DNA of 64,000 nucleotides. Source: a virus. The notes beneath the pieces were generated by a model that was not told the DNA's origin, did no database searches, and worked only from the letters and a program-made list of their open reading frames with translations. Positions 1-64,000 of this stretch are shown piece by piece. A program made the translations under genes and the position numbers. Each line of letters opens with the position of its first letter. Position 1 is the stretch's first letter. The DNA is taken from the IMG/VR virus record IMGVR_UViG_3300045454_000060, positions 38,456-102,455 of that record; one strand, 5' to 3'.

Positions 1-14
1 CGGCGGTTCTCAAG

Positions 15-236
15 GTGGATCTCGACGGCCATCGCGCGATGATTCGCGACGAGATCGCCACCCGTTTGCAGGCGAGTTCCGAGCGCGAGACGCGCCTCCT
101 GAAGCAGCTCGAGGAGCTGCAGGCCAAGGTCGGCTCCGTGCAGCGATGGATGTGGATGCTGATGGGCGGCGGCACGACGCTGATGCTGCTCTCGCGGCTG
201 GTGTCCATCCCCGTGAAACTCACGATCGGCGGTTGA
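15..236 (+). CDS. small membrane protein, lysis module (possibly 5'-partial)
   Basis: 73 codons from a GTG at 15. The frame is still open at the window edge and no ribosome site is visible in the 14 bases before, so the true start may lie outside. Residues 1-40 form a charged, coiled-coil-like helix and residues 44-70 are one hydrophobic segment (WMWMLMGGGTTLMLLSRLVS). A helix-then-membrane layout next to a holin resembles small phage lysis accessory proteins of the XhlA type, but that is only architectural. It ends 2 bases before the holin gene. Confidence 0.6.
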   Translation: MDLDGHRAMIRDEIATRLQASSERETRLLKQLEELQAKVGSVQRWMWMLMGGGTTLMLLSRLVSIPVKLTIGG

Positions 237-237
237 T

Positions 238-741
238 ATGATCCCAGGCATCGAAACCCTGCTCGGCGGCGCGCTTGGCGGACTGTTCCGGCTCGGCCAG
301 GCGTTTCTCGAGACGCGCGAGAAGCAGCGCGACCGCGACCACGAGTTCCGCATGATGGAGCTGCAGGGTCGGCAGGCGGTGGCGGCCGCCGAGGCCCGGC
401 TGCGCGAGGTCGCAATCGACGGGCAGTTCAAGCTGGAAGCGACCGATGTCCAGGCGATCATGGAAGCGACCAAGGCGCAGGCGCTCGAGGCCTCCACCGC
501 CGGCGGCTGGGCGGCGTTCCTCTCCGCCACCGTGCGCCCCGTTCTCACCTATCTCCTGGCGCTGCTCTATATCGGCCACAAGATCGCTCTGATCGGCGCC
601 GCGCTGATGGTGTCCGGCGACCCGCTGCCTTCGGTGGTTCTCGCCTTCACCGAGGCCGATCATGCGATCCTGTCCTCGATCCTGTCCTTCTGGTTCGTCG
701 ATCGTTCGCTCCGCAAGGGGCGCAGTCCGATCACCAGCTAG
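238..741 (+). CDS. phage holin, GTA 3TM type
   Basis: 167 residues. The opening GGALGGLFRLGQAFLETREK, then a charged KQRDRDHEFRMMELQ helix and two to three hydrophobic segments (about residues 95-165), match the 'holin of 3TMs' family described for gene transfer agents and prophages of alphaproteobacteria. Such proteins permeabilise the inner membrane at a set time so that the endolysin reaches peptidoglycan. The endolysin gene follows after 6 bases, forming a lysis cassette. The order of charged helix and membrane segments supports the call more than any single residue. Confidence 0.82.
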   Translation: MIPGIETLLGGALGGLFRLGQAFLETREKQRDRDHEFRMMELQGRQAVAAAEARLREVAIDGQFKLEATDVQAIMEATKAQALEASTAGGWAAFLSATVRPVLTYLLALLYIGHKIALIGAALMVSGDPLPSVVLAFTEADHAILSSILSFWFVDRSLRKGRSPITS

Positions 742-747
742 ACGATC

Positions 748-1347
748 ATGCGCACGCCTGACGAGGCCAAGGCGCTGATCAAGCGTGCCGAGGGGTTCCA
801 TCGACGCCTGCCGGATGGCCGTGCCGCCCCCTATCTCTGTCCCGCCAATATCTGGACCATCGGCTGGGGCTCGACGCGCGATCTTCAGGGGGCGCCGATC
901 ACTCGCGACACGCCGCCCGTCACGGTCGAGGAGGCCGAGCTGCTGTTCGGGCGCGATCTGCGTCTGTTCGAGGAGGGAGTGCGTCGGCTGGTCAGCGTGC
1001 CGCTCACCAACAACCAGTTCGGCGCTCTGGTGTCTTTCGCCTACAATCTCGGGCTCGGTCGGCTGCGCAGTTCGACGCTGCTGCGCCGGCTGAACGCCGG
1101 TCGATATGAGGATGCGGCCAACGAGTTCCCGAAATGGGTGATGGCGGGCGGCCGACGCCTGCCCGGGCTGGTCATCAGGCGCGAGCAGGAACGAGTGCTG
1201 TTCCTCAAGCCGGACAGCGCAGGCCCGCCCGCTGATTCGGCGACAGACCGCCATGCAACCACCGGAGATGGCGGAAGCTGGATCAGCCGTTTTCTGAGGG
1301 CGTTTCAGCGCGGCGCCGAAGGATCGGTCTGGGCTGGCCGCTTCTAA
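748..1347 (+). CDS. endolysin, GH24 lysozyme (T4/lambdoid type)
   Basis: 199 residues. The N-terminus carries KRAEGFH, with Glu15 as the likely catalytic acid, then WTIGWGST and TNNQFGALVSFAYNLG, all hallmarks of the GH24 muramidase fold that cleaves MurNAc-GlcNAc bonds. The family domain is about 150 residues; the last 45 residues are an extra low-complexity tail ending in a basic helix (SWISRFLRAF), perhaps for membrane or wall contact. No signal peptide is seen, so release depends on the holin immediately upstream. Confidence 0.92.
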   Translation: MRTPDEAKALIKRAEGFHRRLPDGRAAPYLCPANIWTIGWGSTRDLQGAPITRDTPPVTVEEAELLFGRDLRLFEEGVRRLVSVPLTNNQFGALVSFAYNLGLGRLRSSTLLRRLNAGRYEDAANEFPKWVMAGGRRLPGLVIRREQERVLFLKPDSAGPPADSATDRHATTGDGGSWISRFLRAFQRGAEGSVWAGRF

Positions 1348-1358
1348 TCTGTGGTATA

Positions 1359-1380
1359 AGTCACCACTGATTACTATAAA
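1359..1380 (+). promoter_or_regulatory. TCA-N4-TGA operator with -10 TATAAA
   Basis: AGTCACCACTGATT at 1359-1372 is followed by TATAAA at 1375-1380; no good -35 is visible. First copy in the window of the recurrent 14-bp palindrome, placed upstream of the phosphoesterase gene. Confidence 0.5.
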
Positions 1381-1443
1381 AGCTACAACTGAATCTAGTT
1401 TCGCTTGACAGTGGGCTTCGCCCAGCCCGAGACGGAGAAAGTG

Positions 1444-2613
1444 ATGGCGGTCAGTAAGAAACCCGATGCTGCAGCTCAGCGCGCCGAGGTTCCGTTCTCG
1501 GAAGATGCCTCCAAGCTCACTGTGGCATCGCGCCGGGAGCTGATCGCCGATCTGCGGCGGCTCGTGGAGGCCGAGCCCACGCGGGTGATCAGCCGGAATT
1601 ACTACCGGGTGAACGGCCGCTACGCCGAGAGCGCCTGGACCGGCGTGTTCGGGACCTTCGCGGAGTTCAAGAAGCAGGCCAATGTCACGCCGTCGCGGCA
1701 CGTGCAGGCGCTGGAGAAGCAGGTCGCCAAGCACGCCTCGGTCGAGCGCATTCGCGTGCTCTCGGAGGAGCGCAAGGGCTATGCCGAGCGTTACCTGATT
1801 CCGGACAAGCGCCGCTTCCAGACGCATGTGGTCGTGTCCGACATCCATGATCGCAGAGCGGATCCGTTCGTGGTCCGGGTGCTGCTCGACACCCTCGAGC
1901 GCATCCAGCCCTCGCGCTTCATCGAGGGCGGCGACACCTTCGACCTTCCCGAGTTCGGCAAATACGCCATCGACCCGCGCGAGTGGGATGTCACCGGGCG
2001 AATCCAGTGGGTGCGCGAGTTCCATGCCGAGGTGCGCCGGCGTTGTCCGAACACGCAGATCGACGTGCTGGAGGGCAATCATGAGCATCGCCTGCTGCGC
2101 CATCTGGCCGAGGCCTCGCCGGCGATGCGCGCGGTGCTGGCCGATCTGCACGGCTTCACGGTTCCGAAGCTGCTCTGCCTCGACGAGTTCGGCATCAACT
2201 ACGTGGCGCGTTCCGATCTCGCCACCTTCACTCAGGCCGACGTCAAGCGCGAGGTGGCGAAGAACTACCTGATCGTCGATGGCGCCTTCCTGGTGCACCA
2301 TTTCCCCGAGGGGATGGCGATGGGCTTCCCGGGCATGCACGGGCATCACCACAAGCACATCGCGTGGCCGCACTACAGCCCGGTCTTCGGGTCCTTCACC
2401 TGGCACCAGCTCGGCTGCGTGCATCGTCGCGAGGCGTCCTACTGTGCCGGCGAGAAGTGGGCGAACGGCTTCATGATCGCGCATGTGGACACGCTGAAGA
2501 AGCACACCGCCCTCGAATATGTCGAGTTCCAGGAGGATCACGTGGTCGTCGGCGGCAAGTGGTATGAGCGTTCCGAGAGCGAGCGATTCGTCCACGTCAA
2601 GCAAAAGGTGTAA
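1444..2613 (+). CDS. calcineurin-like metallophosphoesterase
   Basis: 389 residues from the ATG at 1444, chosen because GGAGAAAG lies 6-10 bases before it; a TTG 39 bases upstream has no ribosome site. The C-terminal two thirds carry the dinuclear-metal phosphoesterase motifs in order: SDIHD, GGDTFD, EGNHEHR and HGHHHKH. The first 110 residues are an all-helical N-terminal region of unknown role (SRRELIADLRRLVE). Members hydrolyse phosphomono- or diesters, sometimes nucleic acid ends; the substrate here cannot be told. It is distinct from the SbcD-type enzyme at 29396. Confidence 0.85.
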   Translation: MAVSKKPDAAAQRAEVPFSEDASKLTVASRRELIADLRRLVEAEPTRVISRNYYRVNGRYAESAWTGVFGTFAEFKKQANVTPSRHVQALEKQVAKHASVERIRVLSEERKGYAERYLIPDKRRFQTHVVVSDIHDRRADPFVVRVLLDTLERIQPSRFIEGGDTFDLPEFGKYAIDPREWDVTGRIQWVREFHAEVRRRCPNTQIDVLEGNHEHRLLRHLAEASPAMRAVLADLHGFTVPKLLCLDEFGINYVARSDLATFTQADVKREVAKNYLIVDGAFLVHHFPEGMAMGFPGMHGHHHKHIAWPHYSPVFGSFTWHQLGCVHRREASYCAGEKWANGFMIAHVDTLKKHTALEYVEFQEDHVVVGGKWYERSESERFVHVKQKV

Positions 2614-2642
2614 CTGACAATCAGTCATCGCTGAGATATGCT
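2614..2642 (+). promoter_or_regulatory. operator-promoter of phoH
   Basis: -35 CTGACA (2614-2619), 17-bp spacer, -10 TATGCT (2637-2642). The spacer holds AGTCATCGCTGAGA (2623-2636), directly abutting the -10. The phoH ribosome site GGAG follows 25 bases later. Confidence 0.78.
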
Positions 2643-2680
2643 AGTGTTCGCCATTGAATAGGCGACACAGGAGCATACCG

Positions 2681-3496
2681 ATGAGCAAGTCCCTTCGCGG
2701 TTCCCGGCGTGAAAACGCCAAGAACAAGAGGGAGGGACGTGGTGTGCTCCCCCTCACGTCCTCTTGCGAGGACGCATTGCGCGACTTTCCTGCCGCGCGC
2801 GAGACTGCATTCCGACCCATCAACACCTCCCAGGCGCGCTATGCCGGTTTGATCGGCTCGATGGAGCTGGTCTTCGGGCTGGGCCCGGCCGGCACCGGCA
2901 AGACCTATGTCGCCGGGATGCTGGCCGCCGAGGCGCTGCTCGAGGGCAGGGTGAAGCGCATCATCGCCACGCGGCCGATCGTCGAGGCGGGAGAGGAGCT
3001 CGGCTTCCTGCCCGGCGAGCTCGAGGAGAAGACCGCCCCTTATTTCCGCCCGCTGCGCGAGGTGCTGGAGCGGCGTCTCGGCCGCGGCCATGTCGAGGCG
3101 CTGATCAAGGGGCGCAAGATCGAGATGCTGCCGCTCGCCTTCATGCGCGGGCACTCCTTCCAGGACGCCTTCGTCATTCTCGACGAGGCGCAGAACACCA
3201 CCCCGACGCAGATGAAGATGTTCCTGACCCGCCAGGGGGAGGGGTCGGTCGTGGTGGTGGACGGCGACAGCACGCAGAAGGACATTCCCGGCCCGTCCGG
3301 CCTGGTCGATGCCGTGCGTCGCCTGCGCGATCTGCCGAGCGTCGGCGTTCATCGCTTCACGCGCGAGGATATCGTGCGCTCCGGGCTGGTGCAGGCGATC
3401 GTGGAGCGCTACGAGGAGCCCGACGAGGCCTTCGAGGCCGAGGTCGAGGATGCCACGGCGGGGTTGCAGCGGGTGCTGGATCTGCGTCGCCCTTGA
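2681..3496 (+). CDS. phoH: PhoH-family ATPase
   Basis: 271 residues from ATG 2681, with GGAG 9 bases upstream. GPAGTGKT at residues 68-75 is Walker A and FVILDEAQN about residue 168 is Walker B; ATRPIVEAGEELGFLPG, SFQDAFVILDEAQNTTPTQ and GDSTQKDIPG are typical of the PhoH/helicase-SF1-like core. PhoH proteins are very common in phages; they are nucleotide-dependent RNA-processing or helicase-like ATPases whose phage role is still unclear. The 35-residue N-terminal extension is basic (KSLRGSRRENAKNKREGR) and could bind nucleic acid. It is transcribed from its own operator-controlled promoter. Confidence 0.93.
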   Translation: MSKSLRGSRRENAKNKREGRGVLPLTSSCEDALRDFPAARETAFRPINTSQARYAGLIGSMELVFGLGPAGTGKTYVAGMLAAEALLEGRVKRIIATRPIVEAGEELGFLPGELEEKTAPYFRPLREVLERRLGRGHVEALIKGRKIEMLPLAFMRGHSFQDAFVILDEAQNTTPTQMKMFLTRQGEGSVVVVDGDSTQKDIPGPSGLVDAVRRLRDLPSVGVHRFTREDIVRSGLVQAIVERYEEPDEAFEAEVEDATAGLQRVLDLRRP

Positions 3497-3508
3497 AAAT
3501 CCCGGGCG

Positions 3509-3790
3509 GGGCGGGCATATTGCCGGAGGCCTGGAGCGGGAGCGATCCCGCCCCAGGCGCCGTCCGGTAGGCTACCCGGCGGTTCCGAATTGCACTCGGA
3601 ACCGCCACCTACCGAACCGGACTTCCAGATACACCCTCACGAGCATATCTGTTCTCCGGTTGGTGTGGCGTGATTGCCACACCCTTCGGGCGTCGTGACG
3701 CCCGAAGCCCGAGCGCGAGGTGCATCCCGCGTCGTGCCGTGATGCTAGCAGATTCTCCCGGAGAGCGGGGCATCTCCTGCCCCGCGCGAC
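3509..3790. other. non-coding stretch with a run of perfect hairpins
   Basis: No convincing gene between phoH and the next CDS. Consecutive inverted repeats: 3530-3559 (GCCTGG..CCAGGC around a CGGG/CCCG stem), 3578-3606 (11-bp stem GGCGGTTCCGA, 7-nt loop) enclosed by CGGTAGG/CCTACCG, 3662-3683 (8 bp GGTGTGGC), 3684-3707 (11 bp CTTCGGGCGTC, 2-nt loop) and about 3766-3786 (GCGGGGC). None is followed by a T-run, so these are not ordinary terminators, except that 3530-3559 may end phoH transcription. Confidence 0.65.
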
Positions 3791-3802
3791 TATGCTTGCC
3801 GC

Positions 3803-4606
3803 ATGACGAGACTGAGCGATCTGACGTGGTGGGAGGCCGACTTCCCCGGCAAGTCCCTCGACCGCGACGCCTGCGAGGCGCTGTTGTTCGACCGCTGGCC
3901 CGAGCGTGAGCGTCGGCGCGAGCCGGAGCTGATGGGCACCAAGTGGTGGGATGTGCGCCTGCTGCACCCTGTCCAGGCGACCTATTGGTTTGCGCATCTG
4001 CTCACGTTCGAGGTGCGGCGGATCATTCGCGAGCATCTCGACGACCGCGCGCCCTCGCTCAGCGCGTCCGGGCGCGTGCTCGACTGGCACCCGATCAAGA
4101 GCGGTGACGTGTTCGAGCCGCCCTTGGATGAGCGCCGGCGACCCTACTGGAAGCGCAAGATCATCGGTCTGATTCGGGCACGCCAGGCAGCCGATCTCGA
4201 CGGGGTGCCCTACGAGGTGTTTGTCGCCTCCGGCCTCAAGCATTTCTATTTCGGCCGCGGCGCCTATGTGCTGGCACGGTCGGCGGTGAAGATGCCGGAG
4301 CCCAATCTGCTCTACGGCGAGAACTGCCTGGCGCAGATCCGCGAGGACTGGCTCGCGCAGCTCCAGGTGCGTCCCTGGGCGGCCAGGCACGGGCGCTATC
4401 GCCTCGCGCATGATGACGGCCATCCCGATCATCGCGCGCATCGCGACTGGCTGGTGCAGCAGCTCTCCCTGCGCTCCCAGCCCGAGCTTGCTGCGGCGCG
4501 GCTGGTGCGCGACGGGCTGCTGTCGCGCCCTGAGGCCGAGAAGGTCTGTCTTGCGCGGGGGCGATCGGTGTTGACGCGGTTCAGCCGCGCCCTGGAAGGG
4601 GCGTGA
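3803..4606 (+). CDS. conserved-looking phage protein of unknown function
   Basis: 267 residues, not recognised. ATG at 3803; only a weak ribosome site. The sequence is soluble, rich in Trp, Arg and His, with an N-terminal TWWEADFPGKSLDRDACEALLFDRW and a central FVASGLKHFYFGRGAYVLARSAV that could be a fold core. No membrane segment or nucleotide-binding loop. It sits between phoH and the helicase-primase pair, so a DNA-metabolism role is possible. A structure prediction would be the most informative test. Confidence 0.75.
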   Translation: MTRLSDLTWWEADFPGKSLDRDACEALLFDRWPERERRREPELMGTKWWDVRLLHPVQATYWFAHLLTFEVRRIIREHLDDRAPSLSASGRVLDWHPIKSGDVFEPPLDERRRPYWKRKIIGLIRARQAADLDGVPYEVFVASGLKHFYFGRGAYVLARSAVKMPEPNLLYGENCLAQIREDWLAQLQVRPWAARHGRYRLAHDDGHPDHRAHRDWLVQQLSLRSQPELAAARLVRDGLLSRPEAEKVCLARGRSVLTRFSRALEGA

Positions 4607-4614
4607 AAACGCGC

Positions 4615-4643
4615 TTGCCGGTCAGTCATACGTGACTTATGAC
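4615..4643 (+). promoter_or_regulatory. operator-promoter of the helicase-primase operon
   Basis: -35 TTGCCG (4615-4620), 17-bp spacer, -10 TATGAC (4638-4643). The spacer contains the perfect-armed palindrome AGTCA-TACG-TGACT (4624-4637). A second related half-site, GTGAGCGCTGATGG, lies just downstream in the leader. Confidence 0.82.
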
Positions 4644-4669
4644 TCTGTGAGCGCTGATGGGATCAGGTG

Positions 4670-6010
4670 ATGACGACGCCGGTTTACGAGTTCGACGCCG
4701 AGACACAGACCGAGATCTGCTCGCTGCTGATGTGGGACCATGATTTCGCTCGTCGCACCGATGGGCTGATCAAGCCTGCCTATCTGGAGAACGATGTCGA
4801 GCGCGGCTTTGCGCGGCTCGCGATCGCCTTCTTCCGTCGCTATGGCGAGGTGCCGTCGCGCACTGCCTGGGTCGAGCTGGTCAAGGATGGCTTCAAGCTG
4901 AAGCCGCCGATCTGGCGCGAGGATCAGAAGAAGGACGTGGTCGAGAGGCTGGCGCTGACCGCGCGGCTGACCGTGCGCTCCCGCCAATTTCTGCTCGACA
5001 AGATCGCCGAGTTCGCGCAGCAGCAGGAGATCACCCAGGCGATGATCTCGGCGGCGGCCGAGCTCGGTAAGACGCACGACCCGGAGCGCTTCGCGCGCAT
5101 CAAGGACAGGCTCGGCCAGGCCTTCGCGGTCGGGCTGCGCGACGGCGACGAGGATTACGACTTCTTCGAGCGGATCGAGGAGCGCACGGAGGATCGCCTT
5201 GCGCGTGCCTCGGGTTCCCTGCCGCGCACCGGCATCACCACCGGGATCAGGGAGCTTGATGGTCTGCTGACCACGCATGGCGGCTGGGGCCGCAAGGAGC
5301 TCAGCCTGTTCATGGGGGCGATGAAGGCCTCCAAGAGCTTCCATCTCACGAGTGCGGCGGCGGCGGCCGTGATGGCCGGCAAGAACGTGCTGTTCGTCAC
5401 CTGCGAGAACGCGATCGACATCCAGGCCAGGCGCATCGACGCCTACATGTCCGACATCGCCATGTCGGATTTCCTGCGCAGTCCGCATACCGTGCGCGGC
5501 GCGGTCGAGGCGGTGGCGGTCTCGGGCAGAGTCGGCAAACTCAAGATTCGCGAGTTCCCGACCATGCAGTTCCGCCCCCGCGACCTCGAGCGATTGATCG
5601 AGGAATACAAGACCAAGGGGCTGATCTTCGATCTGGTCGTGATCGACTATCTCGACCTGATGACCTCCGACATGCCGATCGAGAAGGACACCGAGCGCTC
5701 CAAGCACATCTATGCGCGTTGTCGCGGCATCGCCATGAAGGAGGGGTTCGCGCTGCTGAGCGCCACCCAGACCACGCGCCAGGGGGCGAAGGCCGCCGTC
5801 GCCACTGCCACCGATGTTGCCGAGGACATCAATCGGGTGCGCATCGCCGATCTCGTGATCTCGATCAATCGCACGGAGGAGGAGCGCGCGAACGGCAAGG
5901 CACGCCTCTACATCGCGGCGGCACGCAATGAGCGCGACGGTGTCACCCTGTTCATCACGCAGGATCTTGATCGTGGCAGGGCGGTCAAGGACGTCGAGGC
6001 GGTCGAGTGA
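4670..6010 (+). CDS. replicative DNA helicase, DnaB-like (SF4)
   Basis: 446 residues from ATG 4670 (a GTG at 4667 is also possible). The N-terminal 170 residues are helical, as in the DnaB N-domain; the C-terminal RecA-like ATPase starts near GITTGIRELDGLL. The phosphate-loop position reads GAMKASKSFH, keeping Lys-Ser but with Ser for the usual glycine before Lys. Walker B is FDLVVIDYLDLM and the DnaB-type H3/H4 region is ALLSATQTTRQGA. It should unwind DNA at the phage fork as a hexamer. It overlaps the primase gene by 4 bases, so the two are translationally coupled. Confidence 0.88.
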   Translation: MTTPVYEFDAETQTEICSLLMWDHDFARRTDGLIKPAYLENDVERGFARLAIAFFRRYGEVPSRTAWVELVKDGFKLKPPIWREDQKKDVVERLALTARLTVRSRQFLLDKIAEFAQQQEITQAMISAAAELGKTHDPERFARIKDRLGQAFAVGLRDGDEDYDFFERIEERTEDRLARASGSLPRTGITTGIRELDGLLTTHGGWGRKELSLFMGAMKASKSFHLTSAAAAAVMAGKNVLFVTCENAIDIQARRIDAYMSDIAMSDFLRSPHTVRGAVEAVAVSGRVGKLKIREFPTMQFRPRDLERLIEEYKTKGLIFDLVVIDYLDLMTSDMPIEKDTERSKHIYARCRGIAMKEGFALLSATQTTRQGAKAAVATATDVAEDINRVRIADLVISINRTEEERANGKARLYIAAARNERDGVTLFITQDLDRGRAVKDVEAVE

Positions 6011-7098
6011 GGGGCGAGCTCGAGGCGCTGATCGCTGACCTCGATCTCGAGGCGCTGCTCGATCACTTCGGGGTGGATTACCGGCGCACCGGCGGCGGCT
6101 CGAATCTCAACCTGCGCGAGTGCCCGTTCTGCCATGACGATCGCTGGCGCGCCTATATGAGCGTCGAGAAGAAGCTCGGGCTCTGCTTTCACGCCGACTG
6201 CCAGAAGCGCTGGAACCTGTTCTCCTTCGTCCGCGCCAAGCTCGAGACCGATGCGCGCGGGGCGATCAGATTCCTCGAGGATTACGGCAGCCAGGTGCTG
6301 GGCAGATCGACCCGCGCCAGCCTGGCGCGTGGCCAGGCGAGGCTGCCGACCGCATGGGAGCTGCCGGCGTCGGTGCCGCTGCCGACCGATGACGGCATGA
6401 CGCATCCCTACCTGGTGACGCGGCGCATCCTGCCCTTGACGCAGAGCCTGTTCGGGCTGCGCTGGTGCGAGGACGGCATCTACAGCTACGAGGACGTGGA
6501 CGGGCGGGCGCGGCGCATGTGGTTCGGCGGGCGGGTGCTGCATCCGATCTGCGATCTCGACGGCACGGTGGCGACCTTTGTCGGTCGCGATGTCGGTGGC
6601 GCCTCCACCGTTCGCTACCTGTTCCCGCCCCTGCTGCCGGCGGCCGGGCGCTACCTTTACGGGGGCGAGCGTCTGTCCGGTTTTGCGCATGTGGTGCTGG
6701 GCGAGGGCCCTTATGACTGCCTGGCGATTCACCAGGCGATCGTCGACCACCCGGATTTTCGCGATACGGCCGCCGCGGCCACATTTGGCCTGTCGATCGG
6801 ACATGCCGATCCCGAGAGCGGGAACGACCAGCTCGGGAGGCTGCTGCGCCTCAAGGAGACGGGTCTGCGGCGCGTGACCTTCCTCTGGGATGGCGAGAGG
6901 AACGCGCTCAAGGCGGCGCTCGAGGCGGCCGAGCTGGTGGCTGCGCATACCGGGTTGCACGTGCGCATCGGTCTTCTTCCCGGGGGCAAGGATCCGGCCG
7001 AGCTGGAGACCAGGGAGGTGCGTGCTGCGATCGGCCAGGCCAGACCGTTCGAGCCGCGTCTCAAGCTGCTGTGGAGCCTGAAGAACCCCTATGATTAA
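6007..7098 (+). CDS. DNA primase with zinc ribbon and TOPRIM domain
   Basis: 363 residues from GTG 6007, inside the helicase stop (GTGA). The N-terminus has a CHC2-like zinc ribbon: CPFC at about residues 39-42, then CFHADC about 20 residues later. The TOPRIM region follows near residue 235 (HVVLGEGPYDCLAIHQA, with the Glu-Gly pair) and LWDGERNALKAA supplies the acidic motif. It would synthesise RNA primers for the helicase encoded just upstream. It is shorter than bacterial DnaG (about 580 residues) and lacks the C-terminal helicase-binding domain, as is usual for phage primases. Confidence 0.86.
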   Translation: MRGELEALIADLDLEALLDHFGVDYRRTGGGSNLNLRECPFCHDDRWRAYMSVEKKLGLCFHADCQKRWNLFSFVRAKLETDARGAIRFLEDYGSQVLGRSTRASLARGQARLPTAWELPASVPLPTDDGMTHPYLVTRRILPLTQSLFGLRWCEDGIYSYEDVDGRARRMWFGGRVLHPICDLDGTVATFVGRDVGGASTVRYLFPPLLPAAGRYLYGGERLSGFAHVVLGEGPYDCLAIHQAIVDHPDFRDTAAAATFGLSIGHADPESGNDQLGRLLRLKETGLRRVTFLWDGERNALKAALEAAELVAAHTGLHVRIGLLPGGKDPAELETREVRAAIGQARPFEPRLKLLWSLKNPYD

Positions 7099-7140
7099 TC
7101 ACGGGTGAGTGTTGACGCCTGCGCGCGTCTGAGCGATAGC
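7097..7140 (+). promoter_or_regulatory. operator plus sigma70-like promoter
   Basis: AATCACGGGTGAGT (7097-7110) sits over the primase stop codon. It is followed by -35 TTGACG (7112-7117), 17-bp spacer and -10 GATAGC (7135-7140). The spacer keeps only the right half of the palindrome (TCTGAGC). Drives the 7178-8700 operon. Confidence 0.7.
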
Positions 7141-7177
7141 GTCGTGTGCAGTGGGGCGCTGAGAGGAGGGCGGGGAC

Positions 7178-7756
7178 ATGGGGCTGTATGTTGTGCGCGG
7201 CACAGTGATGACCCGGAGGAACGGGGATGTCTGGCGCGCCGCGCTCTGCCAGGCTGTCGGGCTCAGGCTGGACAAGGCCATCCTGGTGCGCTCCTGGGCA
7301 AGCCGGAAGCACCCGCCCGGCGCCGCTGTCATGACGGGCACTTACCACGGCATGCACTCCAAGTTCGTCGAGGCGGTCGAGACCAAGACCTTCTCTGGAT
7401 ATGAGTCCATCTCCGATCGTCGTGCCGATGATCTGGAGGTCTCCCTGCGGGATCTGATCACGGGCGGCACTCACAGGACCTCCTGGATCTTCAACGAGAC
7501 TGCGGCGGAGGAGCTTGATCGTCTGGCGAAGGCTTTTGTTTCGATCGAGGCGATCTTGGCGCCGGAGAATCGCGATCAGTTGTCGCTGGATGCTCTGGCT
7601 CTGATTTCGGCCGGAGCGTCGCTCATCGACGCGCAGGCGATGCTGCGGGGTCATGTTCGGGATGTGGACGCGCCGATCGAGCGGCGGATCGAGCGGGAGA
7701 TCGCGCCGGGCGTGCCGATGGAGGAGTTGATCCCCGCCTGGGGATCCTGGGCATGA
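7178..7756 (+). CDS. unknown protein with C-terminal PAWGSWA tail
   Basis: 192 residues, ATG 7178 preceded by GAGGAGGG. Not recognised. Mixed alpha/beta, no membrane segment. Its last residues, EELIPAWGSWA, match the C-termini of two other phage proteins (ends at 32909 and 39658), suggesting a shared docking tail. First gene of a four-gene operon with 8291 and 8473. Confidence 0.78.
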   Translation: MGLYVVRGTVMTRRNGDVWRAALCQAVGLRLDKAILVRSWASRKHPPGAAVMTGTYHGMHSKFVEAVETKTFSGYESISDRRADDLEVSLRDLITGGTHRTSWIFNETAAEELDRLAKAFVSIEAILAPENRDQLSLDALALISAGASLIDAQAMLRGHVRDVDAPIERRIEREIAPGVPMEELIPAWGSWA

Positions 7757-7769
7757 GGGAGAACAGGGC

Positions 7770-8294
7770 GTGAACAAGACCTCGATTGTGGGCAGCAACC
7801 GCTACACCTTTCACTGCCCCGTGGTGGACAGGAACGAGCGGTTCCTGGCCTGCGCGTTCCGCAAGCACCGCAAGTGGCGCGGCGAGTCGATCGACGCGGA
7901 GGACTGCTCGGTGGTCATGAACGCCTCCAAGTGTCCGGCGGTGCATATGCTCGAGCTGGAGCATCGCGAGGGCAGGGCGATGTTTTTCGATTCGGCCGCC
8001 GACGAGGTGCACAAGCTGCCGTCAGCGATTCTGGATCGGATCGCGCGTATTCTGGTGTTGCCGTTCCACGGCATCGGCACAAAGATCGACCCGGAGACGC
8101 TTTCGGCGTTGGTCGGGCGCAAGGTCGAGCTGCCGGAACGGCAGGCGGCAGGTTCTGCCGAGACGGCACGCAAGGTGCCGCGTTCGGCGGCACGGGGTGC
8201 CGGCGGCAGGGGGTCGCAGGCGGAGCGCGGCAGTGTGCTCGATCACGTGGAGGGCGATGTGGCGAAGCAGATCAACAAGGCGATCGGGTCATGA
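7770..8294 (+). CDS. unknown protein, Cys-rich N-terminal half
   Basis: 174 residues from GTG 7770, with GAGGGAGAAC upstream. The first 65 residues hold Cys in TFHCPV, FLACAF, AEDCSVV and SKCPAV, which might bind a metal or a nucleic acid. A conserved-looking helix-rich centre follows, then a basic, Gly/Ala/Arg-rich linker (about residues 125-155) and a short C-terminal helix. The stop overlaps the next start (ATGA). No family recognised. Confidence 0.72.
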   Translation: MNKTSIVGSNRYTFHCPVVDRNERFLACAFRKHRKWRGESIDAEDCSVVMNASKCPAVHMLELEHREGRAMFFDSAADEVHKLPSAILDRIARILVLPFHGIGTKIDPETLSALVGRKVELPERQAAGSAETARKVPRSAARGAGGRGSQAERGSVLDHVEGDVAKQINKAIGS

Positions 8295-8476
8295 TGATGG
8301 TGCGCTGGGTGTTGCGGGGGCTGGGTGGTCTGGCTCTGCTGCTGTGGGGATTCGCGATGGTGGCGATCTATCGGGAGTTCGACATCAACTCCACGATGAT
8401 GATGTTCCTCGTCTCCACGGTCGGGATGACGGGCATTCTGCTGCTCTGTGGCTCGTTTCTGGGGCAGAGGGAATGA
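8291..8476 (+). CDS. small two-helix membrane protein
   Basis: 61 residues. Two hydrophobic segments, about 7-25 (LRGLGGLALLLWGFAMVAIY) and 37-56 (MMFLVSTVGMTGILLLCGSF), joined by a short polar turn. Start overlaps the upstream stop (ATGA) and its stop overlaps the next start, so it is translationally coupled on both sides. Function unknown; an inner-membrane effector or a second holin-like protein are possible. Confidence 0.7.
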   Translation: MMMVRWVLRGLGGLALLLWGFAMVAIYREFDINSTMMMFLVSTVGMTGILLLCGSFLGQRE

Positions 8477-8700
8477 GCACCCCCTACCTTGTGCTGCGGG
8501 GTGATCTGGCCGATGACGACGAGTCGGAGGCGGTCTGGCTCGAGCGGCATCCGAACGCGATCCTGTTCGGGGTCGATGACGGCATCGTCGCGGCGTTCAC
8601 CGATCCGAACATCGCCGCCGCATGGCTGATCGGGATTCTGCTGGGCGACGACATGCCCGAGCACGTCGAGGAGTGGTGCGCCTGGGCACGCGCGGAGTAG
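8473..8700 (+). CDS. small acidic protein
   Basis: 75 residues, ATGA overlap with the preceding membrane-protein gene. Acidic (DLADDDESEA, LLGDDMPEHVEEW) with a hydrophobic centre. No recognised family. Last gene before the plasmid cassette; the strand of transcription switches after it. Confidence 0.68.
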   Translation: MSTPYLVLRGDLADDDESEAVWLERHPNAILFGVDDGIVAAFTDPNIAAAWLIGILLGDDMPEHVEEWCAWARAE

Positions 8701-8723
8701 GGTGTCGTGGGTTGTTCCCCGGA

Positions 8724-8739
8724 TGTTCCACGTGAAACA
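8724..8739. promoter_or_regulatory. chromosome-type parS site (ParB-binding)
   Basis: TGTTCCACGTGAAACA matches the widely conserved bacterial parS consensus TGTTNCACGTGAAACA at every defined position; only base 5 breaks perfect symmetry. It is flanked by CCGGA/TCCGG arms. It lies between two convergent genes, directly 3' of repA. Known family fact: ParB/Spo0J CTPases load at such sites near host origins. No Spo0J-type ParB is encoded in this window. Confidence 0.82.
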
Positions 8740-8756
8740 GAGTCCGGGAAGGTATA

Positions 8757-9755
8757 TTATGACAAATCTTGGGCCTGGGTGATCAGCCGGAAGCCCTGCA
8801 TCTGGGTGCGCGGCACCGCCGCTGGCGACGGCTTCAGCGTCAGCCCGTATGAGCCGCACTCGATCTGCGCGTCGGGATAGACCGCCAGCACGTCCGGCAG
8901 CACCTGACGGATGCGCTGCGCCAGGGACGAGACACGCGCATCGCCGGCGCCGAGCTGGGCGCGCAGCGTGCCCCAGCGGAGATGCAGCGGCGTGGTGAGG
9001 CGTGGCAGCCGGTAGGCGAACAGGGCGTAGAGATCGAGCCCCAGCGAGTTGTCGGCCAGGTAGGCGATTGCACGTCGATCCAGCGGCACGGCGTGCTCGC
9101 GCAGATGCGCGTGGAATCGATCGGAGAGCTCCACCGTCTGTGCCCAACGCCCCTCGCCGCGTTCGGTCCAGAGCTCGAGCCCCTCGACAATGCGGCTCTC
9201 CTGGACGAGCGTTCGCGTCTCTCCGTTCGCACCTGCAGCATCCCATTGCAGCGTGAACGAGCACCGCGCGATTCGCAGCGCCTGCTGCCGCACGGCCTGG
9301 ATCGAGCCTCGCGCCCCGCCGGTGACCGGCAGTCCGAGCGAGCGAATCCAGGCGCTCATGGAGGGTCCGAGCTGGACGATCTTGTCCTTCAGGCCCTCGG
9401 TCTGGAGATAGATCAGGATCAGGCGTGCCTTGGGGCCGTAGGGCACGCCGACGCGCACCGCCTTCCCCTCCTCCACGATCGCCCCGGGGCTGACCAGCAG
9501 ATGGAACCGTCCCGCACTGCGCTGCCAGATGGCGTTGTCGTTCGGCGGGCGGCTGTGCGGCAGGAAGGTCTGGCAGAGCCCGGAATGCAGAAAGGCGAGC
9601 TCCTCGGCATTCGGCAGATCGGACAGGATCTCGTGCGCGACCTCGATTCGCTGGCGAAGTTGACGCTGCTTCGTCGGGCTCGGTTCGGCCGCGACGGCGT
9701 TCAGGCTCGCTTCGAGACCAATCAGCTCGAGCTGGCTTCGCTGTGTGCGACTCAT
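8757..9755 (-). CDS. repA: plasmid replication initiator, RepA family
   Basis: 332 residues on the minus strand, ATG at 9755 chosen because GGAGG lies 6 bases before it (GTG 9761 is the alternative). The middle segment (FHLLVSPGAIVEEGKAVRVGVPYGPKARLILIYLQTEG, residues split here only by line) and the later winged-helix-like LPRLTTPLHLRWGTLRAQLG resemble the plasmid RepA_C initiator family. These proteins bind iterons and open the origin. Iterons and DnaA-box-like sites lie in the 310 bases upstream. Its presence beside a full phage replisome is the main evidence for a plasmid life stage. Lower GC at the stop and the strand switch suggest an inserted module. Confidence 0.83.
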   Translation of the reverse strand: MSRTQRSQLELIGLEASLNAVAAEPSPTKQRQLRQRIEVAHEILSDLPNAEELAFLHSGLCQTFLPHSRPPNDNAIWQRSAGRFHLLVSPGAIVEEGKAVRVGVPYGPKARLILIYLQTEGLKDKIVQLGPSMSAWIRSLGLPVTGGARGSIQAVRQQALRIARCSFTLQWDAAGANGETRTLVQESRIVEGLELWTERGEGRWAQTVELSDRFHAHLREHAVPLDRRAIAYLADNSLGLDLYALFAYRLPRLTTPLHLRWGTLRAQLGAGDARVSSLAQRIRQVLPDVLAVYPDAQIECGSYGLTLKPSPAAVPRTQMQGFRLITQAQDLS

Positions 9756-9799
9756 GGGCACCTCCGCCGACGCTGATACAGGATTCGGCGACGGGGGCT

Positions 9800-10069
9800 A
9801 CGCTGAATCGCCTACCTTTCGGCGTTGAGCCACAAGATTTTGTGTCCCCTGCCCTTCCTGAATGCCGGATGTGAGGGTCGCGCGGTTGCTCACGAACCCG
9901 TGACGCTGAATCGCCTACCCTGCGCCGCCTATAGGAGAAAGGTATAGGTTTTATATAGGGTTGGGTTGGCGATTCAGCGTGGATAACGCGAGTCGCGGTC
10001 GGCGATTCAGCGTGCGACTCGGCCGTGCCCGGTAGGCGATTCAGCGTAGCTCGGTCGGCGATTCAGCGT
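9800..10069. repeat. six 13-bp iterons of the plasmid origin
   Basis: GGCGATTCAGCGT occurs at 9968-9980, 10001-10013, 10035-10047 and 10057-10069 on the + strand, and inverted at 9800-9812 and 9903-9915. Four direct copies form the probable RepA-binding origin array; the two inverted copies lie near the repA start, where they could autoregulate it. Confidence 0.9.
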
Positions 10070-10096
10070 GGATAACTCGCCGATGCTGTGGATAAC
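9900..10096. other. predicted plasmid origin of replication
   Basis: Four direct iterons stand beside an AT-rich tract (9930-9960, TATAGG and TTTTATATAGG) that could melt. A perfect DnaA box in reverse, TGTGGATAA, is at 10087-10095; one-mismatch copies CGTGGATAA at 9978-9986 and 10067-10075 overlap the ends of two iterons. Iterons, DnaA boxes and an unwinding tract next to repA are the classical theta-origin set. Confidence 0.8.
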
Positions 10097-10480
10097 TCAG
10101 AACCCCAGATGGCGCAGATATCGGTCAAGCGCCTCCTCGACGATGGCCTGCTTTTCGCGCCGCGCGTGGAACGCGGCCTGGCGCAGACGCTCCTGCAGGC
10201 TCGCGGGCAGACGCACCGAGACGGTGATGCGGGGTTCGATCGGTGCCGGGTCGGGCGCTGCCGCGCGTGCCCCCTCCCCCCCGCGCGCCCTGGATGTGGG
10301 GTTGTGGGGCTCGTAGAGTGCCTCTGGTGCGTCCGCGCGGGTTGTCCCCTCCCCTCCCCCATCGTGTTCCAGCAGCACTCTGGGCGCTTCCTGGGGCAGT
10401 GCTGGCACGGGAACCGCAGCGCCCTTGGTGGCGCGCGGGATGGCGAGATCCTCGAGGGTCGGTCGCTTGCTGGCGCTCAT
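10097..10480 (-). CDS. ribbon-helix-helix partition protein (ParG/CopG-like)
   Basis: 127 residues; ATG overlaps the parA stop (ATGA). Residues 1-80 are a flexible Pro/Ala/Glu-rich region. The C-terminal 45 residues, ITVSVRLPASLQERLRQAAF then KQAIVEEALDRYLRHLGF, are a ribbon-helix-helix domain: a beta strand followed by two helices. A small RHH protein after a short ParA defines type Ib partition systems (ParF-ParG). It would bind the plasmid centromere and stimulate ParA ATPase through its N-terminal tail. Its stop codon overlaps the DnaA-box end of the origin. Confidence 0.8.
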   Translation of the reverse strand: MSASKRPTLEDLAIPRATKGAAVPVPALPQEAPRVLLEHDGGGEGTTRADAPEALYEPHNPTSRARGGEGARAAAPDPAPIEPRITVSVRLPASLQERLRQAAFHARREKQAIVEEALDRYLRHLGF

Positions 10481-11148
10481 GCCGGCACCTTCCTGTTGAC
10501 GAGCTGGCTGGCTGGCAAGCTGGCGGGCTTGCCGTTCAGACGGTTGCTCAGATAGCGCCACAGCTCGGCGAACTCCCGTGCCGGCGTGCCCTTCGGGTCG
10601 ATTTCGACCGCGGTGCGACCGTCGATCCCGCTCTCGCGGATCTTCGTGCTGAGCGAGATGATCGCTGGGGCGACCGTGCCGTGCTGGCTGAGCTTGATCG
10701 CGGTCTGTGCGGTCAGCCTGGCGCGCCGATTGGCGCCGTTGATGATGAACACCACGGGTTTGCCTTCGCTCTCCACCAGGTCGATCGTGCCGCCGACCGC
10801 CCGCAGGTCGTCCGGTGAGGGCAGTGTTGGCACCAGCACCAGGTCGGCCAGGTGGATCATCGCGCGCACCAGCTCCGAGGCTTGCGGCGGCGTGTCGATC
10901 ATGGCGTAGCGGTAGCCGCTCTGGCGCAGGCGGGCCAGGATCGCGGGCATCTCGGCGAGGCTGGACTGCACGAAATCCGGCCGCTCCTCCGCCCTGGCGT
11001 TCCACCACTGCGACAGCCCGCCCATCTCGTCGGCGTCGATCAGGGCGACCGGCCCCTCCCCTGCCCTCTCCGCCTCGACCGCCAGATGGCGCACCACGGT
11101 CGTCTTGCCCGCGCCACCCTTGCGGCAGGCCACCACGATGGTCTTCAT
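10477..11148 (-). CDS. parA: ParA-family partition ATPase
   Basis: 223 residues from ATG 11148, with GGAG about 12 bases upstream. The deviant Walker A motif CRKGGAGKTTVVRHLA is at residues 8-23, Walker A' is ALIDADEMGGLSQWW and Walker B is YAMIDTPP. No N-terminal HTH, so it is the short ParF/Soj-like type. With the downstream RHH protein it should segregate the prophage plasmid. The 3' end contains an inverted repeat GGCAAGC/GCTTGCC (10514-10533) similar to the repeats upstream of the operon. Confidence 0.9.
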   Translation of the reverse strand: MKTIVVACRKGGAGKTTVVRHLAVEAERAGEGPVALIDADEMGGLSQWWNARAEERPDFVQSSLAEMPAILARLRQSGYRYAMIDTPPQASELVRAMIHLADLVLVPTLPSPDDLRAVGGTIDLVESEGKPVVFIINGANRRARLTAQTAIKLSQHGTVAPAIISLSTKIRESGIDGRTAVEIDPKGTPAREFAELWRYLSNRLNGKPASLPASQLVNRKVPA

Positions 11149-11614
11149 CTGCGACTCCGTGTGCGACTCCGTGCCAACCGGCAGGCAACCTGGCATGCCG
11201 CGCGGCTGGCAGGCAAGTCGAGTGCGCGGCTGGCAGGCTGGTCAGCGGGACGGATGGGCGAGGGGGCAGCTTGCGGGCCGTTCGGCTTGGCGCGTGGCTG
11301 GCTGGCGGGAAAGCGGACTGCGCGGCGAGAGGGCCAGCAGGCGGGCTTAAAGGCGGACGGGCTGACGGACAAGCTGGAAGGCGGGCAGGCCGGCTGACGG
11401 GTGGGGTGACCAGTCAGCGGGCGGGCGGGCTGTTTGGCAGGCAGGTGGCACGGCCTGCTGTCAAGTCTGCCGTCAAGCCGGGCGTCAAGCCGGACGGCAA
11501 GCAGAGCAGTGGTGTGGCTGGCGGGCTGCGCGCCTGGGCAGCGGCGTTGCTGTCTGAGCGGTCATGTTGGAAGCTTGCTAGTCAGCATGCTTGCTGGCAG
11601 AGCAGCAAACAAGA
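11149..11614. repeat. GGCTGGC-rich low-complexity tract, candidate centromere
   Basis: No gene seen. Upstream of parA lie a tandem GCGACTCCGTGT repeat (11151-11171), two copies of GCGCGGCTGGCAGGC (about 11199 and 11225), and many short variations of GGCTGGC, GGCGGGC and CAAGCYGG, including three GTCAAG units near 11460-11500. Strong G excess on the + strand. Position upstream of a ParF/ParG-type pair is where its centromere is usually found. Confidence 0.55.
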
Positions 11615-11640
11615 AGGGCCGCTCGCGATGGAGCGGCCCT
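11615..11640 (-). terminator. intrinsic terminator of the XRE gene
   Basis: Perfect 10-bp stem AGGGCCGCTC/GAGCGGCCCT with a 6-nt loop, followed on the minus strand by TCTTGTTTG. Ends transcription of the gene at 11662-12096. Confidence 0.75.
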
Positions 11641-11661
11641 CTCGGCGGCGCGGCAGCAGGA

Positions 11662-12096
11662 TCAATGCGCGCTCTTGCCCCGACGCTTGGCGAGCGGCTT
11701 CAGCGCGTCCTCGACCACCTCGTCGAAGGGCGGCAGGCTCTCCGGGAACATCGTGCGGAGCCCGGTCAGCCACTCCCGCTCGACCTTCGAGACGGTCGGG
11801 TCCATGTATTCGTCCAGCACGCGCAGGATCTCCGGCGCATACTCGCTCATCCAGAGCCGCAGCATGGCGGTGGGGTCCGCCTCGAGCGCCTGGGCGAGCG
11901 CGGGCACCTTGTCGAGCGGCACGCGGGTCACGCCGGTCTTGAACATGGAGATGATGTTGGCGCGCTCGTAGCCGAGCGCTTCGGCGATCTCGCGCTGCGT
12001 CATGCCGCGCGCATTCGCCTCCACAAGCAGTCGCTCCAGGTGTCGCACGAACTTCGCACCCAGTCGTCGCGCCTTCGTTGCCTGGGTCATGTCCAT
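11662..12096 (-). CDS. XRE-type HTH regulator, candidate master repressor
   Basis: 144 residues from ATG 12096, with AAGGAGGG about 10 bases before it; an ATG at 12132 would place that ribosome site inside the gene. Residues about 32-60 (MTQREIAEALGYERANIISM) form a helix-turn-helix of the XRE/Cro type. The C-terminal half is acidic and helical and could dimerise; there is no LexA-like peptidase. Its divergent upstream region (12166-12212) carries the same palindrome found at about thirty-five phage promoters. Inference: it autoregulates and silences lytic operons during plasmid maintenance. Proof needs binding data. Confidence 0.82.
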   Translation of the reverse strand: MDMTQATKARRLGAKFVRHLERLLVEANARGMTQREIAEALGYERANIISMFKTGVTRVPLDKVPALAQALEADPTAMLRLWMSEYAPEILRVLDEYMDPTVSKVEREWLTGLRTMFPESLPPFDEVVEDALKPLAKRRGKSAH

Positions 12097-12165
12097 CCTT
12101 TGCACCCCCTCCTTGGGGTGATCAGCCCTCACTGACCACCCTCACCCACGTCCCCGTGACGCGGA

Positions 12166-12212
12166 TTTCACTTATGACTTACTTAATAGATAGTGATTAG
12201 TCAGTGTCAACG
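12166..12212 (-). promoter_or_regulatory. promoter and operators of the XRE gene
   Basis: On the minus strand -35 TTGACA (12210-12205), 16-bp spacer and -10 TATTAA. Operator TTTCACTTATGACT (12166-12179) covers the likely transcription start and an imperfect copy AGTCAGTGTCAACG (12199-12212) covers the -35. A repressor bound here would be autoregulatory. Confidence 0.7.
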
Positions 12213-12409
12213 GATATTTGTGCGTGGGCGCGTGTCATTTTTTAATACCATGGTAGTTATCTAGACTCTGATCATTGGTGTCACAAAAACTCTGGAATCG
12301 CGTTGCGCCCCCCGAGTGCCTACGCTAAGTAAGCGCTAACGTGGGCACTCGGTCGGGCGCTGCGCGTGGGTTGCGTTTTGATGTTCATCCTGTAACGAAG
12401 GAGCAAGCG
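12213..12409. other. divergent control region with hairpin
   Basis: About 300 bases between the divergent XRE gene and the next CDS. It holds AT-rich sequence, an 8-bp inverted repeat CGAGTGCC/GGCACTCG (12313-12320, 12344-12351) enclosing CTAAGTAAGCGCTAAC, and no ORF. Could be an attenuator or the binding site of another regulator. Confidence 0.45.
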
Positions 12410-12667
12410 GTGCGCGTGGATGCGGTGAATCTGGATGAGGCGGCTCTTTTGGTCGATGAGCTGTCAAAGAACGGCGACGCGAAGATGGTGGATCTCGGCG
12501 ATTTTGCCGTCACCACATGGGTGGACGAGGGTCAGATTCGAGCCGTTCTGGTGCAGGGGGTTCTGGCCGGGGTCAGTCTGCTGGTGCAGCAGGTGGGGCG
12601 GACTCTGGTGGACGTGGATGCGTTTCTCGCGAAGGAGTCGGCCGTTCAGCTCGAAGCTGCCGGCTGA
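12410..12667 (+). CDS. small unknown protein
   Basis: 85 residues from GTG 12410, chosen because AAGGAG is 7 bases upstream; an in-frame GTG at 12341 lies inside the hairpin region. Soluble, acidic alpha/beta sequence (VNLDEAALLVDELSKNGDAK). First + strand gene after the plasmid cassette, opposite the repressor candidate, so it may be an early or regulatory gene. A terminator follows. Confidence 0.65.
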   Translation: MRVDAVNLDEAALLVDELSKNGDAKMVDLGDFAVTTWVDEGQIRAVLVQGVLAGVSLLVQQVGRTLVDVDAFLAKESAVQLEAAG

Positions 12668-12705
12668 GCTGATCGTTCGGGCGGCATCGCCGGAACAAAG
12701 TCGAG

Positions 12706-12735
12706 GCGGGCGACTTGTCGCCCGCTTCTGCTTTT
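12706..12735 (+). terminator. intrinsic terminator
   Basis: Perfect stem GCGGGCGA/TCGCCCGC (12706-12725, 4-nt loop) followed by TTCTGCTTTT. Ends transcription of the 12410 gene ahead of the CobT-like operon. Confidence 0.72.
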
Positions 12736-12748
12736 GCGAGTATGCGTC

Positions 12749-12768
12749 TGTCAGCACTGAGGTAGGAG
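12749..12768 (+). promoter_or_regulatory. TCA-N4-TGA operator before the CobT-like gene
   Basis: TGTCAGCACTGAGG (12749-12762) followed by TAGGAG. No good -35. The sequence after the palindrome (GTAGGAGGGGCAA) is shared with the site at 26374 and includes the ribosome site. Confidence 0.55.
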
Positions 12769-12778
12769 GGGCAAGGGA

Positions 12779-15133
12779 ATGAGCAGGGCGGGATTGTCGA
12801 GGGTCGCTGAGTTCCGTGCCACCGTCGATAAGGTGGTGACGATGTTGATCGAGCGTGGCCTGAAAGTCACGCAGCAGGGCATTGATGCCAAGGTGCTCTA
12901 CGACCAGGACGGGATGCCGATCTTGGTCAATCTGCCCCAGATCCCGGATGACGCCGACGAGGCCTTCATCTCGGCGATGCGGGGCTTCATCGACCATGAA
13001 TGCGCGCATGTGCTGGAGACTGACGGCCCCGTGATGGTGGCGGCCGTGCGCAAGAACCCAAAGATCAGGAACCTGCTGAACGTCATCGAGGACGTGCGAA
13101 TCGAGCGCGCCATGCGCCGGCGCTTCCCGGGCTCGGCGGGGCATCTCGAGGATCTCTGGGGTTTCGTGTCCGAGCGCAGCATCCTGCCGGCCGCGCAGAA
13201 GGCGGCGAACGAGCGCGAGCTGTTCGGCGCGCTGCTTCCGACCATCCTGCATGCCTGGTCGGGCAAGCGCGCCTCCCAGGAGCTGATGGACAAGCATCAT
13301 CTCTGGCCGGCGGTCGAGAAGCTGACCAGGGTTCTCGAGCCGTTGCGCGAGGGGCTGGCGGACGGGGCGCTGAAGTCGAGCGAGGATGCGATCCTGCTCG
13401 CCGAGCGCATGCTGAAGGCGCTGCAGGAGGCCGAGCAGCCGGAGAAGCCCAAGCCGCCGCCCATGCAGGAGGGTGACGAGGGTGAGAAGGACGAGGGTCA
13501 GTCTGGCGAGCCCGACGATTCGGGCGATCGGTCGGAGCCGTCCGAGGGGGAGGGGGCTGCCGGCTCGGAGGGTTCCGAGAACGAGGGCGCGGGAGAGGAC
13601 GAGCGTTCTCAGGACGAGCGTTCTCAGGACGAGCGTTCTCAGGACGAGCGTTCTCAGGACGAGCGTTCTCAGGACGAGGGCGACGAGCAGGATCGGGGTT
13701 CCGAGGACGAGGGTGAGGGTTCCGAGGACGAGGGTGAGGGTTCCGAGGACGAGGGTGAGGGTTCCGAGGACGAGGGTGAGGGTTCCGAGGGCGAGGCTTC
13801 CAGGGAGAATGACCAGCGTTCCGAGGGCGCGGGAGAGGACGAGCGTTCTCAGGACGAGGGCGACGAGCAGGACGAGCAGGATCGGGGTTCCGGTGACGAC
13901 GGCGATGGCCAGGGCGCTGAGGGTGACGATCGGGGTCAGGACGACAGCTCCGACAGCTCCGAGGGGCTCGGGGGTGGCGAGTCCGATCCTGCCGAGGAAG
14001 CTCGGGAAGGTGAGGGGGATTCCTCCGATGATCCCGCGGGGGAGTCGGCTGTTGAAGGTGCGTTGATCGACAGCACCGACTTCCTGGATGAGATGCGCCA
14101 GCTCGAGGATCACGCGGTGGAGGCGCTGCGCAAGGGCGTGCTGCATGCCCTGACCGACGCGGCCTACATCCCCTACACCACCGATTGGGACACCTGGGTG
14201 ACGCTCAACCCACATCCGGGCACGGAATCGGCGGTTGAGCGCGAGGCTGCCAAGATGGACGAGCAGACCCGGGCAATGGTCGGTCAGCTCGCCAATCAGT
14301 TCCGGCGTCTGTTCGCGCAGAAGGAGATCTCGGTTCCGATTGGCGGGCTGCGTGCCGGGCGGCTGCATGCGCCAGCGTTGCATCGCCTGATGGCGGGCGA
14401 CGATCGCGTGTTCTTCCGCCGCGAGGAGCACAATGCGACCGACACCGCCGTGACGCTGCTGGTTGATTGCTCCGGCTCGATGAACGGGCACGGCAAGATG
14501 GATCTGGCGCTGATCGCCGCCAATGCCTTTTCGCAGACGCTGGATCTGGTGCGGATCGCGCATTCCGTGTGCGGCTTCACCACGCGCTCCGACATGGATG
14601 ACCATTACATTGGCATGTTCCATCCCAGGTCGCGCAAGACGCCGCTTCTCACCGACAAGGTGAGGGAGGAGATCGGCGCTCAGCAGGACAAGATGGGTCG
14701 GCAGTTCAGTCGGATCGAGCCGATCGCCATGCTGCGATTCAAGGGCTTCGAGGAGAGCTACCGCGTGGCGCGACCGCGTTTCGCGGCGATGCGCCAGTCG
14801 CTCGGGGATCATCGCGCCTACCCGATGGTCTCGAATGTCGATGGCGAAAGCGTCCAGTATGCCGCCAGGGAGCTGCTGGTGCGGCGCGAAAAGCGCAAGG
14901 TGATGATCGTCTTCTCCGACGGCTACCCGGCGGCGATGGCGCAGGCCAGTCACCTGCAGTCGCACCTCGTCGAGACCGTGAAGCGGCTCGAGAAGGCGGG
15001 TGTCGAGATGCTGGGTATCGGTATCCTGTCGGATGCGGTGCGACGCTACTACAGCAAGCATGTGGTGCTGACGAATGCCGCGGAGCTGCCGACCACGACC
15101 ATGCGCGAGCTGACCAGGATGCTTCTGCGCTGA
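12779..15133 (+). CDS. CobT-like VWA protein with HExxH motif
   Basis: 784 residues, ATG 12779 with GGAGGGGCAAGGGA upstream. The N-terminal 200 residues contain DHECAH (His73, Glu74, His77) and NVIEDVRIER about 27 residues later, the pattern of a zinc metallopeptidase. Residues about 215-420 are an extremely acidic repeat region. The C-terminal VWA domain has a MIDAS DCSGS at about 563-567. VWA proteins of this type pair with MoxR/CobS AAA+ ATPases; the partner lies 98 bases downstream. It could act in cobalt insertion (cobaltochelatase CobT) or as a chaperone-protease pair like RavA-ViaA. The sequence does not decide, though HExxH favours the second. Confidence 0.82.
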   Translation: MSRAGLSRVAEFRATVDKVVTMLIERGLKVTQQGIDAKVLYDQDGMPILVNLPQIPDDADEAFISAMRGFIDHECAHVLETDGPVMVAAVRKNPKIRNLLNVIEDVRIERAMRRRFPGSAGHLEDLWGFVSERSILPAAQKAANERELFGALLPTILHAWSGKRASQELMDKHHLWPAVEKLTRVLEPLREGLADGALKSSEDAILLAERMLKALQEAEQPEKPKPPPMQEGDEGEKDEGQSGEPDDSGDRSEPSEGEGAAGSEGSENEGAGEDERSQDERSQDERSQDERSQDERSQDEGDEQDRGSEDEGEGSEDEGEGSEDEGEGSEDEGEGSEGEASRENDQRSEGAGEDERSQDEGDEQDEQDRGSGDDGDGQGAEGDDRGQDDSSDSSEGLGGGESDPAEEAREGEGDSSDDPAGESAVEGALIDSTDFLDEMRQLEDHAVEALRKGVLHALTDAAYIPYTTDWDTWVTLNPHPGTESAVEREAAKMDEQTRAMVGQLANQFRRLFAQKEISVPIGGLRAGRLHAPALHRLMAGDDRVFFRREEHNATDTAVTLLVDCSGSMNGHGKMDLALIAANAFSQTLDLVRIAHSVCGFTTRSDMDDHYIGMFHPRSRKTPLLTDKVREEIGAQQDKMGRQFSRIEPIAMLRFKGFEESYRVARPRFAAMRQSLGDHRAYPMVSNVDGESVQYAARELLVRREKRKVMIVFSDGYPAAMAQASHLQSHLVETVKRLEKAGVEMLGIGILSDAVRRYYSKHVVLTNAAELPTTTMRELTRMLLR
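13598..13672 (+). repeat. five tandem 15-bp units coding DERSQ
   Basis: GACGAGCGTTCTCAG repeated five times without change, in frame. Perfect nucleotide identity means recent slippage expansion; length is likely to vary between isolates. Confidence 0.95.
13697..13780 (+). repeat. four tandem 21-bp units coding GSEDEGE
   Basis: Four identical 21-bp units in frame (each GGTTCCGAGGACGAGGGTGAG minus no base; unit length 21). Adds to the acidic linker between the helical and VWA parts. Confidence 0.93.
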
Positions 15134-15145
15134 CCGGAAAAGTTC

Positions 15146-15187
15146 AGTCACGGATGACTTGCGTTCGCGCGCGGGATGCAGCATAAG
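15146..15187 (+). promoter_or_regulatory. operator-promoter of the CobS-like gene
   Basis: AGTCACGGATGACT (15146-15159) overlaps -35 TTGCGT (15159-15164); -10 CATAAG is at 15182-15187, spacing 17. Here the operator precedes rather than fills the spacer. Confidence 0.65.
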
Positions 15188-15231
15188 CATCTTGCGCACG
15201 GGGCGCGGGATACGAGGGAAAGGAGGGGCAT

Positions 15232-16407
15232 GTGAGCGACCACGACGATCACGATCATGGCGACGGAAAGATCGCGTGCGCGATCTGCGGCGAGCGGGTG
15301 CACGTGATGAAGCTGCATCTGCAGGAGGCGCACCCCAAGGTCACGCTCGAGGCCTACAAGGTCAAGTTCCCCGATGCGCCGGTGCTGTCGCCGACGGCGC
15401 TTGCCAAGCTCGAGGAGGCCCGTCGCAAGACGGCCTCCGCTCCCGCACCCACCGGCATCCCGACCGACATCGAGACCGGGCAGGGGGCTCTCCACGAGGT
15501 GTTCCGGCTCGGCACCGTGAAGGCGGCGATGAACGCGCGCACCGGCGCGCCGCTTCCGATCACGGTCTATCGCGCGCCGCCGGCGCTGCGCCACTTCGTT
15601 CCCGAGGTGGACCCCGCCTACATCTTTCCGATCGACCTGCTCAAGACCGGCGTGATGGCGCTGGAGATGCGCATGCCCGCGTTGTTCTGGGGGCACGCGG
15701 GCACCGGCAAGTCCTCCATGTGGGAACAGATCCACGCCAATATCGGCAAGCCGATCATCCGCATCCAGCACACGCGCAACACGGAGGAAAGCCACGTGGT
15801 CGGGCAGTGGGTGGTGCGGGACGGCCGCACCGTGTTCGAGCTCGGCCCGCTCGCCTTCGCCATGAAGTTCGGGCTGACCTATCTCGCCGACGAATACGAC
15901 TTCGCCATGCCGTCCGTGCTCTCGGTCTACCAGCCGGTGATGGAAGGCAAGCCGATGGTGATCAAGGAGGCCGACGAGGCCAATCGGATCATTCGCCCGC
16001 ATCCGCTGTTCCGCTTCGTCGCCACCGGCAACACCAACGGGACGGGCGACGAGACCGGGCTCTACCAGGGCACGCTCTTGCAGAACGCCGCCAACTACGA
16101 ACGCTTCGCGGTCGTCGAGGAGGTGCGCTACATGGATCGCAAGACCGAGACCCAGGTGGTGGCGGCGCAGGCGCAGCTCTCGAAGGAGATCGCCGAGAAG
16201 CTGGTCAACTTCGCCAATCAGTGCCGCGAAGCCTATGCGCAGCAGAAGCTCGGCGTGCCGCCCAGCCCGCGCGCGATGATCCATGCCGGCATCATCGGCC
16301 GGCTGCGGGGTGACATGACGGCGGGGTTGCGTCTCGCCTACATCAATCGCCTGCCGCGTGTCGATCAGGAGGCGGCGAACGAAGTGCTGCGGCGCATCGT
16401 GTTTTGA
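15232..16407 (+). CDS. cobS: CobS/MoxR-like AAA+ ATPase
   Basis: 391 residues from GTG 15232, with AAAGGAGGGG upstream (an ATG 2 bases earlier is out of frame). The N-terminus has a His-rich start and a zinc-finger-like CAICGERVHVMKLHLQEAH, a feature of the CobS/ROS-MUCR-like fold. Walker A GHAGTGKSS is at about 153-161, Walker B LTYLADEYD follows, and FVATGNTNG is the sensor I region. CobS with CobT forms the ATP-driven part of aerobic cobaltochelatase; MoxR relatives act as chaperones with VWA partners. Phages carrying cobS have been reported. Its pairing with the VWA gene and a B12-dependent ribonucleotide reductase at 34418 is notable. Confidence 0.87.
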   Translation: MSDHDDHDHGDGKIACAICGERVHVMKLHLQEAHPKVTLEAYKVKFPDAPVLSPTALAKLEEARRKTASAPAPTGIPTDIETGQGALHEVFRLGTVKAAMNARTGAPLPITVYRAPPALRHFVPEVDPAYIFPIDLLKTGVMALEMRMPALFWGHAGTGKSSMWEQIHANIGKPIIRIQHTRNTEESHVVGQWVVRDGRTVFELGPLAFAMKFGLTYLADEYDFAMPSVLSVYQPVMEGKPMVIKEADEANRIIRPHPLFRFVATGNTNGTGDETGLYQGTLLQNAANYERFAVVEEVRYMDRKTETQVVAAQAQLSKEIAEKLVNFANQCREAYAQQKLGVPPSPRAMIHAGIIGRLRGDMTAGLRLAYINRLPRVDQEAANEVLRRIVF

Positions 16408-16412
16408 GACCG

Positions 16413-17057
16413 ATGCAACAGTCATCGGTGAGCGATTGTGCGATCAGATTCGAGGACTACGAGAAGCTGACGCACTGGTTGAGCCGGCGTCTGGTCGCGC
16501 GCGGGCAGGGTGAGGGAGTCGCCTTGCCATATGGGGACGTGTTCCAGGAGCTCGTCCTCGTATGGCTGCGCTGCAGGGACGGTTTCGATCAGGCGGTCGG
16601 GGTCAAGTTCTCGACCTATTACGTGCGCGCGGCTGTGTGGGAATACCGCAACATCAAGCGGGCCCTGGCGGGGCAGTATGCACGACACATGGTCAGCCTG
16701 AGCGACCAGGTCGGTGGGGCGGGCGAGGAGTCGCTCGATTGGATCGACGTCATCCCGGATCTGTCCGCCGAGAACCCGGAAGCTCAGGTCGCGCTGGCCC
16801 AGAGTGTCGAGCAGGAGATGGCGATCAATCCCGCGTTGCACCGCCTGACGGAATTGGCTGCCAATCCGCCGCCCGAGCTCGCGCGGGAGCTGGAGGCGCT
16901 CGCGGCCCAGGCGGCGTGGGCGAAGCATCTTGGGGTTGTGCAGCCCGAGACGATGCCGACCGCGCTCACGCCGATGATGCTGCGTCGGCTGTTCCGGCTG
17001 AACTGGCGGCAAAGGAAGCTTTCTCTGCCGCGTGCCGAGGCGTTTTCTGGAGCGTGA
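16413..17057 (+). CDS. sigma-factor region-2-like protein
   Basis: 214 residues from ATG 16413; TTG 16404 and GTG 16428 are alternatives, and an operator copy overlaps this start region. DVFQELVLVWLRCRDGFDQ then GVKFSTYYVRAAVWEYRNIK resemble sigma70 region 2 (the '..FSTYA..WIR..I' segment that contacts the -10 element). No clear region 4 is seen; the C-terminal TPMMLRRLFRLNWRQRKLSL may be a degenerate helix-turn-helix. It may redirect host RNA polymerase to phage promoters. Confidence in the region-2 resemblance is moderate. Confidence 0.68.
   Translation: MQQSSVSDCAIRFEDYEKLTHWLSRRLVARGQGEGVALPYGDVFQELVLVWLRCRDGFDQAVGVKFSTYYVRAAVWEYRNIKRALAGQYARHMVSLSDQVGGAGEESLDWIDVIPDLSAENPEAQVALAQSVEQEMAINPALHRLTELAANPPPELARELEALAAQAAWAKHLGVVQPETMPTALTPMMLRRLFRLNWRQRKLSLPRAEAFSGA
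16420..16433 (+). promoter_or_regulatory. TCA-N4-TGA operator over the start of the sigma-like gene
   Basis: AGTCATCGGTGAGC followed by GATTGT. It lies at the cobS end and the possible starts of the sigma-like gene, so it could block transcription into it. Confidence 0.5.
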
Positions 17058-17058
17058 C

Positions 17059-17625
17059 ATGATCCACGATGAGGCGTTCCGTCCTGGTTGCTTCGGCAGC
17101 CCGCTGTGCCATGGGGATTCGCGGCTGCCCTGCACGGTTTGCCCGCATTCCAAGTCCTGCGGTGAGGAGGCCGAGCGTCGTGCCGAGGCGCTGCGCGTGA
17201 AGTTCGGTCTTGATGCGTTGCGTGCCAAGCCGACGCGCTCGGCGCGCGTGATGCGGGTGGCGGGGTCGCGCGAGTCCGCTGCGGCACCAGGCCAGCCGCC
17301 TGCGGCGAGTCTCGATCTGCCCAAGAAGTCGCTTGAGCTCAAGGCGCGGCTGGAAGGCAAGGGGATCGACCTCCTGCGTGCGGCGCGCCGGCGCGCCAAC
17401 CCGTTCGAGCCCGATCGGCCGCCGGCGTTCATGCGCATCCTGTTCCGGATGCTGCTCGAGGGCTCGCTGACGCGCGGCGGCGCAAGTGCCGCCCTGCAGC
17501 GCGAGCTCGGCTGGTCGAAGGCGAGCGCGGACAGTCACGTGGCCCTTGCCATGCCGCTGCTGCTGGCGAGCGGGGCGGGGGTTGCCCTGCCGGACGGACG
17601 GATTCGTCCCTGCGAGGAGTGCTGA
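17059..17625 (+). CDS. unknown Cys-rich protein before dnaE
   Basis: 188 residues, ATG one base after the previous stop. The N-terminus carries CFGSPLCHGDSRLPCTVC with another Cys (SKSC), five Cys in about 30 residues, a likely zinc or iron-sulphur site. The C-terminal third (FMRILFRMLLEGSLTRGGAS..LGWSKASADSHVALAMPLLL) reads like a winged or homeodomain-like DNA-binding region, and the protein ends PCEEC. Its stop is one base from the dnaE start, so a replication or loading role is possible but unproven. Confidence 0.72.
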   Translation: MIHDEAFRPGCFGSPLCHGDSRLPCTVCPHSKSCGEEAERRAEALRVKFGLDALRAKPTRSARVMRVAGSRESAAAPGQPPAASLDLPKKSLELKARLEGKGIDLLRAARRRANPFEPDRPPAFMRILFRMLLEGSLTRGGASAALQRELGWSKASADSHVALAMPLLLASGAGVALPDGRIRPCEEC

Positions 17626-17626
17626 G

Positions 17627-20600
17627 ATGAGTTTTCCTTGGCTGAACGCGCGCTCGCATTTCTCGGTCGGCGAGAGTCTGGCGGAGCCTGCAGCCCTGGC
17701 GAAGACGGCCGATCAGCTCGGCCTGTCGGGGATTCTGCTGTCCGACACGATGAGCGTGTCCGGCATGCCGGAGCTGTTCACGTCAGCCAGCAAGCTGGCT
17801 TGCAAGCCCATGATCGGGGTCCGCCTGCGCGTCGTGCGCGGGCTCGAGAAGGACAAGGCTGCCGCGAAGAAGGATCAGCCGATGTTCCTGCGCGCGCTGG
17901 TGCTTGATCAGCGCGGCTGGGATGCCACGCTCGGGCTGCTCTCGCGTGCCTTCGACGACGACCATTTCTATAGCGTGCCGCGTCTGCTGCTTGCCGACGT
18001 GATCGCGGCATATGCCCCCGGGGGCGCAGCATTGACGCTAGGGGATACCTACGGGGCGTTGTCGCAGGGGAGGGGGGCGGAAGTTGTCAAGGCATGCAGG
18101 GACGCGGGAATCCCGCTCTATGCCGAGACCACCCTGACCCCGACACCCCTGGGCGTGCGCCTGTTCCGGGATGCGCTGTTCCTGCAGAGCTTCGGCGTGC
18201 CGACGCTGATCGCGCCGCTGGCGCTCTACGATGATGCCTCCCAGGCCGACACGTTGGATCTGATGGCGTCGATCGCGCGCAACATGCCGCTGGATGATCT
18301 GAGTCCGCGGCATCCGTATCGCGAGCACCACCTGCAGGAATGGGAGCGGCTGCGCCGGCGCCTGGCGGTGATGGTGAAGCTGGCCTCCGCTCGCTACGGG
18401 GCGGGCATGGACTGGACTGAGCGCGTGCGTGTGGCGATCGAGAGCACGCGGGCGTTCCCGTCGCTGGTCAGTTTCGCCTGGCGGAAGATGCCGGTGTCGC
18501 TGCCGAAGATGGCCGATGACGAGTTTGCCGAGCTGGTCGGTCGTTGCCGGCAGGGCTGGCGGTCCCGCTTCGCGGGCGAGGTGTTCGGGCACCGACCGAC
18601 GCTGGCAGAGCAGGGGCTCTATGCCGAGCGTCTGGCGCACGAGCTGAAGGTGATCAGGTCGCTCGGATTCGCCGCCTACTTCCTGTTGGTGGCCGATGTG
18701 GTGAATTGGGCCAAGTCGCAGGGGATTCGCGTCGGCCCGGGGCGGGGCAGCGTGGGCGGCAGCCTGATCGCCTATCTGATCGGCATCACCGATGTCGATC
18801 CGATCCGCTTCGGGCTGCTGTTCGAGCGCTTCATCAATCCGGAGCGCATCGACCTGCCCGACGCCGATCTTGATTTCGCTTCTTTGCGGCGCGACGAGGT
18901 CGTGCGCTACCTGAAGGATCGTTTCGGCGAGGACTATGTGGGCGGCGTGGTCAACTACAACAGCATGCAGGCCGCCGGGGCGCTGAAGGATGTGTGCCGC
19001 ATGCTGGGGGTCGAGAACACCGGCCCCGCCTTCTCCAAGATCGTGCCGAAGGAGCACGGCGAGTCCTGGTCGATCGAGCAGGCGATCGCGGAGGTGCCGG
19101 AGCTCGCGGCTTTCGCCTCGCGTCATCCCGAGGTGATCCAACATGCCAGGGCTCTCGAGGGCAAGGTGCGCGCCTTCGGCAAGCACGCGGCCGGCATGAT
19201 CGTCGCCGGCGTGCCGCTGCGCGAGCGTGCCGTGGTCGAGCGCCGCAACGGCGATGCCGTGATCAATTGGGATAAGCGTCTGGCGGAGGATTTCGGGCTG
19301 GTGAAGCTCGACGTGCTCGGCCTCTCCACGCTCGACATGCTGGACATCTCCCTGAGGCTGATCAGGGGGCGGCGCGGTCGATCGCTCGACCTCCTGACGA
19401 TCCCGCTGGACGACGCGAAGACGCTGGATGCGTTCGGGCGCGGCGAGACGGTGGGCGTGTTCCAGTTCGAGAGCGCCGGCATGCGTCGGCTGCTGTGCGA
19501 TCTCGCGGAGGGCGGCCGGCTGAGCTTCGAGGATCTGGCGGTCGCGACCGCGCTCTACCGTCCGGGCCCGATGGATTCCGGGCTGATGGAGGACTTCATC
19601 AAGATCCGCCAGGGCAAGAAGGTCGAGACCTACGACCACCCGTCGATGCGCGAGGCGCTGCGCGAGACCAGGGGGGTGATGGTCTACCAGGAACAGGTCA
19701 TGCAGGTCGCGCGCGACTTCGCCGGCTTCTCGATGCCCGAGTCGGATACGCTTCGCAAGGCCATGGGGAAGAAATCGAAGGATCTCATGGCAAAGTTTAA
19801 GGAGAAGTTCCTGGACGGCGCCGTGCTCATGCATGGCGTGCCCGCCGCGCTCGCCCAGGAGGTGTTCGATCGGATCGCCAAGTTCGCGGCATACGGGTTC
19901 AACAAGAGCCATGCCGTGGAGTATGCGCTGATCTCCTACCAGACCATGTATGTGAAGCAGCACTACCCGGTGGAGTTCTGGGCCGGGGTGCTGACGATGG
20001 TCAAGGAGGATCGGCGCGACGCCTGCCTGGCCGATATGGGGCGGATGGGAATCCGGCTGCTGCCACCCGACGTGAACAACTCCGGGGTCACGTTCGTGGC
20101 GCTGAACGATGCCGTGCTGTTGGCACCCTTCTCGGCGCTCAAGGGGCTGAGCGATCGCACGGCCGCCGCCATTGTGCAGGCGCGCGAAAGCGGCGGACCC
20201 TTCCAGTCGATGCAGGACTTCGAGGAACGCTGCGGCGGACGCAACTGCACATCCCGACAGCGCGAGATCCTCGACAGGGTGGGTGCCTTCGCGCGCATCG
20301 AGCCGGGGCAGAAGCCGGCGGATGATCCGTCGCGGCGGGCGGACCAGGTGGAGTTCCTGCAGGGTCTGGTGAGCGAGGCCGTGATCGTCGATCGTCCGCT
20401 CGATCTGAGCGACAAGGCGATGGAAAGCCTGGACGATCTGGTGAACGGCTGGAGGGGCTGCACGCTTTGCGAGCTGGCCGGGAAGTGCCATCCCAGATCC
20501 TATCTCAATGGCCCGGCGCGCGTGATGCTGGTGGTCGATGGACCGAACTATCGCGAGGAGGCCGATGACGAGCTCGGGCGTGGCTCGCATGTCGCGGCGC

Positions 20601-20977
20601 TTGAGCAGGCGCTCGAAGGGGTCGGCCTGACGCTGAACGAGACCTATCTGACGGCGCTGATCAAGAGCCCGAAGCCGGAAAAGAGCAAGGTGTGGCCGAC
20701 CAAGACGCTCGCCGAATGCCCCGTCTGGCTCGAGCGGGAGATCGAGGTTCTGAAGCCGCCGGTGGTCGTCGTGCTCGGCAGTTTGACCTTCAAGCACTTC
20801 TTCCCTGGCATGAAGGGCGGGATCAACGAGCATGCCGGGCGGGTGATCTACGACAAGGGCAGGAAGCTCAACTTCCTGATCGGCATCAACCCGAACGCGA
20901 TTCACTTCGACGCCTCGAAGCAGAATATTTTGAACGGAGTGATCGCGAAACTACCTGACATCCTGCCTTTCGCTTGA
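17627..20977 (+). CDS. dnaE: DNA polymerase III alpha (DnaE) with C-terminal UDG-like domain
   Basis: 1116 residues, ATG 17627. The N-terminal PHP domain has lost its metal ligands: NARSHFSVGES keeps one His and the usual LTDHGN reads LSDTMS, so it is likely inactive. GPGRGSVGGS is near residue 371; the palm acids are in LPDADLDF (about 412-416) and KLDVLG (about 561), so polymerase activity should be intact. The C-terminal 175 residues start with CTLCELAGKC (about 945) and continue VMLVVDGPNYREEADDELGR, TALIKSPKP and VVVVLG, the order seen in family-4 uracil-DNA glycosylases, but the catalytic motifs are altered. The thumb and tau-binding tail of bacterial DnaE is replaced. Proofreading may come from the DnaQ-like protein at 39734. 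Confidence 0.92.
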   Translation: MSFPWLNARSHFSVGESLAEPAALAKTADQLGLSGILLSDTMSVSGMPELFTSASKLACKPMIGVRLRVVRGLEKDKAAAKKDQPMFLRALVLDQRGWDATLGLLSRAFDDDHFYSVPRLLLADVIAAYAPGGAALTLGDTYGALSQGRGAEVVKACRDAGIPLYAETTLTPTPLGVRLFRDALFLQSFGVPTLIAPLALYDDASQADTLDLMASIARNMPLDDLSPRHPYREHHLQEWERLRRRLAVMVKLASARYGAGMDWTERVRVAIESTRAFPSLVSFAWRKMPVSLPKMADDEFAELVGRCRQGWRSRFAGEVFGHRPTLAEQGLYAERLAHELKVIRSLGFAAYFLLVADVVNWAKSQGIRVGPGRGSVGGSLIAYLIGITDVDPIRFGLLFERFINPERIDLPDADLDFASLRRDEVVRYLKDRFGEDYVGGVVNYNSMQAAGALKDVCRMLGVENTGPAFSKIVPKEHGESWSIEQAIAEVPELAAFASRHPEVIQHARALEGKVRAFGKHAAGMIVAGVPLRERAVVERRNGDAVINWDKRLAEDFGLVKLDVLGLSTLDMLDISLRLIRGRRGRSLDLLTIPLDDAKTLDAFGRGETVGVFQFESAGMRRLLCDLAEGGRLSFEDLAVATALYRPGPMDSGLMEDFIKIRQGKKVETYDHPSMREALRETRGVMVYQEQVMQVARDFAGFSMPESDTLRKAMGKKSKDLMAKFKEKFLDGAVLMHGVPAALAQEVFDRIAKFAAYGFNKSHAVEYALISYQTMYVKQHYPVEFWAGVLTMVKEDRRDACLADMGRMGIRLLPPDVNNSGVTFVALNDAVLLAPFSALKGLSDRTAAAIVQARESGGPFQSMQDFEERCGGRNCTSRQREILDRVGAFARIEPGQKPADDPSRRADQVEFLQGLVSEAVIVDRPLDLSDKAMESLDDLVNGWRGCTLCELAGKCHPRSYLNGPARVMLVVDGPNYREEADDELGRGSHVAALEQALEGVGLTLNETYLTALIKSPKPEKSKVWPTKTLAECPVWLEREIEVLKPPVVVVLGSLTFKHFFPGMKGGINEHAGRVIYDKGRKLNFLIGINPNAIHFDASKQNILNGVIAKLPDILPFA

Positions 20978-21008
20978 TATACACTGCCAGTCAGCACTGA
21001 GCTATGGA
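20974..21008 (+). promoter_or_regulatory. operator-promoter of the UvsY-like gene
   Basis: AGTCAGCACTGAGC (20989-21002) followed by -10 TATGGA (21003-21008). TTGATA at 20974 is too far for a standard -35; the 17-bp position reads TACACT. Confidence 0.65.
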
Positions 21009-21017
21009 GCAAAGACG

Positions 21018-21476
21018 ATGACGGTTGAGATCACTCTCGACCACGAGAGGTTCCATCGGGACGTCGCCATCGACGGCAACGACCTGAACAGGGGTTTCCT
21101 GGAGCATGCCGGGCTGTTCGCCTACTACGCCTCCGCGCATGTGAAGGCGATGCGCGCGGAGGGCCAGGCCAAGATTCGCGTCGAGCTGACCGAGTCGAAG
21201 GTGGGCAAGGCGCTGCGCGAAAAGGCGCTCGCCGACGGGACGAAGATGACCGAGAAGCAGCTCGAGGAGCTGGTCAGCCTGGATGCCGAGGTCATCAAGG
21301 CGCGTCTCGCCTATGTGAACGCGAAGGCGACCACGCAGCTCGCGCAGCATGCGGTCGAGGCCTTCCGGCAGCGGCGCGACATGCTGATCCAGATCGGCGC
21401 GTCGGCGCGCGAGGAGCTGAAGGGGGATGTGCGCGCGGCGAATGTCGAGCGTCTGCGCGGCATGATCGGCGCCTAG
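21018..21476 (+). CDS. helical protein, UvsY-like recombination mediator candidate
   Basis: 152 residues, GGAGC 7-11 bases before ATG. Almost entirely helical, with FAYYASAHVKAMRAEGQAKIRV, a KMTEKQLEELVSLDAEVIKARLAY segment and a C-terminal QRRDMLIQIGASAREEL. Size, helix pattern and the position directly before the ssDNA-binding protein and near RecA resemble UvsY, which loads recombinase on coated ssDNA in T4. The similarity is of architecture rather than clear sequence identity. Confidence 0.75.
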   Translation: MTVEITLDHERFHRDVAIDGNDLNRGFLEHAGLFAYYASAHVKAMRAEGQAKIRVELTESKVGKALREKALADGTKMTEKQLEELVSLDAEVIKARLAYVNAKATTQLAQHAVEAFRQRRDMLIQIGASAREELKGDVRAANVERLRGMIGA

Positions 21477-21515
21477 GATTCGCGACGCGGCACCTGAAGA
21501 AAGTCGGGGAGTATA

Positions 21516-21535
21516 ACTCACGGCTGAGCTATAAT
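21516..21535 (+). promoter_or_regulatory. operator with consensus -10, ssDNA-binding protein gene
   Basis: ACTCACGGCTGAGC (21516-21529) directly followed by a perfect TATAAT (21530-21535). The -35 position is GGGAGT, so activity may need an activator or the strong -10 alone. Confidence 0.7.
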
Positions 21536-21626
21536 ATGGGGCGAGCGTGCCTTCGGGCAGGTTCATGAACGGAAGCACTGCAAGCACCGCAAGGACAGCA
21601 AGCACAGAAAGGACCAGGTAGCACCA

Positions 21627-22589
21627 ATGGACATGAACAAGCTGATGGCGATGGTCAAGGCGCGACAGGCCGAGATCGACGCCAGGAAGACCGCCGGGAC
21701 GCAGTTCGCCGAGATCCCGCAGGGCCAGTCCCGCTGGCGCATTCTCCCGGGCTGGCGCAAGGATGCCCCGGAGGTCTACTTCCACGATTTCGGGCAGCAC
21801 TGGATCAAGGACGAGAACGGCAAGCCGATCGCCGTCTATGTCTGCGACTGGGATACCTTCGCGCGCCCGTGCGAGATCTGCGAGGTGGTCAAGACCGCGA
21901 TCCGCGCGACGAAGGACGACAAGACGCTGCAGGCGCTCAAGGAGATGGCGAGCAAGCGGCGCGTGCTCGTCAACGCTCTGCAGATCCAGGGGCCGAATGC
22001 TGATCCCGGCAAGCCCGTGCTGGTGGCGCTGCCCTATTCGATCGGCACGCGCTTCCACGAGCTGTTCGCCGCTCGGCTCGGTGACGAGATCAACATGCTC
22101 GACCTCAGCGACGGCCGCGACATCATCATCAACCGCACCGGCTCGGGCTTCAACACCGAGTATTCGCTGACCGACGCGGCGAAGAACACGGCGGTCGATC
22201 CGGCGGTGATGGCCAAGCTGATCGACATCGACGCCTTCATCGAGGCTGAGCGCAACAAGGGGCTGCAGAAGGGCACGGCGCCGGTCAACAACGCGATCCG
22301 CTCCGTGCTCAAGGGGCTGCTCGCCGGCCCCGCTGGGCGGAGCTCGCTGGTCGCGGCGGCGGCGCCGGCGATCGCCGCCCCGAGCCCTCTGCTCGAGAGC
22401 CCGGTCGCTGCCCCGGTCGTCGCGGTGGCCGCTCCGACACCGGCTGCCGCTCCGACACCGGCTGCCGCTCCGACACCGGCTGCCGCTCCGACACCGGCAC
22501 CCGCTGCCGCTGCTGCCGCTGCTACCGGGTTCGGTGAGGTGCTGAGCGACCAGGAGCTGATGAAGCTGCTGGGCGAGATCGGCTCCTGA
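21627..22589 (+). CDS. phage single-stranded DNA-binding protein (gp32-like)
   Basis: 320 residues. The N-terminal core contains SRWRILPGW, YFHDFGQHWI, then CDWDTFARPCEIC, an arrangement of His and Cys like the zinc site of T4 gp32 and its relatives, followed by an OB-fold-like region ending near ASVLKGLL. A low-complexity APTPA linker (about residues 255-300) leads to a conserved acidic tail, GEVLSDQELMKLLGEIGS, the usual protein-docking tail of SSBs. It lies between the UvsY-like and exonuclease genes. Encoded repeats in the linker are listed separately. Confidence 0.85.
   Translation: MDMNKLMAMVKARQAEIDARKTAGTQFAEIPQGQSRWRILPGWRKDAPEVYFHDFGQHWIKDENGKPIAVYVCDWDTFARPCEICEVVKTAIRATKDDKTLQALKEMASKRRVLVNALQIQGPNADPGKPVLVALPYSIGTRFHELFAARLGDEINMLDLSDGRDIIINRTGSGFNTEYSLTDAAKNTAVDPAVMAKLIDIDAFIEAERNKGLQKGTAPVNNAIRSVLKGLLAGPAGRSSLVAAAAPAIAAPSPLLESPVAAPVVAVAAPTPAAAPTPAAAPTPAAAPTPAPAAAAAAATGFGEVLSDQELMKLLGEIGS
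22431..22502 (+). repeat. four tandem 18-bp units in the ssDNA-binding protein linker
   Basis: GCTCCGACACCGGCTGCC four times (the last diverges at its end), coding APTPAA. A slippage-prone, flexible linker. Confidence 0.92.
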
Positions 22590-22596
22590 CGGGGAG

Positions 22597-22620
22597 GGGA
22601 GGGGCCCTATGGCCCCTCCC
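22597..22620 (+). other. perfect 10-bp hairpin between ssb and exonuclease
   Basis: GGGAGGGGCC/GGCCCCTCCC with a 4-nt loop and no T-run. It occludes the region just before the exonuclease ATG (22626), so it may be an RNA-processing or translational control element. Confidence 0.6.
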
Positions 22621-22625
22621 ATGCC

Positions 22626-23552
22626 ATGAGGACGTTTCCGCGTTCGGTTGTGCTGATCGACGGCAACAACCTGGGGTTCGCTGCGCAGATGAGCGGCGGC
22701 GCCAGGTTGTCTGTCGGCGCACTGGAGACCACAGCCCTCTATGGCTTCCTGCGCGCCTTGCGCAAGCTGCGCGAGGAACATGCGGGCAAGCCGATCGTGC
22801 TCTGGGATGGGCGTTCCTGGCGCTACGAGGAATACCCGGATTACAAGGCCGGGCGCGACGACAGACCTGAGATGCGCGAATTGAGGCAGAGCTGGAGTGC
22901 GGCGCGACCGATGGTGGCTGGCGCGCTGCGCGATCTCGGGGTGAGCCAGGTGATCGCGGCGAATATGGAGGCCGACGACATGGCCGCCAGGATGCGGCGT
23001 GTCTATGCCGATCACGGCACGACGGTCACGCTGATTTCGTCGGATCACGACTGGCTGCAGCTTGTTGGCGAGGGCGTGTCCCTGTTCGATCCCCGCAAGG
23101 CGCGGCATGTCACGCTTGCGAGCTTCGAGGATCACGTGAAGCTGCCGAGCCCGATGGCGCTTGCCGAGATGAAGGCGTTGGTCGGCGACAAGTCGGACAA
23201 CATTCCCGGCGTCGGCGGCATCGGCGAGAAGACCGCGCAGGCCATTCTTGCGCGATGGGGGTCGGTGCCGGCCTTCGTGGGCGCGCTGCGGGACAATCTT
23301 GATCTTCGTCTCGACTGTGATCGTCGCCAGCTCAGTCTGGTTGATGACCCCGACAAGATGGCGCGCTTCGCGCGCAACATGCGCCTGATCTGGCTCGATC
23401 ATGTGGATGCCCCGGAGACCAAGGGTGCGCGGCATATCGGCGGTGCGCTCAATCGCGAGGCATTCGCGCGATGCTGCGAGGAGTGGGCCTTCGTCAGCAT
23501 CCTGAAGTCCCTGGACGAGTGGGTTCAGCCCTTTGCCCGAAAGGATCACTGA
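22626..23552 (+). CDS. 5'-3' exonuclease / flap endonuclease
   Basis: 308 residues. Motifs in order: VLIDGNN, EYPDYKAGRDDR, NMEADDMAARM, ISSDHDWLQLV, and GDKSDNIPGVGGIGEKTAQAIL (helix-hairpin-helix with metal-binding Asp). This is the Pol I N-terminal/T5 D15/FEN family, which removes RNA primers and flaps. As the phage polymerase is DnaE type, a free 5' nuclease is expected. No clear ribosome site; a stable hairpin ends 6 bases upstream. Confidence 0.92.
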   Translation: MRTFPRSVVLIDGNNLGFAAQMSGGARLSVGALETTALYGFLRALRKLREEHAGKPIVLWDGRSWRYEEYPDYKAGRDDRPEMRELRQSWSAARPMVAGALRDLGVSQVIAANMEADDMAARMRRVYADHGTTVTLISSDHDWLQLVGEGVSLFDPRKARHVTLASFEDHVKLPSPMALAEMKALVGDKSDNIPGVGGIGEKTAQAILARWGSVPAFVGALRDNLDLRLDCDRRQLSLVDDPDKMARFARNMRLIWLDHVDAPETKGARHIGGALNREAFARCCEEWAFVSILKSLDEWVQPFARKDH

Positions 23553-23555
23553 CGA

Positions 23556-25880
23556 ATGACTGACTTCGCCAAGCTGGCTGCGGCGCTCGAGAAGGCCGCC
23601 GGCGGCAATGACGAGACGCAGGGGCCGATCGCGCTTCTGGATTCCGGCTTCGCGCCGCTGAACTACGCCATCTCCGGGCGCTGGGATGGCGGATTCCCGA
23701 GCGGCCGGATCGTAGAACTGTTCGGTCCCGAAAGCTCTGGGAAGTGCCTGACTGCCGGCACCTACCTGCTCGGCGAGCATGGTCTGGCGACCATCGAGGA
23801 GCTCTGGGGGCTGCGCGGCTTCACGGCAAGCTCGCGTCAGCACGAGGAGCCGGTGGTTCATCATCTGCTGAATGAGCTGGGCGAGCTGGAGCCGACCAGC
23901 CACTTCGTCTGGAACGGCCGGCGTCGGTTCCTGCGTCTCGTCACGCGCTCCGGGCGTGTGCTCGAGGCGACTGCGCGGCATCCCGTGCGGGTGATGAATG
24001 AGCGCGGGCGCATCGTCTGGCGGCATGCCGAGAAGGTCAGGGTCGGCGATCATCTGCCGACGCTGCGCGGGCAGAAGCTCGGCGGGTCCGGGACGCTTGA
24101 GACCGACGAGGCGCGCATGCTCGGCTACCTTGTTGCCGACGGCTACTACGGCGACACGGGTCGGTTCTCGCTGTCCAACTCCGATCCCGAAATCGTGAAT
24201 GACTGTCGGGCGTTGCTTCGTCGCTATCTGGGCGTCGACCCCAAGAGCACGCCGCCGCGCGAGGACAGCGCTTCGGTCGAGCATTGGGTGTATTCCGTCG
24301 AGTTGCGGCGGATTCTTCACGACCGCTATGGGCTGAGGCCGGTTCTGTCCAAGGACAAGATCGTGCCGCTGGCAGTTCGCGTGGCGAGCATCGAAGCGCA
24401 GCGTGCCTTCATTCGCGCCTACGTGGAATGCGAGGCTGCGATCAATCCGGGGACGTGCATCGAGGTGTGCTCGGCGTCCCATGAGCTGCTGCGCCAGATT
24501 CAGTTGATGCTGCTCAACCTGGGCGTGTATGCGACCGTGCACGACAAGCCTGTTGCGGGTCGCGAGCATGTCTATCGTCGGCTTGCGATCAGTGGGGCCG
24601 ACTATGACCGCTACGGGCAGGAGATTGGCTTCGGCACGACTGCTCGCCAGGCGCAGTTCCGATCGCGCAGTGTCGCGATGGAGCGCACTTATTCGGACTG
24701 CATCCCGAATCTCGGCGGCATTCTGCGCGATCTTTTCGAGGCATCCGATACGGATCGCGAAGCCTCCTCGCTGCTCGAAGGCTACATGGGCGAGGGTGCG
24801 ACGGCGATCGGGCGGGATCGGCTGCAGCGGGTGATCGCCTATTTCGGCGGGCGTCCCAATGCCTTCAATGTCGGTCTTGTGGCGTATCTGCGTCAGCTTG
24901 CGGCGCTGAACTATGCCTATGACGAGGTGGTTGCCGTCGAGGAGGGCGATGCGCCCACCTTCGACGTGGCGATGCCGGGGACGCACTCGTTCTGGTCGAA
25001 TGGCTTCATCAGTCACAACACCTGGCTGGCAACGCAGGCGATGATCGCCGCGCAGCGTGTGGGCGGTGTCGCCGGCTTCCACGATCACGAGCGCAGCTTC
25101 GTCTCGGCGGTCGCCGAGCGTCTCGGGCTCGATCTCACGCCCGGCCGCTTCTTCTTCAAGACCCCGGAGAGCTACGAGCAGTCGGTGGTGCACTTCATCA
25201 AGGCGACCACGGCCGTGCGCGAGGCGAAGGTGCTCGATCCCAAGACGCCGCTCTGCTGGGTGTTCGACAGCCTGGCCTCGATGGTGCCGCAGCAGCGCAT
25301 CGCCAAGGATGCGACCGAGCTGAACATGAACGACACCACGGCACTCGCGCGCCTGACCTCGACCACCTTCCCCTCGATCGCGCAGATCGCCGAGAAGAAC
25401 AACGTGCTGGTGCTGGTGCTGAATCAGATCCGCCTCAAGCCCGGTGTCGTTTATGGCGACCCCACCACCACCCCGGGCGGCAACGCGCCAAAATACTACG
25501 CCTCCGTGCGCATCCAGCTTGCTGCCTCGCGTCTGATGAAGGACGAGGGCGGCGAGAAGGTCATGATCGGCCAGGAGGTCACGGCGCGCTGCGTCAAGAA
25601 CAAGATCGCCCGCCCCTTCGTCACCGCGAAGTGGCGCTTCCTGTTCGGTGAGGACGGGGTGGGGCGCTTCGACGTGGCGGGCAGCCTGCTGGAGTTCGCG
25701 CTCGCCAAGAAGCTGCTGAAGACTTCCGGGTCGCGCGTCGAGTGGATCGACGGCAAGACCTATTTCAAGGGGCAGCTTGCCCAGAAGATCGAGACCGAGG
25801 GATGCCTCGGCGAGCTGCAGGCGCTGATCGCGCAGTCGGGCGAGACCCCGGACGTGGCGCCGCCGGAGAGCGAGGAGTGA
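23556..25880 (+). CDS. recA: RecA recombinase interrupted by an intein
   Basis: 774 residues; AAGGA precedes ATG. Extein N (1-63) ends GPESSGK and extein C (from residue 489) begins TWLATQAM, so splicing restores Walker A GPESSGKT. After removal RecA is 349 residues, the usual size. FDSLASMVP (Walker B) and the L2-like region LNQIRLKPGVVYGDPTTTPGGNA are intact. The protein should drive strand exchange with the ssDNA-binding and UvsY-like proteins encoded upstream. Without splicing the ATP site is destroyed, so the intein could gate RecA activity. Confidence 0.95.
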   Translation: MTDFAKLAAALEKAAGGNDETQGPIALLDSGFAPLNYAISGRWDGGFPSGRIVELFGPESSGKCLTAGTYLLGEHGLATIEELWGLRGFTASSRQHEEPVVHHLLNELGELEPTSHFVWNGRRRFLRLVTRSGRVLEATARHPVRVMNERGRIVWRHAEKVRVGDHLPTLRGQKLGGSGTLETDEARMLGYLVADGYYGDTGRFSLSNSDPEIVNDCRALLRRYLGVDPKSTPPREDSASVEHWVYSVELRRILHDRYGLRPVLSKDKIVPLAVRVASIEAQRAFIRAYVECEAAINPGTCIEVCSASHELLRQIQLMLLNLGVYATVHDKPVAGREHVYRRLAISGADYDRYGQEIGFGTTARQAQFRSRSVAMERTYSDCIPNLGGILRDLFEASDTDREASSLLEGYMGEGATAIGRDRLQRVIAYFGGRPNAFNVGLVAYLRQLAALNYAYDEVVAVEEGDAPTFDVAMPGTHSFWSNGFISHNTWLATQAMIAAQRVGGVAGFHDHERSFVSAVAERLGLDLTPGRFFFKTPESYEQSVVHFIKATTAVREAKVLDPKTPLCWVFDSLASMVPQQRIAKDATELNMNDTTALARLTSTTFPSIAQIAEKNNVLVLVLNQIRLKPGVVYGDPTTTPGGNAPKYYASVRIQLAASRLMKDEGGEKVMIGQEVTARCVKNKIARPFVTAKWRFLFGEDGVGRFDVAGSLLEFALAKKLLKTSGSRVEWIDGKTYFKGQLAQKIETEGCLGELQALIAQSGETPDVAPPESEE
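23745..25019 (+). mobile_element. intein with LAGLIDADG homing endonuclease in the RecA P-loop
   Basis: 425 residues, from Cys64 to Asn488, with Thr as the +1 residue. Block A CLTAGTYLLGE, block B LEATARHPVRVM, blocks F/G TFDVAMPGTHSFWSNGFISH then Asn. The endonuclease carries LGYLVADGYY and a second, divergent copy FIRAYVECEA in which Glu replaces the usual Asp, so nicking or reduced cutting is possible. Confidence 0.95.
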
Positions 25881-26353
25881 GCGACTTCATCAGCTACGTG
25901 CTCGGCTTCGTCTTCGACGAGGGCTGTCGCCGCGTCGTGCTGATCTCCAAGAAGCGCCCGCAATGGATGCTGGGTCGGCTGAACGGGGTCGGCGGCAAGA
26001 TCGAGCCTGGCGAGAAGGCGCTCGCGGCGATGGTGCGCGAGTGCGAGGAGGAGACCGGGCTCAGGGTGGAGGACTGGTCGCATGTCGCGACCATTCGCCA
26101 TCCGACCTTCAAGATCGTCTGCTTCTTTACCGTGGCGGACGTGACAGCGGCGCGCACCATGACCGACGAGGAGGTGAGGATCGTGCATCTCAGTCGGCTT
26201 CACGAGCTTCTCGAAGGTGGCTGGCTGCTGCCCAATCTCCCGTTGCTGATCGCGCTTTCGCTGGATCGAAGCGGCATCAGGAAGCCCGTGGAGCTGCTCG
26301 ACGACAGCGCGGTGCCGCAGGTGCGCCGGCGTTTGTCACTTGCCGGTGACTGA
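25877..26353 (+). CDS. Nudix hydrolase (MutT-like)
   Basis: 158 residues from GTG 25877, overlapping the recA stop (GTGA). The Nudix box is complete: GKIEPGEKALAAMVRECEEE followed by TGL. WMLGRLNGVGGK before it is typical of the 8-oxo-dGTP/(d)NTP branch. It would hydrolyse oxidised or unwanted nucleotides, fitting the nucleotide-metabolism genes downstream. It ends in a Pro/Arg-rich tail of 30 residues. Confidence 0.92.
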   Translation: MSDFISYVLGFVFDEGCRRVVLISKKRPQWMLGRLNGVGGKIEPGEKALAAMVRECEEETGLRVEDWSHVATIRHPTFKIVCFFTVADVTAARTMTDEEVRIVHLSRLHELLEGGWLLPNLPLLIALSLDRSGIRKPVELLDDSAVPQVRRRLSLAGD

Positions 26354-26373
26354 TTTTTCTGCGATCGTGCGAC

Positions 26374-26393
26374 AGTCACGACTGACGTAGGAG
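26374..26393 (+). promoter_or_regulatory. TCA-N4-TGA operator
   Basis: AGTCACGACTGACG (26374-26387) followed by TAGGAGGGGCAA, the same leader as at 12749. No good -35. Confidence 0.55.
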
Positions 26394-26401
26394 GGGCAAT
26401 C

Positions 26402-26944
26402 ATGGCAACGCGGTCGCTGATCGGCATGATGGAGGCCGATCAGGTGCGGTTCATCTACTGCCATTGGGACGGCTACCCGTCCCACAATGGCGCGCTTCTG
26501 CTCGATCACCACTCGACGGTCGAGCGGGTGCGCGGGCTGCTCGATCTGGGCGATCTCTCCTCGCTCGGCGAGGAGCTCGGCGAGAAGCACGACTTCGACT
26601 GGCGCATGAAGCTTATGCAGGAGCTGCGCGCGAAGGGCGTGCAGAACTACGACGAGGATGCGGAGTATCGCCGTCTGGATCGCATGTGTCTCGCCTATGG
26701 GCGGGATCGCGGCGAGACCGACATCGAGGCGAAGACCTGCTCGCGCGAGCAGTATCGCGGGTTCGCCGTCAGCGGCGAGTATGGCGCCGAGTATGTCTAC
26801 CTCGCCGAGCCGCGGCTCGACGGCAGCGTGAAGTGGCTGGTCGCGAATCACGGGGGCGTGCTGGTCGAGCTGACGCGGCGGATCGTCGAGAGCGACGAGA
26901 TCCACCTGCCGGTCGAAGGTCCGAATGCCGGGGTCTGGGCGTGA
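26402..26944 (+). CDS. conserved phage protein (CHWDGYP family)
   Basis: 180 residues, ATG with GGAGGGGC upstream. The opening MATRSLIGMMEADQVRFIYCHWDGYPSHNG is a recognisable start of a widespread phage and prophage protein family of unknown function. Its end, EGPNAGVWA, weakly resembles the WGxWA tails of three other proteins here. The stop overlaps the ligase start. Confidence 0.8.
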   Translation: MATRSLIGMMEADQVRFIYCHWDGYPSHNGALLLDHHSTVERVRGLLDLGDLSSLGEELGEKHDFDWRMKLMQELRAKGVQNYDEDAEYRRLDRMCLAYGRDRGETDIEAKTCSREQYRGFAVSGEYGAEYVYLAEPRLDGSVKWLVANHGGVLVELTRRIVESDEIHLPVEGPNAGVWA

Positions 26945-27855
26945 GCGAGACGCCGTTCCGGCCGATGCTGGCGAGTCCGGCGGATGTGGATGCGCTCCGC
27001 TATCCGCTGCTCGCCAGCCCGAAGCTCGACGGCATTCGCTGTCTGGCGATGGGCGGCAGGGCGATGTCGCGCTCGATGAAGCCGATCCCGAACCGGCATG
27101 TCCAGCAGAAATTCGCCGAGTTCGCGCGCCAGCTCGAGGGTCTCGACGGCGAGCTGATCGTCGGCGAGCCCAATCACCCCGACGTGTATCGCACGACCAG
27201 TTCGGCGGTGATGGCGCATGACGGCACCCCGGACTTCTTCTTCTGGGCGTTCGACCTGTGGGATGAGGGCTACGGCTATGCGATGCGCTTCTCGCTGCTG
27301 GCGAAGCGCTTCCAGCCGATCAATGACATGGCCCCCTGGGCGATGATCCTGCCGCATGACTACATCCGCGATCGGGATGAGTTGGATGCCTTCGAGGCCG
27401 ACGCTCTGAAGCAGGGCTTCGAGGGCGTGATGCTGCGGTCGCTCGATGGCCCCTACAAGCGGGGGCGGTCGTCGGCGCGCGAGGGCTATCTCTTGAAGCT
27501 GAAGCGCTACCGGGATGCCGAGGCCGAGATTGTCGGCTTCGAGGAGCGGATGCACAACGGCAACGAGGCGTTCACCTCCGAGCTCGGCCGCACCAAGCGC
27601 TCGACCGCGATGGCCGGGCTGGTGCCGACGGGCAGTCTGGGTGCCTTCGTGCTGCGGGGTCTGCCGGGTCAGCCCTTCGAGGGTGTGATCTTCAATGTCG
27701 GGACCGGGCTGGTCGAGCAGGAGCGCCAGCGTTTCTGGCGGGAGCGGGATGCCTTGCTGGGCAAGATCGTGAAATACAAGTTCTTCGATATCGGCGTGAA
27801 GGACGCACCGCGACACCCGGTCTATCTCGGCTTCCGTGATCCGATCGACCTCTAG
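26941..27855 (+). CDS. ATP-dependent DNA ligase (T7-like)
   Basis: 304 residues from GTG 26941 inside the preceding stop (GTGA). Nucleotidyltransferase motifs: SPKLDGIRC (motif I, adenylated Lys), DGELIVG (III), FFFWAFDLWD (IIIa), FEGVMLRSL (IV), YLLKLKRY (V), then an OB domain ending KYKFFDIG and PRHPVYLGFRD. Size and motifs fit the compact phage T7 ligase. It seals nicks after the 5' nuclease encoded upstream. Confidence 0.94.
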   Translation: MSETPFRPMLASPADVDALRYPLLASPKLDGIRCLAMGGRAMSRSMKPIPNRHVQQKFAEFARQLEGLDGELIVGEPNHPDVYRTTSSAVMAHDGTPDFFFWAFDLWDEGYGYAMRFSLLAKRFQPINDMAPWAMILPHDYIRDRDELDAFEADALKQGFEGVMLRSLDGPYKRGRSSAREGYLLKLKRYRDAEAEIVGFEERMHNGNEAFTSELGRTKRSTAMAGLVPTGSLGAFVLRGLPGQPFEGVIFNVGTGLVEQERQRFWRERDALLGKIVKYKFFDIGVKDAPRHPVYLGFRDPIDL

Positions 27856-27865
27856 CGCAAGGGTG

Positions 27866-27894
27866 TTGCCTCTGATCTGGAGCGTGCCTATGTC
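27866..27894 (+). promoter_or_regulatory. sigma70-like promoter without the operator
   Basis: -35 TTGCCT, 17-bp spacer, -10 TATGTC. The spacer lacks the palindrome, so this promoter may escape the repressor and act during plasmid maintenance. Confidence 0.55.
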
Positions 27895-27915
27895 GTTACT
27901 CCTGGGGGTGACGAC

Positions 27916-28458
27916 ATGGCACGTTTCGATCAGGGGTTTGTGCGACGCAACGGCAAGGTCTGGTATCGGCGGGGCGGGAAGGTTCTGTGCGAGGTCTGTG
28001 GGGTGCACGACACCTGCGAGCTGCGCTCGGCGCTGGTCAATCTCGGCGCCTGGAGGCTGGCGACGGTGGCGGTAGAGGAGTGCGGCATCTACGTTCCCGT
28101 GCTCGGGTTCCAGGATCGCAGCGGGCTCGAGGGCAGCTTCAACACCTTCCGGCGCGGCAGGGGGTGGGCCAATCGTCTCGAGCTCGGCTGCCGGGTCGCA
28201 CTGCACGATCTTGCCGCGGATCGTCTGCTTGGGCGCGCGACGGTGACGGGCATTCACTACGGGCCCCTGGGTGGCCTGCTGCGGGACTTCGCGGCGGACA
28301 ATCATCTGATGCGGGGCCTCTCGGCCATCGAGGCCCCGGGGCGTCTGCACGCGGTGCTGCGTCGGCTCTACGGGACGAACTATGCCGGCGTGGACTGCGA
28401 GTTCTCGGTGATCGAGCTTGCGTGCGGGGAGGAGGGTGATGCGGATCGTGCGGCTTGA
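27916..28458 (+). CDS. unknown protein, ASCH/PUA-like candidate
   Basis: 180 residues. A CEVCGVHDTCELR zinc-like motif near residue 25 is followed by FNTFRRGRGWANRLELGCRV, then ATVTGIHYGPLG, reminiscent of ASCH/PUA-like domains (a beta barrel that binds RNA or modified bases). The resemblance is weak. It is the first gene after an operator-free promoter and overlaps the next gene. Confidence 0.72.
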   Translation: MARFDQGFVRRNGKVWYRRGGKVLCEVCGVHDTCELRSALVNLGAWRLATVAVEECGIYVPVLGFQDRSGLEGSFNTFRRGRGWANRLELGCRVALHDLAADRLLGRATVTGIHYGPLGGLLRDFAADNHLMRGLSAIEAPGRLHAVLRRLYGTNYAGVDCEFSVIELACGEEGDADRAA

Positions 28459-28858
28459 TCCGGTCAAGCGGGGTCGGATCACGCTGGGTCATCTCGTCAC
28501 GCTGGACAGCGGCGAGATCGTCTATGCGGCACGGCGCCGCCACAGGCACATCTTCCGCTCCGGGCGCGCTTCGATCAGCGCGGCGATGGAGGATGGCGAG
28601 GCGGCCTGGGCGATCGACGAGACGACCCTCTACATGCTGCGCACCAAGGGGGTGAAGCGGGTGGCTGTGCGTGTCGAGGACACGGGCGACATCTACCTGA
28701 CCGCGCTCGCCAGCTTCTTCGATCTGCGCAAGGCGCGCGTGAAGGACTACTCCGATCGCGGCGGCAGTCGGCAGCGCTACCTGCCGCTGGATCACTTCAC
28801 CTTCCAGCGCGGGCGCGTGACGCTCCAGGAGAACACGGCACTCGCCGGGGTTTGCTGA
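28439..28858 (+). CDS. unknown protein
   Basis: 139 residues; ATG lies within the previous gene, preceded by GGGGAGGAGGG. Basic, beta-rich sequence (TLDSGEIVYAARRRHRHIF, RVAVRVEDTGDIYLTALASF). No family recognised. Confidence 0.72.
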   Translation: MRIVRLDPVKRGRITLGHLVTLDSGEIVYAARRRHRHIFRSGRASISAAMEDGEAAWAIDETTLYMLRTKGVKRVAVRVEDTGDIYLTALASFFDLRKARVKDYSDRGGSRQRYLPLDHFTFQRGRVTLQENTALAGVC

Positions 28859-28889
28859 TTGCGCGCCTCAGTCAGCGTTGATATATGAG
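28859..28889 (+). promoter_or_regulatory. operator-promoter
   Basis: -35 TTGCGC (28859-28864), 17-bp spacer, -10 TATATG (28882-28887). Operator AGTCAGCGTTGATA (28870-28883). Drives the SbcCD operon. Confidence 0.74.
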
Positions 28890-28911
28890 TGCATCACGAC
28901 GGGGGAGGGGC

Positions 28912-29139
28912 ATGGTGGAGCTCGCAGATCTTTTGGGCTTGTGGGAAGCGAAACCCTACACGGCAGAGGATCACCTCGTTGGGCACGGTGAGATGGCCGG
29001 CTGGGATGAGGCGAAGATGAGACGGCTTGCGGGTCGCTTCATCGACGAAAACGACCTGACCGAGCAGTTCTGCGATTGGTTGGACGCGCGATGGCGCGAG
29101 GAGGGTTCGGTGAACGTCTATGCGGAGGATGAACCGTGA
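28912..29139 (+). CDS. small acidic protein
   Basis: 75 residues from ATG 28912, with GGGGGAGGGG directly before it; an upstream in-frame ATG at 28885 overlaps the -10. Sequence is acidic and helical (EAKMRRLAGRFIDENDLTEQF). Unknown. GTGA overlap with the next gene. Confidence 0.68.
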   Translation: MVELADLLGLWEAKPYTAEDHLVGHGEMAGWDEAKMRRLAGRFIDENDLTEQFCDWLDARWREEGSVNVYAEDEP

Positions 29140-29399
29140 TCGAGGCGTTCGACAAGATGGCCGAGCAGTTCAATGCGGAGCTGGAGGAGGTTCGCGCGGA
29201 TGCTCATTGGCTGAGTGAGCAGCTCGACAGGGCGGTGGTTGCGATGGCCGGCGTGCGCGCTGCGCTGCACAGCATGCCCGGGGTCGATCCCTTCGCGCAT
29301 GGACCGCTCGCTGAGGCGGATTCGTTGATGGAGACCCTTTTGGAGACGATCGCGAAGGGTCGTCAGGGCGTCGAGACTTCGGAGGGCGATCGGGAATGA
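29136..29399 (+). CDS. small helical protein
   Basis: 87 residues from GTG 29136. Predicted coiled-coil (MAEQFNAELEEVRADAHWLS). Overlaps its neighbours on both sides and is translated with sbcD. Function unknown. Confidence 0.7.
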   Translation: MIEAFDKMAEQFNAELEEVRADAHWLSEQLDRAVVAMAGVRAALHSMPGVDPFAHGPLAEADSLMETLLETIAKGRQGVETSEGDRE

Positions 29400-30439
29400 G
29401 GCCGTTCGGTGTGATGGCGGATCTGCACTGCCACGCCTGGTCAGCCTTCGCGAGCACTCTGCCCGATGGCGTCAACTCGCGCCTGCGGGAGATTCTGCTC
29501 GAGGTCGATCGCTGCTGCCAGACGGTGCTGGACGCCGGCGGCGACACGGTCGTGATCGCCGGCGACGTGTTCCATGTGCGCGGGCACGTCGCGCCGTCGG
29601 TGTTCAATCCCGCGCGCGATTGCCTGCTGCGGTGGGTCAATCTCGGCATAACCTTCATCGTCATCCCGGGCAACCATGACCTGGAAGGCAAGGAGAGCAG
29701 GCGTCTGACCAGTGCCGTGGCGATGCTCGAGGACTCGCTCGGCGTCACGGTCGCACACGAGCCGGCAGTGATCGGCAGCAAGGTGCTGGTGCCCTACATG
29801 CCGCGGCGCGAGGCGCTGCTGGCCCAGATCGAGGTGATCGCCTCGCGCTACCGCCCGGTCATTGCCGGCATGGACCTGTTCATCCATGCCGGCATCGACG
29901 GCGTGCTGCCGGGGGTGCCTGCGCATGGGCTGACGGCGGATGCGCTTGCCGCATTCGGCTTCCGTCGCGTCTGGGCGGGTGACTATCACAACGCGAAGGA
30001 GCTTGCGGACGGCAGGGTGATCTCGATCGGCGCTCCGGTGCAGCACACCTGGTCGGATGTCGGGCATCGTGCCGGCTGGTGGCTGGTGCAGGAGGACCAG
30101 CCCCGCTGGTTCGCGTCCCATGCGCCGCGATTCATCGAAATCACCGGCAGGGAGGATCCGGCCGAGCTGCCTCTCATCGTCGATGGTCACTATGTCAGAG
30201 CCAAGATCGGCACGGCGACCGCGCGGGATGTCGCCCTGTGGCGCGAGCAGTTGCGTGGGATGGGGGCGCGCGGGGTGCTGATCCAGGCGGTGCCGGCGAC
30301 AACAGCGATGCGCTCGGGTGCGGTCAGCGGATCGCTCGATCGCATCGACGAGGCGGTGGCGAAGTTCTGTGCGAACAACGGGCACGCGCCGGTGGTTGCC
30401 GATCTTTGCGTGCGTTATCTGGCGGAGGCGCAGTCGTGA
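29396..30439 (+). CDS. sbcD: SbcD/Mre11-type nuclease subunit (T4 gp47-like)
   Basis: 347 residues. Phosphoesterase motifs: MADLHCHAW, VIAGDVFH, VIPGNHD, FIHAGIDG and WAGDYHNAKEL. The domain order and the overlap with the Rad50-type gene identify it as the nuclease of an SbcCD/gp46-47 complex, which resects DNA ends for recombination. ATGA overlap upstream and GTGA downstream. Confidence 0.92.
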   Translation: MRPFGVMADLHCHAWSAFASTLPDGVNSRLREILLEVDRCCQTVLDAGGDTVVIAGDVFHVRGHVAPSVFNPARDCLLRWVNLGITFIVIPGNHDLEGKESRRLTSAVAMLEDSLGVTVAHEPAVIGSKVLVPYMPRREALLAQIEVIASRYRPVIAGMDLFIHAGIDGVLPGVPAHGLTADALAAFGFRRVWAGDYHNAKELADGRVISIGAPVQHTWSDVGHRAGWWLVQEDQPRWFASHAPRFIEITGREDPAELPLIVDGHYVRAKIGTATARDVALWREQLRGMGARGVLIQAVPATTAMRSGAVSGSLDRIDEAVAKFCANNGHAPVVADLCVRYLAEAQS

Positions 30440-32352
30440 GGGTCTGCACGGTCGAAGTGCGGGATTTCCTGTCGGTTGCCGAGGCGGCTTTTCGCCTCGA
30501 CGAGCGGGGGCTGGTGCTCATTCAGGGCGAGAACCGCGACAACCCCTCGGCGAGCTCGAACGGTTCCGGCAAGTCCAGCCTGGTCGATGCCGTGTGCTGG
30601 GGGCTCTACGGCGAGACCGCACGGGGTGCCGCCGCGACGGAGGTGATTCGCGCGGGGGCCAAGAAGGCCAGCGTGACGCTGGATGTCGAGGATGCGGGCC
30701 TGCGCTATCGCGTCACGCGCACGCGCAGCAAGGGCAAGACCACGCTCGAGCTGGTGCGGATCGACGCCGCCGGCGAGTCTGATCTGACGCAAGGCACCGT
30801 GCAACTGACGCAGGCGCGTCTGACGGCCGTGCTGGGGTGCAGCCCCGAGGTATTCCGCTCGGCGGTCTATCTCGGCCAGGAGCAAATGCCCGATCTGCCG
30901 TCCCTGACGGACAAGGCGCTGAAGAAGCTGATCGAGGAGGCGGCCGGGATCGAGGTGATCGAGCTCGCCTATGCGCGCGCCCGGCAGGCTGCGCTGGACG
31001 CACAGGCGAAGATCGACGGGCTGACGGCGAAGCGCGACGCGCTCCGGGGCGTGATCGAGCGCGTCAAGACGGATCTGCAGGATCTCAAGCTGCGCTACGA
31101 GGGCTGGAACGAGAGCCACCGCAAGCGTCTGGAAAGCCTGGAGGACTCGCTGAAGGCTTCCAGGGCGCATCTTCAGGGGGCCGATACCGAGATGGACGGC
31201 ATCGACGTGAGGCCCCTGGTTGACGAGTTGAAGGCGATCGAGGCCAGGCTTGCCGGCTATTCGGGCGAGCAGAAGCGCGAGCAGGAGCTCGCATCGGCGC
31301 TGGCGCGCTGCGAGCGGGAGGTTGCCGAGCACGAGGCACGCGCCCGCATGCTGGTCGGTCAGGCGCAGACGGCACTCAAGGCCGAGCAGGCGATCGCCGG
31401 CAAGGAGGGCCAGCCCTGCGATCACTGCGGTCAGCCCCTCTCGCGGCATGCGCTTTCGCATGCCTGCGAAGGGGCGCGACGGGATGCGGCACGCTACCGG
31501 GACGCGGCACGTGCGGCAACGGAAGCGCTGCGCAAGGCACGCGCGACGGCAAGCGCGGCAGCGGAAGCACTGGCAGCGCATCGCGCGAGCATGGGGGACC
31601 CGTCGCAGTTGCAGGCACGCGCGACCGAGCTGCGCGCGGAGCTCGAGCGCATCGCCGGCAAGGCGCGCGACGTTGAGACCTGGCGCGAGCGTGTCCAGCA
31701 GGCGAACAAGGCGCTGGAGGACGCCAAAGCTGAGGTGAACCCGTTCGTCTCGCTGGTGACGAACAAGGCGGTCGAGCTTCGGGGTCACATCCCGGCTTTG
31801 GAGAGCATGAACAGAAGCCTTGAAGAAGCGTCCCAGGAGCGCGATACTATTCAGTCAGCGGTGAAGGTGCTCGGGCCCGCCGGCGTGCGCGCGCATATCC
31901 TCGACGGGGTGACACCCTATCTGAACGACCGCACGGCGACCTACCTGGATGCGCTCTCGGACGGCACGCTGAAGGCAATCTGGACCACGCTGGTGCGGGA
32001 CGCGAAGGGCGATCTCAAGGAGCGCTTCTCGATCGAGGTGCAGCACCCGGCGGGCGAGGGCTTTGCCGTTCTGTCGGGCGGCGAAAAGCGCAAGGTTCGG
32101 CTGGCAACCGCTATGGCACTTCAGGATCTGGTCGGCTCGCGTGCGACGAAGCCGTTCCAGCTCTGGATCGCGGACGAGATCGACGATGCCCTGGACGATG
32201 CCGGCCTGGAGCGTCTGATGGTCGTGCTGCAGGAGAAGGCGAAGGAGAAGGGCACGGTGATGGTGATCTCGCACAACCCCCTGCGCGACTGGGTGCCGAA
32301 TGCGTGGGTGGTGGTCAAGGAAGACGGCAAGTCGAAGCTGGAGACGGTCTGA
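30436..32352 (+). CDS. sbcC: SbcC/Rad50-type ATPase (T4 gp46-like)
   Basis: 638 residues from GTG 30436. Walker A SSNGSGKSSLVDAVCWGLYG near residue 40; long coiled-coils flank a zinc-hook motif QPCDHCGQPL; the C-terminal half has the ABC signature FAVLSGGEKRKVRLATAMAL and Walker B LWIADEIDDALDD. It tethers DNA ends and drives SbcD. At 638 residues it is shorter than bacterial SbcC (about 1050) and close to phage gp46. A TCA-N4-TGA match at 31853 lies inside the gene. Confidence 0.93.
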   Translation: MRVCTVEVRDFLSVAEAAFRLDERGLVLIQGENRDNPSASSNGSGKSSLVDAVCWGLYGETARGAAATEVIRAGAKKASVTLDVEDAGLRYRVTRTRSKGKTTLELVRIDAAGESDLTQGTVQLTQARLTAVLGCSPEVFRSAVYLGQEQMPDLPSLTDKALKKLIEEAAGIEVIELAYARARQAALDAQAKIDGLTAKRDALRGVIERVKTDLQDLKLRYEGWNESHRKRLESLEDSLKASRAHLQGADTEMDGIDVRPLVDELKAIEARLAGYSGEQKREQELASALARCEREVAEHEARARMLVGQAQTALKAEQAIAGKEGQPCDHCGQPLSRHALSHACEGARRDAARYRDAARAATEALRKARATASAAAEALAAHRASMGDPSQLQARATELRAELERIAGKARDVETWRERVQQANKALEDAKAEVNPFVSLVTNKAVELRGHIPALESMNRSLEEASQERDTIQSAVKVLGPAGVRAHILDGVTPYLNDRTATYLDALSDGTLKAIWTTLVRDAKGDLKERFSIEVQHPAGEGFAVLSGGEKRKVRLATAMALQDLVGSRATKPFQLWIADEIDDALDDAGLERLMVVLQEKAKEKGTVMVISHNPLRDWVPNAWVVVKEDGKSKLETV

Positions 32353-32354
32353 CG

Positions 32355-32909
32355 GTGGCGAAGATGAGGCGTAAGGTGTCGAGGCCCAAGAGCCCCTCCC
32401 TGGACCCCAAGGAGGTGTCGCAGCGCGTCGCTGCGGCGGAGGCGGCGGCGAAGGAGATCCAGAGCTCGGTCGAGGAGTGGAAGGCGTCCGACGTCTTCCT
32501 GCAATACGAGCTTGTGGTCAATGCCACCGGGCACATGTTCCATGTTCATACCAAGACCGGATGGCGCCAGATTCGCCTGCATGCCGGGCACAAGCTGAGC
32601 TGGTTCGGCAAGGTCAGGGCTGGCGCCAGGGGTGATCTCCTGTTCGAGCTGGTCCCGGAGATGAACGCGGAGCTCGAGGATCGCGGCGCCGATCGCGTTG
32701 AGGTGGCGGCGAAGGACTTCACCGTTCTCGAGCCCGATTTCCTGCGCTGGTTGTGCGAGCAGCTCGGCGTGGAAAGTCTGGACGAGTTCGTGCTGCAGGC
32801 TTTCGCGGCAGTCACGGGTGAGGATGTCAAGCGTGCCGCGCAGCGGGTGGAGGACCCCGAGCCGGCGCCGGATGTCGAGGCCCTGCCGCAATGGGGCGCC
32901 TGGGCGTGA
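32355..32909 (+). CDS. unknown protein with C-terminal PQWGAWA tail
   Basis: 184 residues from GTG 32355 (ATG 32364 possible), 2 bases after sbcC. The first 45 residues are basic then helical; the middle is soluble with QYELVVNATGHMFHVHTKTG. A long acidic linker leads to VEALPQWGAWA, which matches the tails of proteins ending at 7756 and 39658. Likely a partner in recombination given the operon. Confidence 0.75.
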   Translation: MAKMRRKVSRPKSPSLDPKEVSQRVAAAEAAAKEIQSSVEEWKASDVFLQYELVVNATGHMFHVHTKTGWRQIRLHAGHKLSWFGKVRAGARGDLLFELVPEMNAELEDRGADRVEVAAKDFTVLEPDFLRWLCEQLGVESLDEFVLQAFAAVTGEDVKRAAQRVEDPEPAPDVEALPQWGAWA

Positions 32910-33085
32910 GCGCTCGCGAGCAGGCCGCGCTCAGGCTGCTCAAGCGCCTGAAGCCGCCGCTGCCGCAGCAGCCGCTCTTTCCGCATTCACCGCCGCGCCC
33001 TAATGCCGGGCCATCCGTCGAGAGCGGCGCGGTCGATCGCAGTCCCCCCATCGAGCACCAGAACCAGCGAGACGCCAGCACATGA
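32906..33085 (+). CDS. small Pro-rich protein
   Basis: 59 residues from GTG 32906 (GTGA overlap). A short basic helix (SAREQAALRLLKRLKPP) then a Pro/Gln-rich tail. No homologue recognised; kept because it fills the gap with overlaps at both ends. Confidence 0.55.
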   Translation: MSAREQAALRLLKRLKPPLPQQPLFPHSPPRPNAGPSVESGAVDRSPPIEHQNQRDAST

Positions 33086-33699
33086 TCGAGCCCATCCGCA
33101 TCACCGCCTTCGATCCCGCCATGCGCAACTGGGGCATGGCGAAGATGCTGGTCGAGATCGCGCAGAACGGCGGTCACAGGATCGAGCTCACCCTGGTCGA
33201 TCTGCGGCTGGTGCAGACCGAGAGCCTGGCCGGCAAGACCGTTCGCAAGTCCTCGGATGATCTGCGGCGTGCAAGCGAAGCCTACAGTGCCGCGCTCGAA
33301 TGGGCGCTCTGGGCGGATCTGCTCTGTGCCGAGGTGCCTACCGGGGCACAGTCGGCACGTGCCGCGTTCGGCAATGGCATGTCGGTCGGCCTGCTGGCGG
33401 CGCTCGCGCGCGAACGCCCGCTCATTCAGGTCGATCCCTACGAGCCCAAGAAGATCGTCACCGGGCGCAAGACCGCGACCAAGGATGAGATGATCCGGTG
33501 GGCGGTGAGGGAGTTCCCGGACGCGCCCTGGATTCGCGCTCGCGGCAAGTCCGACGGCAAGATCACCGATGCCAACGAGCATCTGGCGGATGCCTGCGCG
33601 ATCGCCAGGGCAGCGTTGGGAACCGAGCAGTTCAAGCAGGCGGTCGCTCTGCGCAACTCCATTGCGCGCAGCGTGTCTCAGTCACGGGTGACTGTGTAA
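33082..33699 (+). CDS. RuvC-like Holliday-junction resolvase
   Basis: 205 residues. RNase-H-fold acids: ITAFDPAMRNWGMA (first Asp), LLCAEVPTGAQSARAAFGNG (Glu), and NEHLADACAIARA (final Asp). The Gly-Asn-Gly segment after the Glu and the KKIVTGRKTATKDEM stretch resemble RuvC and phage relatives. It would cut recombination junctions before packaging or plasmid resolution. The last codons overlap an operator copy. Confidence 0.83.
   Translation: MIEPIRITAFDPAMRNWGMAKMLVEIAQNGGHRIELTLVDLRLVQTESLAGKTVRKSSDDLRRASEAYSAALEWALWADLLCAEVPTGAQSARAAFGNGMSVGLLAALARERPLIQVDPYEPKKIVTGRKTATKDEMIRWAVREFPDAPWIRARGKSDGKITDANEHLADACAIARAALGTEQFKQAVALRNSIARSVSQSRVTV
33680..33693 (+). promoter_or_regulatory. perfect-armed operator inside the end of the resolvase gene
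   Basis: AGTCA-CGGG-TGACT, 6 bases before the methyltransferase start. No -35 at the right distance; a possible stoperator rather than a promoter. Confidence 0.5.
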
Positions 33700-34316
33700 T
33701 GAGCGGGCTCGGCGCGATGATGGCGGGCGGCAATCCCGCCGAGGGTCGGGAGGAGGACGACTTCTACCCCACACCTCCCGAGGTCACCCAGGCACTCGTC
33801 AACGCCTGGCAGCTCGTGATCCGCAATCATGCGGACGTCATCTGGGAGCCCTGTGCTGGCGACGGCGCGATGGTGCGCGTGCTGGAACAGATCGGATGTC
33901 CGATTCATGCGAGCGACATCAATCCGCGCGCCCCTGGGATCGACGCGGCCGACTTCCTCGTCGGCGAGATGCAGGGTCGGGTGGGCGAGCGCTGTGCGAT
34001 CATCACCAATCCGCCGTTCGGGCTCGCCGAGGAGATGATCGCGAAGGCCGCTCGCATGGACGGCGTGGTGTTCGCCGCCTTCATGCTGAAGGCGACCTTC
34101 TGGCACGCCAAAACCCGCCAGGCCCTGTTCCGGCAGTTCATGCCGTTTATCGTTCATCCGCTCACCTGGCGCCCGGATTTCAAGATGAAGGGTCGGCCGA
34201 CCATGGAGATGCAGTGGTGCATCTGGCTGCCGCAGCACAAGCGCGTTGCGCCCTGGCCGCTCTACCGACCGCTTGACAATCCTGCGCCGAAGGCCCGGCG
34301 CGGAGTGCGCGCATAG
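33699..34316 (+). CDS. DNA N6-adenine-type methyltransferase
   Basis: 205 residues; ATG overlaps the preceding stop (TAATG). DDFYPTPPEVTQALV, the SAM-binding WEPCAGDGAMVRVL, ASDINPR and the catalytic ITNPPFG are diagnostic of the gamma or Dam-like class. No restriction enzyme neighbour, so it is an orphan enzyme, possibly protecting phage DNA or controlling expression. The specificity cannot be read from sequence. Confidence 0.86.
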   Translation: MSGLGAMMAGGNPAEGREEDDFYPTPPEVTQALVNAWQLVIRNHADVIWEPCAGDGAMVRVLEQIGCPIHASDINPRAPGIDAADFLVGEMQGRVGERCAIITNPPFGLAEEMIAKAARMDGVVFAAFMLKATFWHAKTRQALFRQFMPFIVHPLTWRPDFKMKGRPTMEMQWCIWLPQHKRVAPWPLYRPLDNPAPKARRGVRA

Positions 34317-34320
34317 CGCG

Positions 34321-34364
34321 TTGACGCTGGTATGAGCGCTCGCTACAATAAATCAGCGCTGACA
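34321..34364 (+). promoter_or_regulatory. strong promoter with operator over the start site
   Basis: -35 TTGACG (34321-34326), 17-bp spacer, -10 TACAAT (34344-34349). Operator AATCAGCGCTGACA (34351-34364) covers the transcription start rather than the spacer. Confidence 0.8.
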
Positions 34365-34369
34365 AACCG

Positions 34370-34397
34370 GGCGGCACAACATCTGGTGCCGCCTTTT
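34370..34397 (+). terminator. terminator-like hairpin in the nrdJ leader
   Basis: 8-bp stem GGCGGCAC/GTGCCGCC followed by TTTT, lying downstream of the promoter and upstream of the nrdJ ATG. It may be an attenuator. Confidence 0.68.
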
Positions 34398-34417
34398 GCA
34401 TCTCGGAGATCCTGATC

Positions 34418-37096
34418 ATGCCGGACGGCATCCTTCCCGCCGAAACCCTCTTTGTGCGCGAGCTGCACCCGGGCATGGGGCGGGCGGTCGCCGAGCGCAC
34501 GGTGCTGCGGCGCAAGCCGGACGGCAGTTTCGAGACCTGGGGTGATGTTGCCGAGCGGGTTGCCGAGGGCAATGCCGCGCTCTGTCCGATTGGCACGCAG
34601 CACGATCGGGTCAGCGAGAAGACGAAGCTCAGGCGGCATGTTGCGAAGGCGACGTTGCTGATGTCGGGTCGGCACCTGCAGCACGGCGATGCCGATCAGC
34701 CGTCGCGCAACATGGAAATCTATACCAACTGCGCAACGGCTGCGATGAGCTGGCTGAGCTTCCTTCTGCTGCTGAACGGCTCCGGCGTCGGCCGCTGCTA
34801 CGACGACGACATGATGCTGGTGAATTGGGACCACGCGCCCCTGCTGCGCGTGGTGATCTCCTCGAGCCATCCGGATTTCGACTGGTCGGCCGACGAGGAT
34901 GTGCGCGACGCCAAGCACAAATATCGTGGCCCCAATGTGCACTGGCACGTGGTGGACGACAGTCGCGAGGGCTGGGCGAAGGCGGTGGAGCTCTGGGAGG
35001 TGATGGCGTTCCAGAAGATCTACGCCGATCACACGCTGGTGCTCGACTTCTCGCAGGTGCGCCCGCGCGGCGCCCCGATCAAGGGCATGCAGGGTCGGCC
35101 GAGCTCGGGTCCGAAGCCGCTGATGGATGCGCTGAAGAAGTGCGCCACCATCAAGGGGGCGGGGATGCCGCCCTGGATGCAGGCGCTCTATATCGACCAC
35201 TACCTCGCCGAGTGCGTGCTGGTGGGCGGGGCGCGACGCTCGGCGCGGATGAGCACCAAGACCTGGCGCGATCCCGGGGCGATCCAGTTCGCGCGCGTGA
35301 AGCGTCCGGTCGAATACGACGGGCTCGGCATGCAGGAGGTGATCGAGCTGCGCGCTCGCTTCGCGGCCGAGAAGCGGACCCCGCCCTTCGCGTTCCTGTG
35401 GTCGTCCAACAACTCGATCACGGTGGATGCCGAGTTCTGGGCGCATGTGCAGGCCGCCAGGAAGGCGATCGCGACCGGCAAGCCGGTGGCGAAGAAGCAT
35501 CAGCACGCCTGGGACGTGCTGAACGCGCTCGCGGAGTCCGCCTATGGCGACGGCACCGGCGAGCCCGGCCTGATCAATGTCGATCGCCTGCGCCAGAACG
35601 ATGACGGCTGGCACGGGCTCGAGGATGGCGGCTATGTCGGCTCGGCCAAATACGCGGTCGAGGACGATACGCGGCTGACGCTTGCGCGTCTGGCGCGCAT
35701 CGCCAAGCGCAAGAAGCTGCACCAGATCACCAATCCCTGCGGCGAGATCAGCCTGTCGGTGCTCGGCGGCTACTGCACGATCGCCGATGTGGTGCCGTTC
35801 CACGCCGACACGCTTGACGAGGCGGAGGATGCCTTCCGGGTCGCCACGCGGGCGCTGATGCGCGTGAACCTGATGGACTGTCTCTACCGGCACGAGGTTC
35901 AGCGCACCAATCGCATCGGCGTGGGTATCACGGGCGTGCACGAGTTCGCCTGGAAGTTCTTCCAGGTCGGGTTCCGCGATCTGATCGACCCGGATTTCGC
36001 CGCGTATCACGCGCGCCAGGCTTCCTGCATCATTCGCGGCGTTCATCCCGGCGCACGTGAGCGCGCAGCCGCGTTCTGGCTGACCCTCGCGCGGTTCTCG
36101 CGTGCGGTGCAGGAGGAGGCGCGTGAGTATGCGCGCGAGCTTGGCGTCAACATGCCGCACACGGTGACGACCATCAAGCCGGCCGGCACCACCAGCAAGC
36201 TGTTCGGGCTGACCGAGGGCTGGCACCTGCCGGCAATGGCGCAGTATCTGCGCTGGGTGCAGTTCCGGCACGATGATCCGCTGGTGGCGAACTACCAGGC
36301 TGCCGGCTATCCGGTGCGCGAGCTGAAGTCCTACTCCGGCACGGTGATCGTCGGCTTCCCGACGCAGCCCGTGATCGGCGCGCTCGATCTGGGCGACGCT
36401 CTGGTGACCGCTTCCGAGGCCACCCCGGAGGAGCAGTATCGGTGGCTCAAGCTGGGCGAGCGCTACTGGATCATCGGCACGGATGAGCGCGGCGCGCCGC
36501 TGCACGCGGAGGGCGAGGATCTGGGCAACCAGATCTCCTACACGCTGAAGTATGATCCGGCGAAGGTGGACTACCCGCACTTCCTGGACATGTTGATCGA
36601 GCATCAGAGCCAGATTCGCTGCTGCTCGGTGCTGCCGGTCGCCGACACCTCCGCCTACGAATACACGCCCGAGCAGGCGGTGACCAAGGTGGAATACGAG
36701 GAGCTGCTGCGCCAGGTCGCCGATGCGACGGTGCAGGAGGAGGTCGATTTCGCGCATGTGGACTGCTCCACCGGGGCCTGCCCGGTGGACTTCAAGGAGC
36801 GCGAGACCGCCGCCAGGGACGAGCGTCACTTCGTCATCTACGGCTACGACGACGGAAGCTGCCGCTGGTGTGATGCCGCGAAGGAGCTGATCCTGTCCAG
36901 GGACTGGGGCCTCACCTTCATCGACATCAAGGAGGAGGCCGCGAAGACGCGCTTCTTCGCGAACAACCCCGATCTGCCGCGCACGGTGCCGCAGGTCTAC
37001 GAGCGCTTCCCGGAGGGCAACACCGCGCTGCATATCGGCGGCTATCATGATCTGGTCATCTACCTGGATGGCGAGGAGACGATCAGCGACCGCTGA
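34418..37096 (+). CDS. nrdJ: B12-dependent ribonucleotide reductase fused to glutaredoxin
   Basis: 892 residues, GGAG 9 bases before ATG. NGSGVGRCY near residue 125, the catalytic NPCGEISL (Cys441), and LFGLTEGWHLP fit a class II (adenosylcobalamin) reductase of the monomeric RTPR type. The C-terminal redox pair is DCSTGAC (783, 788). From about residue 805 a glutaredoxin-like domain follows: HFVIYGYDDGSCRWC (CxxC at 815-818), VPQVYERF (cis-Pro) and HIGGYHDL. The enzyme may therefore reduce itself with glutathione. It makes dNTPs for phage replication without oxygen dependence. The CobS/CobT-like pair upstream might support its cofactor. Confidence 0.9.
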   Translation: MPDGILPAETLFVRELHPGMGRAVAERTVLRRKPDGSFETWGDVAERVAEGNAALCPIGTQHDRVSEKTKLRRHVAKATLLMSGRHLQHGDADQPSRNMEIYTNCATAAMSWLSFLLLLNGSGVGRCYDDDMMLVNWDHAPLLRVVISSSHPDFDWSADEDVRDAKHKYRGPNVHWHVVDDSREGWAKAVELWEVMAFQKIYADHTLVLDFSQVRPRGAPIKGMQGRPSSGPKPLMDALKKCATIKGAGMPPWMQALYIDHYLAECVLVGGARRSARMSTKTWRDPGAIQFARVKRPVEYDGLGMQEVIELRARFAAEKRTPPFAFLWSSNNSITVDAEFWAHVQAARKAIATGKPVAKKHQHAWDVLNALAESAYGDGTGEPGLINVDRLRQNDDGWHGLEDGGYVGSAKYAVEDDTRLTLARLARIAKRKKLHQITNPCGEISLSVLGGYCTIADVVPFHADTLDEAEDAFRVATRALMRVNLMDCLYRHEVQRTNRIGVGITGVHEFAWKFFQVGFRDLIDPDFAAYHARQASCIIRGVHPGARERAAAFWLTLARFSRAVQEEAREYARELGVNMPHTVTTIKPAGTTSKLFGLTEGWHLPAMAQYLRWVQFRHDDPLVANYQAAGYPVRELKSYSGTVIVGFPTQPVIGALDLGDALVTASEATPEEQYRWLKLGERYWIIGTDERGAPLHAEGEDLGNQISYTLKYDPAKVDYPHFLDMLIEHQSQIRCCSVLPVADTSAYEYTPEQAVTKVEYEELLRQVADATVQEEVDFAHVDCSTGACPVDFKERETAARDERHFVIYGYDDGSCRWCDAAKELILSRDWGLTFIDIKEEAAKTRFFANNPDLPRTVPQVYERFPEGNTALHIGGYHDLVIYLDGEETISDR

Positions 37097-37104
37097 CTTT
37101 CCTG

Positions 37105-37133
37105 TTGCCGGGTAGTCAACACTGAGATAGAAC
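37105..37133 (+). promoter_or_regulatory. operator-promoter of thyX
   Basis: -35 TTGCCG, 17-bp spacer with AGTCAACACTGAGA (37114-37127), -10 TAGAAC. Confidence 0.8.
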
Positions 37134-37142
37134 GTGCATGAC

Positions 37143-37167
37143 GGGGCGGGGTCACTCCCGCCCCTTT
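37143..37167 (+). terminator. terminator-like hairpin in the thyX leader
   Basis: Perfect 8-bp stem GGGGCGGG/CCCGCCCC, loop GTCACT, then TTTCT. Downstream of the promoter and upstream of the gene, as with nrdJ. Confidence 0.7.
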
Positions 37168-37183
37168 CTCCGAGGGGGTCGAG

Positions 37184-38125
37184 ATGGGTGCAGAAGGTTC
37201 GAGTGCCATGAGCCGAAACTACGCGGTGAGGATCATCGCCGACTCCATCTCGCCGGAAGGGCATCGACTGACGACGATGGAGCTGGAGTATCCGCGCTTC
37301 ATTCACAGTGAGTTCATGACGCATCGCCAGTTCAGCCGCAACGCCTGCTCCTCGCGCGCGATCCCGACCGCGAAGCTGATCGAGCGGGTGCGGCAGGAGC
37401 CGGTGCTGCCGCTGCTCTGGGCGAGCAACAAGTCCGGGATGCAGGCGGGCGAGGAGCTGGGCGAGGCGGAGCGCCGGCGCGCGGAGGAGTGGTGGCGCAC
37501 CGCTGCCATGCGGGCGGCCAATTCGGCCGAGATGCTGCTCGATCTCGGCGTCCACAAGCAGTGGGCGAACCGGCTGCTCGAGCCGTTCCTCACCATCCGT
37601 GTGGTGGTCAGCGCAACCGAGTGGGTCAATTTCTTCGCGCTGCGCTGCCATCGCGATGCGCAGCCGGAAATCCGTCATCTCGCCGACATGATGGCGGAGG
37701 CGATCAAGTGCAGTGATCCCGTGACGCTCAACCCCGGCGAGTGGCATCTGCCTTATGTCGAGCGCGAGGATGTGGCGGCGGTGGTCGCCTGGCTGACAAA
37801 GCATGTCGTGTCGCCGAGCCAATCGTATCTCAACGAGACCCTGATTCGCGTGTCGGTGGCGCGCTGCGCCAGGGTGTCCTACCGCATGCATGATGGTCAG
37901 GCGAGCGATGTGGGGAAGGATCTCGATCTCTACCATCGCCTGATCGCGGCCGACCCCAAGCACGCCAGTCCAGCCGAGCATCAGGCGACCCCGGACGAGG
38001 TGCTGGTGGAGATCGACACGGGTGGACTGCCGGTGCCGATCTGGCGCTCCAGTCAACTGCACGGGAACTTCCAGGGGTGGGTGCAGTATCGCAAGACCCT
38101 GCCCGGTGAGTGCGTCAAGGGCTGA
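37184..38125 (+). CDS. thyX: FAD-dependent thymidylate synthase
   Basis: 313 residues; GAGGGGGTCGAG precedes ATG 37184 (ATG 37208 possible). The ThyX signature reads THRQFSRNACSSRAIP (canonical RHRxxSxNxxSxR with the first Arg changed to Thr). WVNFFALRCHRDAQPEI is the FAD/dUMP region. It methylates dUMP to dTMP using methylenetetrahydrofolate and NADPH. It is longer than bacterial ThyX (about 230), with a C-terminal extension. Confidence 0.94.
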   Translation: MGAEGSSAMSRNYAVRIIADSISPEGHRLTTMELEYPRFIHSEFMTHRQFSRNACSSRAIPTAKLIERVRQEPVLPLLWASNKSGMQAGEELGEAERRRAEEWWRTAAMRAANSAEMLLDLGVHKQWANRLLEPFLTIRVVVSATEWVNFFALRCHRDAQPEIRHLADMMAEAIKCSDPVTLNPGEWHLPYVEREDVAAVVAWLTKHVVSPSQSYLNETLIRVSVARCARVSYRMHDGQASDVGKDLDLYHRLIAADPKHASPAEHQATPDEVLVEIDTGGLPVPIWRSSQLHGNFQGWVQYRKTLPGECVKG

Positions 38126-38137
38126 GCAAAGAAGGAC

Positions 38138-38674
38138 ATGGCGAACGTGAATACCAAGATGGTGATCGAGCCGAGCGAGGAACTGCGGCGGCTGCTGGAT
38201 GAGGTTTCGGAATCGCTCAAGGCGCTGGCGCAGCTCGAGGAGTCGGTGCTGCGCGTCAAGCGTCTTACCGAGACGGCAAAGCTGCCGTCGCGCGGCAGCC
38301 AAGGTGCGGTGGGCTACGATCTACACGCCGATCTACCCCAGGGCTTCGTGAGCATCATGCCCGGCACGCGCGCCGTCATCCCGACCGGGATCGCCGTTGC
38401 GATCCCCGAGGGCTGCTATGGTCGGGTCGCGCCGCGCTCCGGTCTGGCGTTGCGGCATGGGCTCGACGTGCTCGCCGGCGTGGTCGATCCGGATTACCGC
38501 GGCGAGGTCATGGTGATCCTGCAGAACAACGGCGCCGATCTTGTCACCATCGCCCGGGGCGATCGCATCGCCCAGCTCATCCTCGAAGCCTGCCTGACGC
38601 CGGAGGTCGAGGAGGTGACGGATCTGGACGCAACGGAGCGGGGCGAGCAGGGTTTCGGCTCGACCGGCCAGTGA
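38138..38674 (+). CDS. dut: dUTP pyrophosphatase
   Basis: 178 residues. Trimeric dUTPase motifs: AVGYDLHA (1), APRSGLAL (2), GVVDPDYRGEV (3), RGDRIAQLI (4) and RGEQGFGSTG (5). The extra 40-residue N-terminal helix (SEELRRLLDEVSESLKALAQ) may mediate contacts with other proteins. It supplies dUMP to ThyX encoded just upstream. Confidence 0.95.
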   Translation: MANVNTKMVIEPSEELRRLLDEVSESLKALAQLEESVLRVKRLTETAKLPSRGSQGAVGYDLHADLPQGFVSIMPGTRAVIPTGIAVAIPEGCYGRVAPRSGLALRHGLDVLAGVVDPDYRGEVMVILQNNGADLVTIARGDRIAQLILEACLTPEVEEVTDLDATERGEQGFGSTGQ

Positions 38675-39279
38675 TCGCGCTCTGCGGTGCCGAGCGGGTG
38701 GGCAAGTCCACTCTCGCGCAAGCCTTCGCTCGCGCGCATCATCTGATCTACATCCCATCGCGTGCCGGCGAGGTGTTCCGCGCCATGAATCTGCCGGTCG
38801 GGCCCCTGCCGCCCGAGCAGCGGCTTGTGGTGCAGGAGCGCATCCTGGACGCGCACGTGGCGGACATCGAGGCGGTCAAGGGCGATGGCGCGTGGATTGC
38901 CGACAGGTCAACGCTCGACATGGCAGCCTATGCCCTGTTTGATCTCGCCAATTCGGGCGTCGATCCCGCGCTGGTCGAGGGGTATGTGAACCGCTGTTTC
39001 CGGGTGGCGAACTTCTACTACAGCATGATCGTCCTCGTGCAGCCCGGCATCCCCTATGTCGAGGCGGAGGGCAAGCCGAAAGCCTGTCTGGTGCGGCAGG
39101 CGCTGATGAACAGCATCATCACCGGGCTTCTGCACGATGCCCGGGCGCTCTGCTCGCGCTGGATGCTGCGCTCGCAGGTGCTCGATCTCGACGACCGCTG
39201 TGAGACGCTGATGCGGCTCGTCACGCGATTCTTCCAGCAGACGCAGAACTCGATGCAGGAGGGCGCGGCGCTGCACTGA
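38671..39279 (+). CDS. P-loop nucleotide kinase-like protein (AAA_28 type)
   Basis: 202 residues from GTG 38671 (GTGA overlap with dut). Walker A CGAERVGKSTLAQAFA at the N-terminus, ADRSTLDMAAYALFD as a lid or DR-like motif, and VLVQPGIPYVEAEGKPKACLVRQ as an acceptor region. Phage members act as deoxynucleotide kinases or as ATPases in end repair; the context favours nucleotide metabolism. Confidence 0.8.
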   Translation: MIALCGAERVGKSTLAQAFARAHHLIYIPSRAGEVFRAMNLPVGPLPPEQRLVVQERILDAHVADIEAVKGDGAWIADRSTLDMAAYALFDLANSGVDPALVEGYVNRCFRVANFYYSMIVLVQPGIPYVEAEGKPKACLVRQALMNSIITGLLHDARALCSRWMLRSQVLDLDDRCETLMRLVTRFFQQTQNSMQEGAALH

Positions 39280-39286
39280 GCGTGTC

Positions 39287-39320
39287 CCGGTGATGCGTTG
39301 TGCTCCGAACGCATCACCGG
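39287..39320 (+). other. perfect 13-bp hairpin
   Basis: CCGGTGATGCGTT/AACGCATCACCGG with an 8-nt loop, no T-run. Sits 26 bases before the next start. Confidence 0.7.
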
Positions 39321-39346
39321 CACACCAATTCATGTCAGGGGTGGGA

Positions 39347-39658
39347 ATGGATGACGTTGGGGCGGATGGTCTGACGGTGCGCGAGGCGATCGCACGGCGC
39401 GTGATGATCGGGCTCGGTCGGCTTGCGCAGGCGCACAAGAGCGGCGAGCTCGGCTTCGAGGCGGCATATCTGGGCATCAAGGTGCTGGTCGAGACCACGC
39501 TGCCCTTCGTGGACCCCACCAGTGCGCAGTTGATCAACCAGATCATGAAGCTGTGGGACGAGGAGGCGAAGGAGCAGCAGCGCGCGGCGCTGGAGCTCGC
39601 GGCGGCTGCGGGCAAGTCGCCGCTGGATGTCGGCGCCTGGGGCACCTGGAGCACCTGA
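39347..39658 (+). CDS. small protein with C-terminal GAWGTWST tail
   Basis: 103 residues from ATG 39347 (GTG 39341 and ATG 39332 possible; GGGGTGGG precedes). Helical body (VREAIARRVMIGLGRLAQA, SAQLINQIMKLWDEEAKEQQ) and a flexible end PLDVGAWGTWST, the third WGxW tail in the window. Unknown function. Confidence 0.7.
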   Translation: MDDVGADGLTVREAIARRVMIGLGRLAQAHKSGELGFEAAYLGIKVLVETTLPFVDPTSAQLINQIMKLWDEEAKEQQRAALELAAAAGKSPLDVGAWGTWST

Positions 39659-39677
39659 CTGCGCCGCGTTTTCCCGA

Positions 39678-39706
39678 TTGCCGGTCAGTGCGCGCTGAGT
39701 TAGATA
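39678..39706 (+). promoter_or_regulatory. operator-promoter of the DnaQ-like operon
   Basis: -35 TTGCCG, 17-bp spacer ending GCGCGCTGAGT, -10 TAGATA. A second half-site AGCGCTGAGC lies at 39708-39716. Confidence 0.76.
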
Positions 39707-39733
39707 AGCGCTGAGCAAGATAGCGAGGGGCGC

Positions 39734-40294
39734 ATGGGGCGACTGATTGCCGGTCTGGACTTCGAGAGCACGGGGGTCGATCCCGAGAAGGATCGCATCG
39801 TCGAGGTGGCGATCGTGTTCATGGATCTCGAAAGCGGCGAGGAGCAGGGCCGCTTCGAGCGGCGCATCAACCCCGGCATCCACATCCCCGCGAAGGCGGT
39901 GGCGATCCACGGCATCTCGGATGCCGATGTGATGGGCGCGCCGAGCTTCGCCGAGATCGCCCCGGGTTTCGTCAAGCTGCTGGCGCGGGTTGATCTGCTG
40001 ATCGGCCACAACATCGAGCGGTTCGATGCGCCGCTGCTGGTGCATGAGCTGGTGCGCGCCGGGGTGTCGCCGCCGCATTTCCCGCCCGTGTTCGACACCA
40101 TGCTGCACGGGCGGGGCTGCACCGACGACGGCAAGATTCCCCGTCTGGGCGAACTCTGTTTTGCCCTGGACGTGCCCTATGATCTCGGGCGGGCGCACCA
40201 GGCGACCTACGACGTGTTGGTGAACCTGCAGGCGTTCCGGCGCGGCTGGCAGCTTGGGGTGTTCACGGTGCCGGAGCTGGAGGAGGTGGGATGA
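39734..40294 (+). CDS. DnaQ-like 3'-5' exonuclease (DEDDh)
   Basis: 186 residues. GLDFESTGVD (Exo I acids), GHNIERFDAPLL (Exo II) and HQATYDVLVN (Exo III, DEDDh type). It is the natural proofreading subunit for the phage DnaE, whose PHP domain seems dead. GAGGGGCGC before ATG. The stop overlaps the next gene (ATGA). Confidence 0.9.
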   Translation: MGRLIAGLDFESTGVDPEKDRIVEVAIVFMDLESGEEQGRFERRINPGIHIPAKAVAIHGISDADVMGAPSFAEIAPGFVKLLARVDLLIGHNIERFDAPLLVHELVRAGVSPPHFPPVFDTMLHGRGCTDDGKIPRLGELCFALDVPYDLGRAHQATYDVLVNLQAFRRGWQLGVFTVPELEEVG

Positions 40295-40536
40295 GCGGGT
40301 ATTTCAACAAGGGCGTCTATCTTCAGCGCCTGCTGACGAAGGCGCGCGAGGACGATCAGCCGCTCAGGATCTGCGTTCGGGTCATCGGCGAGGATATGGC
40401 TCATGAGCTGGAGCTGCTCCAGATTCACGTGGATTTCATCCTGTGCAGGGTCTGGGCATCTTCGGACGATCATGTGCTGATGCTCCCGTTCTCCGCAATC
40501 ACGACGATTGCTCATGAGGTCAAGACCGATGCGTAG
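40291..40536 (+). CDS. small beta-rich protein
   Basis: 81 residues, ATGA overlap. The core RICVRVIGEDMAHELELLQI then DDHVLMLPFSAITTI reads as a small beta barrel. Not recognised. Confidence 0.7.
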   Translation: MSGYFNKGVYLQRLLTKAREDDQPLRICVRVIGEDMAHELELLQIHVDFILCRVWASSDDHVLMLPFSAITTIAHEVKTDA

Positions 40537-40813
40537 GGTTGCATGGCTGGTCGCGGGAGGGCTTTGCGCGCTCATTGGCACGCAGGTGCATGGTCAGACG
40601 CGCGAGCCCGACATCCTGCTGCGTCGGCCTGACGGACGCTACTACGCACCCGACATCCCGGGCGCACGGCGCGGCGAGCGCCTCGAGGTCAGGCCGGTTC
40701 CAGGCACCGACCGATCGGCGGTCTATGGTCGCGATGGGCGGCGCATCGGCACCATCGAGCGCCGTCCGCATGGCGGCAGCAATTTCTACGATCGCGACGG
40801 GCGGCGGCGATGA
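40529..40813 (+). CDS. secreted or periplasmic small protein
   Basis: 94 residues from ATG 40529 (overlap of 8 bases). MRRVAWLVAGGLCALIGTQV with HG-Q is a good Sec signal peptide. The mature part has RRPDGRYYAPD and YGRDGRRIGTIERR repeats typical of envelope proteins. It could alter the cell surface, for example superinfection exclusion. Confidence 0.72.
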   Translation: MRRVAWLVAGGLCALIGTQVHGQTREPDILLRRPDGRYYAPDIPGARRGERLEVRPVPGTDRSAVYGRDGRRIGTIERRPHGGSNFYDRDGRRR

Positions 40814-41091
40814 GCGCGCACACCCCTGGGCCTTGGCATCATAACGGGGCTTTGCGCATCTACACCGACGCAGGCGAGCAGATCGCGTTGGTGCTCCGTC
40901 GCGGCAACACCAATCGCGAGGTCGCCAACGCGGATCTTATCGCCACTGCGCCCGATTTGCTGCGGGCGCTGTGCAGGCTGGTTGCTGTGGTGACGGTGGA
41001 GGAGAATCGCAGCGCCGCGCTCAACGATGCGATCAAGGACGCTCTTGCCGTCATCGCGGCGACGGGGCTTCGCGACGGGCGGCGGCGATGA
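40810..41091 (+). CDS. conserved phage protein (HTPGPW family)
   Basis: 93 residues. Starts MSAHTPGPWHHNGALRIYTD and has ANADLIATAPDLLRALCRLV, the hallmark of a very common prophage and bacterial small protein of unknown role. ATGA overlap upstream. Confidence 0.82.
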   Translation: MSAHTPGPWHHNGALRIYTDAGEQIALVLRRGNTNREVANADLIATAPDLLRALCRLVAVVTVEENRSAALNDAIKDALAVIAATGLRDGRRR

Positions 41092-41282
41092 TCGACCGGG
41101 CGATCGGGAAACACTATCGCCCCGTGGTTGCGTGCCGGCTGGAGCAGCGACGCAAGGTTTTCTCGGTGCGGGGTCGCTGCTACGGGTCCCGACGGCGGCT
41201 CATCATCTCGCGGTGCAGGTGGGGTGATGGGTATTGGATCAGGCGCTTCTTCCAAGAGCTCATGGTGAGGCCGCCGGAGTGA
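41088..41282 (+). CDS. small basic protein
   Basis: 64 residues, ATGA overlap. Strongly basic with clustered Arg and Trp (SVRGRCYGSRRRLIISRCRW). Could bind nucleic acid. Its stop overlaps the deaminase start. Confidence 0.62.
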   Translation: MIDRAIGKHYRPVVACRLEQRRKVFSVRGRCYGSRRRLIISRCRWGDGYWIRRFFQELMVRPPE

Positions 41283-41737
41283 TGCTTGCGCTCGACAGCC
41301 GTCCCGAGTTCGACACCTGGGCGCTCGATCTCTGCGAGCTGGTCGCGAGACGCTCGCGCGACCCGGCCTGCAAGGTGGGCGCGGTGATCGTGCGGCCGGA
41401 CAAGACCATCGCCTCCATCGGCTACAACGGTTTCCCCAGGGGCGTGCTGGATGCCGTCGAGCGCTACGAGACGCGCGAGCAGAAGTTGATGATGGTGGTG
41501 CATGCCGAGGTGAACGCCATCGTCACGGCACGCGAGCCGCTGCACGGCTACACGCTCTATGTCAGCCCGATGATGCCCTGCGCGCACTGCGCCGGGGTGA
41601 TCATCCAGAGCGGTATGAGGCGCGTGATCGCGCGCATGGACAAGAACCCCGAGGACTCGAAATGGGCGCGGAGCTATGCGGTGACGCGCACCATGTTCGA
41701 GGAGGCGGAGGTTCGCCTGGAGCTGAGGAGGGTGTGA
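41282..41737 (+). CDS. dCMP deaminase family
   Basis: 151 residues. Zinc motifs VVHAEVNAI (HAE) and MMPCAHCAG (PCxxC); SRDPACKVGAVIV and GYNGFPRGV are typical. It converts dCMP to dUMP, feeding ThyX. Starts at ATG 41282 in the previous stop. Confidence 0.93.
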   Translation: MLALDSRPEFDTWALDLCELVARRSRDPACKVGAVIVRPDKTIASIGYNGFPRGVLDAVERYETREQKLMMVVHAEVNAIVTAREPLHGYTLYVSPMMPCAHCAGVIIQSGMRRVIARMDKNPEDSKWARSYAVTRTMFEEAEVRLELRRV

Positions 41738-42099
41738 TGGATGTGACCAAGCTGCCCAAGTGGGCGCAGCAGAAGATCGACGACCTGCAGCGCCATCTGG
41801 CGAAAGCCTATGATGAGCTTGCCGTCTACAAGTCCATGTTGAACAACGGCGTGGCGACGGGGGCGTCCGAGAATGCGAGGGTGATTGTCGAGTTCACCAC
41901 CAGGAACTCGATTCACGCCTTCTCGCTGCCGCTTGGGTCGGACGTCACCTTCAAGATCGGCCCCACTTCCGCCGACAGGTTCACCGTCTGCTACAGCGGG
42001 GACCGTCTGATGGTCAATGGCGGGCACTCGATCCTGGTGCATCCCTTCTCCTCCAATGTCGTGCATGTCGCGATGAAAAGTCAGCCTGAACGCGCCTGA
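41737..42099 (+). CDS. unknown phage protein with N-terminal helix
   Basis: 120 residues, TGATG overlap. LPKWAQQKIDDLQRHLAKAY is a helix seen at the start of many phage proteins of unknown function; the rest is beta-rich (VIVEFTTRNSIHAFSLPLG). End of the operon. Confidence 0.75.
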   Translation: MDVTKLPKWAQQKIDDLQRHLAKAYDELAVYKSMLNNGVATGASENARVIVEFTTRNSIHAFSLPLGSDVTFKIGPTSADRFTVCYSGDRLMVNGGHSILVHPFSSNVVHVAMKSQPERA

Positions 42100-42108
42100 G
42101 TTTTGCGC

Positions 42109-42137
42109 TTGCTCTCCATTCAGCGCTGAGCGACAAA
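42109..42137 (+). promoter_or_regulatory. operator-promoter
   Basis: -35 TTGCTC, 17-bp spacer with ATTCAGCGCTGAGC (42118-42131), -10 GACAAA. Confidence 0.8.
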
Positions 42138-42189
42138 GCGACATGCCAAGCGCACGGGGCGCGGGGCGCAGCGAGAAGGAGGGTTGCGG

Positions 42190-43029
42190 ATGGATGGCAT
42201 CAGCACCGGCGCCGGCACCAGTGGCGTCGAGATGGACGAGCTGACGCGCATGATGGTCGAGTCGGGGTTCCTGTCCCCGGGGGCCGTCGGGGCGCCGGCG
42301 GAGGTGGAGATCGCCGACGAGGTCGATGATGGGGCCGTGCCCGAGCTCGACGAGGTCAGTGGCGCGATCGAGATCAATGGCGCGATCGAGGAGCCGCCGG
42401 AGCTCGAGGAGCTCGTCGAGCTGCCGGACGAGACCCTGACGGCGGTGGCCGGCGCGATCGCCGCCGACGAGATTCGCGCCGAGTCCTATGCCGAGCAGGA
42501 CAGCGAGGTCGGCTTCGTCGAGCCGCCGATCGAGGCGCCGAAGGTCCCCGGCAAGCCCAGGAAGGCCAAGTCCACCGGCCCCGTGACGCGGGGCAGGGGT
42601 ATGAGCCCGGCCGAGTATGTCGCCAAGCTGACCGGCGACACGACCCTGGTCGGGGTGGTCGAGACCCTGCCCAAGAAGGTCAAGGAGAAGGCGGCCAATC
42701 TGTTCGACCACCTGCACGGCGGCAAGTCGCTGTCGGTGTTCACCCGGGTCGCGCTGACGATGCTCGCGGCCGAGGGGTCGATCAGCGGCCCCAGGCTGGT
42801 GGCGGCGCTGCAGGCGGGCAGCAAGCGTGGCGGCGGCGACGGCTACTCGCTCGGCACGGCGCGCAGCCAGGCGCAGCAGCAGATGACGCTGCTCGCCAAG
42901 CTCGGCATCGCCAAGCGCGACGGCGACAAGCTCGTGCCCGATCCCGAGAGCGCGCTCTGGCAGGCGCTGTCGGGAACCGCTCAGGCGGGCGAGGGGGAGG
43001 GGGAGGCCCCCTTGGCGGAAGCCGCCTGA
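42190..43029 (+). CDS. unknown acidic protein with basic linker
   Basis: 279 residues, GGAGGG 8 bases before ATG 42190. Residues 1-115 are acidic and low in complexity (PPELEELVELPDE). A Lys/Arg linker (GKPRKAKSTGPVTRGRG) leads to a helical C-terminal domain (SVFTRVALTMLAAEGSISG, ARSQAQQQMTLLAKLGIAK) that looks like a winged-helix or MarR-type DNA-binding region. Unknown. Confidence 0.75.
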   Translation: MDGISTGAGTSGVEMDELTRMMVESGFLSPGAVGAPAEVEIADEVDDGAVPELDEVSGAIEINGAIEEPPELEELVELPDETLTAVAGAIAADEIRAESYAEQDSEVGFVEPPIEAPKVPGKPRKAKSTGPVTRGRGMSPAEYVAKLTGDTTLVGVVETLPKKVKEKAANLFDHLHGGKSLSVFTRVALTMLAAEGSISGPRLVAALQAGSKRGGGDGYSLGTARSQAQQQMTLLAKLGIAKRDGDKLVPDPESALWQALSGTAQAGEGEGEAPLAEAA

Positions 43030-43034
43030 GCGAA

Positions 43035-43070
43035 GGGCGGGGTGTTCGACTGGCAGCGGGCACCCCGCCC
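43035..43070 (+). other. 10-bp hairpin after the acidic protein gene
   Basis: GGGCGGGGTG/CACCCCGCCC, 16-nt loop, no T-run. Possible weak terminator or processing site. Confidence 0.55.
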
Positions 43071-43115
43071 GCTCGCCAAGCAACAGTGTGATCCCACGGA
43101 CCCTTGGAGGAACAG

Positions 43116-43457
43116 GTGATTCTGGAGGCTATTCTCGCACCCAAATGGTGCGTGGTGGACGGCTACCGCTTCACGCGCGAGGATCTGCTCGCCACGCCCA
43201 GATGGTGGTGGCGGCGGGCGCGCAAGCAGGCCTGGTGGCGCCTGCATCTGCGTCGCAAGATGATCGAGGAGGAGGCGCGCGAGGGCTGGATCAACCCGCT
43301 GCTCTGCTGGCCGGAGCTGCGGTTGTTCCTGGTCGAAGGCGACCCCCAGGTGCTCGACTATGCGCGCGAGAAGACCCGCATCATCGAGGAGGCGGGTCGC
43401 GTGGCGCGGCTGGTCAAGCTGCGCACCACCCCGGAGCTGCTACCCCAGACGGAGTGA
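43116..43457 (+). CDS. Trp/Arg-rich protein
   Basis: 113 residues from GTG 43116, with GGAGG 7-8 bases upstream. RWWWRRARKQAWWRLHLRRK near residue 30 is unusually rich in Trp and Arg and could bind membranes or nucleic acid. Unknown. A strong terminator follows. Confidence 0.7.
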   Translation: MILEAILAPKWCVVDGYRFTREDLLATPRWWWRRARKQAWWRLHLRRKMIEEEAREGWINPLLCWPELRLFLVEGDPQVLDYAREKTRIIEEAGRVARLVKLRTTPELLPQTE

Positions 43458-43471
43458 GCGCCGATGTGCTG

Positions 43472-43508
43472 ACGGGCGGGAGCGATCCCGCCCGTTTTGC
43501 CTTTTGGA
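43472..43508 (+). terminator. intrinsic terminator
   Basis: ACGGGCGGG/CCCGCCCGT, loop AGCGAT, then TTTGCCTTTT. Perfect 9-bp stem. Confidence 0.85.
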
Positions 43509-43537
43509 AATGGAAGGAAAACTCAATGGAGGTAACG

Positions 43538-43933
43538 ATGGCGCTTTCCCGTGGCGAGGCCCTCGCAAGCGGCAGCCTGATCGACTATTCGGACGTGGCT
43601 TCTCTGCTCGGCTATCGCTGGGCTGTGGCGATCACCGACGATCTCGAGAGCCACCTTCACAAGACCCTGCCGGCGGTGCTCAGGAGACCAAACGCGGGTT
43701 CGGACGAGGCGCTGCGCGTCGTGAACAACCTCATGAACGCGGTCGTATCCAGCGTGCTCATGCACGCGATGCGTGCGGTGCATGAGGCCGGCAAGGATCC
43801 GCATCGTGCGAACCGCAGCTCGACCCGCTTCAGCTTCGAGGCGGAGTGGAAGCCGAACGAGCGCCTCGATCTCGAGATCTCCGTCGAGGCGGATGATGAC
43901 GGTCAGCCGTGCTTCACGGTGGGGCTTGCATGA
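43538..43933 (+). CDS. unknown protein
   Basis: 131 residues from ATG 43538, with GGAGGT at 6 bases; ATG 43526 is an alternative start. A helical centre (ALRVVNNLMNAVVSSVLMHAM) and an acidic, beta-rich end. Unknown. ATGA overlap with the next gene. Confidence 0.7.
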   Translation: MALSRGEALASGSLIDYSDVASLLGYRWAVAITDDLESHLHKTLPAVLRRPNAGSDEALRVVNNLMNAVVSSVLMHAMRAVHEAGKDPHRANRSSTRFSFEAEWKPNERLDLEISVEADDDGQPCFTVGLA

Positions 43934-44172
43934 CCTCCACGCTGGAGCTTCATGTCAGCTATCGCCTGGAGGGGCTTGGCTCCTGGAACATCCGATCGCC
44001 CGACGGTCGCGAACTGATGCGCGATCCGGGTCTGGTCGGCGAGGACATCCTCAGCGGCGACTATCCGCTGCATTCGACCGGCCGGGGGTATCGCCGGCTG
44101 ATCGCGCGCTGCCATCAAGGCACCCCTGCCGAGCAGAAAGGCGGGGTGCCGAGCGCGTCAGGGAAACGCTGA
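43930..44172 (+). CDS. small unknown protein
   Basis: 80 residues, ATGA overlap. TSTLELHVSYRLEGLGSWNI then a basic end. Last gene of its operon. Confidence 0.62.
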   Translation: MTSTLELHVSYRLEGLGSWNIRSPDGRELMRDPGLVGEDILSGDYPLHSTGRGYRRLIARCHQGTPAEQKGGVPSASGKR

Positions 44173-44479
44173 GGGGCACGGAGCGCACTTCCCGCTACCG
44201 GGGTAGCGCGAACACGCTGCCGCGCTGTAGCGCGTTCCCAGGGGCTTCCAGAGGGGTGTTGCCCGTGCGCGGGATGTCTAGGAGCCCGGAACATGCTGGT
44301 AGCGCGGGGATAACGGGTGACGTATTCTAGGGGTGTCGAGCGGGATTGACGCGGCTGCGTCGATGTCGTCGATATTTCCTTTGGCAGTAAACTGGCCGAT
44401 CGTGGTCGCGGGGGCGGGTCCGGGTGATCCGCCCCTCTTTTTTTTGCCCGCATGGCTGCTGCGCCGGAACGCACCGCTA
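44173..44479. other. non-coding region
   Basis: No gene supported. It has a CGCTAC/GTAGCG inverted repeat near 44201-44216, a possible weak promoter with TTGACG at 44346 and GATATT about 19 bases later, and the terminator at 44411. A short RNA could be made. Confidence 0.5.
44411..44445 (+). terminator. strong intrinsic terminator
   Basis: GGGGCGG/CCGCCCC stem, 11-nt loop, then TCTTTTTTTT. The longest T-run after a stem in the window. Confidence 0.88.
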
Positions 44480-44516
44480 AGTCAGTCGTGACAAGCGCGC
44501 GAATCTGAGCGATAGA
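44480..44516 (+). promoter_or_regulatory. operator-promoter
   Basis: AGTCAGTCGTGACA (44480-44493) covers -35 GTGACA (44488-44493); 17-bp spacer ending CTGAGC; -10 GATAGA (44511-44516). Confidence 0.72.
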
Positions 44517-44548
44517 CGGGAACGCAAGCAGACGCGAAGGAGGAATTG

Positions 44549-45103
44549 ATGCGCGTTGATCGGCTGGAACGCCTGAAAGCGGTGCTGCGCGAGGTGGAGG
44601 AGCAGCAGAAGCCCTTCAACATCGGGGCCTGGATGGCGAAGACCCACCCGGCAACGCAGGAGCTTGTGAACGGGCACAATCTTGGCGCGTTCTGCGGCAC
44701 CGCCTGCTGCGCGATGGGCTGGGCGGCGTTCGATCCGGAGCTGCGGGGTCAGGGTCTGCATATGATCGTGCGGACGATTCTTCCGGATTTTTCTGACGGC
44801 CCGAAGTCAGAGTGGAAGGCTGTCTCCTCGCTTGAGGACTTCGATGCCCGCTTCGTCGAGACCGTGCGCGACCCCGGGAGCTTCATCGAGACGACGGTGG
44901 CGTTCGATGACGCGATCGGCTTCCAGGCCGCCGCCGAGTTCTTCGCGATCGGCGTGGACGAGGCGATCAGGCTGTTCTCGTCGCGTGCCTACTGGACAGA
45001 GGAGCGCAGGGGCACCCCCATCAGGGTCACGCCGGCGATGGTGATCGAGCGGATCGACGCGCTGCTCGACGCGCACCGCAACAAATCGCTTGCCGGTGAC
45101 TGA
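44549..45103 (+). CDS. CGTxCCAxGW-family phage protein, copy 1
   Basis: 184 residues, AAGGAGG before ATG. Contains CGTACCAMGWAAFDPELRGQ, almost identical in pattern to the protein at 45818. Both begin with a helix ending KPFNIGAW/KPFALDNW and end TPAMVIERID/TPAMVIERIE, so they are paralogues. Function unknown; the Cys cluster suggests a metal or a disulphide. Confidence 0.8.
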   Translation: MRVDRLERLKAVLREVEEQQKPFNIGAWMAKTHPATQELVNGHNLGAFCGTACCAMGWAAFDPELRGQGLHMIVRTILPDFSDGPKSEWKAVSSLEDFDARFVETVRDPGSFIETTVAFDDAIGFQAAAEFFAIGVDEAIRLFSSRAYWTEERRGTPIRVTPAMVIERIDALLDAHRNKSLAGD

Positions 45104-45130
45104 GCGCTGAGCGAAAAGTCATCACTGAGG
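45090..45130 (+). promoter_or_regulatory. operator-promoter with tandem sites
   Basis: -35 TTGCCG, spacer ACTGAGCGCTGAGC (45099-45112), -10 GAAAAG. A second operator AGTCATCACTGAGG (45117-45130) follows 18 bases later. Confidence 0.74.
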
Positions 45131-45151
45131 CACGAGCACAGGAGGGAAGCG

Positions 45152-45586
45152 ATGGAGCTGACGCGCGAGGACGCGCTGGGGGCGTTGGGCGATGCCCGCG
45201 AGGCGCTGGCGCGTGAGGGGCGCTGGCGTCAGGGCGACTGGTTCGACTGGCGCGACGTGGCGCATCGCATCAGGCCCGATGGCGTTCCGCCGCCCGACTG
45301 CGCCTGCCTGATGGGGCAGATCGGCCTCAGCTACGGGTTCGCGGCGAACGAGATCGAGAAATCCCACCAGAATGAAGGCGACACCATCGAGATTCGCCTG
45401 AACGAGTTCGCACGCCTGCTGGCGCCGCACATCCTGGCACTCAAGCCGGAAGGCCTGCCGGTCTTCCCGATCGAGGACTACACCTGGGATGACGTGGCGG
45501 CATGGAACGATCATCCGAGCACCAGGCTCGAACACGTGCTCGCGGTGCTGGATGCGGCGATCGCCGAGCTGAAGCGGGGCAAGTGA
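45152..45586 (+). CDS. unknown protein
   Basis: 144 residues, GGAGGGAAGC before ATG. Helical start, then WRQGDWFDWRDVAHRIRPDG and CACLMGQIGLSYG. No recognised family. Confidence 0.72.
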   Translation: MELTREDALGALGDAREALAREGRWRQGDWFDWRDVAHRIRPDGVPPPDCACLMGQIGLSYGFAANEIEKSHQNEGDTIEIRLNEFARLLAPHILALKPEGLPVFPIEDYTWDDVAAWNDHPSTRLEHVLAVLDAAIAELKRGK

Positions 45587-45603
45587 GCAAGGGGGACGCT
45601 GTA

Positions 45604-45807
45604 ATGACGGATTACGTGATTACCACCGCCGGGCAGTTCTATGTGGACGCGATGACTCTGAAGAAGCTCGCGCGCACGCTGAAGTCTAACCCGGAAGGGG
45701 CGCGTGCGCTGCGGCAGATCGCCGCTCGCTTGGAGGCGGCGGCCTTCTATGTGGCCGGCGCGGAGGCGCGCTCGACTTGTGGCACCCCGATCGACGTTCA
45801 GGCGTGA
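45604..45807 (+). CDS. small unknown protein
   Basis: 67 residues from ATG 45604, with a GGGGGA-rich sequence upstream. Helical (MTLKKLARTLKSNPEGARAL). Unknown. Confidence 0.62.
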   Translation: MTDYVITTAGQFYVDAMTLKKLARTLKSNPEGARALRQIAARLEAAAFYVAGAEARSTCGTPIDVQA

Positions 45808-45817
45808 TGGCGCGGGC

Positions 45818-46363
45818 ATGGCGAAGAAGGAGTTCAAGCGCCTGCGCAGGCTGCAGGAGGTGCTGCACGCGGTGCACAGGCAGCGCAAGCCGTTCGCCCT
45901 CGATAATTGGGTCGCGCGCGGCTACGTGAATGGCGGGACGGTCACTGCGAAGGGCCTCGAACGCACCTGTGGCACCGTCTGTTGCGCCGTCGGCTGGGGT
46001 GCGCTCGACCCGGAGCTCCAGAAGCAGGGGCTGAAGGCGGTCGCATACGCGAAATGGGGACCTGACAGTCTCGGTCGTCGTGACCCGGTTGTGGTTACCT
46101 CCGCCCGGCAGTTCAGGGGCCTCGACGAGAAATACCACGTCGAAGTCGCCATTTGCTACGGGGATCAGACGGACAGTGAAGCCATCAAGAGATTCTTCGG
46201 TGTCACCGAGGCAGCAACCGACTGGCTGTTCTACCCCCACGCCTATCCTGAGGGCATGATCACGCCGGCGATGGTGATCGAGCGCATCGAGCGGGTGATC
46301 GCTGCCGGCGGCAGGTGCCCGGACGAGCAGTATGCCCAGCATTGGGCGATGGACAACGGCTGA
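45818..46363 (+). CDS. CGTxCCAxGW-family phage protein, copy 2
   Basis: 181 residues from ATG 45818. Paralogue of the protein at 44549: CGTVCCAVGWGALDPELQKQ aligns with CGTACCAMGWAAFDPELRGQ. The centre diverges. Unknown function. Confidence 0.78.
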   Translation: MAKKEFKRLRRLQEVLHAVHRQRKPFALDNWVARGYVNGGTVTAKGLERTCGTVCCAVGWGALDPELQKQGLKAVAYAKWGPDSLGRRDPVVVTSARQFRGLDEKYHVEVAICYGDQTDSEAIKRFFGVTEAATDWLFYPHAYPEGMITPAMVIERIERVIAAGGRCPDEQYAQHWAMDNG

Positions 46364-46378
46364 CATCGCGAGGAGAGC

Positions 46379-46420
46379 ATGGCGAAAATCAAGATGCGAC
46401 AGATCCAGGAGGCGGCGTGA
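46379..46420 (+). CDS. 13-residue leader peptide candidate
   Basis: MAKIKMRQIQEAA, with GAGGAG 6 bases before ATG. Its stop overlaps the next start (TGATG). May couple translation; too short to judge by composition. Confidence 0.4.
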   Translation: MAKIKMRQIQEAA

Positions 46421-46701
46421 TGGAGGACGATCGCGCTCGCAGCAGGCGGATCAGCCTTGATCCGCCCGCTCCACCTCCGCCCCTGCGGATCGTCTGCGTC
46501 CACAACCTGGGCGATGGTCTGCGGTTGCACCTGTCGAAGATCGCATCTGCCGACAGGATCAACGTCACCGCCTACCAGAACGATGAGGGCGAGACGACCG
46601 CGATTCTCAATCGCCGCAAGGCGATGGCGCTGCGTGACTGGCTCGACAAGGTGATCGCGCACATGCAGGCCGACGAGGGCGAGGACGAGATCGTCGCCTG
46701 A
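46420..46701 (+). CDS. small protein, KOW/SH3-like candidate
   Basis: 93 residues. A Pro-rich start (DPPAPPPPLRIVCVHNLGDG), beta strands and a C-terminal helix (LRDWLDKVIAHMQADEGED). Unknown. Confidence 0.65.
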   Translation: MEDDRARSRRISLDPPAPPPPLRIVCVHNLGDGLRLHLSKIASADRINVTAYQNDEGETTAILNRRKAMALRDWLDKVIAHMQADEGEDEIVA

Positions 46702-46711
46702 ACGCGCCATA

Positions 46712-46749
46712 AGTCAGTGCTGGCAGGTCTGTCAGTGCTGACGCATGAT
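46712..46749 (+). promoter_or_regulatory. tandem operators with promoter
   Basis: AGTCAGTGCTGGCA (46712-46725) and TGTCAGTGCTGACG (46730-46743), then -10 CATGAT. The -35 position reads TGGCAG. Confidence 0.65.
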
Positions 46750-46781
46750 CGCATCACGTTGACACTCACGAGGAGCAAGGA

Positions 46782-47234
46782 ATGGGACCGACCATCCAGC
46801 ATGTCATCAAGCGCGTCCTCGACGCCTGGGACGACGAGGAGAACCGGGAAACCGACATCATCGCGGCGCTCGAGGGTCCGATCGAGGCGCTGCGCGAGGT
46901 GGTGATGATCGACATCGGCGTCGAACGGCAGTCGGTCGCGATGCTGAGCACCGCGCACATCACCCGCAACGACGACGCCCTGCTCAGGCAGATCGCCCTG
47001 CGGCAGCGCCAGAACGACGTCGGCTTCGGCCTGATCGTCGCCGAATACAATGGCGGCTGGCTCGTGCGGGTGCCGCGCATCTCGTTCGTCGAGCAGATGC
47101 GCAAGATGGAGGAGATGGGGCTCTCGTCGGCGTTCCAGAACCTGATATCGCTCGCCTCCGCTCAGGACTTCGACTGGCTTCGTCTCGACTGCGACGGACC
47201 CGTCCTCGAGCACCTGCCCGTTTTCGACTGGTGA
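46782..47234 (+). CDS. unknown protein
   Basis: 150 residues, GAGGAGCAAGGA upstream. A long helix (EGPIEALREVVMIDIG) followed by alpha/beta. It ends LEHLPVFDW, an aromatic tail reminiscent of but not equal to the WGxWA group. Unknown. Confidence 0.72.
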   Translation: MGPTIQHVIKRVLDAWDDEENRETDIIAALEGPIEALREVVMIDIGVERQSVAMLSTAHITRNDDALLRQIALRQRQNDVGFGLIVAEYNGGWLVRVPRISFVEQMRKMEEMGLSSAFQNLISLASAQDFDWLRLDCDGPVLEHLPVFDW

Positions 47235-47247
47235 AGGGAGGTCACCC

Positions 47248-47772
47248 ATGCCTGACTGCTCGGCTGCGCAGATCATCATCGGCGGGGAGGTCAAGACCCC
47301 CGAGGCGATGGCGGATCTGATGGATGCCCTCGAGAACGAAGGCGTTCTGGGATGGTGCCACGGCGAGCCCGACGAGGGGTGGTGGGACTATCTCTTGAAG
47401 CTCTCCAGGAACGGGGAGCACCTCATCATTCAGAGCAATTGCGTTCCTGGCGGTATGTTTCCGATGCTGGAGGGGGTCTGTTACGAGCACGGGCTCTGTT
47501 TCCAGCGTGCCGATGACGGGCACTACGCCTACGCCCCGTCGAACGCGGCGTTCAAGCCCGCGCTTGGGGGCTTCAATGCCGATGGCACCGTCGAGTCCGG
47601 CCCCTCGATTTCGCTCAAGGAGCTGGTGCACTGGCGCAAGACCGGCGAGCTGTCGGACAAGATCGACTGGTTGGTCTCGCTGTTCGGCGAAATCCCGCCG
47701 CTGAAGATCGCCCAGGCGCTGATCGACGCCGGCAAGGATGGGCTGAAGGCGAAGCCCGCGACGGAAATCTGA
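47248..47772 (+). CDS. unknown protein
   Basis: 174 residues, GGGAGG before ATG. Cys/Trp/Gly-rich N-terminal half (GWCHGEPDEGWWDYLL). C-terminal helices (LKELVHWRKTGELSDKIDWL). Unknown. Confidence 0.72.
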   Translation: MPDCSAAQIIIGGEVKTPEAMADLMDALENEGVLGWCHGEPDEGWWDYLLKLSRNGEHLIIQSNCVPGGMFPMLEGVCYEHGLCFQRADDGHYAYAPSNAAFKPALGGFNADGTVESGPSISLKELVHWRKTGELSDKIDWLVSLFGEIPPLKIAQALIDAGKDGLKAKPATEI

Positions 47773-47834
47773 CCCGCCGGGCGGTCACGTGGTTCGGCGG
47801 CAGTCCGCCATAGGATCATCGGAGAAGGAGAGCC

Positions 47835-48983
47835 ATGAGCGCGTTCAGCGTCCCGGTCGTGCGGATCGACGCCATCGAGCCGATCCCGAACGCCGACAAC
47901 ATCGAGGTCGCGCGGATCGGCGGCTATTGTTCGGTGGTGCGCAAGGGGCAGTTCCGCCCCGGCGAGCTCGCCGTCTATCTGCCCGAGGGGGCAGTGGTGC
48001 CGCGCGGCGTGCTGCGCGCGATCGGACTGTGGGAGGATGGCGCTGCCAAGGGCAGGCTTGCGGGGGCGGAGGGCAATCGCATCAAGGCCATCATGCTGCG
48101 TGGCGTGCTCAGTCAGGGCTTGCTGTATCCCGTGGATCAGGCGGGCGAACCCTTCATCACCCTGCCGACCGATGACGGCATCGGCGCGCTGTTCCCGGTC
48201 CGAGAAGGGGACGATGTGGCGGATGCCCTTGGAGTGGCGAAGTGGGAGCCGCCGGTGCCGGCAGAGATGGCGGGCACGGTGATGCCGCTCGACGGCATCC
48301 CGGGCTACGACATTGAGAACCGCAAGCGCTTCCCGGACGTGCTGCTGCTCGGCGAGCCGGTGATCGTCACCGAGAAAATCCACGGCACCTACTGCCTACT
48401 CTCGGTGATCCCGGGGCTCGACCACCCCGGGCTGCTGGACGGTGATCTGGTCGCCTCCAGCAAGGGGTTCGGGGCGCGTGGACTGGTCTTCATGACGGCG
48501 GAAGGGCTCAATCAGGGCAACATCTATGTGCAGATGTTGCGCAACTTCAAAGCTCAGCTCCTGAAGCTGCGGGAATACAGCCGGCGCTTCCATGACGGCG
48601 AACCCATTCACGTCGCCGGCGAGCTCTACGGCGTGCAGGATCTGACATACGGTCTGCCCTCGGGGGTGCGGCGCTTCCGCGCCTTCGATGTCTATGTCGG
48701 GCACAAGGGTCGCGGTCGCTGGCTCGGCTGTTCGGCGAAAGCCTATCTGCTTGCACAGATGGGCATCGCGATGGTCGATGTGCTCTACGAGGGGCCCTAT
48801 CACGACGGGCTGCTCGATCTGGCGCAGGGCGACAGCATCACGGGCAACGAGACGCATTTGCGCGAGGGCATCGTCATCACGCCGCTGCTGGAACGGCGCG
48901 ATCCGCGCCTGGGGCGGGTGATTCTGAAGGAGATCAACCCGCACTACCTGCTGCGCAAGGGCAAGGTGACGGAGTATCAGTGA
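47835..48983 (+). CDS. RNA ligase, DraRnl/Rnl5-like
   Basis: 382 residues, GAGAAGGAGAGCC upstream. An N-terminal OB-like domain of about 150 residues precedes the nucleotidyltransferase motif EKIHGTYC (adenylated Lys near 180), HVAGELYGVQDL, FRAFDVYVG, REGIVITP and RVILKEINPHYLLRK. An N-terminal OB fold before motif I is the mark of the Deinococcus DRB0094 (Rnl5) family, which seals nicked RNA with 3'-OH and 5'-P ends. It may repair host tRNA cleaved in antiphage defence. Confidence 0.86.
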   Translation: MSAFSVPVVRIDAIEPIPNADNIEVARIGGYCSVVRKGQFRPGELAVYLPEGAVVPRGVLRAIGLWEDGAAKGRLAGAEGNRIKAIMLRGVLSQGLLYPVDQAGEPFITLPTDDGIGALFPVREGDDVADALGVAKWEPPVPAEMAGTVMPLDGIPGYDIENRKRFPDVLLLGEPVIVTEKIHGTYCLLSVIPGLDHPGLLDGDLVASSKGFGARGLVFMTAEGLNQGNIYVQMLRNFKAQLLKLREYSRRFHDGEPIHVAGELYGVQDLTYGLPSGVRRFRAFDVYVGHKGRGRWLGCSAKAYLLAQMGIAMVDVLYEGPYHDGLLDLAQGDSITGNETHLREGIVITPLLERRDPRLGRVILKEINPHYLLRKGKVTEYQ

Positions 48984-49201
48984 TGAATCTGAGCGTCATG
49001 ACCATCAGCCAGGTGCTCGAGACCGCCGGTTACGGACATCGGCCGAGCCGGCACGTGAAACCCTGCGCGCATGACATCTACCGGCTTGACACCGGCGAGG
49101 TAGTGGCGACGCTGCGAGCCGGCGAAGCCTACGATTTCGCGATGCAGGCGCTCGAGGCGCGCCGGAACACGATGATACCAGGAGAGCGCGCGCTGTCGTA
49201 A
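48983..49201 (+). CDS. small unknown protein
   Basis: 72 residues, TGATG overlap with the ligase gene. LSVMTISQVLETAGYGHRPS, then DTGEVVATLRAGEAYDFAM. Unknown. Confidence 0.65.
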   Translation: MNLSVMTISQVLETAGYGHRPSRHVKPCAHDIYRLDTGEVVATLRAGEAYDFAMQALEARRNTMIPGERALS

Positions 49202-49238
49202 AACAGCGACAGACGAGGCAGAGCTAAAGGGCTGAGAG

Positions 49239-49529
49239 ATGCCGGCCAACCCGCCGACGCGCAACTTCCGATTGATGCTGGCGCGCGGCTTCATGCCGCT
49301 GTGGGAGCCGGGCGAGTGCGAGATCGTTGGCTGGGTGCTTGGCGGGAACGACGACAAGGCGCTCGCCAAGTATCGCGGGGTCTACGAGGGACCGAACAGC
49401 GATCTGCGCGTGATCGGTGTGCAGATACGCGATCGGGAAATCTATAATCGGCGCGGCTACTACGGTCGGGCGCCGATGAAATACGACCTGGTTGCCGGCT
49501 ACGAACCCGTGTTCGCGAGCGAGCCATGA
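49239..49529 (+). CDS. small unknown protein
   Basis: 96 residues. Contains GECEIVGWVLGGNDDKALAK and Tyr-rich YNRRGYYGRAPMKYDLVAGY. ATGA overlap with the next gene. Confidence 0.68.
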   Translation: MPANPPTRNFRLMLARGFMPLWEPGECEIVGWVLGGNDDKALAKYRGVYEGPNSDLRVIGVQIRDREIYNRRGYYGRAPMKYDLVAGYEPVFASEP

Positions 49530-50122
49530 CGGCGCGCGTCATCGAGCACATCACCCTCACCACCGGCGCGACGCGCATGAGTCCGCGCAGCGAGGTGGAA
49601 AATCGCGTGATTGCGTTCCTGCATCGCGCCCTCGCCGGCGATGGATCCCTGCCGGACGGGTGGCACGTGCAGGTGACGCCGGTTGAACGCGGGGTCTGGC
49701 GCTTCACGCTCGGGCGCAACGGGCGCGTGATCGTGCGCTGCTGGCTGTGTGCCGAGAAGGCTGCCAGCGAGGCGCTGTGGGAGGAGGCCATCAGCGAGGG
49801 GCTGCTGGACGAGCGTGCCGTGGTGCATCGCCCGCGCGGCGTGCCCTGGCTCGCCTGTGCGCTGACGGTGGAGGCGCTGCATGCCACGCCCGACGAGCTG
49901 ATGACGGCGGGCGACGCCGAGCGCTGCGTCGCCTGGGCGCTGCTGGAGCAGGGCAAGCAAAGGGGGGGCGGAGATGATCGGCATCCTGATCAGAGCGTTG
50001 CGGGGGCTGGGAACGGCGGGCGCGCACGGACTTGCCGACGAGATCGAGCGCGACGGGTTGACCGCCAAGCGTGCGGAGGCTGTCGGCGAGATCGCCGGCG
50101 AGGCCATTCGCAAGGCCGATGA
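49526..50122 (+). CDS. unknown protein, 3' end shifted at a G7 run
   Basis: 198 residues as the uninterrupted frame. Residues 1-145 look real (ENRVIAFLHRALAGDGSLPD). After the run of seven G at 49962-49968 the sequence becomes Arg/Gly-rich (CRRDRARRVDRQACGGCRRD) and runs antisense in character through the next gene. A -1 shift, or one extra G, would instead end at TGA 49975-49977 with the usual ATGA overlap. The real product is probably about 150 residues. Confidence 0.6.
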   Translation: MTARVIEHITLTTGATRMSPRSEVENRVIAFLHRALAGDGSLPDGWHVQVTPVERGVWRFTLGRNGRVIVRCWLCAEKAASEALWEEAISEGLLDERAVVHRPRGVPWLACALTVEALHATPDELMTAGDAERCVAWALLEQGKQRGGGDDRHPDQSVAGAGNGGRARTCRRDRARRVDRQACGGCRRDRRRGHSQGR

Positions 50123-50321
50123 AGCGCGCACTCTTGCCTATCGGCTGCTGGATCAGGATCGGGCAGCGGATGATCTCGACGAGGACTATCCAGGGGATCG
50201 CTCTGATCTGCGCGTCTTCATCGCGAACGCGGTGGAGGACGCCTATAAGCAGACCATTCGGCGTGCGGCCTCGGTAGGCGCTGCGGCCAAGATCGCCTTC
50301 GAGCATATGCGGGAAGGATGA
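49974..50321 (+). CDS. unknown helical protein
   Basis: 115 residues, ATG 49974 with GGGGGGGCGGAG before it. Helical and acidic (DEIERDGLTAKRAEAVGEIA, LDEDYPGDRSDLRVFI). Unknown. Confidence 0.72.
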   Translation: MIGILIRALRGLGTAGAHGLADEIERDGLTAKRAEAVGEIAGEAIRKADEARTLAYRLLDQDRAADDLDEDYPGDRSDLRVFIANAVEDAYKQTIRRAASVGAAAKIAFEHMREG

Positions 50322-50352
50322 GATGCCGAAAGGCAGCACCTGAAGAAAGCGC

Positions 50353-50381
50353 TTGCACGCCAATCATCGCTGAGTGACAAC
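50353..50381 (+). promoter_or_regulatory. operator-promoter
   Basis: -35 TTGCAC, 17-bp spacer with AATCATCGCTGAGT (50362-50375), -10 GACAAC, then GGGACGTGCCGC. Confidence 0.82.
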
Positions 50382-50417
50382 GGGACGTGCCGCGCAACAC
50401 GGCAGAGGAGAAGGGTG

Positions 50418-50951
50418 ATGGATGTCGAGCAGATGGCTGCGCGCCTGCGCGAGATGATCGCACGGCGCATGGACGAGTGCGAGGCGAAGGGCAATCTGAC
50501 CCAGAGGGACAAGTGGGCAGTGGAGCTCAAGCATCTCACGCTGCCCGCCTACTGCCAGGCGCTGACGGCGGTCGGCTTTGACCCGGCGCGGCTCGGCACG
50601 CTGGCGATCTACGCCACCACCAAGCTGCGACGCCTGGTGGCGCACTATCTCGGGGTCGGCCGCGCCGACCCCTACACCTTCGAGATCATTCGCAACGCGC
50701 GCGTGATCGCCGAGCAGGGCAACCCGATGGCGAACCGCCTGATGACCGCCACGCTGTCGGCGAAGCTGCGCGTCGAGGGCATCACCCTGCCGACGCGGCG
50801 CGAGGGCAGCGAGGGCACGGCCTCCACCCAGGCCTCCTCGACGCGCATGGCGCTTGCGGCGCTCGGCGCCGGCAAGGCAGAGGGGAAGGGGCCAGGGGCC
50901 CGCTTCGAGATCGACTTCGCCCATCCGATCATGCGCACGGTGATCACGTGA
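50418..50951 (+). CDS. unknown protein
   Basis: 177 residues, GAGAAGG before ATG 50418. Helical N-terminus (QMAARLREMIARRMDECEAK), then LGTLAIYATTKLRRLVAHYL. A Ser/Thr/Ala-rich segment separates a short end. Unknown. Confidence 0.72.
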   Translation: MDVEQMAARLREMIARRMDECEAKGNLTQRDKWAVELKHLTLPAYCQALTAVGFDPARLGTLAIYATTKLRRLVAHYLGVGRADPYTFEIIRNARVIAEQGNPMANRLMTATLSAKLRVEGITLPTRREGSEGTASTQASSTRMALAALGAGKAEGKGPGARFEIDFAHPIMRTVIT

Positions 50952-50976
50952 CGGGCTTCAAGCCGCAAGATCGCAC

Positions 50977-51005
50977 TTGCCGGTGACTCACCCCTGAGCG
51001 ATCTT
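50977..51005 (+). promoter_or_regulatory. operator-promoter
   Basis: -35 TTGCCG, 17-bp spacer with ACTCACCCCTGAGC (50986-50999), -10 GATCTT. Confidence 0.8.
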
Positions 51006-51037
51006 GCATCAGCACAACGGCAAGAGGAGTGCATCGA

Positions 51038-51403
51038 ATGACCAGCATGCCGGAAATCACCATACCGAAGGTCAACGTGCCGGAGGCAGACATGCCGGAA
51101 ATCAGCGAACGCGAGGTGCTGAACATCGCGTCCAAGCTCGCGCTGGCTGACAACTATGCGGCCTACCGCGATCGTGCGATCGAGCTGGCGAGGGGTCTTT
51201 CGACTTTGGCCAGCTACGGCCTCATCAAGAGCACCTCCCGGCGACACGCACGCATCACCCCGGAGATGCGCGAGCAGATGGAAACCATGCTGGCGCAGGG
51301 CGTGTCGCAGCGGACGGTCGCGAAGACCGTTGGCGTGTCGCTCGCGTCCGTGGCACGGCATGTGTGGCTGAAGCGGCAGGGCAATCGCCGCAAGAGGGGC
51401 TGA
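51038..51403 (+). CDS. HTH DNA-binding protein (resolvase/homeodomain-like)
   Basis: 121 residues from ATG 51038, with AAGAGGAG upstream. An N-terminal repeat-like stretch (MPEITIPKVNVPEADMPEIS) is followed by helices and a C-terminal helix-turn-helix: MREQMETMLAQGVSQRTVAK then TVGVSLASVARHVWLKRQG. A regulator candidate; basic tail RRKRG. Confidence 0.75.
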   Translation: MTSMPEITIPKVNVPEADMPEISEREVLNIASKLALADNYAAYRDRAIELARGLSTLASYGLIKSTSRRHARITPEMREQMETMLAQGVSQRTVAKTVGVSLASVARHVWLKRQGNRRKRG

Positions 51404-51404
51404 C

Positions 51405-52208
51405 ATGCCCAATCACGTCACCACGCGCTGCGTCGTGCGCGGCGAGGCGGCCGATCTGGCGCTGTTCCGGGCGCGCATGCTGGTGCAGAAGCCCGAGCTC
51501 CATCGGTCATGGCACGAGGATCCCGAGAAGCGCGATCAGCCGACCGGCAAGACCTATACGGCCTTCGATTTCGAGGGCGTGCTGCCGATGCCCGAGACCG
51601 TCAAGAAGACGGAGAGTTCCTCTGTGCGCGACTTCTGGCTGTTCGCGCTGACCGGGGAGTATCCGCTGGCCGCGCACACCGGCAAGACGCCGCTCGACTA
51701 TCCCTGGGCGCAGAGGGACGGGATCACCACGCGCAAGGCGTTCGAGGGCTGGCTGGAGAGGACCTACCCGGACGGGCGCGCGGCGGCCGAGCGCTCGCTC
51801 AAGGCGAGGGGGGAGACCGGGTGCCTCGACTGGTATGAGTGGGCGCGCCGGCATTGGGGCACCAAGTGGAACGCCTACGACACCAGCATCGTCGCCGAGA
51901 GCGACACCGCCATCGAGTTCACCTTCAACACCGCCTGGAGTTTTCCCACACCCGTGTTCGACGCGCTGGCGAAGGCGTTCCCGTCCCTGGTGTTCGAGTG
52001 CTGGGCCTTCGAGGAAGGCTGGATGTTCGCCGGCGAGGGCGGTTTCTGTGACGACCCGTCGCGGCTGCACGCGCTCGGCATCAAGGAGTTCGAGCTGGTC
52101 GATCCGAGCAGGGCGCTCTACCGGAAAGTCTACGGGCGTTCGCCGATCACGTTCGGGCCTCCACCGATCACGATTGGACATTCGCCGATCAAGATCACTG
52201 AAACCTGA
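51405..52208 (+). CDS. DUF1281/YubB-like ferredoxin-fold protein
   Basis: 267 residues. MPNHVTTRCVVRG at the start and WYEWARRHWGTKWNAYD in the centre are features of the plasmid YubB-like family, found on conjugative plasmids and phages, function unknown. The C-terminal extension has three PIT/PIK repeats (SPITFGPPPITIGHSPIKIT). Confidence 0.82.
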   Translation: MPNHVTTRCVVRGEAADLALFRARMLVQKPELHRSWHEDPEKRDQPTGKTYTAFDFEGVLPMPETVKKTESSSVRDFWLFALTGEYPLAAHTGKTPLDYPWAQRDGITTRKAFEGWLERTYPDGRAAAERSLKARGETGCLDWYEWARRHWGTKWNAYDTSIVAESDTAIEFTFNTAWSFPTPVFDALAKAFPSLVFECWAFEEGWMFAGEGGFCDDPSRLHALGIKEFELVDPSRALYRKVYGRSPITFGPPPITIGHSPIKITET

Positions 52209-52217
52209 ACATCGCGC

Positions 52218-52246
52218 TTGCGCGCCACTCAGCGCTGAGCGATAAC
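52218..52246 (+). promoter_or_regulatory. operator-promoter, consensus copy
   Basis: -35 TTGCGC, 17-bp spacer with the perfect inner palindrome CTCAGCGCTGAG, -10 GATAAC. The clearest example of the class. Confidence 0.88.
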
Positions 52247-52279
52247 GGGGTATCGGCACGGCAGCGGAAGGAGAGGGAC

Positions 52280-52543
52280 ATGAGCGACTGGTGGCTCGTC
52301 ATCGGCAGCACCTTCTCGTGGGGCGTCGCTGGCGCCGGTCTGCCGGCCCCGGAATACGGGCCGTTCTACAGCCAATATGCCTGCGAGGCGACGTTGGCGC
52401 GCGTGCTGACGCTCGCCGAGCTGGACAACGCCAAGCAGCAGTTCGAGGGCGAGGTGGTGATCCCCGATTTCGAGTTCGGCGGCTGGCACGTCGAGCGCGC
52501 CCGCTGCGAGGCACGCGCGCCCGCAGCCATCAGTCAGCGGTAA
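52280..52543 (+). CDS. small unknown protein
   Basis: 87 residues, GGAAGGAGAGGGAC before ATG. Trp/Gly-rich start (SDWWLVIGSTFSWGVAGAGL). Unknown. Confidence 0.68.
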   Translation: MSDWWLVIGSTFSWGVAGAGLPAPEYGPFYSQYACEATLARVLTLAELDNAKQQFEGEVVIPDFEFGGWHVERARCEARAPAAISQR

Positions 52544-52551
52544 GGAGTGTC

Positions 52552-52932
52552 ATGAAACCGATGGTCCATGCCCTGTCATCGGCCCGCAGATTCGGCGGCA
52601 AACCGGATGACTACCTGGCGATCCACGACTGGTTCGACAGCACGAAGGCGGCGCTGCCGGACATTCGCCATCGCGTGATCCTGCACAACGCCTTCGGCTG
52701 CTTCCTGGCCGAGCAGGTGTTCGGGCACACGCTGGTCAACAGCGACGGCAAGACGGTGCATGTGCGCGACGTGGCCGAGCAGCACGTGATCGAGGATCTC
52801 GGCTTCATCCCGACCATCGAGCGCTGCCTGGAGAAGCTGCCGATCGAGCCCTGGATGGCGGGCGGGATCAGGCGCTTCCAGCAGGCGGAGCGCGAGCGCG
52901 AGGCGAACACCCAGCCCGTGCTGGTGGACTGA
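52552..52932 (+). CDS. DUF6915-like conserved protein
   Basis: 126 residues, AAGGAG before ATG. HALSSARRFGGKPDDYLAIH, DWFDSTKAALPDIRHRVILH and VRDVAEQHVIEDLGFIPT match a conserved bacterial and phage family of unknown function with many conserved His. Confidence 0.82.
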   Translation: MKPMVHALSSARRFGGKPDDYLAIHDWFDSTKAALPDIRHRVILHNAFGCFLAEQVFGHTLVNSDGKTVHVRDVAEQHVIEDLGFIPTIERCLEKLPIEPWMAGGIRRFQQAEREREANTQPVLVD

Positions 52933-52955
52933 ACAACCGAGCAACGGAGGAGAAC

Positions 52956-53444
52956 ATGAGCGACCTGACGAACGCCATCGAGGCCGATCTGCAGGAGCTG
53001 GAGCGCCTGCAGGCCGAGACCAGGAATGCCATGCAGCGCGCCACTCAGAACCTGCTGGAGAGCGGCTTCAAGGCGTTCTTCGCCGCCTTCCCGGAGGTGA
53101 AGACGATCCACTGGGCGTCCTACACGCCCTACTTCAACGACGGCGATGCCTGCGTGCACACGATCACGGACATCTGCTTCAGCGCCACCCCGCATGAGGA
53201 TCTGATGTCTCCCTACGGAGACGACGACGAGGGCAACCTGCCGATCAGCGGCGAGCGCTGGGACCGGGAGGCGCGCGGATGGCGCCCCGACCCCAACGTG
53301 ACGCCCGAGCTGAAGGCGGCGATGACGAGCATCGCCAGGCTGATCGAGCGCCTCGACCCGCTCCTCACCGAGACCTACGGCGACCATCGGTATTACCGCG
53401 TGCATAGCGGCGGCCTCGTCGTGGAGGAGTATGACCACGAGTGA
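52956..53444 (+). CDS. unknown protein
   Basis: 162 residues, CGGAGGAGAAC before ATG. N-terminal helix, then FPEVKTIHWASYTPYFNDGD, an alpha/beta domain with HTITDICFSATP. Unknown. Confidence 0.75.
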   Translation: MSDLTNAIEADLQELERLQAETRNAMQRATQNLLESGFKAFFAAFPEVKTIHWASYTPYFNDGDACVHTITDICFSATPHEDLMSPYGDDDEGNLPISGERWDREARGWRPDPNVTPELKAAMTSIARLIERLDPLLTETYGDHRYYRVHSGGLVVEEYDHE

Positions 53445-53466
53445 GCGCCGATTGACGCCGCGACTC

Positions 53467-53509
53467 TGTGCTGGTAGGTCACTCATCCCTGAGCGATCAT
53501 GCCAGCACA
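53467..53509 (+). promoter_or_regulatory. operator inside a larger inverted repeat
   Basis: ACTCATCCCTGAGC (53481-53494) with -10 GATCAT. The whole is flanked by TGTGCTGG (53467-53474) and CCAGCACA (53502-53509). The -35 position reads TGGTAG. Confidence 0.65.
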
Positions 53510-53527
53510 GAGAACGGCATGGAGGGC

Positions 53528-53827
53528 ATGATGTTCTTCTACTCCGACGCTTCCGAGCAGGTCTCGCGCGGCCCCAGGAAGGGCTACGAGCATTGGGATG
53601 CCTGCAAGGCGTGGGCCATGCACACCTACAACCGCATCTGCCTCCAGCACATCAGCGCGACCACGCGCGACTTCAGGGAGAAGGCGCAGGCCGAGAGGGA
53701 GATCCAAATCTGCGACCGCAAGCGCGCCTGGTGGGAGAAGCACCCGAACTTCTCGAGCGCGGGCGCGAGCGGCGCCTTCGAGCGCGATTTCCGCATGGCG
53801 CTGCCTGCGGAGCTGCGCCGTGAGTGA
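53528..53827 (+). CDS. unknown protein
   Basis: 99 residues; three in-frame ATGs (53519, 53528, 53531), with GGAGGG overlapping the first, so 53528 or 53531 is preferred. Helical and basic (FREKAQAEREIQICDRKRAW). Unknown. Confidence 0.68.
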   Translation: MMFFYSDASEQVSRGPRKGYEHWDACKAWAMHTYNRICLQHISATTRDFREKAQAEREIQICDRKRAWWEKHPNFSSAGASGAFERDFRMALPAELRRE

Positions 53828-53924
53828 GTTTCCCTGCCTGGTGGGTTTTGTCGCGGGGATCGTCGTTGGCGTGACACTGATGACCCTGGTCGCGCGCTGG
53901 GCGCTGCGCACCGATCAATCGTGA
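53820..53924 (+). CDS. 34-residue membrane peptide
   Basis: GTG 53820, overlapping the previous gene by 8 bases. A single hydrophobic helix (FPCLVGFVAGIVVGVTLMTL) then a basic end. Below usual length cut-offs. Confidence 0.6.
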   Translation: MSEFPCLVGFVAGIVVGVTLMTLVARWALRTDQS

Positions 53925-53946
53925 ACCGTCTGAAGGAGATGCAAGC

Positions 53947-54369
53947 ATGACCGTCATCAGCGGGGATGATCTGCCGAGGGAGTGGACGCAGCAGGCCGTG
54001 TTCGAGCACGTCTCGCGGCACCTGTTCCGCCAGGGCAGGAAGGCGGCGGCCAACGGCGACTGCCTCTATCGCGGGCCAGACGGGACCTGCTGCGCGGTCG
54101 GCTGCCTGATCCCGGACGAGGTCTACTCGGAGAGCATGGAGGGTAGGTGCATTCATGCGCTGATCCATCAGGACGCCCGCGACAGCCTCGCCTATCTCGA
54201 GCCGTTCTCTCAACTGCTGGAGAGCCTGCAGTCGGTGCACGACTCCAGCTCCGCATGGGAGTCCTCGCGCAACATGCGCGCGGAGCTGCGTCATGTCGGC
54301 GAAGGTTGCGGGTTAAAGGTTGGCTTCCTGCGCCGCCTGCGCTTCGCCTGGGACGGGAAGGGCGCATGA
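53947..54369 (+). CDS. CCAVG-motif protein, distant CGTxCCAxGW relative
   Basis: 140 residues, GAAGGAGATGCAAGC upstream. GPDGTCCAVGCLIPDEVYSE aligns with the Cys core of the 44549 and 45818 proteins. Otherwise divergent. ATGA overlap downstream. Confidence 0.75.
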   Translation: MTVISGDDLPREWTQQAVFEHVSRHLFRQGRKAAANGDCLYRGPDGTCCAVGCLIPDEVYSESMEGRCIHALIHQDARDSLAYLEPFSQLLESLQSVHDSSSAWESSRNMRAELRHVGEGCGLKVGFLRRLRFAWDGKGA

Positions 54370-54599
54370 ACCCGCACATCAACGCGCTGCACGCCTTCTG
54401 CACCGTGCTCTCGGCCGTGTTCAAGTGGGCACGCGAGCACGAGACCGCACGTCGCATCTCGACCGTCGCCGTCGCCGATATTGGCGTCAGGACGATGAAC
54501 CAGATGCTGCACGATGCCGGGCTGCCGCTGCCGTCGGCCGAGATCCAGCACGAGCTTCGGCTGTGTCTGCACGGCTGCGCCGAGAACACCCGGAAATGA
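54366..54599 (+). CDS. small helical protein
   Basis: 77 residues, ATGA overlap. All-helical (HALHAFCTVLSAVFKWAREH). Unknown. Confidence 0.66.
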   Translation: MNPHINALHAFCTVLSAVFKWAREHETARRISTVAVADIGVRTMNQMLHDAGLPLPSAEIQHELRLCLHGCAENTRK

Positions 54600-54603
54600 G
54601 CGC

Positions 54604-54632
54604 TTGAACACCACTCAGCGCTGAGCGATACA
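54604..54632 (+). promoter_or_regulatory. operator-promoter, consensus copy
   Basis: -35 TTGAAC, 17-bp spacer with ACTCAGCGCTGAGC (54613-54626), -10 GATACA. Confidence 0.87.
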
Positions 54633-54664
54633 GGGACAGCGCAGAGAGACAGGCAGGAGGGACG

Positions 54665-54955
54665 ATGCACCAGTTCACGACAATCGCGCCGGTGCAGCAT
54701 CTCGGCAGGGTCCGACCGACGCTTAACCCCGAGGATGCGCCCCTGGCACGGGACCTGCTCGGCATCGAGTGGCCGGAGAACGTGCAGAGCGTGCACGAGT
54801 GGCTGCAGGCGCTCAGGTTCCATCTGCCGCGGCAGAACAAGGAGCCCTTCACGGGCATCACCCAGGGCACCGACTGGTGGCGCGTCACCGGCTTCATCTG
54901 CGAGGCGATCGCGCTGCTGCTCAGGGGCGAGGATTTCCCGGAGGAGCTGGCATGA
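54665..54955 (+). CDS. small unknown protein
   Basis: 96 residues, AGGAGG before ATG. WPENVQSVHEWLQALRFHLP, then a helix (ICEAIALLLRGEDFPEEL). ATGA overlap. Confidence 0.68.
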   Translation: MHQFTTIAPVQHLGRVRPTLNPEDAPLARDLLGIEWPENVQSVHEWLQALRFHLPRQNKEPFTGITQGTDWWRVTGFICEAIALLLRGEDFPEELA

Positions 54956-55116
54956 ACATCTGGCTCGTCTTCGGGCTGCTGCTGCTCGGCATCGCCTTCA
55001 CCCTGCTGATGCCGCCCGCCTGGCCCCCGATCGCGGCGCTGATCGCCGGTGCGTGTGGCGCGCTCGGGGTGGTCGCGGTCTCGATCGGCGTGCATCTCAT
55101 GCTGGAGGACGAGTGA
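54952..55116 (+). CDS. small two-helix membrane protein
   Basis: 54 residues. Hydrophobic segments about 3-22 (WLVFGLLLLGIAFTLLMPPA) and 26-48 (IAALIAGACGALGVVAVSIG). First of two tandem membrane peptides. Confidence 0.68.
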   Translation: MNIWLVFGLLLLGIAFTLLMPPAWPPIAALIAGACGALGVVAVSIGVHLMLEDE

Positions 55117-55117
55117 C

Positions 55118-55282
55118 ATGATCGGCTGGATCGTCATCGCGCTCGCCGCTCTGATCGCGCTCGCGATCTGGCTGACGGGCTCGCTGCTGCTCGGCGTGTT
55201 CTTCTGGTTCGTCGGCAGCGCCCTGCTGTTCCTGGCGAGCTACTGGATCTGGAGTGCCGCCCATGACCCCGCCCGCAAGTGA
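55118..55282 (+). CDS. small two-helix membrane protein
   Basis: 54 residues, one base after the previous stop region. Hydrophobic segments about 4-20 and 22-46 (LLLGVFFWFVGSALLFLASY). Same size and layout as its neighbour but no close identity; the pair may work together. Confidence 0.68.
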   Translation: MIGWIVIALAALIALAIWLTGSLLLGVFFWFVGSALLFLASYWIWSAAHDPARK

Positions 55283-55523
55283 GCCCTGGCGCCCCTTCGA
55301 CGAGGGCAAGGTGCCGCGCAACGAGTGGTTCCTCGTCCTGCTGGCGAAGCCGATGTGGGGCAATCGCGTCTGGCCGATGGTCGTCTGGGACAACATGTCC
55401 ATGATCGGCATGCGCTTCGCCTTCGATGTCAGCGAGAACGGCGACAACCGCGTCCTGATGTGGCGGCCGATGGTGGCGCTGCCGCAGGAGCACGCGCAGG
55501 AGGTGAACGATGCGGCGCCCTGA
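55263..55523 (+). CDS. small unknown protein
   Basis: 86 residues from ATG 55263 (overlap 20 bases; GTG 55254 possible). VPRNEWFLVLLAKPMWGNRV then DNRVLMWRPMVALPQ; resembles small phage 'WRPM..P' proteins of unknown role. Overlaps rtcB by 14 bases. Confidence 0.66.
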   Translation: MTPPASEPWRPFDEGKVPRNEWFLVLLAKPMWGNRVWPMVVWDNMSMIGMRFAFDVSENGDNRVLMWRPMVALPQEHAQEVNDAAP

Positions 55524-56856
55524 CCCGCTCGAAAGCCACGCACGCAGCCTGGCGCTGCAGGCGGGTTACGATCCCGACGGGCGCATCCCGAACCCGCTCA
55601 AGCCCGGCAAGACCATGCCGATCTGGACCACCTTCCGCCGGCATGCGCGCGAGGAGGCGATCGCCGACAGGCAGCGTTATCTGCACGCCCAGCGTGTCGA
55701 GGACCAGGACCCCGCCTATGCCGATGCGCCCCTGGCGGTGCTCGGCGTGCATGAGCCCGCCACCATCGAGCAGATGCGCGCCTGCATGCGGGTCGGCAAC
55801 GTGGTGGCCGGCGTGCTGTGCGCCGACGGGCATCTCGGCTACGCGATGCCGGTGGGCGGGGTGATCGCCTATGAGGGGCAGATCTCCATCTCGGGCGTGG
55901 GTTTCGACATCGCCTGCGGCAATCTCGCCGTGCGGCTCGACACGCGCTTCGACGCCATCAGGCATCGCACGGCGGACATCATGCATGCGATTCGCAAGGA
56001 GATCTCCTTCGGTGTCGGGCGCAGCAACGCGACCCTGGTCGAACATCCGCTGTTCGACGACGAGGAGCTCTGGATCAGCTCCGGGATGCGAGACTACAAG
56101 AGCAAGGCCCAGACCCAGCTCGGCACCGTCGGCTCCGGCAACCACTACATCGACCTGTTCCATGACGAGGACGGGCATGTCTGGATCGGCGTGCATTTCG
56201 GCTCGCGCGGGCTCGGGCACACGGCGGCGACGCGCTACCTCAAGGCTGCCGGCGGCAAGGACGGGATTCACGTGCCGCCAGTGGTGGTGAACGAGATGAG
56301 CGAGATCGGTGCGCGCTACCTCGCGGCGATGGTGCTTGCCGGGGACTATGCCTACGCCGGGCGGGAATGGGTGGTCGAGAGAGTGCGCTCGATCATCGGT
56401 GGCGAGGTGGTCGATCGCGTCCACAACCATCACAACTTCGCCTGGCAGGAGGAGGTGCTCGGCCGACGCTGCTGGGTGGTGCGCAAGGGCGCCACACCCG
56501 CCTATCAGGGGCAGCGCGGCTTCGTCGGCGGCAGCATGGGCGATCATGCCGTGATCCTCGTCGGCACAGGTCACCCCGCCGCACGACATGCGCTGTATTC
56601 CACCGTGCATGGCGCGGGCCGTGTGGTGTCGCGCAAGGAGGCGCATCGCCGCTTCACGCGCGAGCAGATGGCGCTTCGTCTCACGCAGGCGCAGGTGATG
56701 CTTTGGGGCGGCGATCTGGACGAAAGCCCGATGGCCTATCGTCGTCTGGACGAGGTGCTGCACCACCACCGACCGAGTGTGCGGATCGAGCGCACCCTGA
56801 CGCCCTTTGCCGTGCTGATGGCAGGGCCCGGCGAGTTCGACCCCTGGAAGGACTGA
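55510..56856 (+). CDS. rtcB: RtcB-family RNA ligase
   Basis: 448 residues. VGFDIACGNLAVR (metal-binding Cys), TVGSGNHYIDLF, HFGSRGLGH, VHNHHNFAW and the guanylylated-His motif STVHGAGRVVS are all present. RtcB joins 2',3'-cyclic phosphate (or 3'-P) and 5'-OH RNA ends with GTP, the ends left by most anticodon nucleases. Together with the Rnl5-like enzyme the phage can seal both kinds of RNA break. Confidence 0.95.
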   Translation: MRRPDPLESHARSLALQAGYDPDGRIPNPLKPGKTMPIWTTFRRHAREEAIADRQRYLHAQRVEDQDPAYADAPLAVLGVHEPATIEQMRACMRVGNVVAGVLCADGHLGYAMPVGGVIAYEGQISISGVGFDIACGNLAVRLDTRFDAIRHRTADIMHAIRKEISFGVGRSNATLVEHPLFDDEELWISSGMRDYKSKAQTQLGTVGSGNHYIDLFHDEDGHVWIGVHFGSRGLGHTAATRYLKAAGGKDGIHVPPVVVNEMSEIGARYLAAMVLAGDYAYAGREWVVERVRSIIGGEVVDRVHNHHNFAWQEEVLGRRCWVVRKGATPAYQGQRGFVGGSMGDHAVILVGTGHPAARHALYSTVHGAGRVVSRKEAHRRFTREQMALRLTQAQVMLWGGDLDESPMAYRRLDEVLHHHRPSVRIERTLTPFAVLMAGPGEFDPWKD

Positions 56857-56865
56857 GGAGGGATC

Positions 56866-57084
56866 ATGCCCAAGTTCACCGTGCGGCGCTACGTGGATGC
56901 TTCCGTGGTCTACGAGGCGGAAATCGAGGCGGAGGATGCGCATGCCGCGTCGCAGGCCGCGTTCGTGGATGAGGACGAGATCGCGTGGGAGGAGCGCCAC
57001 ACCATCACCTACGACGCGCGCAGTTTCGTCACGCTCGACCCGAAAACCTGGGACCCCATCCACGACACCACGATCGAGACCTGA
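56866..57084 (+). CDS. small acidic protein
   Basis: 72 residues, GAGGAGGGATC before ATG. KFTVRRYVDASVVYEAEIEA starts a small alpha/beta fold. Unknown. Confidence 0.66.
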   Translation: MPKFTVRRYVDASVVYEAEIEAEDAHAASQAAFVDEDEIAWEERHTITYDARSFVTLDPKTWDPIHDTTIET

Positions 57085-57086
57085 CC

Positions 57087-57272
57087 ATGACGCGCTATCT
57101 GGTCTTCCTCGGCGATGACTACTACCCGAAAGGCGGCTGGCGCGACTTCCAAGGCGCGTTCGACACGCTGCGGGAGGCACAGGCGCTCGTCCAACAACGC
57201 CTGCGCGAGAGGGGCTGGATGTGGGCGCACATCGTTGACACCGAGACCATGCAGATCGTGCAGGAGACGTGA
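57087..57272 (+). CDS. small unknown protein
   Basis: 61 residues, 2 bases after the previous stop. RYLVFLGDDYYPKGGWRDFQ and WMWAHIVDTETMQIV resemble small phage proteins that follow this type of locus. Unknown. Confidence 0.66.
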   Translation: MTRYLVFLGDDYYPKGGWRDFQGAFDTLREAQALVQQRLRERGWMWAHIVDTETMQIVQET

Positions 57273-57583
57273 TGATGCAGGACGAGATGGTGACGATCTA
57301 CATCACCAAGTATGCACTGACGCAGGGCATCTACCAGGCGAGGGGCCGCATCTGCCACGAGGTCAACGACTCGATGGTCCAGGTGATCCCTGAGCGGGAG
57401 GGCATGGCGATGCCATACTACCTGCACGGCCGGGACTGGTGGCGCACTCCCGAGGAGGCCAGGCTCGACGCTGAGAGGCGCCGTCAGGAGGCGATCAAGA
57501 CCATCGAGAAGAAGCTCGCCAGGCTCAAGAGCATGACCTTCAAGATCAAGGTCAGGAAGGCAGGCGATGTCCAGGAGCAATGA
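57272..57583 (+). CDS. unknown protein with C-terminal coiled coil
   Basis: 103 residues from ATG 57272 (GTG 57269 or ATG 57275 possible). Beta-rich start, then a Lys/Arg/Glu helix (ARLDAERRRQEAIKTIEKKL). Unknown. Confidence 0.68.
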   Translation: MMQDEMVTIYITKYALTQGIYQARGRICHEVNDSMVQVIPEREGMAMPYYLHGRDWWRTPEEARLDAERRRQEAIKTIEKKLARLKSMTFKIKVRKAGDVQEQ

Positions 57584-57731
57584 GCGGCACCGCCTGCGGC
57601 GGGAGCGCGAACTGACGCAACTGGCGCAGTGGGCGCAGGAGGACGAGGAACGCGAGGCGATTCGCTGGCTGATGGGCGAGGTCGAGGCGCTGAAGTCCCG
57701 CATCGCAGCCCTGGAATCGAAGGGGCCTTGA
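57567..57731 (+). CDS. 54-residue charged helical protein
   Basis: ATG 57567 overlaps the previous gene by 17 bases; AGGAAGG lies 6 bases upstream. Reads MSRSNERHRLRRERELTQLA and ends SRIAALESKGP. A single amphipathic, charged helix. Its stop overlaps the -35 region of the next promoter. Confidence 0.6.
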   Translation: MSRSNERHRLRRERELTQLAQWAQEDEEREAIRWLMGEVEALKSRIAALESKGP

Positions 57732-57739
57732 CATCGCAC

Positions 57740-57768
57740 TTGATCACCAGTCAGCACTGAGCGATAAG
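57740..57768 (+). promoter_or_regulatory. operator-promoter
   Basis: -35 TTGATC, 17-bp spacer with AGTCAGCACTGAGC (57749-57762), -10 GATAAG. A further TTGACA at 57728 is out of spacing. Confidence 0.84.
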
Positions 57769-57802
57769 CATGTCAGGGATGCCGCAGCAGAGGAGCTTGC
57801 GC

Positions 57803-58132
57803 GTGAACACGGAAGCGATCGGCCCCTGGAGCCGGGAGGACTACGAGTGCGCCGCGCGGGAGGGCTGGGGTCTGTTCAAGACCTCGAACAGCGAGAATGG
57901 CGATTGGCAGGTGCAGCGCCTCGACGATGCGCTCGACGCCAGTGAGGCGTTCGGCTTCGCCGTGCCGCAGTTGGACAACGACGAGAGCGCCTGGGCCCTG
58001 TTCAGGGCCGCCTACGAGCGCGGCGAGAGCCACGCCGTCAAGCTCTACGGCTTCCTCCGCGAGCACTCGCCCGCCGAGTTCCAGTTCATGGGGGCCGAGT
58101 CGTGGCGGCGAACCAGCAACAAGGAGCTCTGA
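57803..58132 (+). CDS. unknown protein
   Basis: 109 residues from GTG 57803 (GAGGAG at 8 bases); upstream ATGs at 57770 and 57779 fall at the predicted transcription start. IGPWSREDYECAAREGWGLF, then LDNDESAWALFRAAYERGES. Unknown. Confidence 0.66.
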   Translation: MNTEAIGPWSREDYECAAREGWGLFKTSNSENGDWQVQRLDDALDASEAFGFAVPQLDNDESAWALFRAAYERGESHAVKLYGFLREHSPAEFQFMGAESWRRTSNKEL

Positions 58133-58134
58133 GC

Positions 58135-58524
58135 ATGGACGAGAACGTCAACACCATCGCGCACTACATCGGGCTGTTCGAGACGCGGCTGCAGATGCTG
58201 CGCGACCTGCACGCGCGCACCGGGCCCGACAAGGCGCTCTACGTCACCTCTGCCGAGATCGGCTTCCTGGTGCTCTGCTGGTCGGAGGACGAGACCCTGG
58301 TGCGCCTGGGGGCGGCCGAAGACCCGACCGCCATCATCGCCGGCCCCCACACCGACCGGCTGATGCATCGCTGGAACCTCAAGCCGGAGGTGATCGCCAA
58401 CAAGCTCGCGGTCAGCACGCGCCCGATGCGCGACGTTCTCCAGGACGTGATCGGCCAACTCGAGAACACCCTGAACTACCTGCGCAGCGCCGAGCAGACG
58501 CAGCAGGATGGAGGGCAGGCATGA
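58135..58524 (+). CDS. unknown helical protein
   Basis: 129 residues. Helical throughout (IGLFETRLQMLRDLHARTGP, IGQLENTLNYLRSAEQTQQD). ATGA-type overlap with the next gene. Unknown. Confidence 0.7.
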   Translation: MDENVNTIAHYIGLFETRLQMLRDLHARTGPDKALYVTSAEIGFLVLCWSEDETLVRLGAAEDPTAIIAGPHTDRLMHRWNLKPEVIANKLAVSTRPMRDVLQDVIGQLENTLNYLRSAEQTQQDGGQA

Positions 58525-58781
58525 TGCCACTCGACGACGCCGAGAGCTTCGACGAAGATCGCCAGAATAATCTGGCGCACTGTGACGCCTGCGGTCGCCC
58601 TACGCATGTGACTCTGCTCGACGGCAAGCCAGATCCGAACGACCCTCCGAACTGGAATCGCATCGAGTGCATGGAGTGTTACGGCCCCGGCTGGGCTTGC
58701 GTCTATCCAGAGGGGCACCCCGAACGACTGAAGGCCGAGCGTCTGACGAAGCTCTGGCGAATGCAGGAGAGTCAGGCATGA
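58521..58781 (+). CDS. small zinc-ribbon-like protein
   Basis: 86 residues. HCDACGRPTHV and IECMECYGPGWAC provide two CxxC pairs about 30 residues apart, a zinc ribbon. Unknown. ATGA overlap downstream. Confidence 0.7.
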   Translation: MMPLDDAESFDEDRQNNLAHCDACGRPTHVTLLDGKPDPNDPPNWNRIECMECYGPGWACVYPEGHPERLKAERLTKLWRMQESQA

Positions 58782-58903
58782 AGCCGCCGCCCCTTCGCTT
58801 CGCGCGCAAGGGCGTGGGGCCAGGTGCTGTTCTGACGCTCGTGCTCGGCCTGCTGACTGCGGTGCTTCCGCTGATCGCGATGCTCGCGTCGGTCTGTCGC
58901 TGA
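58778..58903 (+). CDS. 41-residue membrane peptide
   Basis: Basic start (KPPPLRFARKGVGPG) then one hydrophobic helix (AVLTLVLGLLTAVLPLIAML). ATGA overlap. Confidence 0.62.
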   Translation: MKPPPLRFARKGVGPGAVLTLVLGLLTAVLPLIAMLASVCR

Positions 58904-58942
58904 CAGGCTTTTCACCGTCCAGGCCAGCCACAGGAAGAACCG

Positions 58943-59410
58943 ATGCCCGTCGAGTTCCGCAAGCGGATCACCCGCTCAATGCTGCGCGCCGAGCCCGATG
59001 CGCTGTTCGTGTTCGGCGACTGCATCGCCGGTTGGGGACTCGGCGGCCAGGCCAAAGAGATGCGCGGCGAACCCAACGCCGTCGGCATTCCCACCAAGTG
59101 GAAGCCCTACATGACACCCGAAGCCTTCTTCCGCGACGAGGATCTGCCGATCGTGAAGGAGCGCATCGTCGCGCCATTCGACCGCCTGCATCAGCAGCTC
59201 GCCCGCTTCGGCAAGGTCGTTCTGCCGGCCGACGGCATCGGCACGGGTCTGGCGCGCCTCGACCAGCACGCCCCCGCCATCAAGCGTCTGATCGACCTGG
59301 AGATCGAAGGTCTCGTGACGGCATCCAGGCACTACGACGACCTGCTGCCGAAGACCCACAGCACTCACGGCGAATGCACTGGACAGGCGACAGTGGAAAA
59401 GAAAACCTAA
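58943..59410 (+). CDS. conserved protein (VFGDxxxGxGxGGQA family)
   Basis: 155 residues. ALFVFGDCIAGWGLGGQAKE, MRGEPNAVGIPTKWKPYMTP and VVLPADGIGTGLARL are hallmarks of a conserved bacterial and phage family of unknown function; the Gly-rich FGDN-like loop recalls macrodomain or nucleotide-binding folds. The usual Asn after FGD is Cys here. Confidence 0.8.
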   Translation: MPVEFRKRITRSMLRAEPDALFVFGDCIAGWGLGGQAKEMRGEPNAVGIPTKWKPYMTPEAFFRDEDLPIVKERIVAPFDRLHQQLARFGKVVLPADGIGTGLARLDQHAPAIKRLIDLEIEGLVTASRHYDDLLPKTHSTHGECTGQATVEKKT

Positions 59411-59818
59411 TCCAATCAATAACTTACAGGGATTTTGTCCAGTTTTTTCCACGCTCAGGGACACGTGCTCACCGCGCAAGATTCTTTCAAATCCCGAAAA
59501 CCCGCAGACGGCCAGGCAATCCGCGCAAGCCGACCCGACAAATAGGTCAGGCACACTAACCTACTTGCTCGCTGCCAGCTAGGTCACAAGCCGAAATCCC
59601 AGATCGAACCTTCACACCGATCCCAGGTCGGCGGTCAGGTGAGGCGCAAGCCAGCATAAGAACCGAGGAGCTGCGCCATGGCGCTCCACGTCGCTCAGCC
59701 AAGTCCAACCACAATGAATGATCCACGGACCCCGGGAAGCCTAATCACCAACAAGCGCCAATAACGCCATCAACCAATCAACGCCACGAACAACCAAGTT
59801 AAATCCGCAATTTAGCTG
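59411..59818. other. non-coding AT-richer region
   Basis: About 400 bases without a supported gene. Lower in GC than its surroundings and low in G on the + strand in its second half. TAGGT/ACCTA arms at about 59543-59565 and several AGGTCA-like words are present. No terminator seen. Confidence 0.6.
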
Positions 59819-59847
59819 TTGTTCACCACTCAGGGCTGAGCGATAGT
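59819..59847 (+). promoter_or_regulatory. operator-promoter
   Basis: -35 TTGTTC, 17-bp spacer with ACTCAGGGCTGAGC (59828-59841), -10 GATAGT. Confidence 0.84.
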
Positions 59848-59899
59848 CCCGTTGTCAGCAACGCGATCAAGCGTAGCGACATGCCAGAGGAGAACAACA

Positions 59900-60526
59900 A
59901 TGACCACGAAGATGATCTTCGAGGCGACCCCGGAGCAGATCGACGCGACCCGGAAGAACCTGCTCGACGCCATCGACGAGCGCACCCGTTTCGAGCAGAG
60001 CCTCGTCACCGACGCCTTCGACAACGCCTCGATCCTGCGCTTCCTCGACCGCTACCGGAAGCATGCGTCCAAGCTCGACGCCTTCTCGCTGGGGTGGGCC
60101 GCCAGCCACAACTTCGACTTCATCAGCCACCTCAACTCGACGCGCTATGAGGGGGCCAGGTTCAACGTCTACGCCATGCCGAAGCTGCACGACCTGATGC
60201 GCGTCCTCAACGGGGGCTCCTGGCAGAACCTCGAGGACTCCGACGCTGCCACGCTCGCCGGCACCGTGATCGCGCTGAAGAACGGCGTCACCGCCGGCAA
60301 GCAGATCGCCAACGCCCTCGATGATTTCATGAACACGACCGCACAGCGCACGGGCTACAAGAGCGGCTCGACGCAGAGCGGCTCGTCGCTCAGGGCGCTC
60401 GAGGCGATCGGCGCCGTCAAGAAGACGGGTGCGCGCACCTGGGAGATCGCGGATCAGAAGATGATCGGCGTGCTGATGCGCGCGATCAGGAAGGTGCTTC
60501 CCAGGAAGGAGGGCGAGACGGAGTAG
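59900..60526 (+). CDS. unknown protein
   Basis: 208 residues from ATG 59900, with GAGGAGAAC upstream. KMIFEATPEQIDATRKNLLD; FDFISHLNSTRYEGARFNVY; a C-terminal ALEAIGAVKKTGARTWEIAD resembling a winged-helix wing. Followed by a terminator, so it forms a single-gene unit. Unknown. Confidence 0.75.
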   Translation: MTTKMIFEATPEQIDATRKNLLDAIDERTRFEQSLVTDAFDNASILRFLDRYRKHASKLDAFSLGWAASHNFDFISHLNSTRYEGARFNVYAMPKLHDLMRVLNGGSWQNLEDSDAATLAGTVIALKNGVTAGKQIANALDDFMNTTAQRTGYKSGSTQSGSSLRALEAIGAVKKTGARTWEIADQKMIGVLMRAIRKVLPRKEGETE

Positions 60527-60554
60527 CCGCAAGCACGGTAGATCGCCGACACGG

Positions 60555-60595
60555 AAAGGGCGGGAGCGTCGTAAAGGGCGCCCCGCCTTTTCTTG
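60555..60595 (+). terminator. intrinsic terminator
   Basis: AAAGGGCGGG pairs with CCCGCCTTTT across a 17-nt loop; T-rich end TTTTCTT. Ends the 59900 gene. Confidence 0.75.
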
Positions 60596-60629
60596 TGTTC
60601 ATACGCACGCCACGGATCCCAAAGGTTTC

Positions 60630-60650
60630 CAGGTTCGGCGCAGAACGGCG
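60630..60650 (+). repeat. dispersed repeat, partial copy A
   Basis: CAGGTTCGGCGCAGAACGGC resembles a shortened form of the repeat at 61566, 62308 and 63428. Confidence 0.6.
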
Positions 60651-61202
60651 CTGGAACGAGGGATTTGATGTGCCCTCGGTGCATCTGAAGCCGTGGTTGG
60701 GGGCGAGAGTTTGGTTTCTGGTGCGGTTCCAGAGCCTGGCTACGAAAGACGATGCGGTGAGGCTAACGACATGACTATCGGGGCTGATCCATGTGTGATG
60801 ACTGGAAGGCATGGCTATAGGAGATGGTTTGTGTGCGCGCGGCGCCTACCCCAACAGCCGCCCCGCTCCACGGCCCACCTTGCTGCACTGCACCAGAGCC
60901 GCACCAAACCGCCCCGCCATGGCCAGCCGCGGTGCGCCACCCCACACCATCACTCTCGCACCATCACCCCACCCGCGCCCCTGCCATCTGCCGCCCCTGC
61001 CAGACTGCCGGCAGAAACCGTCAACGCTAATGCCGAAAATCTCGCGCTGGAATGCGCTGCGGCACGTTGCCGCTACCCCCCTAGCGGGAAACGCTTGACC
61101 CCACTCAGCGACGCTTAGAACGCGATTGCGAGGGGTGTGCGCCACGGCGTTGCCGCATGCCCCGCACCATGGTGCGCACCGAGGCGACCCGGGATTTGCC
61201 CC

Positions 61203-61231
61203 TTGCACGCCATTCAGCGCTGAGCGATAAC
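61203..61231 (+). promoter_or_regulatory. operator-promoter without a clear gene
   Basis: -35 TTGCAC, 17-bp spacer with ATTCAGCGCTGAGC (61212-61225), -10 GATAAC, then GGGACATGCCGC. No good CDS follows for over 500 bases. Confidence 0.85.
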
Positions 61232-61423
61232 GGGACATGCCGCAGCGCGCGGCTGACGTGAATGGCAGCAAGGGAGTGCCCGTCTCATGAAGCACCTGTA
61301 GCAAAGGTCACCCAACATCGGCGCAAGAAGGGCAAGACTGAAAGCGGCGCCCCCACCGCTATGGCAAAACGGGGAACTGAACTGGTCGAGGTGGGGCGGG
61401 GAAGAACGGTTTTCCCCGCCCCA
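61232..61423 (+). ncRNA. candidate small non-coding RNA
   Basis: Transcript expected from the promoter at 61203 to the hairpin at 61392-61423 (12-bp stem TGGGGCGGGGAA/TTCCCCGCCCCA, 8-nt loop). No credible ORF inside. No T-run follows the hairpin, so the end is uncertain. Confidence 0.35.
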
Positions 61424-61565
61424 TTCGCGTTGAAGGCCGTATTGAACAGGCACACGAGCCGTGGCGCAAGAAAGTTACCATTAACCGCGGAGCGCCTTTT
61501 GCAAAAATTATCCGCTCACCGCGGTTCCCGCTAACATTATTGCTCAACCACCGCAGAACGGCGAC

Positions 61566-61599
61566 CAGGTTCGGCTGGGGGCGGCGCAGGGACTTAGGG
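61566..61599 (+). repeat. dispersed repeat, copy B
   Basis: CAGGTTCGGCTGGGGGCGGC then GCAGGGACTTAGGG. Followed by CCATGG (twice) and CCGCGG within 60 bases. Confidence 0.8.
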
Positions 61600-61754
61600 T
61601 CAGCCATGGCCCAACCATGGTTCACCGCGGCGCACCACAGCGCACCATCGCCACTCGCCCGTCATCAACCGCCCCGCCAGAACACGCCAGACACGCCAAA
61701 AACGCGCCTGAAATCAACGCTTTACCGCCTCTGCCGCATGTGCGACTCTGTGAC

Positions 61755-61768
61755 TGTCAGCGATGACT
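61755..61768 (+). promoter_or_regulatory. TCA-N4-TGA operator
   Basis: TGTCAGCGATGACT in the leader of the 61799 gene. The following CACTGCCAGAGGGA resembles leaders at 62610 and 63748. Confidence 0.6.
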
Positions 61769-61798
61769 GACGGACACTGCCAGAGGGAAACACAGACC

Positions 61799-61945
61799 AT
61801 GAAGCGAGTGATCACGGTGAAGCAGGCGCGTCTGGCCGAGCGCATCGAGCGCAAGGAGATCGAGCGGGCGCGCGAGCGGGCGCTCAGGCAGGCACGCCGC
61901 CGCAAGGGGGCCGAGTTCGCCCTGCTGCTCAAGGCGAAGGTCTGA
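61799..61945 (+). CDS. 48-residue basic helical protein
   Basis: AGAGGGA 9 bases before ATG. Extremely charged helix (ARLAERIERKEIERARERAL then RQARRRKGAEF). May bind nucleic acid. Confidence 0.65.
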   Translation: MKRVITVKQARLAERIERKEIERARERALRQARRRKGAEFALLLKAKV

Positions 61946-61955
61946 GGAGGGGCGA

Positions 61956-62213
61956 ATGCGCAGATGCGTGTCGGTGTTCCTGAACGATCCCAGGACCCCC
62001 AAGGAGCCGCTGCCGGCGCTGATCGGCTACAGCGAGCGCGTCCGGGGCCACGTCTACGAGGCGTGGCAGAGGGGCGATCACCGCTACGTGCTGATCAGAG
62101 CGGAGATGCGCGCGGGCGATGACCACGAGGAAGTCGAGCTCGCCGTGCTCTCGAGCGAGGAGGAGGCGATCGCGGCGCTCTTGCGCGCGGTGCGCACGGC
62201 GCTGAGCGACTGA
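61956..62213 (+). CDS. small unknown protein
   Basis: 85 residues, GAGGAGGGGCG before ATG. Beta-rich (VYEAWQRGDHRYVLIRAEMR) with an acidic helix at the end. Unknown. Confidence 0.68.
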   Translation: MRRCVSVFLNDPRTPKEPLPALIGYSERVRGHVYEAWQRGDHRYVLIRAEMRAGDDHEEVELAVLSSEEEAIAALLRAVRTALSD

Positions 62214-62556
62214 GGAACGGTTGGGGGGGGGGGCGGGATGCCGCCCTTCCCCGCGCTTGCAGGGGCATCATGGCGCGGTGTGACGCGGTGCGGCGCCGGA
62301 TGGTTTCCAGGTTCGGCTGGGGACGGCGCAAGAACCTAGGATCGCCACGAGTCGCCATGGCGCACCGCGGGCGCGTCTAACTTTTGAGAGCGACCCTGTT
62401 CAGACCCCTTGGGCGATCCATGAAAAAGCCGCGGCTAACCGCCAATCTCAGAAAGTGAGACAAACCGCGCCGCGGCGCTTCCCGCTCGAGCCGTGCCAGC
62501 CGATCCCCAGCCTCATCCCGCCCGCACATCACCCAGACATCGCCGCAACATCGCGC
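62214..62556. other. non-coding region with G10 run and repeat
   Basis: Contains ten consecutive G near 62222-62231, the dispersed repeat copy C and several CCATGG/CCGCGG words. No gene seen. Confidence 0.6.
62308..62340 (+). repeat. dispersed repeat, copy C
   Basis: CAGGTTCGGCTGGGGACGGC then GCAAGAACCTAGG. CCATGG and CCGCGG follow within 40 bases. Confidence 0.8.
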
Positions 62557-62605
62557 TTGCGACCCTACCTCACTGCTGACATAGTGCCGAACGTCAGCAA
62601 TGACG
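62557..62605 (+). promoter_or_regulatory. promoter with two operators
   Basis: -35 TTGCGA (62557-62562), 17 bp, -10 CATAGT (62580-62585). Operators CCTCACTGCTGACA (62568-62581) and CGTCAGCAATGACG (62592-62605). About 75 bases are homologous to the region at 63691. Confidence 0.72.
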
Positions 62606-62630
62606 CTGACACTGCCAAGGGACAGCACAC

Positions 62631-62918
62631 ATGACCGAGACTGCCAAGACGATTCCCGTGATGCACTCCATGATCGACATGGGGGGCAATCGCGCCACCG
62701 TCACCTTCGGGGGCGAGCCCGTCGCGCATGTGTTCCGCGCCGAGGGGTTCTGGAACGTGAAGTCCGCGCTGACCGGGGAACTGCTGCTGCCGCGCGAGCC
62801 GCACACGCTGCAGATCAACGATCAGCGCACCGGGGCGACCCGCCGCGATGTCCCCATGGGGGTCATCCTCGACAAGCTGCGCCGCAAGCTCGTGCGCCTG
62901 CACGTCGAGCGGGGCTGA
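62631..62918 (+). CDS. small unknown protein
   Basis: 95 residues, AAGGGACAGCACAC before ATG. Beta-rich (GGNRATVTFGGEPVAHVFRA) then a basic helix (GVILDKLRRKLVRLHVERG). Unknown. Confidence 0.68.
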   Translation: MTETAKTIPVMHSMIDMGGNRATVTFGGEPVAHVFRAEGFWNVKSALTGELLLPREPHTLQINDQRTGATRRDVPMGVILDKLRRKLVRLHVERG

Positions 62919-62931
62919 TCGGCCGATCACC

Positions 62932-62955
62932 GGGAGGGGCATGACCGCCCCTCCC
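62932..62955 (+). terminator. 9-bp GC hairpin
   Basis: GGGAGGGGC/GCCCCTCCC, 6-nt loop, without T-run. Almost the same stem as at 22597. An operator directly follows. Confidence 0.5.
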
Positions 62956-62969
62956 ACTCAGCGATGAGG
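62956..62969 (+). promoter_or_regulatory. TCA-N4-TGA operator at the ribosome site
   Basis: ACTCAGCGATGAGG overlaps the GAGGAG of the following gene. Confidence 0.5.
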
Positions 62970-62978
62970 AGATATGTG

Positions 62979-63194
62979 ATGCATGAGACTGAGGCAGAGT
63001 GCAACCGCGCGCAGTTCCGCCAGTTCCGCGACTGGCACGGCGCGCTCAAGGCGCGGCTGCCGGCGGGCATGCGCATCGACATGGTGGCGCTGCTCGGCCG
63101 CTTCCTCGTCTATGTCGGCCATCGCGACCACTTCGTCGCCGACATGCTGCGCGACCCCCAGGTGGTGAAGCCCCAGGAAAGGAGGGCGGCATGA
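62979..63194 (+). CDS. small unknown protein
   Basis: 71 residues from ATG 62979 (ATG 62964 possible). Basic, helical (AQFRQFRDWHGALKARLPAG). ATGA overlap with the next gene. Confidence 0.65.
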   Translation: MHETEAECNRAQFRQFRDWHGALKARLPAGMRIDMVALLGRFLVYVGHRDHFVADMLRDPQVVKPQERRAA

Positions 63195-63403
63195 TGGCGC
63201 TCAGGTATCTGCCGGTCAGCATGTGCTGGGCGTTCCTGTTCGGCGAGCGGATCGCGACGGCGCAGATCATCGAGATGGGCGGCTATGGGCGCGTGTTCCA
63301 GACGCGCGACGAGGCGGTCTGGGTGGCGAACGCGCTCAGGCTGAACGTGGCGCAGGACGGGCGCGTGAGCGTGCAGGAGCAGGAACAGGCGCAGGCGGGG
63401 TGA
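63191..63403 (+). CDS. small unknown protein
   Basis: 70 residues, AAAGGAGGGC before ATG. MMALRYLPVSMCWAFLFGER could be a short hydrophobic start; Gln-rich end. Unknown. Confidence 0.64.
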   Translation: MMALRYLPVSMCWAFLFGERIATAQIIEMGGYGRVFQTRDEAVWVANALRLNVAQDGRVSVQEQEQAQAG

Positions 63404-63427
63404 GGACGGCGCAGAGCGGGCGGTTTT

Positions 63428-63460
63428 CAGGTTCGGCTGGGGGCGGCGCAGGGATCTAGG
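63428..63460 (+). repeat. dispersed repeat, copy D
   Basis: CAGGTTCGGCTGGGGGCGGC then GCAGGGATCTAGG, differing from copy B at few positions. Confidence 0.8.
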
Positions 63461-63510
63461 AGGGCGCGGCGTCGCATCGGCTTGATCGGTTTCCCATGGC
63501 AGGGAAACTT

Positions 63511-63563
63511 GCGGGCTGGCTAGCGGGCTTGGTGACAGGCAAGCTGGCTGGCCCGCTTTTTTT
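63511..63563 (+). terminator. intrinsic terminator built of GGCTGGC words
   Basis: Outer stem GCGGGC/GCCCGC, inner stem GCTTG/CAAGC, then seven T. Its sequence resembles the tract upstream of parA. Confidence 0.75.
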
Positions 63564-63585
63564 GCGGCTGGCACGCCGCGGTGAA

Positions 63586-63601
63586 CCATGGCGCGCCATG
63601 G
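63586..63601. repeat. 16-bp perfect palindrome
   Basis: CCATGGCGCGCCATGG, flanked by GCCGCGG and CCGCGGC, so it can form a longer cruciform. Confidence 0.85.
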
Positions 63602-63690
63602 CGGGCCGCGGCTGGCAGTGGGGCGCACTCGAGCCGTGCTGCGCCTGAGATGTCATCTGACATCGCCTGAAGATCGCCTGATTTTCCCGC

Positions 63691-63739
63691 TTGCGAGCCT
63701 ACCTCACTGCTGACAGAGTGCGTTCTGTCGGCAATGACG
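63691..63739 (+). promoter_or_regulatory. promoter with two operators
   Basis: -35 TTGCGA, 17 bp, -10 CAGAGT (63714-63719). Operators CCTCACTGCTGACA (63702-63715) and TGTCGGCAATGACG (63726-63739). Confidence 0.7.
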
Positions 63740-63764
63740 CTGACGCTGCCAAGGGAATGCACCT

Positions 63765-64000
63765 ATGACGACGTTCACGATCGAGTTCTACCGCGAGGGG
63801 TTCCAGACGCGCGGGGCGCAGGTTGCGCGTGCCGATTTCGCAGGGGGCCTCGATGAGACCTACCGCGTCGAGTGCTGGCACACGATCGAAGGCCGCTTCC
63901 GCGTCGAGCTCTACGCCTTGGAACACGATGAGGAGAGCGTCGGGGAGCTCTACGCGGGGGACACCTGGGAAGGGGCGATCGCCTTCATGATCAGCTACCT
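63765..64000 (+). CDS. unknown protein, cut by the window end
   Basis: At least 78 residues; AAGGGA 11 bases before ATG. MTTFTIEFYREGFQTRGAQV, then VECWHTIEGRFRVELYALEH. Beta-rich, unknown. The 3' end is outside the window. Confidence 0.66.
   Translation, partial: MTTFTIEFYREGFQTRGAQVARADFAGGLDETYRVECWHTIEGRFRVELYALEHDEESVGELYAGDTWEGAIAFMISY

Follow-up and report, generated by a model that had tools for sequence, protein, structure and literature searches.

The window analysed here, a 64,000-nucleotide stretch within an IMG/VR record of 102,455 bp, is DNA of a bacterial virus. It contains a phage-encoded gene, nrdJ-grx, in which a class II ribonucleotide reductase (RNR), NrdJ, is followed by a glutaredoxin (Grx) domain. 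A GAG-rich Shine-Dalgarno-like stretch, TCGGAGATCC, lies ~10 nt 5' of its ATG. The features of the locus are as follows.

34418..37096, + strand: nrdJ-grx fusion gene, 892 aa, start ATG, stop TGA, ORF intact
34457..36796, + strand: monomeric class II reductase part (RTPR-type, adenosylcobalamin-dependent by homology), residues ~14-793
36764..36793, + strand: C-terminal redox tail CSTGACPVDF with the shuttle cysteines C783/C788
36794..36826, + strand: linker KERETAARDER (11 residues), no out-of-frame start codon, predicted disordered
36820..37093, + strand: Grx domain, residues ~800-892, with CRWC, TVPQ and HIGGYHDL
37184..38125, + strand: flavin-dependent thymidylate synthase ThyX (Pfam 7.1e-17; PHROG_85, 6.1e-101)
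38138..38674, + strand: dUTPase (Pfam 1.8e-37)
38671..39279, + strand: P-loop kinase with a weak thymidylate-kinase match, its start overlapping the dUTPase stop by 4 nt

The genes that follow nrdJ-grx at 37184-39279 (thyX, dUTPase and the thymidylate-kinase-like P-loop gene) make up a dNTP-supply cluster. Just upstream, 33082-34316 encodes a RuvC-like resolvase (PHROG_159, 6.8e-32) along with a protein resembling DNA methyltransferases (PHROG_799, 2.2e-43). We found no other Grx, no thioredoxin (Trx) and no Pyr_redox_2 flavoprotein in the 102-kb record.

Judged by its sequence, the NrdJ part is a monomeric class II RNR (NrdJ/RTPR). Homology to RTPR covers the whole catalytic part and the insertion domain (residues 143-242), and the active-site, radical and tail residues are all present. 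Library searches matched class II RNR over residues 21-791, with E values of 3.9e-100 for PHROG_367, 2.6e-72 for TIGR02505 (RTPR; 244 bits, under the curated equivalog cut-off of 340), 2.8e-32 for PDB 1l1l in a sequence-level search, and 2.8e-12 for PF21995, the RNR-II insertion (pseudo-dimer) domain. The AF2 model of the core superposed best on 1l1l (Foldseek E 4.4e-35). The role of each residue was assigned by homology to RTPR: C105/C453 as the active-site cysteine pair, C441 as the radical cysteine with N439/E443, and C783/C788 (C-x4-C, CSTGACP) as the tail pair, which matches by position that of Lactobacillus leichmannii RTPR. All were invariant in alignments with 37-39 relatives.

The glutaredoxin domain

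The preliminary description had placed a CRWC glutaredoxin-like domain directly after the C-terminal redox cysteine pair of a class II reductase, at 36820-37096. The order (C783/C788, then C815/C818) and the coordinates (residue 801 to the stop) both proved correct, and a search with residues ~800-892 matched glutaredoxin. The dithiol site CRWC (C815-R-W-C818) is accompanied by a cis-Pro motif, TVPQ, and a GG motif of the GSH-binding type, HIGGYHDL. Taken alone, the domain gave modest library matches, the best being to GRX_bact/glutaredoxin 3 and T4 glutaredoxin: TIGR02181 (GRX_bact) at 2.5e-7, PHROG_22 at 1.3e-6, T4 glutaredoxin 1aaz at 0.0027, and Pfam PF00462 at 0.0043, with a score of 17.7 under the gathering cut-off of 22.9. 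Because these scores were modest, we constructed a Grx profile from 30 other phage and bacterial Grx sequences, excluding the window. The fused domain scored 47.5 bits (1.3e-12) against this profile, compared with a maximum of 8.9 bits among 20,000 shuffles. Its AF2 model has a thioredoxin-type fold (mean pLDDT 74), and the top Foldseek matches in the PDB were mainly glutaredoxins (E ~1e-3). By its CxxC site, cis-Pro TVP, GG motif and predicted thioredoxin fold, the fused domain is a dithiol glutaredoxin. The three motifs are glutaredoxin traits, unlike those of an NrdH-redoxin; the GG motif is present, and no NrdH family appeared among the library matches.

Separate, overlapping and fused nrdJ and grx

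A whole-protein scan of 2.9 million viral contigs (IMG/VR) yielded 70 loci with best-segment identities of 43-63%. The fusion was absent from all 70, and from the four genome loci found with the same query. Where the C-terminus is present in the viral loci, NrdJ stops at most ~30 residues past the tail, and many of these relatives carry a free grx gene just 3' of nrdJ. Overall, a relative typically either has no such partner or encodes it as a gene of its own, often an overlapping one. In 18 of the 20 measured pairs, some of them near-identical, the two genes share 4 nt (ATGA) or 1 nt (TGATG/TAATG); in the other two pairs they are separated by 220 and 438 nt. Overlaps of the 4-nt (ATGA) or 1-nt (TRATG) type occur at loci L005, L006, L008, L012, L015, L046, L082, L093, L154 and others, and the PGAP-annotated Shinella plasmid NZ_CP132310.1 has the same 1-nt overlap. 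The linkage needs ~5 gains or losses on the NrdJ tree. The presence of such overlaps in several separate phage lineages suggests repeated selection for coupled translation. On that tree, the window NrdJ falls nearest to L010, whose record yielded no Grx. No fusion was seen in the 385 Alphaproteobacteria genomes searched. Among INPHARED phages and PLSDB plasmids, too, no NrdJ-Grx fusion was detected; the NrdJ matches there terminate with the tail or shortly past it. Peptide patterns from the Grx region recovered five NrdJ tails and no Grx relative. A Microcystis phage match labelled 'ribonucleotide reductase' (H173) was set aside as no fusion, being a stand-alone Grx located next to class I genes.

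Searching with degenerate DNA patterns that required a CxxC after the tail gave eight matches, several of which turned out to be nrdJ genes overlapped by a grx in another frame. Two further C-terminal NrdJ-Grx fusions were found via such patterns and a scan with the resulting match, L152 being recovered by widening the gap in the pattern.

L152: IMGVR_UViG_2861712243_000002, 2709-5558, NrdJ-Grx C-terminal fusion, 949 aa
L157: IMGVR_UViG_3300019124_000003, 3001-5568, NrdJ-Grx C-terminal fusion

The survey of phage NrdJ for the same fusion, as suggested in the preliminary description, was thus positive for these two loci and negative for the 70 found by protein query. The Grx domains of L152 and L157 clearly exceed the Pfam cut-off, and the distance from the second tail cysteine to the first Grx cysteine is 39 residues in L152 and 36 in L157, versus 27 in the window protein. 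As in the window record, no Grx besides the fused one was found in either. Their NrdJ parts form a clade apart from the window NrdJ, on a distant branch of the NrdJ tree, and L157 NrdJ is 81% identical to that of L093, where grx is a gene of its own that overlaps nrdJ. Because this clade is separate and L157 lies near the unfused L093, at least two origins of the fusion are probable. We do not claim one common origin for the fused Grx modules: its support of 97/87 with 24 Grx sequences was gone with 31 (AU p 0.45 for holding them together).

The overlap of the two genes out of frame in relatives means that a single indel could unite them, and the source record consists of just one viral contig from a metagenome; the fusion might then be an assembly or sequencing artefact, in which an indel or a lost stop joins two overlapping genes. 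The junction argues against this. Between the tail cysteine pair and Grx strand 1, the sole ATG, GTG or TTG in any frame is the in-frame GTG at 36785, which encodes V790 inside the otherwise conserved NrdJ tail. The other two frames contain neither start nor stop across the junction, and ORF 34418-37096 runs in a single frame with no stop codon between the domains. Apart from that GTG, a separate Grx gene therefore could not begin there, and so an indel uniting two genes fails as an explanation. Codon composition is continuous over the two parts (GC3 0.878 in NrdJ and 0.899 in Grx), and the same architecture stands on two more contigs (L152 and L157). We thus regard an artefact as very improbable. 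Both parts lie in one intact ORF, and nrdJ-grx is a genuine, uncommon gene fusion: it unites in one polypeptide what recurs in phages as the gene pair nrdJ and grx.

The survey also yielded some observations on nrdJ itself. At L039, L050, L054, L057, L062, L064, L067 and L070 the nrdJ matches were longer than expected, suggesting insertions, and L050 and L064 contain intein-like sequence within a conserved nrdJ frame. In Rhizobium phage L338C (L061/L080; KF614509) nrdJ is split across several annotated ORFs, possibly through frameshift errors in the record; in its close relatives P11VFA and RHph_I4 it is one intact gene. Four alphaproteobacterial 'plasmids' of 109-118 kb (NZ_CP132310.1, NZ_CP006993.1, NZ_CP090351.1 and NZ_CP071625.1) carry a phage-type nrdJ; they are near Rhizobium phages L338C and P11VFA in size and look like phage-plasmids.

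Proposed re-reduction by glutathione

Monomeric NrdJ regenerates its active site with the tail cysteine pair, which a redoxin reduces in turn (PMC5704485). The window gene very probably encodes a phage ribonucleoside-triphosphate reductase that depends on AdoCbl, carries its own glutaredoxin on a tether past the redox tail and is re-reduced with GSH. After each turnover, C783/C788 would reduce the active-site disulfide C105-C453; C815/C818 of the fused Grx would then reduce the tail disulfide, in cis or between two molecules, and the Grx would be reset by host glutathione, backed by host glutathione reductase and NADPH. The tether would substitute for a diffusing redoxin and hold the reductant at 1:1 stoichiometry. 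What we observed directly is the domains, the conserved residues, the intact frame, and that fusion and gene pair each recur; the path and direction of electron flow, and the benefit it brings, are our inference. In the full-length AF2 model, the tail and Grx are of low confidence (pLDDT <50 at residues 774-806 and 847-892), and no cis geometry is therefore claimed.

By analogy with characterised reductases, built-in glutathione-dependent re-reduction of the tail pair, in cis on the catalytic chain, is the most likely function. We favour it because the catalytic and redox residues of NrdJ are all invariant, the fused domain has glutaredoxin rather than NrdH-redoxin motifs, and the 102-kb record has no other Grx or Trx; because many relatives have a separate grx directly 3' of nrdJ, and L152 and L157 share the C-terminal fusion, again as sole Grx; and because the monomeric NrdJ tail pair is an accepted redoxin site (PMC5704485) and Grx-NrdB a proven GSH-dependent RNR reductant. 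The Facklamia ignava Grx-NrdB fusion works with glutathione at a kcat of 1.4 per s and an apparent GSH Km of 1.2 mM (PMC6187632). This analogy makes plausible the earlier proposal that the enzyme accepts electrons from glutathione without host thioredoxin. Host independence is not supported: as the record lacks a Pyr_redox_2 flavoprotein, the host would have to supply cobalamin and NADPH as well as GSH and its reductase, and the advantage suggested for 'disrupted host metabolism' is unsupported. The fusion would dispense with a diffusing host redoxin, yet still require host reducing power and cobalamin.

The sole characterised phage monomeric NrdJ, from a Thermus phage, uses host thioredoxin (PMC6459318), and neither Trx nor Grx donated electrons to a dimeric NrdJ of Stackebrandtia (PMC5704485). 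The Thermus case, together with an active site of CRWC instead of the typical CPYC, would fit a redoxin fed mainly by host thioredoxin reductase (NrdH-like), or bypassed by host thioredoxin, with GSH not the real donor. HIGGYHDL and TVPQ are glutathione-site features, however, and the top library matches (GRX_bact/glutaredoxin 3 and T4 glutaredoxin) and Foldseek matches (mainly glutaredoxins) point the same way, which leaves this reading improbable. We give still less credence to the idea that the Grx also serves as a free, general phage glutaredoxin, released by cleavage or made from GTG 36785, with the fusion mere co-expression. Other phages do use free Grx and this in-frame GTG precedes the domain, but as a codon of the conserved tail it is only a candidate start, and L152 and L157 likewise have the Grx fused immediately after the RNR redox tail. 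Glutathione-driven re-reduction thus remains our preferred reading. With much less assurance, we lean towards a wider view, in which a broad branch of phage monomeric NrdJ runs on dedicated GSH-driven glutaredoxins rather than host thioredoxin, and at least two lineages have fused the overlapping nrdJ-grx pair into a self-contained GSH-dependent class II RNR.

Comparison with known systems

The fusion is not new as a type. The 2018 RefSeq survey by Rozman Grinberg et al. reported Grx fusions for NrdA, NrdB, NrdD and NrdJ, the NrdJ case once, as grx::nrdJ of Labrenzia (Roseibium) aggregata, in one RefSeq entry (PMC6187632). As far as that entry is described there, it likewise joins a glutaredoxin to a class II RNR, whereas the window, L152 and L157 fusions are on viral contigs, where a monomeric NrdJ carries the Grx C-terminally. 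We found no description of a phage NrdJ-Grx fusion in the literature searched, which was covered in part.

A built-in glutaredoxin as RNR reductant is also found in Facklamia ignava Grx-ATPcone-NrdB and in phage NrdB-Grx proteins (Vibrio phages, Caulobacter phage phiCbK, L161 and L162), the latter with a C-terminal Grx as in the window. In the NrdB fusions, the Grx is part of the class I radical-generating subunit and has to reach across to a separate chain, NrdA; the window protein has it on the same chain as the catalytic site, following the redox tail. The monomeric NrdJ (RTPR) proteins of L. leichmannii (1l1l) and Thermus viruses share the fold, active site and C-x4-C tail of the window protein, but have no fused Grx and use thioredoxin in trans; the L. 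leichmannii enzyme ends just past the cysteine pair. Class II RNR reductants have been little studied, thioredoxin having been shown for these L. leichmannii and Thermus phage enzymes (PMC5704485, PMC6459318). In a natural NrdJ-Grx polypeptide the partner is given by the protein itself, making the question of whether glutathione can drive a class II RNR answerable on one protein.

The overlapping phage pairs (L006, L046, L082, L154 and the Shinella plasmid) encode the same two predicted activities side by side, probably translationally coupled, as two polypeptides versus one in the window. The series from separate genes through 4-nt or 1-nt overlaps to a fused gene is a clear example of phage gene-fusion evolution.
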